DNA of 39,787 bases, from assembly GCA_028286825.1 (NCBI GenBank), contig JAQBQV010000022.1:1-39787 (forward strand), read 5' to 3'. Shown here one piece after another: positions 1-39,787 of the stretch (position 1 is the stretch's first letter; each line of letters opens with the position of its first letter). The translations under genes and the position numbers were made by a program. This stretch comes from Parcubacteria group bacterium. GTDB lineage: Bacteria > Patescibacteriota > Minisyncoccia > Phycocordibacterales > Phycocordibacteraceae. The notes below the pieces were generated by a model, which had not been told where the DNA came from, ran no database searches, and saw only the letters and a list, made by a program, of their open reading frames with translations.

Positions 1-483
1 GCGATGTATATCATCACCCACTACATTTGGAATGCAGTCCGTCACGAGCTTAAGAAGCGCCTCCTTATTATCGACGAAGCGTGGTGGATGATGAAAAGTG
101 AAGACACGGCCTCTTTCCTCTATTCCGTCGCAAAACGAGGACGTAAGTATTATCTCGGTGTCTGTACCATCACTCAGGACGTTGAAGACTTCTTGAAGAG
201 CCCATACGGTAGACCCATTCTCACAAACTCGAGTTTACAACTCCTGTTGAAGCAGTCACCAACAACCATCGACGTACTCCAGCAAACATTTAATCTCACT
301 GATGAAGAGAAATATCTGCTTCTTGAGGCGGGAGTAGGGGAGGGCCTCTTCTTTGCAGGCCTCAAGCATGTTGCGATTAAGGTTGTAGCGAGCTATACCG
401 AGGATCAAATCATAACCTCAGACCCTTCACAGCTCCTCAACATCAAGGAAGAGAAGGAGCGCCATGCCGCTGAACAAAAATAG
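1..483 (+). CDS. VirB4/TraC-like type IV secretion ATPase, C-terminal fragment (5' end outside window)
   Basis: LLIIDEAWWMMKSEDTASFLYSVAKRGRKYYLGVCTITQDVEDFL...ILTNSSLQLLLKQSP matches the Walker B / C-terminal pattern of VirB4 ATPases; frame open to window start. Confidence 0.85.
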   Translation, partial: AMYIITHYIWNAVRHELKKRLLIIDEAWWMMKSEDTASFLYSVAKRGRKYYLGVCTITQDVEDFLKSPYGRPILTNSSLQLLLKQSPTTIDVLQQTFNLTDEEKYLLLEAGVGEGLFFAGLKHVAIKVVASYTEDQIITSDPSQLLNIKEEKERHAAEQK

Positions 484-1591
484 CGCGGGGCAAAAACCTC
501 CTGAGGTGATGACCTGGAAGAAGGCCTCTCCAGTTCTTATTGCAGCGGTACTCATTGATCTTACGAAAGCGTTTTTTGAAATGTTTATATTTTTTGGCCC
601 TGCTTTAGCGGGAGTAGTCTGTACGGTTGTTGGTAGTAATACTATGGTCGGGCAAGTGGTCGGCACAACTGCCGTTGGGGCTGTATGCGGAATAACGGCG
701 GTCGCAGTTGGTGTCGTTGCCGCAGCCCCGATTGAGGCATTTGGAATTGTTATGGCAATGTCGGTGGGCCTTGCAGGCTTTCTTGGGTTATTGTTGTGGA
801 TCTTTATGAAAAATCCTGGTCTTTTTAAGGCAAATGCCGCTAGCTTTATCTGGTTTGCGGGAAGCTTTGCGCTTAGCGAAGTACCCATTGCGGGAGCTCT
901 TCCTGCCTTTTCGATTACTCTCTGGCGACTCTACAAAAAACAAATTGAAGTCGAAAAAGCTGTGTATAAAAAATATCAGGCGGAACAAGCTGCGGTTGAG
1001 ACAGCCCGCCAGAACCGCACTCTTATAGAACGACAACGCTTAGTTGCTACTCAAGAGGCTCAAGCAGCGTCAGCAGAGGCTGAACAAGTGGCCCGTGCGG
1101 AGTCTGAGCAACAAGCGATAGCCGATGAGTCTCAAGGACGCGAGGGCCGAAGCTCAAAGGACACAGCGCCAGCGAGTGGGCGTCGTACGAGCGAGTCTGA
1201 ACCTTTGGCGCAAGTACCATCCTACGGTTCACCACGTGACAGGAGTGGACGATCAGTCACTTCGTTTGACCCATCAGAATTCGACACCCTTCATGACGCA
1301 CTCTCTGAGCTCAATGGGAAGCAAAATCGCACTCCTGAGGAGAACAAGCGCCTCCTGCGTGCCCGCGAAATCATGCGCCACGTATCGATTGATAGTACCG
1401 AGACTAGAGACCCTGTCCTCTTTGCAGCATATGAACGCGCTCGCCAGGGGCAAAAAGTGTTTGATGGTAGTCCAGAAACTCGCGGTGGGTTCTCATTCTC
1501 GTCGATTGTTATAACGGGCGCTAAGCACGCAACGACGCCTGAAGCTGCAAATGACTCAGAGTATAAGAAGAATGTGCGTAATGTTGGTTAG
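464..1591 (+). CDS. Hypothetical membrane protein: N-terminal TM segments, then Glu/Gln/Ala-rich coiled coil; secretion-cluster associated
   Basis: Long ORF overlapping the VirB4 stop; hydrophobic N-terminal half, charged C-terminal half. Confidence 0.7.
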   Translation: MPLNKNSAGQKPPEVMTWKKASPVLIAAVLIDLTKAFFEMFIFFGPALAGVVCTVVGSNTMVGQVVGTTAVGAVCGITAVAVGVVAAAPIEAFGIVMAMSVGLAGFLGLLLWIFMKNPGLFKANAASFIWFAGSFALSEVPIAGALPAFSITLWRLYKKQIEVEKAVYKKYQAEQAAVETARQNRTLIERQRLVATQEAQAASAEAEQVARAESEQQAIADESQGREGRSSKDTAPASGRRTSESEPLAQVPSYGSPRDRSGRSVTSFDPSEFDTLHDALSELNGKQNRTPEENKRLLRAREIMRHVSIDSTETRDPVLFAAYERARQGQKVFDGSPETRGGFSFSSIVITGAKHATTPEAANDSEYKKNVRNVG

Positions 1592-1622
1592 TACTACATT
1601 TGACACGCTATACTAAAGAGTA

Positions 1623-2621
1623 ATGCGCGCGCTACTCTACGCACTTACTGCTTTTGCACTTCTGACGCCAGGAGCGGCTCTTGCTCAACTGATGGGGACG
1701 GCTGATGCGGGCTCCTCACAACCCTTCACTATTTCTGTAGGCCCTCAATACCCAGCCCCATTTAGCAAGGCAACTCTTTCGATACTTTCAGATTCGATTA
1801 GCCTTACCAACGCCACCATGACTGTTTCTGTCGGTGGAAAAAAACTCTATGAGGGCAATGCCCAGCCAGTAGCAATCCCGCTTGGTAAGGCGGGTGTTGT
1901 CACAAACGTAACGGTGGTTGTTCGCGCTAATGGTTCGAGCTACCGACAGAACGTTTTGATTCAGCCGCAGGATGTGGCACTTGTTTCTGAACCCATTTCT
2001 TCGGCCCCCCCGCTCTACCCTGGGAAACCCTTCGTCCCACTCGAGGGTGATGTACGTCTAGTCGCTGTCGCGAGCCTTAGAAACGCGTCTGGCAATTCAC
2101 TTGACCCGGCCCAACTCTCGTATACCTGGACGGTTGATGGAACGCGCATCGATAATTTCTCAGGGATAGGGAAAAGTGCCATTATTGTCGCCTCTCCACT
2201 TCAATACAGGAGTCGCGAAGTCTCGGTCGTAATAGCGAGTCAAGACGGTACCGTAGTGGGAGGAGCGTCGACATCGCTCGATCCGCTCGCGCCAAGCATA
2301 CGCACATATGTTCAGGACCCCCTTCTTGGTATTTTGTACGACCATGCAATTTCAGGCTCTTACACCATTAGTAGTGCCGAGGCAACGCTCTATACCGCTC
2401 CGTTTTCACTACCCACAACGAGCGGCTCTCCGTTTATCCAGTGGTTTCTAAACGGGTCAGCTGCGCAAACAGGGCGATCTATAACACTCAGGCCCTCAGG
2501 AGAGGGTGGGGGAGCCGCTTCTCTTTCAGTAACTGCTTCCTCTGGTAACGAAACAACGGCGACAAGTAACTACTCAATCTCTTTTGGAACAACAGGTGGC
2601 TCTAACTTCTTTGGTCTATGA
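1623..2621 (+). CDS. Secreted hypothetical protein with signal peptide and Ig/PKD-like beta-rich region
   Basis: MRALLYALTAFALLTPGAALA signal peptide; repeated Ser/Thr-rich beta pattern; TATACT at 1609-1614 just upstream. Confidence 0.65.
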   Translation: MRALLYALTAFALLTPGAALAQLMGTADAGSSQPFTISVGPQYPAPFSKATLSILSDSISLTNATMTVSVGGKKLYEGNAQPVAIPLGKAGVVTNVTVVVRANGSSYRQNVLIQPQDVALVSEPISSAPPLYPGKPFVPLEGDVRLVAVASLRNASGNSLDPAQLSYTWTVDGTRIDNFSGIGKSAIIVASPLQYRSREVSVVIASQDGTVVGGASTSLDPLAPSIRTYVQDPLLGILYDHAISGSYTISSAEATLYTAPFSLPTTSGSPFIQWFLNGSAAQTGRSITLRPSGEGGGAASLSVTASSGNETTATSNYSISFGTTGGSNFFGL

Positions 2622-3853
2622 AAAAATTTCTATTGATGGGCTTTCTAGTACTTGTTGGCCTTGTAACATTCGCCCCCACCACGTCTGCGGTCTCTTGTGC
2701 GAGCGGCGGCACGTGTAAATCTGCCTGTGCTTCAGGCGAAGTTGCGTCTGAATCTGGCTCTCGTGCTGTGTGTCAATCTACCCCTTTTACAGGCATATGC
2801 TGTGTCCCTATTGCGGCGGTCGCTTGTGCGGACGCCAACGCAGTGCGAGATAGTAGTGGTAATTGCGTTACTCAAAGCACTCCAGGCAATCAAAATACGG
2901 CGATTACTCAAACTAATTCTCCTCAGGGGTTTACCGCACTGGCTCCTATCCCAGGCTTAACCGATCAGAGCAATACAGCGGTGGTGAACTCAACATCTCT
3001 CGCCAACTTTCTCAATAATCTATATAAATATTTAATTGGACTTGCGGCAGTCATTGCCATCATTGAGATTATTTGGGGAGGACTAGAGATTTCTACCAAA
3101 GACTCTGTCAGTAAGCAAAGCGACGGTAAGAATCGCATCTATCAGGCCGTTCTAGGGCTTATATTGGTCCTTTTGCCGGCACTTGTCTTCTCCATCATCA
3201 ACCCGAGTATCTTGAATCTTTCAATAAATCCGAGGGCGTTAGACACAACAACTATTTCTTCAAATACTAATCCAGGAACATCACCGGGGACTGCGGTAAC
3301 CAACTCTGATCCTAGCGGCTGCACAACCTCTGGCACTTTGTATAAACAGGCTAATTGCCCTTCAGATACGGCGGCCACGGCCTTTGTTGCTCAATGTAAT
3401 AGTAATGGGGGTACTGGAAAACTTCTTGGTTGCAGCGCAATGCTTCCAGGCGGATGCGCCGCAAGAACTGCAACATGCGAATCAGGATCAGCGGTAGGTC
3501 CATACATTTTCGTAGACGTTAGTTCACAAAACAATGCGCTCAATCCATTATTTAAATTTAACGACTACCAGCCATTGATTTCATCACAAGGGCCTTCAAA
3601 TTTAAATGGGGATTCTGGTAGTGGGGCGAAAGCAGTTCAGTTTGCCGCCACATGCACACAAGACGGAGGTGCAACATGCTTGACAGATATAGATATTCTA
3701 GCCAGAGTTTCATGTACTAACATTAACCCAATTGACACAACTAAAATCATAGGAAAATGCTATAGCTCAAAAATTACCTGCATAAGTCCACTAGACATTA
3801 ATACGGGTTTACGTCGCTGCGAAAACAAACCATCATGGTCTCCAAAATACTAG
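2618..3853 (+). CDS. Secreted Cys-rich protein with VirB2/TrbC pilin-like TM pair
   Basis: Signal peptide, then LYKYLIGLAAVIAIIEIIWGGLEIST...IYQAVLGLILVLLPALVFSIINPSIL typical of T4SS pilin-like TM hairpins; start overlaps previous stop. Confidence 0.6.
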   Translation: MKKFLLMGFLVLVGLVTFAPTTSAVSCASGGTCKSACASGEVASESGSRAVCQSTPFTGICCVPIAAVACADANAVRDSSGNCVTQSTPGNQNTAITQTNSPQGFTALAPIPGLTDQSNTAVVNSTSLANFLNNLYKYLIGLAAVIAIIEIIWGGLEISTKDSVSKQSDGKNRIYQAVLGLILVLLPALVFSIINPSILNLSINPRALDTTTISSNTNPGTSPGTAVTNSDPSGCTTSGTLYKQANCPSDTAATAFVAQCNSNGGTGKLLGCSAMLPGGCAARTATCESGSAVGPYIFVDVSSQNNALNPLFKFNDYQPLISSQGPSNLNGDSGSGAKAVQFAATCTQDGGATCLTDIDILARVSCTNINPIDTTKIIGKCYSSKITCISPLDINTGLRRCENKPSWSPKY

Positions 3854-3854
3854 T

Positions 3855-5042
3855 ATGCAACGCTACCTAATCATCGCCGCAGCAGCTATCGTCACCATAG
3901 GGGTTGGGGTTGTTGTGTACTTCTACTTCTTCAGCGGTTCTCCTGACATCATGGTTGCACCGACCGGTACCTCAACTCTGCCAGCGGCCGGGGAGGGAGG
4001 TACGTCTGTGAGTGATTCGAAACCAACCAGTCCAGCCGCCTCAGTGTCGCCTAGATTAGTTCAAATAAGTAAGGGTCCAGTCGTTCGAGGAGAAGTGGTG
4101 ATAGATAGGAAGCCGCTTACAGCAAGTTCGTCGCCCCAAGTGGTTGTTCAGTACCTTGAGCGGCAGAGTGGGAATGTGTATTCGTATCTGCCTCACGAAA
4201 AAGTGCTGACGCGTATTTCAAATAAGACGGTTCCTGGAATTCAGTCAGCGGCATGGCTGCCCGATGGTTCATACGCCTTTGTACGCTATCTCTCCGGTGA
4301 CACATCTTCGATCATTAACTCGTACGGCCTTGCAGCGACCACAAGTGCTGGGTTTTTCTTGACCCAAAACCTTTCAGGACTTGCGGTATCTTCTTCAAGC
4401 CTACTCACGCTCGCCTCTGGCGTTAATGGCTCAGTTGCTACACTCCTCCATAGTGATGGCAGCCACCCAACAACCGTATTTACTACACCGCTTTCCTCGC
4501 TTCATGTGTCGTTTGCTGGTAAAAATCGATATCTCGCTTATACAAAACCCTCGGCAACCCTATTAGGCGATGCCTTTCTCTACACAAGTAGCAGCAATTT
4601 TTCTCGCGTTGCTGGCCCGCTTTTTGGCCTTGTCGCACTTGCGAGCCCGAAAGGGAATTGGGTTCTCGTGAGTTACACCGCCAATAGCACTATGCAGCTT
4701 GAGCTCGTTAACCCTGCGACAAATCAGGTTATACCACTCCCGATTGGGACCATTGCCGACAAATGCGTCTGGTCAGCGGACGAAACCTCGATTTACTGTG
4801 GTATCCCTGTCGATCCTTCTACCCGTGCGACCTATCCTGATGATTGGTATCAAGGGGCTCTTCATTTCAATGACCGCATATGGAAGATTAACGTCTCTGG
4901 CCGCTACGCTGAGCTCGTTCTCGACTTTGCACAAGAATCAAAAGAAGCACTGGACGCCGAGGCTCTCGCCATTGACCCGCAAGCGACTACCCTCGTCTTT
5001 GTTAATAAGAATGACGGCTCTTTATGGAGTTACTCCCTGTAA
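3855..5042 (+). CDS. Membrane-anchored TolB/WD40-like beta-propeller hypothetical protein
   Basis: N-terminal TM; repeated blade-like motifs (WLPDGSYAFVRY, SPKGNWVLVSY, WSADETSIYCGIP). Confidence 0.55.
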   Translation: MQRYLIIAAAAIVTIGVGVVVYFYFFSGSPDIMVAPTGTSTLPAAGEGGTSVSDSKPTSPAASVSPRLVQISKGPVVRGEVVIDRKPLTASSSPQVVVQYLERQSGNVYSYLPHEKVLTRISNKTVPGIQSAAWLPDGSYAFVRYLSGDTSSIINSYGLAATTSAGFFLTQNLSGLAVSSSSLLTLASGVNGSVATLLHSDGSHPTTVFTTPLSSLHVSFAGKNRYLAYTKPSATLLGDAFLYTSSSNFSRVAGPLFGLVALASPKGNWVLVSYTANSTMQLELVNPATNQVIPLPIGTIADKCVWSADETSIYCGIPVDPSTRATYPDDWYQGALHFNDRIWKINVSGRYAELVLDFAQESKEALDAEALAIDPQATTLVFVNKNDGSLWSYSL

Positions 5043-5765
5043 TGCCTCAGTATCGAGTTTGCGCCTGACATACCACTCCTGAAGAGAGCCGACGAGGTTA
5101 GTAGTCACGAAATAGAGCGCCACCGCTCCTGAGGTGGTGTATGAGATTATGGCAATAAGAAAAGGGAACACATATTTAAGCTGCAGCCCCATTACTTTTT
5201 GAAAATCACCCTGCATACCTGATTTTTCGACTGGCTTCATGGTCCCGGCTAGCATGAGGTGAGCTTGAAGGTACTGAGTAAGACCTGCGAGTACGGCGAG
5301 GACTAAGCTCTTACCGACAATGGACATTATCCCAAAGAGTGTAAGGGAGACCATTCCTGGAATTGGGGTAAAACCATAGAGGAGCGCCGTGTTAACTGTA
5401 GTAAATGGCTCGTAATTGAAGACCCAGTAGAGTGCAAGAAGAACGGGTATTTGTATAAGGACCGTCAAGATGCTTGAAAAAGGGTTTACCTTTGCCTCTC
5501 GGTATAGCGCGAGGGTCTCAAGTGCCTCTTTTTCTTTATCTCCCTTGTTTTTCTCTTTGAGCTCCTTTATTTTTGGCTCGAGCGTCTTCATCGCTCGCTG
5601 GGTACGTGCCGCTGAGAGGGTAAATGGCAGCAAAATGAGGCGTATAGCGATCGTCACTAGAATAACGGCTACACCCACGTCCCCATGCGGAATAAACGCA
5701 ACAAGCGCCACAAGGGCGTTGTAGATAGGGTTATAGAAAACTGCGTGGAAGATAGTTGAGATCAC
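5022..5765 (-). CDS. yidC: YidC/OxaA membrane protein insertase
   Basis: YNALVALVAFIPHGDVGVAVILVTIAIRLILLPFTLSAARTQRAMKTLEPKIKELKEK...; follows rnpA. Confidence 0.92.
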   Translation of the reverse strand: MISTIFHAVFYNPIYNALVALVAFIPHGDVGVAVILVTIAIRLILLPFTLSAARTQRAMKTLEPKIKELKEKNKGDKEKEALETLALYREAKVNPFSSILTVLIQIPVLLALYWVFNYEPFTTVNTALLYGFTPIPGMVSLTLFGIMSIVGKSLVLAVLAGLTQYLQAHLMLAGTMKPVEKSGMQGDFQKVMGLQLKYVFPFLIAIISYTTSGAVALYFVTTNLVGSLQEWYVRRKLDTEALQGVTP

Positions 5766-5780
5766 ACCTGTATTGTACGG

Positions 5781-6092
5781 CTAGTGCTTGATTTTAGAAA
5801 GGAGTGAAGCAAGTTCTTCTGTGAGCTCAGTGTAACTAAGGGTGATCGCTGACGCTTTAGGGAAAAGTATAAGGGCTGTGGGGCGAGGGAGTGTGTGAAG
5901 GGCGGCGAGCACACGTCGCTTCAAGAGATGTCTCGTTACAGAAAGCCTAGCTACCTTTTTAGGGACCACCACAGCATAGCCACTCGTATCGTGAGGCACT
6001 ACGACAGTTAGGTGAGGTGAGGAAAAGCGCTTGCCTGAGGCAAGTGCGTGGGGGAAAACGGACCGGGAGAGTCGTTCTCGGCGCGAAAACAC
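5781..6092 (-). CDS. rnpA: Ribonuclease P protein component (GTG start proposed)
   Basis: RERLSRSVFPHALASGKRF...VVVPKKVARLSVTRHLLKRRVLAAL is RnpA-like; ORF stays open upstream through rpmH to ATG at 6194; GTG at 6092-6090 lies just after the rpmH stop. Confidence 0.82.
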   Translation of the reverse strand: MFSRRERLSRSVFPHALASGKRFSSPHLTVVVPHDTSGYAVVVPKKVARLSVTRHLLKRRVLAALHTLPRPTALILFPKASAITLSYTELTEELASLLSKIKH

Positions 6093-6093
6093 G

Positions 6094-6231
6094 TTAAACA
6101 GCGAGCTTTGCGCGACCAACACGACGTCTAGCCTGTATAATCTTACGGCCACTAGCAGACTCGCTCCGTGAGAGGAATCCGTGGGTCTTTGCACGCTTTC
6201 GCTTTTTTGGTTGATAGGTTCCTTTTGCCAT
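6094..6231 (-). CDS. rpmH: 50S ribosomal protein L34
   Basis: Reverse-strand translation [45 protein letters not shown]; not in the ORF track because short. Confidence 0.95.
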
Positions 6232-6247
6232 ACTCGTACGTATTAAG

Positions 6248-6256
6248 TTATACACA
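6248..6256 (+). promoter_or_regulatory. DnaA box-like site TTATACACA
   Basis: Matches TTATNCACA in the rpmH-dnaA intergenic region. Confidence 0.55.
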
Positions 6257-6289
6257 TGATACTAACAGGTTTTCCCCGAAATGCCACTT

Positions 6290-6318
6290 TTGGCTTGTTT
6301 CCTAAATACGCGTATACT
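6290..6318 (+). promoter_or_regulatory. dnaA promoter (TTGGCT-N17-TATACT)
   Basis: -10 at 6313-6318 ends 10 nt before the dnaA ATG, so the transcript would have almost no leader. Confidence 0.55.
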
Positions 6319-6328
6319 CTGAACTATT

Positions 6329-7681
6329 ATGGATAAAGGGAATCCGCGTGAATTGTGGGAGTACATTTTAACTCAAATTGAACTTTCAATTTCCCCAGCA
6401 AATTTTAATACATGGTTCCGAAACAGTTTTATTGTAAAAGTCGACGAGGAGGGTGTCATTTATGTGGGGGTGCCAAGTCAGTTTTTTAAAGATTGGTTCT
6501 TGAAAAAGTTCCACACACTCCTTCTTAAAATCGTTCGCGATATTTCGTATGAATTTCGGAATATCGAATACATGATTGTAAAAGATGAGCGGCGGAAAGT
6601 TCAGAAAGAAGTGAAGAATACGAAGGGAGTTCTTGAGCTGCCTCTCGATGAGTTTTACATTAGTAAGAGTGACAATCTTAATCCACGCTACACCTTCGAC
6701 ACTTTTGTGATCGGATCGTTTAATAACCTTGCGTACTCTGCCGCACAGGCTGTCCTGAACCGTCCCGGAATCACTTATAACCCCCTTTTTATCTATGGCG
6801 ATACTGGGAGAGGGAAGACGCACCTAATCCAAGCAATTGGGAACCATTATAAGAAGCTCTATGAGGGTCGTAAGGTGTTTTATTTAACTGCTGAGAAGTT
6901 TACTGTCGACTACACTGATTCGGTACAAGCTGGAACGGCTAACCGCTTCAAAGAAAAGTATCGCCAGTACGATCTTTTAATTATGGATGACGTTCAATTC
7001 CTCTCAAAGAAATTAAAGACTGAAGAGGAGTTGTTCCATTTGTTCAATACCTTCCATGATATGAACAAGCAAATTGTCTTCTCCTCAGATCGCCCGCCTA
7101 TTGCTATCCCTGACATTGCTGAGCGTCTTAAAGGCCGTCTTGCAAGCGGTATGACCATTGATATTGGAGAACCTGATCCCGAGTCACGAATGGCAATCGT
7201 TAAGAAAAAAGCTGCTTTAAATGGCATTCTCTTGTCTGATGATGTTATTGAGTATGTCGCCACAACAATGACGGGCTCAATACGTGAACTTGAGGGGATG
7301 GTGAATAATATTATCTGCCATGCGCAAGTAAAGGGCTCGGCACCCGATATAAGTGAAGTACGACAATCTCTTCGATCCTTTACACGACCTCAAAAAAGTA
7401 TCTCAGTGAAGAATGTCGTTGATAAAGTCGCTGCTTTTTACGGTATTGATGAAGAGAGTATTTATGAAAAGACACGTCGACGGGAAGTGGTGCGTCCTCG
7501 TCAGGTGATTATGTATCTACTTCGTGAAGATTTTAGTATTTCGTATCCAACGATTGGAACGAAATTGGGTGGCCGCGATCATACAACGGTTATCCACTCT
7601 TGTGAGAAAATAAAGCGTGAAGTAATTGTGGATAGTGAGTTAGCAAAGGAGATTCAAAATATTCGTACTCTTCTTGTATGA
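6329..7681 (+). CDS. dnaA: Chromosomal replication initiator DnaA
   Basis: FIYGDTGRGKTHLIQAIGNH Walker A, LLIMDDVQFL, C-terminal GGRDHTTVIHSCEKI signature. Confidence 0.98.
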   Translation: MDKGNPRELWEYILTQIELSISPANFNTWFRNSFIVKVDEEGVIYVGVPSQFFKDWFLKKFHTLLLKIVRDISYEFRNIEYMIVKDERRKVQKEVKNTKGVLELPLDEFYISKSDNLNPRYTFDTFVIGSFNNLAYSAAQAVLNRPGITYNPLFIYGDTGRGKTHLIQAIGNHYKKLYEGRKVFYLTAEKFTVDYTDSVQAGTANRFKEKYRQYDLLIMDDVQFLSKKLKTEEELFHLFNTFHDMNKQIVFSSDRPPIAIPDIAERLKGRLASGMTIDIGEPDPESRMAIVKKKAALNGILLSDDVIEYVATTMTGSIRELEGMVNNIICHAQVKGSAPDISEVRQSLRSFTRPQKSISVKNVVDKVAAFYGIDEESIYEKTRRREVVRPRQVIMYLLREDFSISYPTIGTKLGGRDHTTVIHSCEKIKREVIVDSELAKEIQNIRTLLV

Positions 7682-7775
7682 CTCTGTACTCGAGTTATCA
7701 ACAGGATACGTATGAAGTTCGTATGAAAATACTTAGCTTCTATAAAGTTCTTTCTATGTATCCCCATTATCCACT
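7590..7775. promoter_or_regulatory. Cluster of near-consensus DnaA boxes (candidate oriC)
   Basis: TTATCCACT 7590-7598, TGTGGATAG 7627-7635 (reverse orientation), TTATCAACA 7695-7703, TTATCCACT 7767-7775; each one mismatch from TTATCCACA. Confidence 0.55.
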
Positions 7776-7792
7776 CCCCTAATAAGCATCGT

Positions 7793-8893
7793 ATGATTAT
7801 TTCAATTGAAAAAAAGAAATTCTCAGAAGCAGTGTATATTGTTTCTCGGTTTGCAGAACGTAAGAGCGCAACACTACCTGTACTAAGTGCAGTACTGATT
7901 CTTGCGGGAGATGATGGGATTAAAATGAGAGCGACTAATCTTGAGACTGGTATTGACCTTACATTAGAAGGGACCTGCACCTCTAAAGGAGTGGTAGCAA
8001 TACCAGCGACTATTCTGCAACAAGTCGCAAGCTCTCTTACTCAAGAGGGAACAATTACTTTAGAACATACGGGCGATATTGTGACACTAACAAGTGGTAC
8101 TGGAAAAAGTGTTATTAAGACAGTGCCGTATGATGATTTTCCCTCTATCCCTTTTCCAGAGAATCCTAAAAATAGAATTGTACTCCCAGGTGTCATCCTA
8201 AAAAATCTATTCACTTCAATCGCGTCCTGTGCCTCTACATCAACAGTTCGTCCTGAACTCTCAAGTATCTATCTCACCATTGAAGGTGGAGTACTTACAG
8301 CAGTAGCTACCGACTCATTCCGTCTTGCAGAAAAAAAGATACCTCTTTCAAATAAAGGTATTCAAGGCAAATTCCTCATTCCTGCTAAAAATGCGCTTGA
8401 TATTGCTCAAGCGCTTCCAGATGACGAAATTATTATCTCTTTTGACGAACATCAATGTGCATTTGTGAGTACACTCGGGATGCTTGTCTCACGTCTTACA
8501 AATGCGATATATCCAGATTATAGGCAAATAATCCCCAAAGAGTCTGTTGTTGAGGCAATCGTTCTACGAAAAGATTTTGAGAACGCTCTTAAACACACTA
8601 CGATCTTCTCAGACACGTTTCAGAAGGTGCGTATGAGCTTTGACCCAAAAAAGAATACATTCTCTTTCTTTGCGCATAATAATGACATTGGAGAGTCGTC
8701 AGAAGTTCTGTCTGCAAAAATATCTGGAAGTGCTCTTGATCTCTCTTTTAATCATCGCTATCTTTCTGCCGTACTACCACTTACATCGTCAGAAAGTCTT
8801 TCCTTAACTGCGGCGGGTATCGGTCGACCACTTCTTATTCGTGGAGTCCAAGACACATCCCTTCTCTATCTCGTGTCTCCAATGAATCAATAG
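7793..8893 (+). CDS. dnaN: DNA polymerase III beta sliding clamp
   Basis: MIISIEKKKFSEAVYIVSRFAERKSATLPVLSAVLI..., TDSFRLAEKKI; follows dnaA. Confidence 0.97.
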   Translation: MIISIEKKKFSEAVYIVSRFAERKSATLPVLSAVLILAGDDGIKMRATNLETGIDLTLEGTCTSKGVVAIPATILQQVASSLTQEGTITLEHTGDIVTLTSGTGKSVIKTVPYDDFPSIPFPENPKNRIVLPGVILKNLFTSIASCASTSTVRPELSSIYLTIEGGVLTAVATDSFRLAEKKIPLSNKGIQGKFLIPAKNALDIAQALPDDEIIISFDEHQCAFVSTLGMLVSRLTNAIYPDYRQIIPKESVVEAIVLRKDFENALKHTTIFSDTFQKVRMSFDPKKNTFSFFAHNNDIGESSEVLSAKISGSALDLSFNHRYLSAVLPLTSSESLSLTAAGIGRPLLIRGVQDTSLLYLVSPMNQ

Positions 8894-8896
8894 TAT

Positions 8897-11068
8897 TTAC
8901 GGAATCTCTGTAGGTGGGGGTGTTTCATACGTGTAGGAAAGCGGAACGGGAAGCATTTGCCCGCCAGTAAAGAGTTCTGGATGGGTAGAATACCAATACT
9001 GAAGGCCATATTCCCAATAAGCAAACTGAGGGTCATTTGAAGGATTTGAAGGTGGAGGTCCTTGGGGATTCGTCCTATCAGTCCAGTAGAGAAGGTCGTG
9101 AGGAATCACGCTACCTGACGCGTCTGGGATTTGCCACGCTCCTTGTAGCATCGCAGGAACGGTTGAGGGTATAGGGTCAGCCTCGGCAAAATACGCTTTT
9201 GGATATTTGGAAAGGGCGTACGCCATAATTTCATGCCACATAGGAACGGCAATAAATCCAGCGATACTTTTAACCATCGGTGAGTTGTCATTATTACCAA
9301 CCCACACACCCATAGTGATTGAGGGGCTATATCCTACCGTCCAGGCATCTCGAGTATCGTTTGTGGTACCAGTTTTCACAGCTACATCGTAATTCGGGAA
9401 TGAAAGAGGAGAATTAAGTGCATATTCAGGCACACGCGCAGGTGCATCTGAAAGCATTGCAGACATACCTCGCGCGATATTTGCTGGGATAACACTTGTC
9501 GGTTGGGGTGTGTATTTAGTAAGAATCACACCTTGCGCATCAGCAACTTCAAGAATACCGGTTGGGGGATTGCGCACACCATCATTGGCAAATACAGAGT
9601 ATGCGCTTGTGAGATCGAGTAGTTTCACCTCACCACCTCCAAGTACGAGTGTAAGGCCATACTGCGCAGGATCACCAAGTGTTGCCAACCCAAACGATTT
9701 CGCAAAGTTAATAGCATTGCGTACCCCCATGAGATAGAGCACCTTCACAGCGGGTATGTTTATTGACTGAGCAAGCGCCGTCTCAAACGTCATAGGGCCG
9801 CGGAAATTGTTATCAAAATTACCTGGAGCGTAACAGGGGGCTGTGTGATTGTTGATATCTGAAGGTTTACACGCAGTTGAGAATTGTGTTGGTGTATCAA
9901 ACACAACAGTGTCGCGCGTGTAGCCACGCATAAGTGCGAGAGAGTAAATAAACGGCTTCATTGTTGATCCTGGCTGGCGTGTTGAGAGTGTGGCATTGTA
10001 CTGACCGTCTATCGTTTTATCAAAGAAATTACGTGAACCAACCATTGCGAGGATTTGGCCTGTCGCTGGTTCGATAGCTACCAATGAAGCGTTGGTAGCT
10101 TTGAATTTTTTCACGTTTTCAAGCGCATATTTATTCAATATTCCCTCTGCTTTCACTTCGAGATCTGCATCGAGGGTAGTAGTTACTTTGAGTCCTGATA
10201 TAAGCGCCTGTGCGCCGAATTGCTGTTCGAGTTGGTTGAGAATATAAAATACAAAATGAGGAGCAATGATGGCATTTTGCCCCGCTGGCGAGAATGTCAC
10301 TTTTTCATTTTGTGCAGAACCATACGCAGCATCATCGATAAAGCCAAGTGTGTGCATTCGCTCTAGCACTAAGTTTTTACGAGCATCGAGTTCGGTCAAA
10401 TGAGTCCCATACGGTGAGTAGTACGACGGGGCTTGGATCATAGCTGCAAGATACGCAGCTTGTGCAAGGGTAAGATCTTTGGCAGGTGAACCGAAATACG
10501 CCTCAGAGGCAGACTCAATTCCATATAGTGTCCCGCCATAGGGAATATTATTCAGATACGTTTCGAGAACTTGATCCTTTGAATAAACCTGTTCGAGCTT
10601 AATAGCTAAAATCCACTCATTAATTTTTCGCACAACACTCTTCTTGGTAGTCAGGAGTTCATTCTTTACCACCTGCTGCGTTATAGTTGATCCACCTTGT
10701 GAAAGCGCGCCACCGAGCACATCGACAAGTACCGCTCGGATGATTGAACTGAAGCGGATACCCCCATGTTGATAGAAACTTGAATCCTCAATAGCGATAG
10801 TCGCATTGATGGTGTGTGGAGAAATAGCCGTAAGCGGTACCACATTGCGCTTGGCGTCGCGGTTATAGTCATAAAGGAGTACTTGACCAGTGCGGTCATA
10901 AATTTTGGTCGATTGATCAATTTGGCGAGAGGCAAAGGAGCTAATATCAGGCACAGGACTAAGGGAGAGGTCAATAAGGACCCCACCCACAATGAAAAAA
11001 CCAAGCCCGAGGAGGCTGAGTGTGATCAGAAGGGTAGTATGTCGCCACGAAGAGTGCGCGAGATCCAT
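8897..11068 (-). CDS. Class A penicillin-binding protein (PBP1A-type)
   Basis: EDSSFYQHGG...QGGSTITQQVVKNELL transglycosylase motifs; RQPGSTMKPFIYSLAL (SxxK) and VKTGTTNDTRDAWTVGYSP (KTG). Confidence 0.95.
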   Translation of the reverse strand: MDLAHSSWRHTTLLITLSLLGLGFFIVGGVLIDLSLSPVPDISSFASRQIDQSTKIYDRTGQVLLYDYNRDAKRNVVPLTAISPHTINATIAIEDSSFYQHGGIRFSSIIRAVLVDVLGGALSQGGSTITQQVVKNELLTTKKSVVRKINEWILAIKLEQVYSKDQVLETYLNNIPYGGTLYGIESASEAYFGSPAKDLTLAQAAYLAAMIQAPSYYSPYGTHLTELDARKNLVLERMHTLGFIDDAAYGSAQNEKVTFSPAGQNAIIAPHFVFYILNQLEQQFGAQALISGLKVTTTLDADLEVKAEGILNKYALENVKKFKATNASLVAIEPATGQILAMVGSRNFFDKTIDGQYNATLSTRQPGSTMKPFIYSLALMRGYTRDTVVFDTPTQFSTACKPSDINNHTAPCYAPGNFDNNFRGPMTFETALAQSINIPAVKVLYLMGVRNAINFAKSFGLATLGDPAQYGLTLVLGGGEVKLLDLTSAYSVFANDGVRNPPTGILEVADAQGVILTKYTPQPTSVIPANIARGMSAMLSDAPARVPEYALNSPLSFPNYDVAVKTGTTNDTRDAWTVGYSPSITMGVWVGNNDNSPMVKSIAGFIAVPMWHEIMAYALSKYPKAYFAEADPIPSTVPAMLQGAWQIPDASGSVIPHDLLYWTDRTNPQGPPPSNPSNDPQFAYWEYGLQYWYSTHPELFTGGQMLPVPLSYTYETPPPTEIP

Positions 11069-11091
11069 ATACCCCCTATGCTACCACTTAA

Positions 11092-11247
11092 TTATAAAAG
11101 GTCGGCAGGTTCGTCAGTGTCCTCTTCCACTTCATCCTCTTCTTCTGCCTCATCAGCCTGATCAATCACTCCATCAGCATCAAAGGCAGCCAGAATAGTA
11201 TCCGGGGTAGTAGTGCCATCCAATCCCTGTTCATCGTATTCGCTCAT
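11092..11247 (-). CDS. Small highly acidic hypothetical protein
   Basis: MSEYDEQGLDGTTTPDTILAAFDADGVIDQADEAEEEDEVEEDTDEPADLL between ruvC and the PBP gene. Confidence 0.5.
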   Translation of the reverse strand: MSEYDEQGLDGTTTPDTILAAFDADGVIDQADEAEEEDEVEEDTDEPADLL

Positions 11248-11305
11248 AAGAATATGTGTACCAAAAATAAATATTTCTGCAACCCGTTGCCTGATGGTGT
11301 GTGGA

Positions 11306-11782
11306 TTAGTGATTTCTAGGAGCCATCGCAAGTCCAGTTATCCCTATAGCAATCGCATCAAGCTCATCATCGAGACGCTTTTTAACGGGAAGAGTAAGAA
11401 GACGAGGAATCATTTGAGCGACAGCGCTCTTACTTGAGCCGCCATAGCCTGTGACGGCAAGCTTTACCTGCTGCGGTGAACACTCAAGAACAGGAAGAGA
11501 AGCGAGCCCGACAGCAGCCAGGATGGCTCCGCGAGCCTCAGCCACGCCGATCGCCGTTTTTTTATTAATGCTAAAAAAAAGCGTTTCGATTGCAAACGCC
11601 GTTGGCGCGTATTCTGCAATTGCGTCAGTTACAGCCTTCGTTACTGCTGCAAGTCGCGTCTCGCGAAGCCCTTTCGGCGGTTGCACACAATCACTCATGA
11701 TGAGGACAGGTCGAGAAGGATCTCCCTCAATAACAGCAATGCCGAGCCTATCGTAGCCCGGGTCAATCGCCAGAATTCTCAT
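11306..11782 (-). CDS. ruvC: Holliday junction resolvase RuvC
   Basis: MRILAIDPGYDRLGIAVIEGD, IETLFFSINKKTAIGVAEARGAIL, DELDAIAIGI. Confidence 0.95.
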   Translation of the reverse strand: MRILAIDPGYDRLGIAVIEGDPSRPVLIMSDCVQPPKGLRETRLAAVTKAVTDAIAEYAPTAFAIETLFFSINKKTAIGVAEARGAILAAVGLASLPVLECSPQQVKLAVTGYGGSSKSAVAQMIPRLLTLPVKKRLDDELDAIAIGITGLAMAPRNH

Positions 11783-12317
11783 AGCCGCGAGCATTGGTGA
11801 ATATCTCTTGGACGTCGTCGTGTTCATCAAGCGCTTCAAGAATGGCGGTTAGTTTTTCTTCAGCTAGTCCAGAGACGTCACTCAGTGGTTCGTTTGGCAT
11901 AAATGTGCCGCCAGACTTTGTAAATGCCCAACTCGCTGCACCAGGGTTGGCGAGTTCAATACCTTGAAGGACGAGGAGGTGTTTGATCTCTTGGGTCGTA
12001 CGGTTCTTATTGTCAGTTAGCGCATCAACCATGATCGCGACGCCTCCAGGGCCATAAGCCTCATAGACCACCTGCTCAAGATTACCAGAATCTTTTGAAG
12101 TGCCTTTCGCAACGGCGCGCTCGATGTTTTCTTTAGGCATGTTTGCAGCCTTAGCACGTGCGATCACGACCGAGAGGCTCGGCGCAGAAAGCACTCCATT
12201 AGCCTTCTTTGACTCGAGGGTGATTAAGCGAGCGTACCGCGAGAAGACACGGCTCTTTGCCGAGTCAGTAACCGCTTTCTGACGCTTGATTTGAGACCAC
12301 TTACTATGTCCGGACAT
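11763..12317 (-). CDS. yebC: YebC/PmpR family protein
   Basis: MSGHSKWSQIKRQKAVTDSAKSRVFSRYARLI; short for the family (184 aa). Confidence 0.93.
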   Translation of the reverse strand: MSGHSKWSQIKRQKAVTDSAKSRVFSRYARLITLESKKANGVLSAPSLSVVIARAKAANMPKENIERAVAKGTSKDSGNLEQVVYEAYGPGGVAIMVDALTDNKNRTTQEIKHLLVLQGIELANPGAASWAFTKSGGTFMPNEPLSDVSGLAEEKLTAILEALDEHDDVQEIFTNARGYENSGD

Positions 12318-12334
12318 GCACGTACTATATCAAA

Positions 12335-13318
12335 CTAAGAAATCTTGAGATATTCTCGACCCTTGCTCGTCAAAATACGCCCGCGACTTGATCGCTCGAT
12401 GAAGCCAAGTCGGAGAAGGTACGGTTCATACATATATTCAACGGTGTCGGGGTCTTCGTGGAGGGCTGCAGCAAGGGCTCTAACCCCGGCCGGACCACCG
12501 CGGAAGCCAACAGCAAGCGTGTCTAAGTATCGTCTATCGTCTTTTGTGAGGCCGTAGGTATCAATACCAAAAAGCTGGCACGCTTCGTCACAAAGCTCAG
12601 CGGAGAGTGGTCGCTCGTGCACCTCTGAGAAGTCGCGCACGCGTTTAAGGAGCGCATTGGCTACGCGCGGAGTGGCGCGACTGCGAGCAGCGATGCGGTC
12701 GATGACTTCTTCTGGAGCGGAAAGGCCGAGTCGTATCGCGGAGCGACGAATGATGTCTCGCAAATCGCTTTCATTGTAAAAATCGAGTTGATACACCCCT
12801 CCTCCAAAACGTGAGCGCAAAGGGCCAGAGAGCTCGGCAACACGGGTGGTTGCCCCGACAAGCATAAAGGGCGGGAGCGAAAGTTCTACAGTACGCGCCG
12901 ATGGTCCTTTACCAAGCACAATGTCTAGGTGACCTGACTCAAGAGCAGGGTAGAGGAGTTCCTCGATTTTTCTTGAGAGTCGATGAATCTCGTCGATGAA
13001 GAGAATTGTATTGGGCTCAAGGTTGGTCAAAATCGCAGCGAGGTCTCCTGCGCGTTCAATCGCCACACCCGAAGTTGTCTTTAAAGGCGCCTCGAGCGTG
13101 TGGGCGATCAAGTGAGCGAGTGTCGTCTTACCAACTCCTGGTGGGCCATAGAAAAGAATGTGTTCAGGAGCGCCGCCGCGTTTTTTAGCAGCGTCGATTG
13201 CAATGCGCACATTCGCTTTTACCTGCTTTTGCCCGATATAATCGTCCCATTTATCCGGCCGAAGTGCCGCATCAAGATTGAGCGAAATAGGGCTCACGCT
13301 GTCAGAAGGGCTTGACAT
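12335..13318 (-). CDS. ruvB: Holliday junction branch migration helicase RuvB
   Basis: LRPDKWDDYIGQKQVKANVRIAIDAAKKRGGAPEHILFYGPPGVGKTTLAHLIAHTL. Confidence 0.98.
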   Translation of the reverse strand: MSSPSDSVSPISLNLDAALRPDKWDDYIGQKQVKANVRIAIDAAKKRGGAPEHILFYGPPGVGKTTLAHLIAHTLEAPLKTTSGVAIERAGDLAAILTNLEPNTILFIDEIHRLSRKIEELLYPALESGHLDIVLGKGPSARTVELSLPPFMLVGATTRVAELSGPLRSRFGGGVYQLDFYNESDLRDIIRRSAIRLGLSAPEEVIDRIAARSRATPRVANALLKRVRDFSEVHERPLSAELCDEACQLFGIDTYGLTKDDRRYLDTLAVGFRGGPAGVRALAAALHEDPDTVEYMYEPYLLRLGFIERSSRGRILTSKGREYLKIS

Positions 13319-13401
13319 AAAATATATATGATGCTAACATTCTATCATAGTTTCGATTGCAGTATTACTGCGATACACGAGTTCTCTAAATCCTACTCAT
13401 A

Positions 13402-13533
13402 CTCCTCTAGGCAAGGCTTGACGGCTTCAGGCGTTTCCCCAAGGACTCTTTGGTCCGGTACGTAAGTATCGGCACTGCGGTACTCCTCAGGTGACTCGTC
13501 TACCCCGCATTTATGCGGGTTTTGCCTGGAGGA
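13402..13533 (+). ncRNA. Candidate structured non-coding RNA (strand assignment tentative)
   Basis: Long-range closing stem CCTCTAGGCAA / TTGCCTGGAGG encloses hairpins GCTTGA..TTCAGGC, GGACtctttgGTCC, CCGGTACgtaaGTATCGG and CCCGCAtttaTGCGGG(TTTT); upstream TTGACA 13312-13317, N17, TAACAT 13335-13340 on +. Confidence 0.45.
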
Positions 13534-13554
13534 TTATGGACGGGATTTTTGTTT

Positions 13555-15234
13555 TTAAATGCGTGGGAGATCGACGGTGCCAGAGAGCTCAGAAAGGGAA
13601 GTGACGCCTTCAAGTACTTTAATAATGCCGTCTTGGGCCATGGTGGGGTAACCTTGTTTAGTCACAAGCTTCGCAATTTCGTTTTCAGCTGGATTGTCCC
13701 GGAGGAAGGTTGAAAGTTCGTCATCCATAAAAATCGCCTCATACAGGCCGACACGCCCATGGTAGCCGGTCTCTTCGTCGCTCGTGGGAGCTGGTTCCCA
13801 GACCGTTTCTCTGTTGGTAGGAATAAGTGTTCGGTCCGTAAGACTTTCAAGCGCTTTTTCTATCATTTTCTTTTCGGCGTCCGTAAGCGGGCGTTCTTTT
13901 CGTTTCTCTGGGTCGAGTTTACGCACCAGTCGCTGTGCCATCGAGACCGTCACTGCCGAGCCAAATGACTTCGGATCAGCGCCGAGGTCAACAAGCCTCG
14001 GGAAGGTGCCAGCCGCATCATTAGTGTGAAGGGTGGAAAAGACAAAGTGGCCCGTGAGCGCGGCTTGAATGGCGATGTCGGCGGTTTCACTATCACGAAT
14101 TTCACCAACCATGATGATGTCGGGATCTTGGCGCACTATTGAGCGCAGCCCTTCAGAGAAGGTGTATTTAGTACCCTCTACCTGTGTTTGAACAATGCCG
14201 TCGAGGTGATATTCGATTGGGTCTTCAATGGTTATGATTTTCATCTCAGGTGAGTGGATCTCGCGGAGAAATGAGTAGAGAGTGGTCGTCTTACCGCTCC
14301 CTGTTGGTCCTGTGGTGAGGAGCATGCCGTTTGGACGGCGAATCTCTTCTTCAAGCCTAGCCAAAAGCTTCGGGTGGATACCGAGCTCTTTGTAGGAAAC
14401 CATTGTTGCTCTGGGGTCGAGAATACGAAGCACAATCGACTCGCCTGAAATGCCAGGGATGAACGACGCACGAATTTCGATTTGAGTATCGCCCTTAGCA
14501 ATACTGAATCGCCCGTCTTGTGCCTGGTTGGTCACATTAAGCTTCACACCCGAGAGGAGTTTGATGCGCGAGTTGAGTTGATGGTACGTTACTGGGTCGA
14601 AGTGGCAGGTGTCAGCGAGTAAACCGTCGATGCGTAGGCGCAGAAGTGCGCGATCTTCGGATGGCTCAAAGTGGAGATCAGAGGCGCGAAGCGCAAAGGC
14701 GCCCGCAAAGACGATTTCAAGCATATGCGAAATGCGATCAAAGGCCTTACTTGCAAGAGCCGTGTCGATTTCCTGCTGAATGGCGGTCTTTGTGCCGGCG
14801 CTGGCAATTTTTGAAAGCGTTGCTTCCTGAACGGTGAGCATGCCCGCGTGTGTCTGTACCGCAAGCGAGAGGTCGGCGTAACGTGCTTGGGCCTTATCGA
14901 GGCTCTTCTTTGAAACGAGGAACTGGTGGACCGTGAAGCCTCGTTCGCCTAGTTCGCTCATCAGTTTCTCGAGCGCGGGGTTGTTCGGATTGTGGACTGC
15001 AACTGAGAGCGCGTGCCCCGTCTTTTCAAAAGCCGCAACCTCAGCGGCACGAGCCGTTGCCTCAGGGATCACTCTGAGTGCGTCGCCATCGACCTCTTTA
15101 AGTGAGATATCGACGTACGTCATCCCGTATTTCTCAGAGAGAATACGAATTACATCTTCCTCCTCGCGCTCGCGCACCCGAGCGAGTTTGTCGTCGGTAG
15201 CACTGGTGTCAAACGGTAAATCCATACGGACCAT
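13555..15234 (-). CDS. pilB: Type IV pilus assembly/type II secretion ATPase PilB/GspE
   Basis: GMLLTTGPTGSGKTTTLYSFL, ITIEDPIEYHLDGIVQTQV, SIVRQDPDIIMVGEIRDSETADIAIQAALTGHFVFSTLHTNDA; start placed at ATG 15234 (or 15225). Confidence 0.93.
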   Translation of the reverse strand: MVRMDLPFDTSATDDKLARVREREEEDVIRILSEKYGMTYVDISLKEVDGDALRVIPEATARAAEVAAFEKTGHALSVAVHNPNNPALEKLMSELGERGFTVHQFLVSKKSLDKAQARYADLSLAVQTHAGMLTVQEATLSKIASAGTKTAIQQEIDTALASKAFDRISHMLEIVFAGAFALRASDLHFEPSEDRALLRLRIDGLLADTCHFDPVTYHQLNSRIKLLSGVKLNVTNQAQDGRFSIAKGDTQIEIRASFIPGISGESIVLRILDPRATMVSYKELGIHPKLLARLEEEIRRPNGMLLTTGPTGSGKTTTLYSFLREIHSPEMKIITIEDPIEYHLDGIVQTQVEGTKYTFSEGLRSIVRQDPDIIMVGEIRDSETADIAIQAALTGHFVFSTLHTNDAAGTFPRLVDLGADPKSFGSAVTVSMAQRLVRKLDPEKRKERPLTDAEKKMIEKALESLTDRTLIPTNRETVWEPAPTSDEETGYHGRVGLYEAIFMDDELSTFLRDNPAENEIAKLVTKQGYPTMAQDGIIKVLEGVTSLSELSGTVDLPRI

Positions 15235-15267
15235 TCTAGCACCAGGCATCAGGGTTTTCTGCCGTAC

Positions 15268-15297
15268 TTGACAAAACACCATGAATGGTATTATAAT
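15268..15297 (+). promoter_or_regulatory. Consensus sigma70 promoter TTGACA-N18-TATAAT
   Basis: TTGACA 15268-15273 and TATAAT 15292-15297, upstream of the lipoprotein ORF. Confidence 0.75.
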
Positions 15298-15348
15298 GTA
15301 TTTATAGCTGCCGAATATCTCGACAGCACGCATCCCACAGGGGGAATC

Positions 15349-15696
15349 ATGGTTCGCACCGTTATTGCAGCTCTTTTTGGAACTTGCCTCATCGGATGCG
15401 CCGGCGCACCGCAAACGCGCTACCTCGTTGTTGAAAAGACCACGACGCGCGATTGCATCGAAGTCTCCGGCAAACGCATGTGTGAAGAGTCGCCGCGCAA
15501 TGCGGACTTCACGCTGCGGCCGTCGGACCAAGCGCAAGCGGCGGTACGTTTCGGCCTATCGCAAAGCCCGTGCATCGCGCCCTACGTGTGGACCGGCGCA
15601 GGTCTCTTCGGTGGATGCCAAATGCTCGGTTTTCCAGGCGTGGGGTCGAACGGCTCCTCAACGGTGATTTTCAATTTCGGACATCATCACCGTTAA
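15349..15696 (+). CDS. Small lipoprotein, unknown function
   Basis: MVRTVIAALFGTCLIGCAGAP lipobox; GGGGGAATC before ATG; own promoter and terminator. Confidence 0.7.
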   Translation: MVRTVIAALFGTCLIGCAGAPQTRYLVVEKTTTRDCIEVSGKRMCEESPRNADFTLRPSDQAQAAVRFGLSQSPCIAPYVWTGAGLFGGCQMLGFPGVGSNGSSTVIFNFGHHHR

Positions 15697-15718
15697 GCGC
15701 CAGCGACCGCTCCACCCT

Positions 15719-15759
15719 GTGCGCCTGACTCTTTCAAGAGGCAGGCGCACTTTCTTTTT
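15719..15759 (+). terminator. Rho-independent terminator
   Basis: GTGCGCCTGACTCTTtcAAGAGgCAGGCGCAC followed by TTTCTTTTT. Confidence 0.8.
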
Positions 15760-15777
15760 GGGCGGTACAATGAGGGG

Positions 15778-16215
15778 ATGGAAAAGGCGATTGCTAATCT
15801 TGAAGAGCTTGCTCAAGAAGCCGCACGGTTTGTGAACACTCTTGTCCAAAACCCACATAAAGCAACCCTCATTACACTCTCGGGCGAACTTGGGGCGGGG
15901 AAGACGGCGTTCACAAAAGCGGCAGCTAAGGCATGGGGAGTCGAACAAACCATTACGAGCCCTACCTTCGTTCTTGAAAAGATCTACGAACTCCCACTCG
16001 GCGCTGGTTTTAAAAAAATGATTCATATCGATGCATATCGTCTTGATGGTGGCGCCGATCTTGAGCCACTCGGTATCACTGAACTTATGCGAGACACCAA
16101 TAACGTCATATTCTTTGAATGGCCGGAAAAGGTGAGTGATGCGCTCCCTGTGCCCACTGCTCACCTGACTTTTACCGTTGAGAATGATGGCACACGTAAA
16201 ATTACCTATGGCTAA
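15778..16215 (+). CDS. tsaE: tRNA threonylcarbamoyladenosine biosynthesis ATPase TsaE
   Basis: TLSGELGAGKTAFTKAAAKAWG...TSPTFVLEKIYE...MIHIDAYRL. Confidence 0.93.
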   Translation: MEKAIANLEELAQEAARFVNTLVQNPHKATLITLSGELGAGKTAFTKAAAKAWGVEQTITSPTFVLEKIYELPLGAGFKKMIHIDAYRLDGGADLEPLGITELMRDTNNVIFFEWPEKVSDALPVPTAHLTFTVENDGTRKITYG

Positions 16216-18610
16216 AGCTAGTGCTAGCAAAAAAAGAATCATTTTGCTTGATACGCATGCGATCATTCATCGTGCATATCATGCGCTCCCTGACTTCACG
16301 AGTCCAAGTGGGATACCGACGGGCGCCCTATACGGGCTTGTCGCTATGCTTCTTAAGATCATTACGGATTTGAAACCCGATTACATCATAGCCACCTTTG
16401 ATCTTGCGGGGCCAACGATCCGTCACGAAGCATATGCCGACTATAAGGGTACCCGCATGAAGACTGACGACGCTCTCTCGCTTCAGATAAACGAATCGCG
16501 CAAGGTATTTGAAGCGTTTTGCATTCCACTCTATGAGCGCGAAGGGTTTGAAGCAGACGATCTGCTCGGGACTATCGCTCACGAGCTTAAGAGCAAAAAA
16601 AACATAGATGTGATCATCGCTTCGGGAGATATGGACACGCTTCAGCTTGTGGATGATGAGCGGGTGCGCGTTTACACGCTCAAGAAGGGAATTAATGACA
16701 CCATTCTCTACGACGAAAAGGCTGTGCTTAGTCGCTTTGGTTTTTTACCTGAACTCATCCCTGATTTTAAAGGGCTTCGCGGTGACCCATCCGATAATAT
16801 CAAGGGCGTTCCGGGGATAGGAGAGAAGACGGCGACTGACCTCATTGTTAATTTCGGCAGTATAGAAAAAATATACAAGGAGCTTAAAAAAGGCGACGAG
16901 GCTTTTCTGGCAAAAGGAATCAAGGCACGCATGATTGGACTACTGAAGGAGCATGAAGAAGAAGCAAGATTCTCGAAATCCCTTGCGACCATTCGTCTCG
17001 ATGCTCCGATTGCCTTTACGCTTCCTGAGAAGCCATGGCAGGAAAATATTAGTCCTCAGAAGGTGTTTGCCATGTGCGACGAATACGGTTTCCGCACCCT
17101 TCGTGACCGCGTAAAAGCAATTTTAATGAAGACCTCGCCATTAGCCTCATTTCCCAATGAAAGTTCTGATACGTTACCTGAACCTGAAGATGAGGAATCG
17201 ATCGACGAGACCCGCCTGGCCGAGGCAAAGGTGATGCTATGGCTTATTGCATCAGAGTTTACGAACCCCTCTCTTGATGATGTGTATGCGTTTAGCAAGG
17301 AGAACGTTTTTGATGCTGCATATACAGAACTTGAGAAACAGATTGCAACGCTCGGTAGGGTCAAAGAAGTGTACGAGAATATTGAGAAGCCACTTGTGAG
17401 GATCGTGCGGGAAATGGGTGCACATGGCGTACTCATCGACCCTAGTGTGCTCAAGAAGCTCGCTACCGAGTACAACCAAGATTTGAAAGCGATCGAGAAG
17501 AAAATATACAAAGCGGCTGGTCACGAGTTTAACGTGAGCTCGCCTAAGCAATTGGGAGACGTGCTGTTTGATGAGCTCAAAATCGTTCCTGAAAAGCAGA
17601 AAAAAACAGCAGGAGGACAGCGCTCAACGCGCGAGAGTGAACTTGAGAAAATGCGCGAGATGCATCCCATCATCGATTACATCCTTGAGTATCGCGAACT
17701 TAAAAAGTTGCTCGGTACCTATATCGAGAACTTGCCACTTATGCTCGACAAAGAAAATCGGCTTCATGCGGAGTTTCTGCAGACAGGTGCAGTCACAGGG
17801 CGCATGGCCTCTCAAAACCCCGGCCTCCAGAACATCCCGATGCGCACGGAGCGTGGGCGGGCCATTCGACACGCTTTTGTCGCGCCCAAGGGTTCCACTT
17901 TACTGTCGCTCGATTACTCGCAGATCGAGCTTAGGATTGCTGCAATTCTCTCCGGTGATGAAAAACTGAGCGAGATTTTTAAGAGTGGTCGCGACGTGCA
18001 CACTGAGGTGGCAGCACAAGTTTTTCACGTGGCTCCTGATGCGGTTGATGCGGAAATGCGCCGACGAGCAAAGATCATCAACTTCGGTATTCTCTACGGC
18101 ATGGGCGTGAACGCGCTTCGCGCGCAATTGGGGTCAACAACAGCAGAAGCACATCAATACCTTGATGACTATTTCGCTACCTTTAAAACTCTCTCGGAGT
18201 ATTTAGAGAGCACAAAAGGCTTTGCGCGTAAGCACGGCTACACCGAGACGTTGTTTGGCCGCCGCCGCCAATTTCCCGAGATGAAATCATCACTTCCGTA
18301 CGTTCGCGCACAAGCAGAGCGCATGGCTTTGAACGCACCAATTCAAGGCACTCAGGCTGACATCATTAAAATGGCGATGGTTAGAATTGACGCGATGTTA
18401 GAGAAAGAAAAGGCAAAGGAGGACGCGCACCTCCTGCTGCAAGTTCACGACGAACTGGTGTTTGAGATTAAGAATGGTCGACTCGACGAATTGAGTGGCA
18501 AGATCAGAAAACTGATGGAGTCGGTCCTCACTGACGAGGAAACTAAAGGTGTGCCTGTAATTGCGACAATGAAGCAGGGCACCGATTGGGGCGCCATGCA
18601 GAAGGTATGA
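16208..18610 (+). CDS. polA: DNA polymerase I (5'-3' exonuclease + polymerase)
   Basis: IILLDTHAIIHRAYHALPDF exonuclease N-terminus; LSLDYSQIELRIAAILSGDE, RRRAKIINFGILYGMG, LLLQVHDELVFEI polymerase motifs. Confidence 0.96.
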   Translation: MAKASASKKRIILLDTHAIIHRAYHALPDFTSPSGIPTGALYGLVAMLLKIITDLKPDYIIATFDLAGPTIRHEAYADYKGTRMKTDDALSLQINESRKVFEAFCIPLYEREGFEADDLLGTIAHELKSKKNIDVIIASGDMDTLQLVDDERVRVYTLKKGINDTILYDEKAVLSRFGFLPELIPDFKGLRGDPSDNIKGVPGIGEKTATDLIVNFGSIEKIYKELKKGDEAFLAKGIKARMIGLLKEHEEEARFSKSLATIRLDAPIAFTLPEKPWQENISPQKVFAMCDEYGFRTLRDRVKAILMKTSPLASFPNESSDTLPEPEDEESIDETRLAEAKVMLWLIASEFTNPSLDDVYAFSKENVFDAAYTELEKQIATLGRVKEVYENIEKPLVRIVREMGAHGVLIDPSVLKKLATEYNQDLKAIEKKIYKAAGHEFNVSSPKQLGDVLFDELKIVPEKQKKTAGGQRSTRESELEKMREMHPIIDYILEYRELKKLLGTYIENLPLMLDKENRLHAEFLQTGAVTGRMASQNPGLQNIPMRTERGRAIRHAFVAPKGSTLLSLDYSQIELRIAAILSGDEKLSEIFKSGRDVHTEVAAQVFHVAPDAVDAEMRRRAKIINFGILYGMGVNALRAQLGSTTAEAHQYLDDYFATFKTLSEYLESTKGFARKHGYTETLFGRRRQFPEMKSSLPYVRAQAERMALNAPIQGTQADIIKMAMVRIDAMLEKEKAKEDAHLLLQVHDELVFEIKNGRLDELSGKIRKLMESVLTDEETKGVPVIATMKQGTDWGAMQKV

Positions 18611-19293
18611 TCTACCTTTTTTACGGATCTGATGTTGAGAAGGTTCGATCCAAAGCCTTTGAGTGGGTGGCAAAGGCGCGTGCTAAGGAGCCGAACTTGG
18701 CCTATGTACGGCTCGCTCGTGAGGAGTTGAGCGCGAGCGTACTTGAGGATGCTACTCTCTCGGGAGGACTCTTTATTCAGCGACTTCTCGTGCTCATTGA
18801 CGATCCGTACCCAACATTGCGTGTGGCAAATGACGAAGAAGAGGGCGACGAGGTAGGAGTGAGCGCTCTTGACGAGTATATTGATGCGCTCGCAGTCTCT
18901 GATAACGCAATTGTACTTGTGGCACCGAAACTAGGAGCGATAAAAGTAAAGAAGCTCGCACCTAAGGCGAAGGTTGAATACAAATATGACAAGCCGGTCT
19001 CCCGTATGCTTGAGCGCGGGTTCAACAGCAGCTTGGTAAACGCGCTAGGGAGCCGCTCACCTGACAAACTGTGGCTTGAGGTACAAAGAGCCTTGCGAGC
19101 TGGTGACGCGCCTGAAATGCTTCATGGCCTCCTCCATTGGAAAGCACGTGATCTGCTGGAGAAGGGAAGCCGCGCGTGGGGTCCGCGTGAATCTCGCGAG
19201 CTCTCGCTCCAGCTGATTGAACTGCTACAGTCATCGCGGCGTGGCGGCCTTGGTCTCGACATAGCGCTTGAGAAGTTTTCGCTCTCTATTTAA
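18607..19293 (+). CDS. DNA polymerase III delta-subunit-like protein (divergent, short)
   Basis: MIYLFYGSDVEKVRSKAFEWV start pattern and helical C-terminus; overlaps the polA stop. Confidence 0.55.
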   Translation: MIYLFYGSDVEKVRSKAFEWVAKARAKEPNLAYVRLAREELSASVLEDATLSGGLFIQRLLVLIDDPYPTLRVANDEEEGDEVGVSALDEYIDALAVSDNAIVLVAPKLGAIKVKKLAPKAKVEYKYDKPVSRMLERGFNSSLVNALGSRSPDKLWLEVQRALRAGDAPEMLHGLLHWKARDLLEKGSRAWGPRESRELSLQLIELLQSSRRGGLGLDIALEKFSLSI

Positions 19294-19324
19294 AAATATT
19301 TAGAAAATGATAGTGTGCCTATAC

Positions 19325-19515
19325 GCGCCTGTATGGAAAACCTGCAGCGCGGCAGTTCGATGAGAAGGATATCGAGTCAGTTTTCTTAAGCGCGCCCGTA
19401 TGGAGTACCATACTGTGTGCTCAACTAGATTGTGCATTAAGCGCTCGCGCCGTATAGATTACTATACTGTGCGCTCGCTCGGAGTGAGAGAATACGAGCA
19501 TACTCAATTCTCTCA
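19325..19515. repeat. Imperfect repeats and hairpins upstream of tRNA-Lys
   Basis: GTATGGagtaCCATAC (19398-19413) and GTATAGattaCTATAC (19452-19467), each preceded by CGCGCC(C)G as at the tRNA-Lys 5' end; plus TGAGAGAAT(19485-19493)/ATTCTCTCA(19507-19515). Confidence 0.6.
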
Positions 19516-19524
19516 TCCTCGCTC

Positions 19525-19597
19525 GCGCCCGTAGCTCAGCTGGTAGAGCAGCTCCCTTTTAAGGAGAAGGTCGCAGGATCGTTCCCTGCCGGGCGCA
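19525..19597 (+). tRNA. tRNA-Lys(TTT), CCA not encoded
   Basis: Acceptor GCGCCCG/CGGGCGC, anticodon loop CTTTTAA, T-arm GCAGGATCGTTCCCTGC. Confidence 0.93.
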
Positions 19598-19643
19598 CAT
19601 AAAGACAAAACCTGCCGCAGGGCAGGTTTTGTCTTTATGTGCG
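19594..19643. terminator. Perfect palindrome at tRNA-Lys 3' end (terminator-like)
   Basis: CGCACATAAAGACAAAACCTGCC gcag GGCAGGTTTTGTCTTTATGTGCG, starting inside the acceptor strand. Confidence 0.75.
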
Positions 19644-19684
19644 AGCCGTAGCGATGTATGGCTAGCAAGTCACACCCGCGAGGC

Positions 19685-19733
19685 GGGGTCGCGGAAATTT
19701 AGTTGTGACGACAACTAAATTATCTGTGACCCC
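19685..19733 (+). repeat. tRNA-trailer element, family A core
   Basis: GGGGTCgcgga AATTTAGTTGT gacg ACAACTAAATT atctgtGACCCC; homologous copies at 23185-23235 (opposite strand), 29702-29762, 35201-35238. Confidence 0.7.
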
Positions 19734-19745
19734 AAAAGGTGATGG

Positions 19746-20699
19746 TTAGTAACTAAATGCGTCTACTGTTTTGTAATTCGCATCAAGTAGTTTCACCACT
19801 TCGTATTGGTTACGCCAGAGGTGTTTGGCAAGCCCTAGATACACGTGCCAGGTGTTCCCAGCAAAATCGGGATCAGCACTATGTGTAACAGCACACCCGT
19901 TGTAGTTGAGGTATTGCAGTACAAACTTCTTGCATGTAGCGGAAATATTTTTTGGCGGGAATTGCACTGTCTGACAACGCGGTAGCGTATTCACATAGTC
20001 GACACACGATGCGTCGCGAATATAGTATTGGCCGTAGTGTGCGATGAGTTCGTCAGAGGGAGAAGGGCATATTTGTGGAAGAGGGGGGGTGAATTGTTGA
20101 AAAGTACTAAAGTATCCCGTGCACTTGTTCTCGCGAAAAGAAAAGCCAACGGGAGATTTGCCGGATGAAATAAACGCGCGTTCTCCTGGAGAAAGTGAGA
20201 TAGGTGATAGCTGATTAACGACCCCTACAGTCGGAGCTGCCGTTCCTAATGGAATGACTGCTGACTTTCCCGTAGCTTCGCTCACAAGATGCCAACCGGA
20301 GACAGGAATAAGCATTCCTGCATTTTGAGCGGCAGATATTTGCACATATTCGTTGTTCGCGTTCGATGAACTAGCATTCGACACATAGTTGCTCAACGAA
20401 ATGAGTGTTCGATACACTGACGGCGTTCCAAACGGTGTTCCGTATGTTTGAGCTGGTATTGACGAACCGAAATTAGTAGAGAGGCTTCCGTCATTTGAAG
20501 AGCCCGGGAGAGTGACGTTTGATTTGCCGATACTATACGCAGCACGCGGGAATTGGAGGTAGGTGCCCCCACCAAGTTCTTGAGGCTGAGCAAGCGTTGG
20601 GCCGGTAAAGGCAAGAGGGTGAAGTGGGCCGCCAACGGCAATCCAAACTATAAAAATAAAGGCGAATACTCCGACAAAAAACCACGCATCATTCTCCAT
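19746..20699 (-). CDS. Membrane-anchored hypothetical protein, lamin-tail-like central region, Cys-rich C-terminus
   Basis: N-terminal TM; IPVSGWHLVSEATGKSAVIPLG...ISLSPGERAFISSGKSPVGFSFRENKCTGYF. Confidence 0.6.
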   Translation of the reverse strand: MENDAWFFVGVFAFIFIVWIAVGGPLHPLAFTGPTLAQPQELGGGTYLQFPRAAYSIGKSNVTLPGSSNDGSLSTNFGSSIPAQTYGTPFGTPSVYRTLISLSNYVSNASSSNANNEYVQISAAQNAGMLIPVSGWHLVSEATGKSAVIPLGTAAPTVGVVNQLSPISLSPGERAFISSGKSPVGFSFRENKCTGYFSTFQQFTPPLPQICPSPSDELIAHYGQYYIRDASCVDYVNTLPRCQTVQFPPKNISATCKKFVLQYLNYNGCAVTHSADPDFAGNTWHVYLGLAKHLWRNQYEVVKLLDANYKTVDAFSY

Positions 20700-20716
20700 A
20701 CTCGGATTGTAACAAA

Positions 20717-21259
20717 TTAGCTCACAGAGAGTGCCGCCTTTAGGCGAACATCTTTGCCTACTGCGCTATCGGGAATAGACTGAAGTGCCTTACGTGCTTC
20801 GCGCTCGGTATACCCAAGAGCGACCAGTGTGTCGAAGATTTCATTGTCGTCATTGTCATGGACGCGTGGCCCGACCTTATCAGCAAGCTCAACGAGCATC
20901 TTCTCAGCACTCTTTTTACCAAGACCAACTACTTTCGTGAGGTAATTAAGGTCCCGAGAGCCAATCGCGCCCTCAATCGACTCTTTAGGTGCACGACGAA
21001 GCACAGAAAGCGCAGTTTTAGGGCCGATTCCTGACACAGTAAGAATGAGCTCAAAGAAGTCACGATCACCACTTGTTCTAAAGCCATAGAGCTCGAGTCC
21101 GTCTTGCTTAAGCACGAGATGGGTCATGAGAGACACTTCGCTTCCAAGAATTAGTCCATCTGGGCTTGGCATCCGCACCTCTATCCCGAAACCAGCGACT
21201 TCGACGACTGCGCTCACAAGGCCTATTTCAAGTATTTTGCCGCGTATCTGTCTGATCAT
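20717..21259 (-). CDS. ruvA: Holliday junction DNA helicase RuvA
   Basis: MIRQIRGKILEIGLVSAVVEVAGFGIEV; FFELILTVSGIGPKTALSVL; VGLGKKSAEKMLVEL. Confidence 0.95.
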   Translation of the reverse strand: MIRQIRGKILEIGLVSAVVEVAGFGIEVRMPSPDGLILGSEVSLMTHLVLKQDGLELYGFRTSGDRDFFELILTVSGIGPKTALSVLRRAPKESIEGAIGSRDLNYLTKVVGLGKKSAEKMLVELADKVGPRVHDNDDNEIFDTLVALGYTEREARKALQSIPDSAVGKDVRLKAALSVS

Positions 21260-21348
21260 AGGGACATGGTACCATCCCACCGGTCTATCGATCGGTAGGC
21301 GACTACAGTTGCCTTCAGAGGGGAGATAGCGTATATATAAAAGAACAT

Positions 21349-21615
21349 ATGGCAATCACCAGTTCAGCTAAAAAGGCAATCCGCGCTGCGGCACGCAAGC
21401 ACGTGTTTAACCTGCGCCGTAAGGACACACTTCGCGACACAACGAAGTCGCTCACCAAGGCTCTCGTAGCAAAGGATGTGGCTGGAGCAGAGAAAATGCT
21501 TTCGGCGGCATACAAGGCAATCGATAAAGCGAAGAAGCGAGGGGTCATTAAAGGCAATACGGCTGATCGAAAAAAGTCTCGTCTCGCGCTCGCGATCAAA
21601 CGAGCAAAGGCATAA
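21349..21615 (+). CDS. rpsT: 30S ribosomal protein S20
   Basis: MAITSSAKKAIRAAARKHVFNLRRKDTLRDTTKSL...KKRGVIKGNTADRKKSRLALAIKRAKA. Confidence 0.93.
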   Translation: MAITSSAKKAIRAAARKHVFNLRRKDTLRDTTKSLTKALVAKDVAGAEKMLSAAYKAIDKAKKRGVIKGNTADRKKSRLALAIKRAKA

Positions 21616-21620
21616 GAAAA

Positions 21621-21646
21621 TCGCCCGAAAGGGCGAGTTTCTTTTT
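21621..21646 (+). terminator. Rho-independent terminator of rpsT
   Basis: TCGCCCgaaaGGGCGAGTTTCTTTTT. Confidence 0.8.
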
Positions 21647-21647
21647 A

Positions 21648-21804
21648 TGTGCTTCCGGACGGAAACGAAACTTACAGTTTCAGTAGACCTTGTGGATTTT
21701 CTCTTCGCACAAAAATGCTTGAGAAATGCGCACAAGGTTTTCGATTCCGTCACGCACGCCTCCCAGGCGTGCTCGAAAGCACCATCCTCGCCCTGGCTCG
21801 TCTG
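21648..21804 (-). repeat. tRNA-trailer element, family B (tRNA-Arg-CCG)
   Basis: TGTGCTTCCGGACGGAAACGAA (21648-21669) repeats tRNA 3' end 21803-21824 (21/22); inverted tail TTCGATTCCGTC-[hairpin 21752-21773]-CGAAAGCAC; core stem ACCTTGTG/CACAAGGT. Confidence 0.75.
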
Positions 21805-21876
21805 TGCTTCCGGACGGAATCGAACCGTCATCACCTCCTTCGGAGGGAGGCATTGTATCCATTCAACTACGGAAGC
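21805..21876 (-). tRNA. tRNA-Arg(CCG)
   Basis: GCTTCCG/CGGAAGC acceptor, CCTCC-CTCCGAA-GGAGG anticodon arm, GACGG TTCGATT CCGTC. Confidence 0.92.
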
Positions 21877-21907
21877 CTGCTCGTGTGTCTAGTATACTGT
21901 GGGAGTT

Positions 21908-23044
21908 ATGAAAATATTAATCGTGGGCGGCGGCATCGGAGGACTTACCCTCGGTGCTTTTTTACAAGACACAGAAATTGAGTTCGAGATTGTTGAGAAA
22001 GCAAAAGAGCCCTTGGGTGGCTATCTTCTGGTGATGTGGGACAATGCTCGCGATGTGCTCGCGAAGCTCGGGCTCGCGGAAAAATTTGATACGGAGGGAA
22101 CACCAATCCACCACTATATGATGCGCACAGGAAGCGGTGAGCTTCTGCGCGACTACAATCTCAAGGATTTCAATGTGAATTACGGTAGCGCAATCACCAT
22201 GATCGCCCGCAAAGATCTGTGCGAGTGGTTAACGGGCAAAATAGGAGAGGGAAAGATTAGTCGAGGAGTGACCATGACGGCGATAGAACAGAAAGCTGCA
22301 ATTGTCCGCGTCACATTGAGTAACGGTGAGATAAGAGAATACGATGCTGTTATCGGCGCCGACGGCGTGCATTCGAGTGTGCGCGAAATGCTCTTCAAGA
22401 AGCATGTTGAGTCGTATGAAAATTGGCGAAGTTGGTGGGTGTGGATTGATCGAGACAAGAGCGCGTCGGCGACGGTCACTGAGTATGTTGAGCCAAAAGA
22501 ATTTACGCTTGTCTTTAGTGGTAGAGAAAAGGCTCTCGCAATACTCACCGCACCTGTTGATCACAAAATATGGGATACCCCTGAGGGACGGATTGATCGA
22601 CTACGTACCGTCTTTAAGGATGAGTCAGTGCTAGTCCCTGAAATATTTGAGTCACTTAAAGACACCGATGTTATGCCGGCGGATCTCATTGAAGTAAGGG
22701 TACGCGAATGGGTGAAAGGTCGTGTGGCAATTATGGGAGACGCTGCGCACAGCTTTGGGCCGCACGCAGGTCTCGGTGGTTCCATGGCTATGGAAGATGC
22801 ATATATTCTCGCGGGCGAACTACTCAAAGTTAACGAGAACGTATCTGTCGAAAAGGCGCTAATAAATTACCAGAAAATACGTCGGCCACGGATCGTTGCT
22901 GCAAAAAGGCTCAATGAGAGGATGCGATTTTATACGCTTATCAAATCAAATGTGGTTCGGAAACTGGCTAATACGGTGATGAAGCTCTTACCCGAACAAT
23001 TTTTGGTAGGACAGTATGCACGACTGCTGAGAGAGGAGATTTAA
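21908..23044 (+). CDS. FAD-dependent monooxygenase (UbiH/PHBH-type fold)
   Basis: MKILIVGGGIGGLTLGAFLQ Rossmann motif; GRVAIMGDAAHSFGPHAGLGGSMAMEDAYILA. Confidence 0.9.
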   Translation: MKILIVGGGIGGLTLGAFLQDTEIEFEIVEKAKEPLGGYLLVMWDNARDVLAKLGLAEKFDTEGTPIHHYMMRTGSGELLRDYNLKDFNVNYGSAITMIARKDLCEWLTGKIGEGKISRGVTMTAIEQKAAIVRVTLSNGEIREYDAVIGADGVHSSVREMLFKKHVESYENWRSWWVWIDRDKSASATVTEYVEPKEFTLVFSGREKALAILTAPVDHKIWDTPEGRIDRLRTVFKDESVLVPEIFESLKDTDVMPADLIEVRVREWVKGRVAIMGDAAHSFGPHAGLGGSMAMEDAYILAGELLKVNENVSVEKALINYQKIRRPRIVAAKRLNERMRFYTLIKSNVVRKLANTVMKLLPEQFLVGQYARLLREEI

Positions 23045-23049
23045 AGACC

Positions 23050-23374
23050 AGGACCGCGAGTACGCTTATCGATCCTTACAGGGCAGTATGCCCTACTGAT
23101 TTTCTGTTCGCTCCGCTCCATAAAATGCTGATAAGGATTTCGATTCCTGGCTGCACGTCTCCCAAGACGTGCGTGAGAGCACTTGTGGTCACGGATAGTT
23201 CAGTTGTCGTCGCAACTGAACTCCCTCGACCACCACAAGAGTACTCCCAATCTCTAATCGCTTCGCTCAAGAGATCGAGGTCGCCCGGCTCGCGGTTTTG
23301 CGTGCTCGCAAAACATCGCTGCGTCCAGCACATCAACACAAACACCTGCCGCAGGGCAGGTGTTTGTGTTGATG
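23050..23374 (-). repeat. Composite tRNA-trailer element (families A and B) after tRNA-Arg-GCG
   Basis: 24-bp perfect palindrome 23327-23378; family A hairpin 23185-23235; inverted tail TTCGATTCCTGG(23139-23150)-[hairpin]-TGAGAGCAC(23174-23182); family B core beyond. Confidence 0.75.
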
Positions 23375-23446
23375 TGCTCTCACCAGGAATCGAACCTGGA
23401 TTTCTCCCTTCGCAGGGGAGTGTCCTATCCGTTGAACGATGAGAGC
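23375..23446 (-). tRNA. tRNA-Arg(GCG)
   Basis: GCTCTCA/TGAGAGC acceptor; anticodon arm CTCCC-CTGCGAA-GGGAG; CCAGG TTCGATT CCTGG. Confidence 0.9.
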
Positions 23447-23515
23447 GATTTTCGTTTCTGAGGAGCGCACCACGCCGAATTCATTCACCGTCGCATGTGC
23501 CACATTAAATGTATA

Positions 23516-23989
23516 TCAGAATCCCAGCCAAGCCGCTACCAAGTCGCTTAGGCTGTGCGTGTGTTCTTCTTCCTCCACATGCTCAAGGAAATAGGCATAG
23601 ATCGCATCCGGATCGACACCTTCAAGCGGAATGATTAGGTGGGGGTGAAGCCAGCTCTTCGTCTTGATAGAGATCATCGGCGGATACTCACCCTCAATGT
23701 CTTCCAGAACACAAAACGAGATCATTGCGCTAAACGCGTGCAATTGGTCCCCAATGTAGATACCTTGCTCAACGAGGCGGAAGCGGTGCAATGGGGGTGC
23801 TTTTGCAGCATGGAGCGCGAGTGTGATAGCCGCGACGATAATTAAGAGACCAAATAAATAATTACTAAAGAGTATTGCAGCAATAGTGCCAGCAACGGCG
23901 ACGATTCCCACTGACCAGTACCAGTCCGAGTCTTTAGGATTATGATCGTATTCTCGTCCTTCCCACTCTAAGAGAGCGTTACGTGGCAT
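23516..23989 (-). CDS. Hypothetical membrane protein
   Basis: DHNPKDSDWYWSVGIVAVAGTIAAILFSNYLFGLLIIVAAITLALHA: TM pair plus soluble C-terminal domain. Confidence 0.65.
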   Translation of the reverse strand: MPRNALLEWEGREYDHNPKDSDWYWSVGIVAVAGTIAAILFSNYLFGLLIIVAAITLALHAAKAPPLHRFRLVEQGIYIGDQLHAFSAMISFCVLEDIEGEYPPMISIKTKSWLHPHLIIPLEGVDPDAIYAYFLEHVEEEEHTHSLSDLVAAWLGF

Positions 23990-24013
23990 AAAAAAAGTAT
24001 ACCACCACCTTAC

Positions 24014-24697
24014 CTACTGGTCGGCGACGCGATACGCATTAACCGTGTTATGTGCCAATCGTGTAGGCTCAGGTAGGCGATGCGTAAGGACACATCGCTT
24101 TGCGATTTCAATGGATTCTGAAAGAGTAATGAGATGTCCTGGAGAGATGAATACCGGTTTAACATTTTTCTTAGTGCGAAGCGCAGCACCGACAATTTCA
24201 TTATGTGCTTTAGGGTCGCGTAAATAGGAGATAGAACCGGGTTCGGCCCCCGGTTCCTCGTAGACGCCTATGAGAACGCTTTTGGCGCACCCTATCGTAG
24301 GTATGCGGAGTATGAGGCCTAAGTGCGTAGCGATACCAAGGCGTCGCGGGTGCGCGATTCCAATCCCATCGACTATAAGTACGTCAGGCTTTTTTTCGAG
24401 TTTCTCCCAGGCTCTTAAGAGCATAGGTATTTCTCGGAACGAAAGCAGTCCAGGGATGTACGGGAATGAAATCTTCTCCTTAACGACGCTGTGAGCAATC
24501 TCTTCGAGCCGAGGGTAGGAGAGTGTAATGAACCCGGCGTAGCCACTGGTTGCAAAGCGGTTCATGCTTACGTCGCAACCACCGATTGTTTTTGGCAGAC
24601 CAGTAAGTGGCACGAGTTTCACCTGTTCGCGCAGCTCTTTTTGAAGCACAACCGCTTCTTTTGGTGTCACATCCCACTCTTGCGCACTAATGCTCAT
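24014..24697 (-). CDS. nfi: Endonuclease V
   Basis: IGGCDVSMNR, YIPGLLSFREIPMLLRAWEKL, VLIVDGIGIAHPRRLGIATHLGLILRIPTIGCAKS. Confidence 0.93.
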   Translation of the reverse strand: MSISAQEWDVTPKEAVVLQKELREQVKLVPLTGLPKTIGGCDVSMNRFATSGYAGFITLSYPRLEEIAHSVVKEKISFPYIPGLLSFREIPMLLRAWEKLEKKPDVLIVDGIGIAHPRRLGIATHLGLILRIPTIGCAKSVLIGVYEEPGAEPGSISYLRDPKAHNEIVGAALRTKKNVKPVFISPGHLITLSESIEIAKRCVLTHRLPEPTRLAHNTVNAYRVADQ

Positions 24698-25944
24698 CAG
24701 GACGTGATAATTACTTTTGAGATACCGAAGATTGATCCTACAGAGTAGTGAGCAGTAAAGCTTACGTCTTTACCGTTAGCGACATAGGGATCCCGCATTA
24801 GGTAGCTGCCACGGCTCCCGCTCGTGAGTACAACGTAGTGCGTGCCGCCGTAGGCATGAATACCGACGACCACGGGATTACCCGTCGCGAGGGTGGCGTC
24901 GATAGTCGCTACTTTATAGCGAGTCGCCGTAGCGCCACCGACGTTGATCGTAAAGAGGAGAAGGCCGCCTGCTGGAGAAAAGTTTGACGGGTTAGCGTTA
25001 ACGCTGACTGGCGTTACATCGTGATAGCCATAGTGGGTGAACATCATTGCCATTGAGGTGACGAGGCATCCAGACGCGGCCAAACGTTCGTTCGTACCGC
25101 TCAAAGGTACATTGCCCCAGATCGTATCGCGCTGACTATAGTAACAGCCCCAATCGTCACAACTGGTTTGATTCGCCAAGAGCTTAGACCCTCCGGCATT
25201 TGTTGTGAAAGCTGAATAGGCGGCAAGTTCCGCTTTTGCTTGCGCCAACAGTTTTTGATAATTCGATTCTTGTGCCTTCGTATCAGCTAGCAGTTGGGCC
25301 TTTGACTGCTTTGTTGCGCTCAGGGATTGTTGCTCAGTGGCAAGAGACTTTTTTTGCGAAGTGAGGACTTCTTGTTTTTGCTTTGAGGCGCTTTGCGAAG
25401 TCGCAAGAGATTGCTTATGTGCCAGGAGTTTTGCAACGTTAGCGCGAATAGCGTGTAGCAGTTGCTCTGAGGAGTCGATCTCGCTCCAGAGCTCAGGTAA
25501 GCTGTGCGAAGAAACCATTTGCGCAACAAGTGGTTGCTCGTCGGCGAGCTGGATATTACGCATGCTGGCGCCGAGAGCGGCTCGGTCTGCATCGATTTCA
25601 CTCTGTGTTTTTGCAATACCACTACCCAGTTGTTTGATCTGAAGTTGCGTACTGTCAATTTGCCGCTGGACGAGCGTTACTTGCGTTTCCAGCTTCTTAC
25701 GCTGTAGGTCAAGAGAATTAATTGCTGCTTGGAGCGTTTTTTTATCAGCACCCACTTTTTGAAGAGCGGCTTGATACTCAGCAATCTTTTGCGTAAGCGA
25801 CGCGATCTGTGAAGTATTGGAATCGATTTGGGCTTGGAGGCTTCCGGTTGTGACGGCTTGAGCAGCTAAGGTACCAGGAAGCAGGGTGACACCAAGAGTG
25901 GCCACACCAAGCACGAGACTAACTAGTACGATGCTTTTTCTCAC
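24697..25944 (-). CDS. Secreted coiled-coil protein with C39-like cysteine peptidase domain
   Basis: Signal peptide; EnvC-like coiled coil; LAASGCLVTSMAMMFTHYG (Cys) and GIHAYGGTHYVVLTSG (His). Confidence 0.8.
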   Translation of the reverse strand: MRKSIVLVSLVLGVATLGVTLLPGTLAAQAVTTGSLQAQIDSNTSQIASLTQKIAEYQAALQKVGADKKTLQAAINSLDLQRKKLETQVTLVQRQIDSTQLQIKQLGSGIAKTQSEIDADRAALGASMRNIQLADEQPLVAQMVSSHSLPELWSEIDSSEQLLHAIRANVAKLLAHKQSLATSQSASKQKQEVLTSQKKSLATEQQSLSATKQSKAQLLADTKAQESNYQKLLAQAKAELAAYSAFTTNAGGSKLLANQTSCDDWGCYYSQRDTIWGNVPLSGTNERLAASGCLVTSMAMMFTHYGYHDVTPVSVNANPSNFSPAGGLLLFTINVGGATATRYKVATIDATLATGNPVVVGIHAYGGTHYVVLTSGSRGSYLMRDPYVANGKDVSFTAHYSVGSIFGISKVIITS

Positions 25945-25969
25945 TAGGGGTATTCTATCAAAATTCGCG

Positions 25970-26120
25970 GCGGAAGGGGTGGTTCGATCCTTACAGGATC
26001 AGTACACCTTGCGGATGATTTGCTCCAAACAGTCGCAAATCACGCTCGCAAGGTCTTCGAATCTCACGAGCCCTGCTACCAGCAGGGCTACCTTCCGCAA
26101 AATTGCGGGGACTGATTTTG
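25970..26120 (-). repeat. tRNA-trailer element, family B (tRNA-Ser)
   Basis: GCGGAAGGGGTG at 25970-25981 repeats the tRNA 3' end 26120-26131; inverted tail interrupted by an AGCCCTGCT/AGCAGGGCT hairpin; core ACCTTGCG/CGCAAGGT. Confidence 0.72.
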
Positions 26121-26207
26121 CGGAAGGGGTGAGATTCGAACTCACGGTCCCCGTAAAGAGACTCCTGTTTTCAAGACAGGTGCATTAGACCACTCTGCCA
26201 CCCTTCC
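26121..26207 (-). tRNA. tRNA-Ser(TGA)
   Basis: GGAAGGG/CCCTTCC acceptor, anticodon loop TTGAAAA, long variable arm, GTGAG TTCGAAT CTCAC. Confidence 0.92.
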
Positions 26208-26252
26208 GTTTGCTCCTCGCACAGACTATGGTTATAGCATACACTTTTATAT

Positions 26253-26666
26253 ATGCGATATCTCGGTATTGATTATGGTTCGTCAAAGATCGGTCTTGCG
26301 CTCTCGGACGAGCTTGGAACGATGGGGTTCCCGCATGCAATAGTTACTAATTCCCCACGAGTGCTCGATGACCTGTGCACGCTTATTGCTAAGGAAAATG
26401 TAAGTGTCGTCGTGATAGGTGAATCACGAACGCTTTCTGGCGGCGATAATCCTATCGCTCACGCGGCGCGGGCATTCGGAGAGAACATCACTGAACGTAC
26501 CGGACTGCCAGTTGTTTTTGAATCTGAGGTGTATACGAGCACTGAAGCTAGGCGCGCGCCTGCGAAAGAAGGGAAGTCGCGATCCCCAAAACGTCATGCT
26601 GCCGTCGACGCGCAAGCAGCAGCACTTATTCTTACTAGCTATCTTTCACGCACGAGCCATGAGTAA
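26253..26666 (+). CDS. YqgF/RuvX-type Holliday junction resolvase-like protein
   Basis: MRYLGIDYGSSKIGLALSDELGTMGFPHAIV; VVVIGESRTLSGG; VDAQAAALILTSYL. Confidence 0.9.
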   Translation: MRYLGIDYGSSKIGLALSDELGTMGFPHAIVTNSPRVLDDLCTLIAKENVSVVVIGESRTLSGGDNPIAHAARAFGENITERTGLPVVFESEVYTSTEARRAPAKEGKSRSPKRHAAVDAQAAALILTSYLSRTSHE

Positions 26667-27000
26667 GCCACGCATTTCAATTGATGAGTTTAGTAAAATA
26701 GAAGTGCAGGTAGGTACGGTCAAAACGGCTGAGCGAGTGCCGGACACCGATAAGTTACTTCGACTTACGGTCGATTTTAATGAGGAGAGTGGTCCGCGGC
26801 AAATAGTTTCAGGTATAGCTGCATATGTAAACGAGCCGGAAACACTTCTGGGGCGCCAACTTGCCTTTGTTACGAATCTTGAACCGAGAATAATTCGTGG
26901 GCTTGAAAGTAACGGCATGCTCTTTGCTGTGGGCGAGGTGGAAACGTTTGCGTTTCTCACTCCCGATCGCACCGTGCCGCCAGGAACGAGCGCACATTAA
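26659..27000 (+). CDS. tRNA-binding domain (EMAPII/MetRS C-terminal-like) protein
   Basis: ISIDEFSKIEVQVGTVKTAERVPDTDKLLRLTVDFNE...GRQLAFVTNLEPRIIRGLESNGMLFA. Confidence 0.88.
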   Translation: MSKPRISIDEFSKIEVQVGTVKTAERVPDTDKLLRLTVDFNEESGPRQIVSGIAAYVNEPETLLGRQLAFVTNLEPRIIRGLESNGMLFAVGEVETFAFLTPDRTVPPGTSAH

Positions 27001-27059
27001 GTCACACGTTTTATCGCGCGGCACTTGAAGCGCAATTTTATCGAGTATACTTCTCATAT

Positions 27060-28157
27060 ATGGCTCTTGGTTTTGTAGCAGGACTGCGTTCAGCGTTTGC
27101 GCCGCCGCGCTACATTAGTTTGCCGCTCTCAGGTATCGACATCTCAACAAGCGGCGTGAAGGCTGTGCGGCTCACTGAAAGTCCCGTTGGTCTTATTCTA
27201 GATAGCTACGCTGAGACATGGTTAGACGCAGGTGCTTTCACTGATGGAGAAATTATTGATCGCGCTGCGGTCGTAGGGGCGATTACTGGCACTGCCAAAA
27301 CAGCGCGTGTCTCAGTTACTAATGCGGCTTTGCCTGAATCAAAGTCCTATCTCTTCGAGACATCAGCCGAAGGTGAGGGAAAGGGCGAATGGCGCACCGC
27401 AATCGAGCAGCATCTTGATGAGTTGATACCGATTCCGCCACAGGAGACGGCGTTCGACATTGTTGGGGTAGGTCCCGGGAAAGACGGCACAACGCGCGTG
27501 GCTGGCATCGGCTTTGCTCGCCGGGTCGTGGATGAGACTTTGAGTGCTTTTGATGAGGCTGGGATCGGAATCGCTGCCTTTGAGGCCGAGCAATTCGCAA
27601 TCGCTCGTGCGCTTCTCCCTATTGGAGACACATCAACCACACTCATTATCGATGTTGGGAAAACAACAACGAAACTCGTAATCGTGGCTAACTGCATCCC
27701 GTGTTTTGCAACCACCATTGGGATTGGTGGGCATGCGCTCACGCTTGCGGTACAGAAGCATTTTGGTGTTACGGAGGCTGAGGCACGCAAGGTAAAAGCT
27801 GATAAAGGGATCGTCCCCGCTCCGGGAAACGAAGACTATATTGCAGCAATGCTTTCTACTGTGTCAGCGATTCGCGATGAGATTGCGCATCGCCTCGAGT
27901 ATTGGCAGGAGAAAGCAGGGCCAGAGAGTGGTCACGAGCCGGTCTCGCAAGCAATCCTCGCTGGGGGGAATGCATCGATTCGAGGTCTGCCTGAGTATTT
28001 AGAGGGCTCGCTTAAAATACCTGTAGCGCCGGGGGATGTGTTTACGAATCTTGCGCCGCGCGATGAGTGGATTCCAGAACTCGACTACAGAGAATCTCTC
28101 GCCTACGCAACCGCCATCGGATTAGCGCTCCGAGACCGAATTCAACTGCATGCCTAA
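27060..28157 (+). CDS. Type IV pilus assembly protein PilM-like
   Basis: LSGIDISTSGVKAVRL..., TTLIIDVGKTTTKLVIVANCIPCFATTIGIGG, AILAGGNASIRGLPEYL actin-like ATPase motifs. Confidence 0.85.
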   Translation: MALGFVAGLRSAFAPPRYISLPLSGIDISTSGVKAVRLTESPVGLILDSYAETWLDAGAFTDGEIIDRAAVVGAITGTAKTARVSVTNAALPESKSYLFETSAEGEGKGEWRTAIEQHLDELIPIPPQETAFDIVGVGPGKDGTTRVAGIGFARRVVDETLSAFDEAGIGIAAFEAEQFAIARALLPIGDTSTTLIIDVGKTTTKLVIVANCIPCFATTIGIGGHALTLAVQKHFGVTEAEARKVKADKGIVPAPGNEDYIAAMLSTVSAIRDEIAHRLEYWQEKAGPESGHEPVSQAILAGGNASIRGLPEYLEGSLKIPVAPGDVFTNLAPRDEWIPELDYRESLAYATAIGLALRDRIQLHA

Positions 28158-28698
28158 CCCTCTTACCAATCTACTTCCGCCTGAACGGCAACGCGAGATT
28201 GCTCGCGATTATATTGTTCGAGTTAGTACGGTTGCGGTTATGCTGGTTACGATTCTAGTCGTCGTCGCAGGAGCGCTGCTCTTACCTCTTTATGTGTACC
28301 TGGCGCAGGCAGCGTCGGTTAAGGCAGAGCGATTGAGGAGTGTCGAAACAACGCTCGGTTCCTCAGAGGATGTGAGTCTTTCTGAGCGACTCACCGCGCT
28401 CACCAGTGATGCGTCGACGCTTGGAATGCTTGCCTCGTCGACATCAGTTGCCGCTACCATACGAAATGTACTAGGGATTGCGCATGCGGGCGCTAGTCTC
28501 ACGTCTCTCAATTACACTCCAGCTATGGGCGCAGGTACGGTAGTGCTCTCGGGTACCGCTGCAACCCGCGATGCATTAAGTACCTACAAACTCGCACTTG
28601 AGCGCTCAGCGCTCAGTAAGTCGGTAGTCTTACCTGTGTCATCATTCGCGCAAGATACGAAGATTTCCTTTACGATTACTCTGATTCTGGCACCATGA
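28150..28698 (+). CDS. PilN-like inner-membrane protein
   Basis: NLLPPERQREIARDYIVRVSTVAVMLVTILVVVAGALLLPLYVY; follows pilM-like. Confidence 0.65.
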   Translation: MPNPLTNLLPPERQREIARDYIVRVSTVAVMLVTILVVVAGALLLPLYVYLAQAASVKAERLRSVETTLGSSEDVSLSERLTALTSDASTLGMLASSTSVAATIRNVLGIAHAGASLTSLNYTPAMGAGTVVLSGTAATRDALSTYKLALERSALSKSVVLPVSSFAQDTKISFTITLILAP

Positions 28699-29231
28699 AA
28701 TCTGCTGTAACCCATCTTATTATAACGAGTTGTATCGCACTAGGTGCTGTCGGAGCTTTTACTGCCTGGTATCTATTTGTGCAGCATACCCGTGCTCATG
28801 TCGCCGATCTTGAAACTCAGATTGCTCGTAAAATCGAAAATAGTCAAAGAATTGCAGAAGCGCGCGCCTCACTCGCCGAGATTGCCGGGGAAGAGGCTGC
28901 TATTCAAAGTTATTTTGTCCCAGAAGCCAATGTTGTTCCGTTCATCGACTCGCTTGAAGCAGAGGGCCATACCTTTGGAACCTTAGTTAAAGTAACAGCG
29001 GTCTCAAAAGCGAATGTTAAGTCTCGACCAGCTCTCACGTTCGCGCTCACCGTGGGCGGCTCATTTGATTCTGTCCTTCGTACTGTCGGTGCGATCGAAT
29101 ATTCTCCCTATAACGTATCTATCACAGCGCTCGCTCTTACGAGAGACGATAAGGGAGTCTGGGCAGCAACACTTACCATTACTGTTGCCTCGCTTGCTCA
29201 AAGCGCCAACACCTCAACACCACACGCATGA
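28695..29231 (+). CDS. PilO-like inner-membrane protein
   Basis: Single N-terminal TM plus coiled coil, pilus operon position. Confidence 0.6.
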   Translation: MKSAVTHLIITSCIALGAVGAFTAWYLFVQHTRAHVADLETQIARKIENSQRIAEARASLAEIAGEEAAIQSYFVPEANVVPFIDSLEAEGHTFGTLVKVTAVSKANVKSRPALTFALTVGGSFDSVLRTVGAIEYSPYNVSITALALTRDDKGVWAATLTITVASLAQSANTSTPHA

Positions 29232-29533
29232 CCTCTTTCTCCTTCCGCTCACTTAGTTCCCGTTTGCACAGTACGACCCAACACGACCCAGTGCGCGATT
29301 GGCTATATATGCTTGCCGCGTTTGCGATACTGCTTGTGGGTATCATTGGATGGGATATATGGATGTTCGGCCGCATAGAGGCGGGAGAAATGAGTGGCGA
29401 ACCCACCGCAGCTGCGGTGCCAACATTTAATCGTGCCGCGTTCGACTCCGTGCACACCACGATCGTTTCTCGAAAAGCGGAGCAACAAAAATATATTGAC
29501 GGGGGCTATCACTACAGCGACCCTTCGCAATAA
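29228..29533 (+). CDS. Hypothetical single-TM protein of the pilus operon
   Basis: WLYMLAAFAILLVGIIGWDIWMF TM; start overlaps previous stop. Confidence 0.55.
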   Translation: MTSFSFRSLSSRLHSTTQHDPVRDWLYMLAAFAILLVGIIGWDIWMFGRIEAGEMSGEPTAAAVPTFNRAAFDSVHTTIVSRKAEQQKYIDGGYHYSDPSQ

Positions 29534-29566
29534 GTGCGACATAGGTTAGGGTTACGGGTAGAAAGC

Positions 29567-29641
29567 GCCTCCATAGCTCAATGGATAGAGCAGCGGACTT
29601 CTAAGCCGTTGATGTTGGTTCGATTCCAGCTGGAGGCACCA
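29567..29641 (+). tRNA. tRNA-Arg(TCT), CCA encoded
   Basis: GCCTCCA/TGGAGGC acceptor, anticodon loop CTTCTAA, ends ACCA. Confidence 0.93.
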
Positions 29642-29762
29642 AAAGAAAAGACTGCCCCTGGCAGTCTTTTCTTTTGGTGAGCCGGAAGCAGCTCGGCTGC
29701 TGAGGCGGGGTCGCGCAAAAATTTAGTAAAATCTTATGGGTGATCAAAAAATCTCTGTGACC
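29637..29762 (+). repeat. tRNA-trailer element, family A (tRNA-Arg-TCT)
   Basis: Palindrome CACCAAAAGAAAAGACTGCC cct GGCAGTCTTTTCTTTTGGTG, then GAGCCGGAAGC...GAGGCGGGGTCGCGC...CTGTGACC. Confidence 0.65.
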
Positions 29763-29795
29763 ACAAAAGGAATCTCTGCTACCATAACGTGCGCA

Positions 29796-29877
29796 GGGCA
29801 TGTGGCGGAACTGGTATACGCGTACGTCTCAGAAGCGTATGGAGCAATCCTTGGGAGTTCGAGTCTCCCCATGCCCA
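29796..29877 (+). tRNA. tRNA-Leu(CAG)
   Basis: GGGCATG/CATGCCC acceptor, TACGT-CTCAGAA-GCGTA anticodon arm, long variable arm. Confidence 0.9.
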
Positions 29878-29944
29878 CAATGGTCTCGACGGCATGGCTT
29901 GGAGCCATGGAATAAATAACGGCATATGGTACGTTTAGATAAAT

Positions 29945-29985
29945 GCACCCTTAGCTTAGATGGCAGAGGCCGAGGGCCATTTACG
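29945..29985 (+). pseudogene. tRNA-Val-like 5' fragment
   Basis: GCACCCTTAGCTTAGATGGCAGAGGC...CATTTAC resembles the 5' half of tRNA-Val at 30022; no T-arm. Confidence 0.5.
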
Positions 29986-30021
29986 GTTCTGTCGGAGAGA
30001 TTGCAGAATTGAGATAGATAG

Positions 30022-30097
30022 GCACCCTTAGCTCAGTTGGTAGAGCAACTCATTTACACTGAGAAGGTCGTAGGTTCAAGTCCTACAGGGTGCACCA
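30022..30097 (+). tRNA. tRNA-Val(TAC), CCA encoded
   Basis: GCACCCT/AGGGTGC acceptor, ACTCA-TTTACAC-TGAGA, GTAGG TTCAAGT CCTAC, ACCA. Confidence 0.93.
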
Positions 30098-30137
30098 AAA
30101 GCGCGATGAAACCACTAAGTACAGCAGTCAGTTGTAT

Positions 30138-30839
30138 ATGAGTATGAACGAGCCCTCTCGCGTGCCTCGGTGCGTCGGCATTATTATGGACGGTAATCGC
30201 CGTTGGGCAAAGGCTCGTGGAGTGCCAGCTGTCGAAGGTCACCGTGCGGGCGGCGAAACACTCAAGAAAGTTCTAGGTTGGGCTAAGGCCGCGGGCGTCG
30301 AGCATCTCATTTTTTATACATTCTCTACAGAGAATTGGAATCGTTCTGAAGAAGAGGTCTCCTATCTCCTACGCCTTATCGGCGAGTACTTAAAGACCGA
30401 GCTTGACCACTTCAAAAGCGAGGGAGGAGTGCTTCATTATGTAGGCGACCTCTCACGCTTTTCAGAAAAGATGCGTGAAGTATTTCGTGAGTCAGAAATG
30501 GAAACAGCGGTGAATCCTGGCCCGCACATCTACTTCGCTCTTAATTATGGTGGTCGGCAAGAAATCGCGAATGCGGTGCGTGCCATTGTCGCGGAGCACC
30601 CGAATCCCGAGGAAATAACAGAAGAATATATAGCAGGTCATATGCAGACCGGAGCAATGCCAGATCCAGATCTTATCTTGCGCACATCGGGCGAGCTGCG
30701 CCTCTCAGGCTTTCTCCCCTGGCAATCGGTCTACAGTGAACTCTTTTTTACTAAGACTCTGTGGCCCGATTTTTCAAAAGAAGAATTCGATGCGATTCTT
30801 GCTGAATTTGCTGAACGGGAGCGCCGCCACGGAAAATAG
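30138..30839 (+). CDS. uppS: Isoprenyl (undecaprenyl) diphosphate synthase
   Basis: VPRCVGIIMDGNRRWAKARGVPAVEGHRAGGETLKKVL; TFSTENWNRS; DLILRTSGELRLSGFLPWQSVYSELFF; ORF-track start overlaps tRNA-Val, so start moved downstream. Confidence 0.95.
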   Translation: MSMNEPSRVPRCVGIIMDGNRRWAKARGVPAVEGHRAGGETLKKVLGWAKAAGVEHLIFYTFSTENWNRSEEEVSYLLRLIGEYLKTELDHFKSEGGVLHYVGDLSRFSEKMREVFRESEMETAVNPGPHIYFALNYGGRQEIANAVRAIVAEHPNPEEITEEYIAGHMQTGAMPDPDLILRTSGELRLSGFLPWQSVYSELFFTKTLWPDFSKEEFDAILAEFAERERRHGK

Positions 30840-30860
30840 AAGAAGTGGTACTGTAGCAGT

Positions 30861-31583
30861 ATGGAATTGCCCATCCTCTACGAGGACTCTGACCTGGTTG
30901 CTATCAATAAACCCGTCGGGCTGATCACCCATCCTGATGGACGAACCGAGGAGTCAACTGCTGAAGAGTGGTTTAACGAGCACTACCCCAACACAGATAA
31001 GAAAGAGGAACTTATTGGAGAGCTTCCGACGAGAGGCTACGTCCATCGCCTTGATCGTGACACCTCAGGGGTGCTCGTGTTTGCGAAAAACGCAGCGGCC
31101 TACGCATTCTTACGAGCAGCCTTTCACGATCGTGTTGTTCAGAAGACGTATCTCGCTTTTACCTATGGGGCACCCAAAGAGAAGAGCGGCATGATCGACT
31201 TTGATATTGGTCGTTCTCGTAAAGATTTTCGATTGCGAAGTGCTCAGCGTAAGGCAAAAGGGCGACTTCGCGATGCGCTCACCAGGTATGAGGTCATTGA
31301 TGAAGTTGAAGGATTCGGGCTTATGAAGGTAATGCCTGAGACAGGCCGAACGCACCAGATTCGTGTTCACCTTAAGGCAATCCACCACCCAATTGTGAAC
31401 GACCCTCTCTATGCCCCTAATCAGAAGCCAGGTCTTGGTATTACTCGACTAGCGCTTCATGCGTACAGTATCGAAGTGCCGCTACCTAGAGGCGGACATA
31501 CGACTATCGTGGCTCCCATTCCTGAGGATCTGCTTCCGGCGTTAGAGTATTTCAAGGAGGGTAAGCGCCTATTTGCCCCATAA
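30861..31583 (+). CDS. RluA-family pseudouridine synthase
   Basis: VAINKPVGLITHP, YVHRLDRDTSGVLVFAK, PETGRTHQIRVHLKAIHHPIVNDPLY. Confidence 0.93.
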   Translation: MELPILYEDSDLVAINKPVGLITHPDGRTEESTAEEWFNEHYPNTDKKEELIGELPTRGYVHRLDRDTSGVLVFAKNAAAYAFLRAAFHDRVVQKTYLAFTYGAPKEKSGMIDFDIGRSRKDFRLRSAQRKAKGRLRDALTRYEVIDEVEGFGLMKVMPETGRTHQIRVHLKAIHHPIVNDPLYAPNQKPGLGITRLALHAYSIEVPLPRGGHTTIVAPIPEDLLPALEYFKEGKRLFAP

Positions 31584-31610
31584 GAAGCTGCATGGTAGAG
31601 TGCGAAGCAC

Positions 31611-32135
31611 ATGCGAAAAGTCATAACTCCAGTAAATAGTGAAGGACGCGCGGCTCTCGGGATCCGCTCGGGTGACACTGTGCGCGTGGTCCAAAACATC
31701 ATTGAGATGAAGAAGGGGCGCGGCACTGACAAGAAGGAAAAGACCACAAAGAATGCCCGCAAGCAGACCTTTGAGGGTCTTGTCCTCTCAACCAAGCACG
31801 GCAAAGAGGCGGGTGGAATGTTCACCGTTCGCGCGACACTCTCGGGTATCGGTGTCGAGAAAACGTTTCCACTATACTCACCGGTCATCGACTCAATCGA
31901 GATCGTCAAGCGATCTCGCGTCCGTAGAGCAAAGCTCTACTTCATCCGCGAGAAGGCGGCTAAGCAGGTTCGCCGCCAGCTCCGCAACGCCCGCATGCTG
32001 AACCTCAAGAGTGATGAGACGCTGCCTGTCGAAGAAGTTGCTCCTGAGGCAGTGATTACTGAAGCAGAGGTAGTGGAGACAGCAACACTGGTAGAAGCGG
32101 CACCTGAGGAAGTAGTAGAGGCGAAGGCCGAGTAG
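31611..32135 (+). CDS. rplS: 50S ribosomal protein L19 with Lys-rich insert and acidic C-terminal tail
   Basis: RSGDTVRVVQNIIE...QTFEGLVLSTKHG...FTVRATLSGIGVEKTFPLYSPVIDSIEIVKRSRVRRAKLYFIREKAAK. Confidence 0.88.
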   Translation: MRKVITPVNSEGRAALGIRSGDTVRVVQNIIEMKKGRGTDKKEKTTKNARKQTFEGLVLSTKHGKEAGGMFTVRATLSGIGVEKTFPLYSPVIDSIEIVKRSRVRRAKLYFIREKAAKQVRRQLRNARMLNLKSDETLPVEEVAPEAVITEAEVVETATLVEAAPEEVVEAKAE

Positions 32136-32165
32136 GGTGTAGTATAGTGCTGAAGGAGCGCACCT

Positions 32166-32247
32166 GCCCAGGTGGTGTAATTGGTAAACACGTATGCTTG
32201 AGGTGCATATGTCGCAAGACGTGGAGGTTCAAGTCCTCTCCTGGGCA
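32166..32247 (+). tRNA. tRNA-Leu(GAG)
   Basis: GCCCAGG/CCTGGGC acceptor, TATGC-TTGAGGT-GCATA anticodon arm. Confidence 0.9.
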
Positions 32248-32295
32248 CACACAAACACAAAACCCGCATTTATGCGGGTTTTGTGTTTGTGTGTG
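32245..32295. terminator. Long palindrome after tRNA-Leu(GAG)
   Basis: CACACACAAACACAAAACCCGCAT tt ATGCGGGTTTTGTGTTTGTGTGTG. Confidence 0.75.
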
Positions 32296-32390
32296 AGGCA
32301 CAGAATCATTGTGCACGACTTGACTAATAGGTTTTATGATGTAAATTAACGATGGAACGTCTTCTACAAACCTGCAGAAAGGCTTATCGA

Positions 32391-33275
32391 ATGAACGCTT
32401 ATAGACCTGCCTCACGCTTTGCGGAGTTAGCGATTAACTCTGCTAAAAGCGCCATCAAGTCTCAGTACGAAAATGTGCAGATTCCTGACAGGCTTTTCTA
32501 TCATGTCTGGGCGCATACCGATGGTGTCATCGGTCGAGCTACCCGTATAGCAACGGCGCTTAAACTCTCAACGCCGTTTGTCACGATTGTCCAAACGGCA
32601 GCGGCAAAGCACGATGAGGTGCAGCTCTACGCTCGAGATCGAAAGGTTGACGGCAGGGTGATGCGTCAACGCGCTATTGGCGCAAACGAACGCCAAAGCG
32701 GAGCTGCGGCACTGAAGTTTATACGACAGCACCGCGCGGCCGAAGGAGCGATTTTGATGGACGAGAATCACCTCATCTTGATCGAGGCGATACTGACGAC
32801 GGTTCCGAAGTGGAACTCTGAGTACAAGACGGTAGTTCAGCCTGCGCTCAATCGAGGTAGCCATCCGGTAACCCGAGCCGTTGCACTGGCTGATCTCGGC
32901 GCCGCAGGTATGGACCCTGTGCAGTTTGACGCAGAAGGGCCTGCTCTCTTCATTGAAGACAATATCGATGTCGCACTTATGCTGTCTGACGCCCGTCGCT
33001 TGGTGGACATACCAGAGGCAACACAGTCCACCATCCAGTGTCGGCTTGTACAATGGATGGCGACCCGTCCTCAGTTCGTGCAGGGAAGGCGTCTGCTTTT
33101 GCAGCGAGAGCTTGAAGGGCTATCAGCTCCTGAGAGAACCAGTATCAAGTTGCTTTTTTCGGGTTTTGAAGAGTCCCTGCACATTGCAGAGGAGGCGCCG
33201 AAGAAGTTTGCCAGCATGAGTTTTATCGACGTTGCCCGGTGTCTCATCCCAAACGCTCTTCCAGAAGAAGCGTAA
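32391..33275 (+). CDS. HD-domain-like putative phosphohydrolase
   Basis: FYHVWAHTDGVIGRATRIATAL...VQTAAAKHDEVQLY resembles HD-type metal motifs; AGAAAGG SD before ATG 32391. Confidence 0.5.
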   Translation: MNAYRPASRFAELAINSAKSAIKSQYENVQIPDRLFYHVWAHTDGVIGRATRIATALKLSTPFVTIVQTAAAKHDEVQLYARDRKVDGRVMRQRAIGANERQSGAAALKFIRQHRAAEGAILMDENHLILIEAILTTVPKWNSEYKTVVQPALNRGSHPVTRAVALADLGAAGMDPVQFDAEGPALFIEDNIDVALMLSDARRLVDIPEATQSTIQCRLVQWMATRPQFVQGRRLLLQRELEGLSAPERTSIKLLFSGFEESLHIAEEAPKKFASMSFIDVARCLIPNALPEEA

Positions 33276-33294
33276 AAAGTTCGAAAATCGTTTG

Positions 33295-33324
33295 CCGGCC
33301 GTCATTTGACGGTCGGTTTCTTTT
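33295..33324 (+). terminator. Rho-independent terminator
   Basis: CCGGCCGTCatttGACGGTCGG TTTCTTTT. Confidence 0.8.
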
Positions 33325-33332
33325 ATAAAATG

Positions 33333-33360
33333 AAAAAAGCCGGACAGGATGTCCGGCTTT
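33333..33360 (-). terminator. Rho-independent terminator of the 33381-33611 gene
   Basis: Reverse strand AAAGCCGGACatcctGTCCGGCTTTTTT. Confidence 0.8.
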
Positions 33361-33380
33361 CGTTTTCGCACGATCTACAG

Positions 33381-33611
33381 TTACTCGGGCGCGACAATCC
33401 GTTCGATGATCGCGTCGCCGGTCTTGTTCAACATGACGAGGATCTGAGCTGGGCCGACATATATCGTGATACAAATCGCGAGTACAACGAAAACCGCAGC
33501 GATCTTGGCAAGAGCCGTCCGGTCGTCTTTGCGGCCACGCTGCAGCCGCTCCTTGGTTTTCTGATGGATACGCTTACGCATCTCCATCAGGTCTGAGGGG
33601 GGAATGTACAT
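33381..33611 (-). CDS. Small single-TM hypothetical protein
   Basis: AAGGAGGTTTACC-ATG strong SD; reverse-strand promoter TTGACT-N18-TATAGT (33659-33688). Confidence 0.7.
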   Translation of the reverse strand: MYIPPSDLMEMRKRIHQKTKERLQRGRKDDRTALAKIAAVFVVLAICITIYVGPAQILVMLNKTGDAIIERIVAPE

Positions 33612-33717
33612 GGTAAACCTCCTTATTGATTAATAGGTGGGGGTTGACTGCTGGTTATACTATAGCACAATTGGTGACTAAAAGTCAAGTCCACCGGGTG
33701 TGTATACTACAGCCCAT

Positions 33718-34251
33718 ATGCTATTCACTGGGAGAGGAGATGGCGGGACAACGAGCACGTTTGGGCGAAATGAGCCGCGTATCTCAAAGGCCTCTGACTT
33801 GCCGGAGGCGCTGGGCGCGCTCGACGAGCTAAATGCGTACCTCGGCCTCGTTAAGATGCGGGGTGATGCAGAACCGTACATTAAAAGTACGCTGCACGCT
33901 GTACAGGAAACGCTGTTTATTATTCAGGCCCAGGTTGCCGGCGCTGATAAAAAAGTGGGGGAGGCGGTTGTTAAACAAATTGAAGATTTTGTTGCTCTAA
34001 TAGAGAAACGCATCCCGCCTTTGAAGGGCTTCTCGATCGCCGGCGGGACGGAGCTCTCAGCACAGCTCGATGTTGCGCGCACTCTTAGCCGGCGTACTGA
34101 GCGCAGGGTAGTTGCTGTGAAAGAAGCTGGGGTTCGTGATTTGCCAGCTGCGACCATGGCATATCTTAATCGACTCTCTTCGCTTCTATTCGCGCTCGCG
34201 CGCTTCGTAAACCACCGAGCCGGTGTTGTCGAAGAAAATCCTTCGTACTAA
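33718..34251 (+). CDS. PduO-type ATP:cob(I)alamin adenosyltransferase
   Basis: FTGRGDGGTTSTFG...ALGALDELNAYLGLVK...GGTELSAQLDVARTLSRRTERRVV...YLNRLSSLLFALARF. Confidence 0.93.
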   Translation: MLFTGRGDGGTTSTFGRNEPRISKASDLPEALGALDELNAYLGLVKMRGDAEPYIKSTLHAVQETLFIIQAQVAGADKKVGEAVVKQIEDFVALIEKRIPPLKGFSIAGGTELSAQLDVARTLSRRTERRVVAVKEAGVRDLPAATMAYLNRLSSLLFALARFVNHRAGVVEENPSY

Positions 34252-34973
34252 AAGGCAGCGCGGCCACGGCTACAATGCAGTTCGATCTCGTGAACCGAAC
34301 GGTTGCGATGAATGATTTCGTCGTTACGCACTGAGCGGAAGAACTCATAGTGTGAGCGGACGTCACGGCCATACCACGCTAAGTAACTGCTGTGAATCGG
34401 TCGGGCTTTTAAGTCATCCCCACAGATTTCTAGAAAGAGTGAGTAGTGATCAAAGGCGTGCTGCTCGAAAAGGTAATTAATCTCAAGGGACCACCGAGGG
34501 TTAAGAAGGTAGAGTACATATGACGTCCAGAAATAGAAAAATGCGAATAGCATTGGGATGATCGTATGGCGAAGGAGTCCGGCACGCTCATGTGCTCGAG
34601 CAAGGCCGGAGATCACCACGACGTGCATGGTCTCATTGTCTGCCGCAAAGCGAGTGAAGTGTGAGAGGGTAGAGAGCCTGAGCGCGCGATCTTCGTTACT
34701 ATAGAACAGAGTAAGAAATGTGAATATCGCTGAGGACCATGAGTGGTAAGGCACTCGGGCGATCACTTCGATAGCGCGAAATTTCATATACGAAGGCCGG
34801 CGACCATAGAAGAGATTGCCACAGGCTATCAAAAAGCCACCTATAATTCGAGGTAAGAGGCTGACGGGGTATGCATCGAACGGCTGTTTGTAGGCCGCGA
34901 GTGCTTCTTCGTCATTGAGAGAAACGACGAGAGACTCGTGCTCTATCTGGTCTCCAGACATTGGTCGAAGCAT
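34248..34973 (-). CDS. Alternative oxidase (AOX)-like di-iron membrane protein
   Basis: Ordered ligands: KFRAIEVIARVPY (E), DNETMHVVVISGLA (ExxH), YLFEQHAFDHYSLFLE (E), RNDEIIHRNRSVHEI (ExxH). Confidence 0.8.
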   Translation of the reverse strand: MLRPMSGDQIEHESLVVSLNDEEALAAYKQPFDAYPVSLLPRIIGGFLIACGNLFYGRRPSYMKFRAIEVIARVPYHSWSSAIFTFLTLFYSNEDRALRLSTLSHFTRFAADNETMHVVVISGLARAHERAGLLRHTIIPMLFAFFYFWTSYVLYLLNPRWSLEINYLFEQHAFDHYSLFLEICGDDLKARPIHSSYLAWYGRDVRSHYEFFRSVRNDEIIHRNRSVHEIELHCSRGRAAF

Positions 34974-35032
34974 AGCATGTGGCAAGGACCCTTCGCGCAC
35001 AGAAGAATTTCTGCTATAACAAACGAGTGCAT

Positions 35033-35105
35033 GGCGGCTATGGTGTAATGGTTAACACTGGAGCTTGTGGAGCTCTCGATTCGGGTTCGATTCCCGGTAG
35101 CCGCC
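35033..35105 (+). tRNA. tRNA-His(GTG) with G-1
   Basis: G + GCGGCTA/TAGCCGC + C73; GGAGC-TTGTGGA-GCTCT. Confidence 0.92.
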
Positions 35106-35256
35106 CAAAAATAACGAAACGGATGCGCAAGCATTCGAGGATTATATTTTTGGTGCGGCTACCGGGAATCGAAGGCCGGAGGCGCGACGGCGCCGAGGCG
35201 GGGTCGAGCAAATTTCTAGCAAGAAATTATGCGTGACCGATCATGGTAGCCGCCCC
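35106..35256 (+). repeat. tRNA-trailer element, family A (tRNA-His)
   Basis: Inverted tail 35145-35173 (TATTTTTGGTGCGGCTACCGGGAATCGAA), family A hairpin 35201-35238, direct tail copy GGTAGCCGCCCC 35245-35256. Confidence 0.78.
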
Positions 35257-35305
35257 AGTTAGGTAAGTTTTATGGTGGAAGAAGCGTCGTGATAATATAA
35301 GCCGT

Positions 35306-35953
35306 ATGAAACCTCTACTCTTAGGCATTCTAGTTATCGTTATTGTAGGTATTGGCGGTCTCGTGTACCGCAATGCTGTTGAGCATCCTTATCAGCCCAT
35401 CACGTGTCCCGTCGACAAACTCTTCTGTCCGGACGGGACGGCTGTTGTACGCACTGGGACTACCTGTGAGTTCACTACCTGCCCTCCGCCAAACGTGTCG
35501 CTTGCTACCGCACACATTTCGTTTGCGCTCCCTACGGGCTTTGTACCACTGACACAAACGCTTGACCCGACAACTGTTGCTGCGTATGAGCAGCCTGCAC
35601 TCAGCACTTCGACTGAGCCCTCCACTATTTTGATCAATGTATTCCCGATCAATGCTTCCTCGACGGCGCTCAAAACTATCCAGGACACGGCAATAGGGCA
35701 GACTTCCGGGGAGAAGGTGAGTCCGATCCGTTTCTCGGCCAAGACATTTAATGAGCGTACGTTTACCGTGGTACCGATCGACCGCTTTGAGGGAGTGATT
35801 GTCACGGCGTACTACCTCAAGCGTGGGGATACGGTGCTGCGCTTTGATGCTATCGACCGTGGAGCTGACTGGACAAACCCAAGTCTCAATATCTCGTTGC
35901 TCCCGGCACATGCTGCTCTTGAGAAGCTTTTATCTACACTTCAAATTCAGTAA
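35306..35953 (+). CDS. Membrane-anchored hypothetical protein
   Basis: N-terminal TM then Cys pairs (CPVDKLFCPDGTAVVRTGTTCEFTTCPPP). Confidence 0.6.
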   Translation: MKPLLLGILVIVIVGIGGLVYRNAVEHPYQPITCPVDKLFCPDGTAVVRTGTTCEFTTCPPPNVSLATAHISFALPTGFVPLTQTLDPTTVAAYEQPALSTSTEPSTILINVFPINASSTALKTIQDTAIGQTSGEKVSPIRFSAKTFNERTFTVVPIDRFEGVIVTAYYLKRGDTVLRFDAIDRGADWTNPSLNISLLPAHAALEKLLSTLQIQ

Positions 35954-36025
35954 GAACTCATCGAGTGGGCCGTTAGAGTAGGTATCAGTGATATACTGAG
36001 TATTACAATAGCTAACTAATTCCGT

Positions 36026-36838
36026 ATGAATACCAACTCGTTTTCTGAATTATTCGAAAATGGCGGAGTCAGGATTGCACTCATTGGCGCTCTATCAATC
36101 CTCTCGCTTTTTCTACTTGCGGAGACGATCACTGCAGCATCGAACTTCGGCCGTTCGAATAATCCGGCTACTGATACGATCACTGTCGATGGCACAGGCC
36201 GGGCAACTTTGGCGCCAGACGTTGCTCATGTTTCGTTTACCGTCCAAAATACAGCTGCAACTGTGGCAGAGGCTCAGGCGCTTACCACGAAGCAGGCAAA
36301 CGCAGCGATCGACTTCGTGAAGAAACAGGGCATTGCTGAAAAGGATGTGCGCACGCTCTCGTACAACATCAATCCCCAGTATTCGTATCCAAATCCCTGC
36401 ACTCCAGGCGCAGGCAGAATGTGTCCGACCTATAGTGGAAATGCCAAGATTACAGGCTATGAAGTTTCCGAAATGATTCAGGTAACAGAGCGTGACATTT
36501 CTAAAGTAGGGGAGCTCCTCGCAGGGCTCGGCACTCTTGGCGTTCAAAATGTAAATGGCCCTGACTTTGCACTCGACAATGCTAATGCAGGGTATATTCA
36601 GGCGCGAGCTGAGGCGATTAGCGATGCGCGCACGCAGGCAGAACTGCTCGCGAAGCAGCTTGGCGTTCGGCTAGGAAAGATCGTCAATTTCAATGAGTCA
36701 AACAATGGGAACCCGATGCCTATGTATGAGGCGATGAGCGCCAATATGAAGGCGGTTGACAGCGCAGCTGCGCCGGTAATCCCAGCCGGAGAAAACACGT
36801 ACACCGCCTCGGTTTCAGTGACGTACGAAATTCGTTAG
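36026..36838 (+). CDS. SIMPL-domain (DUF541) protein
   Basis: ITVDGTGRATLAPDVAHVSFTVQNTAATVAEAQALTTKQANAAIDFVKKQGIAEKDVRTLSYNINPQY. Confidence 0.9.
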   Translation: MNTNSFSELFENGGVRIALIGALSILSLFLLAETITAASNFGRSNNPATDTITVDGTGRATLAPDVAHVSFTVQNTAATVAEAQALTTKQANAAIDFVKKQGIAEKDVRTLSYNINPQYSYPNPCTPGAGRMCPTYSGNAKITGYEVSEMIQVTERDISKVGELLAGLGTLGVQNVNGPDFALDNANAGYIQARAEAISDARTQAELLAKQLGVRLGKIVNFNESNNGNPMPMYEAMSANMKAVDSAAAPVIPAGENTYTASVSVTYEIR

Positions 36839-36854
36839 GAAGTGTGGCGAAGAG

Positions 36855-36886
36855 TAAATCCCCGACCGCAGAGCGGTCGGGGATTT
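36855..36886 (+). terminator. Rho-independent terminator after SIMPL gene
   Basis: AAATCCCCGACCGCagaGCGGTCGGGGATTT. Confidence 0.75.
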
Positions 36887-36913
36887 GACGTTTGCTATTG
36901 CTCGTACTATACT
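36885..36913 (+). promoter_or_regulatory. secE operon promoter TTGACG-N17-TATACT
   Basis: -35 36885-36890, -10 36908-36913. Confidence 0.65.
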
Positions 36914-36960
36914 AACTATATCAAGGCCCGCAGGGCTTTTTTATTTACTAAACGCCTTTT

Positions 36961-37146
36961 ATGACCTCACCCTTCACCTACCTGAAGCATGTTCGCGAAG
37001 AGTTCACACATGTTGTTTGGCCAAGTAACCGAACCGCGCTCGGACACACCCTCGTGGTGATCTTTATCGCTGTGGTGATTGCTCTTCTCGTATCTCTTCT
37101 TGATCACGTCTTCGAACTTGTGGTGAGCTCAGTGACGGGCGCGTAA
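36961..37146 (+). CDS. secE: Preprotein translocase subunit SecE
   Basis: YLKHVREEFTHVVWPSNRTALGHTLVVIFIAVVIALLVSLLDHVF; followed by nusG. Confidence 0.93.
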   Translation: MTSPFTYLKHVREEFTHVVWPSNRTALGHTLVVIFIAVVIALLVSLLDHVFELVVSSVTGA

Positions 37147-37157
37147 CTCCTACTACT

Positions 37158-37802
37158 ATGGATGATCTACACCCTCAATCTGGCGAATCAGAAACACCTC
37201 TAAACGAAGAGGTCGGCATGGCTGATATCGCACCGACGGTGCGCAAAGAAGTGCGTGATGAGACGAAGCCCAATCCTGCCGACGCTCGCTGGTATACCAT
37301 CCACACCTATGCGGGCTATGAGAACGCCGTTGAGCGTAATTTGAAGCAGCGCATCGAATCACTCGGAATGGAAAACAAAATCTTTGAGGTGGTTGTACCG
37401 ACCGAGAAGAAGATTCGAGTCAAAAGCGGCAAGCGCGTTGTCGAAGAGGAGAAAATCTACCCAGGTTACATTCTCGTTCGCATGATTGTCGACGATGACT
37501 CATGGTTTGTTGTCCGTAACACACCTCGCGTTACCGGTTTTGTGGGCTCAGGTAATACGCCAGTTCCGATGGAAGCGGCGGAGGCTGCAGCACTCATGGG
37601 TCGCATGACTGCTGAGGCGCCGAAGCACCACATCGACCTCGTGAAGGACGATCCGATCGTGATCGCTGACGGCCCATTCAAGGACTTAGAAGGGAAGGTA
37701 GGTGAGATTGATGAAAGTCGCGGCAAGGTAAAGGTGATGGTCTCGATGTTCGGTCGCGAGACTCCCGTGGAACTCGATTTCCTCCAAATTCGGAAGCTCT
37801 AG
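37158..37802 (+). CDS. nusG: Transcription termination/antitermination protein NusG
   Basis: RWYTIHTYAGYENAVERNLKQRIESLGM; EEKIYPGYILVRMIVDDDSWFVVRNTPRVTGFVGSG; KOW motif. Confidence 0.97.
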   Translation: MDDLHPQSGESETPLNEEVGMADIAPTVRKEVRDETKPNPADARWYTIHTYAGYENAVERNLKQRIESLGMENKIFEVVVPTEKKIRVKSGKRVVEEEKIYPGYILVRMIVDDDSWFVVRNTPRVTGFVGSGNTPVPMEAAEAAALMGRMTAEAPKHHIDLVKDDPIVIADGPFKDLEGKVGEIDESRGKVKVMVSMFGRETPVELDFLQIRKL

Positions 37803-37837
37803 GAATTTTAAAGATAATAAGGTAATCTCACAGCACT

Positions 37838-38260
37838 ATGGCAACAGTCGTAAAAAAGATTAAGTTACAGATCCCTGGTGGAGCAGCTACGCCTGCACCT
37901 CCTGTCGGTACGGCCTTGGGACCTGCCGGCGTGAACATTGGTCAATTCGTGACCCAGTTTAACGAGGCGACTAAGGACAAGCGTGGCACGATCATTCCGA
38001 TCGAGCTCTCGGTCTTTGACGACCGCACCTTCACCTTCATCATGAAGAACCCGCCGGCTTCGAGACTTATCCTCAAAGCGCTTGGTATTGAGAAGGGTTC
38101 AAGTAAGTCGAAGGAGAGTAAGGCAGGTACCATCACGAAGGCCCAGATCGCGGCGATCGTTGAAGAGAAGATGCCCGACCTCAATGCCAACAGCCCAGAA
38201 GCAGCAGCGCGCCTTATCGCAGGGACGGCACGTTCAATGGGCATTGATGTTGCCAAGTAG
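37838..38260 (+). CDS. rplK: 50S ribosomal protein L11
   Basis: [41 protein letters not shown]. Confidence 0.97.
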
Positions 38261-38278
38261 GCAAGTCATACAATGTTT

Positions 38279-38309
38279 TAAAGCGGCGCCCATTGGGCGC
38301 CGCTTTGTA
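38279..38309 (+). terminator. Rho-independent terminator after rplK
   Basis: AAAGCGGCGCCCattGGGCGCCGCTTTGTATTTC. Confidence 0.8.
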
Positions 38310-38311
38310 TT

Positions 38312-38833
38312 TCATCGAACAGTTTTGTGATACTCAAAGTACGATGTTCGGTATTGGTCCCCTTGTGAGCGCATATTACGAATAGCACATGACGCGTTCC
38401 AGTCTGACTGATTCACGAACGGAAAGTGGGCGTCCCCTTCAATCACAGCGTCAATAATTGTTGTATAGAGAGTGCGTACTCGAGGGAGGAATAGGCGGTA
38501 GAGTTCTTCGCCACCCGCTATGCAACAGTGTCCGCCCTGCTGAGCAATTGCAGCAAGTGCCTCCTCGACAGAGGCGACAACCTGTACGGATTTGCTTTGG
38601 GGTACAGAACCGCTTCGAGAAAGGACGATACTGTGACGATCCGACAGTGGGCGATATTTCTGAGGTATTGATTCCCAGGTTTTGCGCCCCATGAGTACAG
38701 TTCCGATTTCGGTTGTGATTTTTTTGAACCGTAGCATGTCGCTCGGGATTTTCCATGGAATTGTGTTCTTGAAGCCAATAACTTGTTCTTTAGCTGTCAT
38801 GGCTACAATCAGAGAAAGATTTAGGTCCGACAT
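38312..38833 (-). CDS. folA: Dihydrofolate reductase
   Basis: LSLIVAMTAKEQVIGFKNTIPWKIPSDMLRFKKITTEIGTVLMGRKTWESIPQKYRPLSDRHSIVLSR. Confidence 0.95.
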   Translation of the reverse strand: MSDLNLSLIVAMTAKEQVIGFKNTIPWKIPSDMLRFKKITTEIGTVLMGRKTWESIPQKYRPLSDRHSIVLSRSGSVPQSKSVQVVASVEEALAAIAQQGGHCCIAGGEELYRLFLPRVRTLYTTIIDAVIEGDAHFPFVNQSDWNASCAIRNMRSQGDQYRTSYFEYHKTVR

Positions 38834-38982
38834 AGAGAAATCCTTTGGGTGAAAAGTACGGTGGAAAGGAGCAAGTTTCTAGTAATACTGTCTCGTAATT
38901 TTGCCAACTCGTCAATTTTGCAACTGAGTAAGTTCAGGCGTACAGTTTGCCCGGGGTTTTCCCGTACTTTTTGGAGGCAGTC

Positions 38983-39666
38983 ATGAATAACGACGAATCT
39001 GTAGTATATGCAGGTGAGCATCCTTTGACTGAAGCTAATCCGTTGCATCGTCGCATATCGCGAATTCTTAAAACGACTACGAACTTTTCGATCCCGTTTG
39101 AAGATCGATTTGTAGAGGACCATGCTGTGTTGGTCATGATGCTGCAGATGTTGCGGTCCATGGGTTGCGTCATAGTCTTTCTGACCGGTGTATGGGATTT
39201 ATTCCACATTGGTCATGGTGACTACATCGAAAGAGGGAAAGAGGAAGCGAGAAAACTTTTTCCCGATGCCGAGCACATCATCATGGTTGTGGGGGTTGAT
39301 ACCGACGTACTAACCAGAGAGCGGAAAGGGGATGATCGTCCCGTAGTACCGCAAGACGAGCGGGCGAGAGTGCTGCGGCATTTGCGTTCGGTTGATATCA
39401 TCACTTTGCAATTCGAGCTTGCGCAGTTGTATGGCGTAGTCACTCCTGATGTGCAAATCGTCTCAACAAGCACGAAGGATTTGCCTGCTGGGATGGAAGT
39501 GATTCGCGCAAATTGCACGCATCTAGTAAATCTTCCACCGCAAGCGGAAACAAGTAGTACAGCGCGTATTCGACGTCTTACGTTTGAAGGCGCCGCTGGA
39601 ATGCTGATCAAAGTTGAGCATGTGCTCTCAACGGCTCTCAAGGCAATTCGCGATGAACTCAAGTGA
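38983..39666 (+). CDS. Cytidylyltransferase-like (nucleotidyltransferase fold) protein
   Basis: VIVFLTGVWDLFHIGHGDYIERGKEEARKLFP; GGAGG SD before ATG 38983. Confidence 0.75.
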   Translation: MNNDESVVYAGEHPLTEANPLHRRISRILKTTTNFSIPFEDRFVEDHAVLVMMLQMLRSMGCVIVFLTGVWDLFHIGHGDYIERGKEEARKLFPDAEHIIMVVGVDTDVLTRERKGDDRPVVPQDERARVLRHLRSVDIITLQFELAQLYGVVTPDVQIVSTSTKDLPAGMEVIRANCTHLVNLPPQAETSSTARIRRLTFEGAAGMLIKVEHVLSTALKAIRDELK

Positions 39667-39787
39667 CATAGTCGTTGTTGCATATGTGGCGTCCCCTCAT
39701 GCGGGATACCTGAAGTTCTTTCGAGCATACAAAGACGGCGTCCTGTATGTGCTTGGCGACGAGCTCATACAGAAGTTTCCATCGCTT
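39653..39787 (+). CDS. Hypothetical protein, truncated by window end
   Basis: MNSSDIVVVAYVASPHAGYLKFFRAYKDGVLYVLGDELIQKFPSL, open to window end; overlaps the previous stop. Confidence 0.55.
   Translation, partial: MNSSDIVVVAYVASPHAGYLKFFRAYKDGVLYVLGDELIQKFPSL

Follow-up and report, generated by a model that had tools for sequence, protein, structure and literature searches.

tRNA genes are classic landing sites, and to our knowledge any single integrase uses just one or a few of them. Mycobacteriophage Ms6 needs an attP core that matches the tRNA tail, and it can be re-aimed by a change in that core (PMC1762012). The window analysed here, a stretch of 39,787 nucleotides that forms contig 6 of a 675-kb, 24-contig genome and carries nine tRNA genes, contains short units that resemble integrative elements with a T-loop attB of the Ms6 kind: the target runs from the T-loop to the 3' end of the gene, direct tail repeats stand on both sides, and the tRNA is restored. 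However, the units differ from Ms6-type elements in measuring only about 150 nt, in having no integrase gene, in occupying many different tRNAs per genome, and in holding an inverted copy of the tail that is split by a hairpin. Since no integrase accompanies them, they are not members of the tRNA-targeted integrative elements as tested here.

Three other systems invite comparison. Like REP/BIME-RAYT systems and MITE-like repeats, the units are small, non-coding, hairpin-rich and dispersed, with nested and tandem copies. However, their core is not arranged as in REP, no cores flank the RAYT-type genes, a copy-rich genome has no such genes at all, and the arms of the units adapt to the target. 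The folded sites of integrons (attC) and of CTX phage share with the units variable hairpins, conserved bulges and strict Watson-Crick pairing, and here, too, the site might be a strand in its folded state. The attC sites of integrons have the form GTTRRRY...RYYYAAC (GTT/AAC), whereas the unit cores end, by inspection, in ACC/GGT or GGTC/GACC; no cassette array was seen, and our enzyme search covered tyrosine recombinases in general. Finally, template switching at quasipalindromes is an established process that creates and mends perfect hairpins (PMC8794818), and it resembles the case here in that it yields perfect inverted repeats and multi-base compensatory changes. That, however, is a mutational process and not an element, and it would explain the matched arm only.

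Anatomy of the units

The original prediction held that the tails of three tRNAs in the window (Arg-CCG, Arg-GCG and Ser-TGA, all encoded on the minus strand) are copied nearby in antisense, and that each copy is interrupted by a hairpin at the boundary between acceptor and T-stem. The three antisense copies are present, at positions that proved correct to within 1-2 bases, and the interruption was found in every one of them. The 12-nt T part is in each case a perfect copy of the T-loop and T-stem of its own tRNA; by chance, any one 12-mer would turn up 0.005 times in the window. This description covered one arm of the units, and omitted the second direct tail copy (D2), the conserved core formed by hairpins 2 and 3, and the type-B units of the window. 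The antisense tail copies are one arm of a larger, hairpin-rich, non-coding DNA repeat (Table 1).

Read along the tRNA strand, a type-A unit (about 150 nt, non-coding) consists of D1, a turn, the anti-acceptor, hairpin 1, the anti-T, hairpin 2, hairpin 3 and D2, where D1 is the tail of the intact tRNA and D2 repeats that tail directly beyond the core. Hairpin 2 follows the pattern RACCTT...AAGGT and hairpin 3 the pattern TACTG-nnnC-TGTAA-Gnnn. Type-B units have a different core, GAGGCGGGGTCG...GTGACC, and likewise carry an anti-tail of their own tRNA. The unit at tRNA-Arg-GCG is a composite of B and A, and its hairpin 2 is degraded. When the 3' flanks of the 39 tRNA genes of this genome were inspected by eye, about 15 were found to bear a unit, type-A at five (two of them degraded) and type-B at about 10.

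Table 1. Positions of unit parts in the window (parts of one unit in order along the tRNA strand)
Unit	Feature	Position	Strand	Remark
1 (Arg-CCG)	D1	21805-21824	-	tail of intact tRNA, T-loop to discriminator base
1 (Arg-CCG)	turn	21784-21804	-	D1 to anti-acceptor
1 (Arg-CCG)	anti-acceptor	21774-21783	-	complement of acceptor 3' strand, A73 and C
1 (Arg-CCG)	hairpin 1	21752-21773	-	GGG triloop; acceptor/T-stem boundary
1 (Arg-CCG)	anti-T	21740-21751	-	exact reverse complement of own T-loop and T-stem 3' strand
1 (Arg-CCG)	hairpin 2	21687-21738	-	conserved type-A core (ACCTTGTG..CACAAGGT)
1 (Arg-CCG)	hairpin 3	21667-21686	-	TACTG-nnnC-TGTAA-Gnnn
1 (Arg-CCG)	D2	21641-21666	-	second direct tail copy
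2 (Arg-GCG)	D1	23375-23394	-	tail of intact tRNA
2 (Arg-GCG)	long palindromic trailer	23328-23374	-	starts at tRNA 3' end
2 (Arg-GCG)	type-B hairpin	23187-23234	-	precedes type-A part
2 (Arg-GCG)	anti-acceptor	23174-23184	-	
2 (Arg-GCG)	hairpin 1	23151-23173	-	
2 (Arg-GCG)	anti-T	23139-23150	-	
2 (Arg-GCG)	degraded hairpin 2 and hairpin 3	23071-23138	-	
2 (Arg-GCG)	D2	23048-23070	-	with extra subclass hairpin AAGCGTACTCGCGG
3 (Ser-TGA)	D1	26121-26140	-	tail of intact tRNA
3 (Ser-TGA)	turn	26098-26120	-	one-base overlap with anti-acceptor end
3 (Ser-TGA)	anti-acceptor	26091-26098	-	
3 (Ser-TGA)	hairpin 1	26068-26090	-	
3 (Ser-TGA)	anti-T	26056-26067	-	exact
3 (Ser-TGA)	hairpin 2	26006-26054	-	ACCTTGCG..CGCAAGGT
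3 (Ser-TGA)	hairpin 3	25986-26005	-	
3 (Ser-TGA)	D2	25966-25985	-	CCG kept where relative has encoded CCA
tRNA-His	type-B unit	35157-35256	+	anti-tail without inserted hairpin 35157-35173; core 35195-35238; D2 35239-35256
tRNA-Lys-TTT	trailer and type-B core	19593-19731	+	palindromic trailer 19593-19643; core 19680-19731
tRNA-Arg-TCT	type-B core	29702-29762	+	behind the tRNA

An intact tRNA is predicted upstream of the insert, which is flanked by the D1 and D2 tail repeats (43 units). In type-B units, D2 is entered exactly at T-loop base R57, after TTC, which places the junction between C56 and R57; from R57 on, D2 of the 38 tRNA-linked type-B units matches D1 at 7.2 of 12 bases, compared with 5.2 when shuffled. 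The encoded CCA is kept in D2 of 10 of the 43 units and in D1 of 2, and D2 is therefore the older tail. No simple terminal repeats were seen. The tail duplication occurs at tRNAs, and in a 'bare' form of type-A, which has no anti-tail and consists of GGTGAG or GGTTGAG, hairpin 1 and the core, the duplication is absent or short. Some bare copies split a type-B unit, others a second, partial tRNA.

We considered whether the arm consists simply of the 5' strands of a second tRNA copy that has shrunk, and rejected this: the complementarity of the arm extends to the T-loop and the discriminator base, as only a true inverted copy would have it. A second partial tRNA does house a few units (L108, L107). 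At L121, a second element upstream of hairpin 3 is a hybrid in which a type-B hairpin is joined to a type-A hairpin 3, linking the two core types. Elsewhere in the window, the long near-perfect palindromes at tRNA-Leu-GAG (32245-32295) and tRNA-Lys-TTT begin inside the tRNA's own 3' end and are longer than an ordinary terminator needs, and a fragment at about 29944-29990, between tRNA-Leu-CAG and tRNA-Val, is like the 5' half of the nearby tRNA-Val-TAC (30022).

Distribution among genomes and sites

Patterns for the A and B cores were scored against reversed patterns, which gave almost nothing. They matched 26 and 27 of 59 relatives, and a scan of 85,000 species genomes yielded at least 118 stretches; among the matches listed, the titled records are Parcubacteria/Paceibacteria, Patescibacteria or uncultured-bacterium bins. 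The type-A pattern occurred in 6 genomes of an even sample of 380 Patescibacteria, all 6 from the order of the window genome itself, and to judge from these sequences the element family appears to be order-specific within Patescibacteria. A phage origin was rejected, as the sole match on a viral contig (L159) is a chance match in coding sequence and has no hairpin. An Rfam search brought only tRNA to the cut-off, and no known structured-RNA family (T-box, intron or riboswitch) fits. The open-access literature on repeats and mobile elements of Patescibacteria yielded no description of these units, and an earlier report elsewhere is possible.

We collected 173 distinct type-A units of one architecture; for 82 of them there is a tRNA on the same strand, and the unit follows it at 20-300 nt. 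Units stand behind nearly every kind of tRNA, and they are also found at tmRNA, at the 3' end of rplK in several families, inside type-B units and in intergenic DNA. The rplK end (presumably rplK, a name given by eye from the sequence) is a recurrent type-A site (L078, L087, L093, L121, L176, L188 and L216). A further shared repeat (CGAATGTGCCAAATTGGCACGAAATCACCCCGTAAAAA...) lies downstream of the tRNA at L003 (Val-GAC) and L033 (Tyr-GTA), and a piece related to it follows Glu-CTC in L038 and L039.

Presence at a given gene is sporadic. At tRNA-Ser-TGA, examined in 39 congeners, the type-A unit occurs in the genome of the window alone, and one other genome has a B-like unit. The gene is empty in the closest relative (G023, 95% identical tRNA). 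Most congeners have the same neighbour upstream of it, a gene that we take, from its sequence by eye, to be RuvX/YqgF-like. At this tRNA in another genome (L288, G020), two direct tail copies are separated by about 40 nt that contain no core, possibly a remnant or an excision scar.

Match of the arm to its tRNA, and pairing within the hairpins

The original prediction was that the flanks follow the identity of the neighbouring tRNA, and they do so well beyond the window. Across the 82 tRNA-linked type-A units, the 12 nt left of the core agree with the reverse complement of the unit's own T arm at 9.9 of 12 bases, compared with 7.5 when partners are shuffled and with 7.9 in the highest of 2000 shuffles. 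At the five variable T-stem bases, 3.9 match the own tRNA and 2.4 a shuffled one. The anti-acceptor agrees at 7-8 of 8 bases in 53 of the 82 units, compared with about 6 expected from other tRNAs. For type-B (38 units), the best anti-T score is 10.3 compared with 8.4 when shuffled (maximum 8.6).

The hairpins were also predicted to differ in sequence while keeping their pairing. This is the case for hairpin 1 of the three units, and covariation, scored from pair counts on anchored hairpins, extends it: among 15 distinct triloop sequences the score is 1.19 compared with 0.28 for shuffled sequences, none of 500 shuffles reaches it, and all 6 pairs change on both sides somewhere. Only sequences with at least 5 of 6 bases paired entered this set of 15, and their level of pairing is therefore in part a product of that choice. 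Hairpin 3 pairs in 97.6% of cells (170 units) compared with 42% when shuffled, and its covariation score among 41 distinct sequences is 0.88 compared with 0.17 (0 of 500 shuffles). Neither of the outcomes named beforehand as contrary to the prediction, a lack of covariation or an anti-tail that fails to follow its tRNA, appeared.

From these features it had been concluded that the trailer is selected, as RNA, to pair with the 3' half of the tRNA. This conclusion is supported in part: the covarying structure and the agreement of the anti-tail with its own tRNA stand, but a feature of tRNA trailers as such is not supported. On that reading, an element of the precursor tRNA would gate folding or 3' processing through base pairing of the trailer with the 3' half of the tRNA (or with D2), and selection on RNA pairing would match the arms; we hold this to be unlikely. 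At the positions where D1 and D2 differ, the anti-tail agrees with D1 at 24 of 26, and complementarity to the tRNA itself is thus what persists where D2 has drifted, as this reading would have it. The precursor RNA also folds far better than shuffled sequences (z -6.9 and -9.1), in a form where the anti-tail is bound to D1 and the cloverleaf is completed by D2; however, the drift of D2 argues against regular use of that fold. Also against an RNA element are the units found at tmRNA, at the ends of rplK, between genes and within other units, the near-complete absence of type-A units from the tRNA-Ser-TGA orthologues of the genus, the presence of a second direct tail copy, and the lack of an Rfam family. 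Moreover, the pairing is nearly pure Watson-Crick: G-T pairs make up 0.6% in hairpin 3 and 2.6% in hairpin 2, compared with 5.9% in the tRNA acceptor stems of the same genomes, and mismatches between anti-T and tRNA show no excess of G-T (7 of 48). The rarity of G-T pairs and the absence of a wobble excess would favour pairing or copying at the DNA level over selection on RNA pairing.

Probable movement of the units and its possible mechanism

Several units bear signs of movement. Tandem units occur in L103 and L078, and type-A is nested inside type-B in L112 and L114. Identical cores lie at several sites of G045, in keeping with MITE-like repeats (short, non-coding, dispersed near-identical copies). 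L226 (Glu) and L238 (Gln) have an identical 49-nt hairpin 2 and an anti-tail that in each fits its own tRNA, and identical or nearly identical hairpins 2 beside different, well-fitting anti-tails recur in L140/L141, L079/L134 and L095/L143, suggesting that the core persists and the arm is written anew or fitted again. Old, vertically inherited units, whose cores were kept alike by gene conversion and whose arms were kept matched by palindrome correction, would account for identical cores beside different arms within and between genomes with neither transposition nor a transposase. We consider this improbable, given that units are sporadic at orthologous tRNAs, that tandem and nested copies and the many non-tRNA sites need movement, and that homologous recombination would have only short tracts, of about 50 nt, to work on.

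The explanation to which we would give about an even chance is that these sites are copies of a dispersed, non-coding, T-loop-inserted three-hairpin DNA element, and that the anti-tail is kept matched by templating at the DNA level. The right end of the element abuts T-loop base R57 of the tRNA gene, which puts the insertion between C56 and R57. The gene's original tail would be left on the far side as D2, and D1, the tail now used by the tRNA, would have come with the insertion or been made during it, so that the tRNA stays intact. The antisense copy is the element's left arm, and its complementarity to D1 would be maintained by copying at insertion, by later template-switch correction of the D1/anti-tail palindrome, or by both. 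The match as such could come from selection to pair with the tRNA, from repeated correction of that palindrome, or from joint arrival of D1 and arm. The place of hairpin 1 inside the copied arm is unexplained by a single simple copying step; during template switching it may be left as an unpaired side loop. Some copies without a clear target duplication speak against the proposed insertion. A bolder version, which we hold to be unlikely, is a self-retargeting mobile DNA element that moves with host enzymes only. With every insertion it would write direct and inverted copies of the new target into its arm, divided in two by a fixed hairpin, and its folded strand would thereby always resemble the tRNA it occupies.

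A more specific form of the DNA element is a folded single-strand recombination site, in which the duplex of anti-tail and D2 mimics a tRNA tail and a host Xer or other recombinase swaps it with the real one. An exchange at C56/R57 would give D1 from the element, followed by the anti-tail, the core and a target-derived D2 that keeps its CCA. The arm from anti-acceptor to D2 does fold as single-stranded DNA (z = -7.0), and there is one Xer in every copy-rich genome. However, the target tails differ with no common recombinase site apparent, and no dif-like motif has been demonstrated; we regard this form as rather doubtful.

No mobilising enzyme was found to accompany the copies in the richest complete genomes (G044, G045 and G048). 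Each of the three has a single tyrosine recombinase, and a dedicated integrase is lacking there, as the units are non-coding and no extra tyrosine recombinase is present. IS110 (DEDD recombinase) occurs in only 4 of 59 genomes and is absent from the copy-richest, and Y1 transposase is absent from G044, which has 9 copies. Around 20 Y1/RAYT loci there was neither a type-A core nor a clear type-B one. As mobilisers, RAYT, IS110, extra tyrosine integrases, reverse transcriptase and Cas1 were rejected for want of co-distribution. The size of the duplicated tail (17-18 nt), read as a target-site duplication, would suit a SINE-like retroelement or an insertion of the Cas1/casposase type. However, the three richest genomes have no reverse transcriptase, and Cas1-family integrases were found in 0 of 18 genomes checked, which makes either process very improbable. 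The units would move by a single-strand or recombinase route, possibly with one of the host's own enzymes.

Y1 transposase genes are common in the clade; divergent Y1/RAYT-like genes of about 220-260 aa, apparently single copies, occur at 1-7 per genome in G003, G005, G013, G015, G028, G048 and others. Between two type-B units with tmRNA tails lies a 329-aa open reading frame (L155:3252-4238), possibly cargo; searches of Pfam and NCBIfam gave no match for it, and a sister case was looked for in vain.

In the present case, nearly every tRNA is used by a single family of tiny elements whose arms always fit the host tRNA. Its sites can disturb tRNA annotation in Patescibacteria, and they caution that strong covariation beside a tRNA need not mean a functional RNA. 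If the arm is mended by template switching, the units would offer a natural experiment on that process at dozens of loci. If the arm is instead rewritten at each move, this would be a novel means by which a mobile element switches targets.
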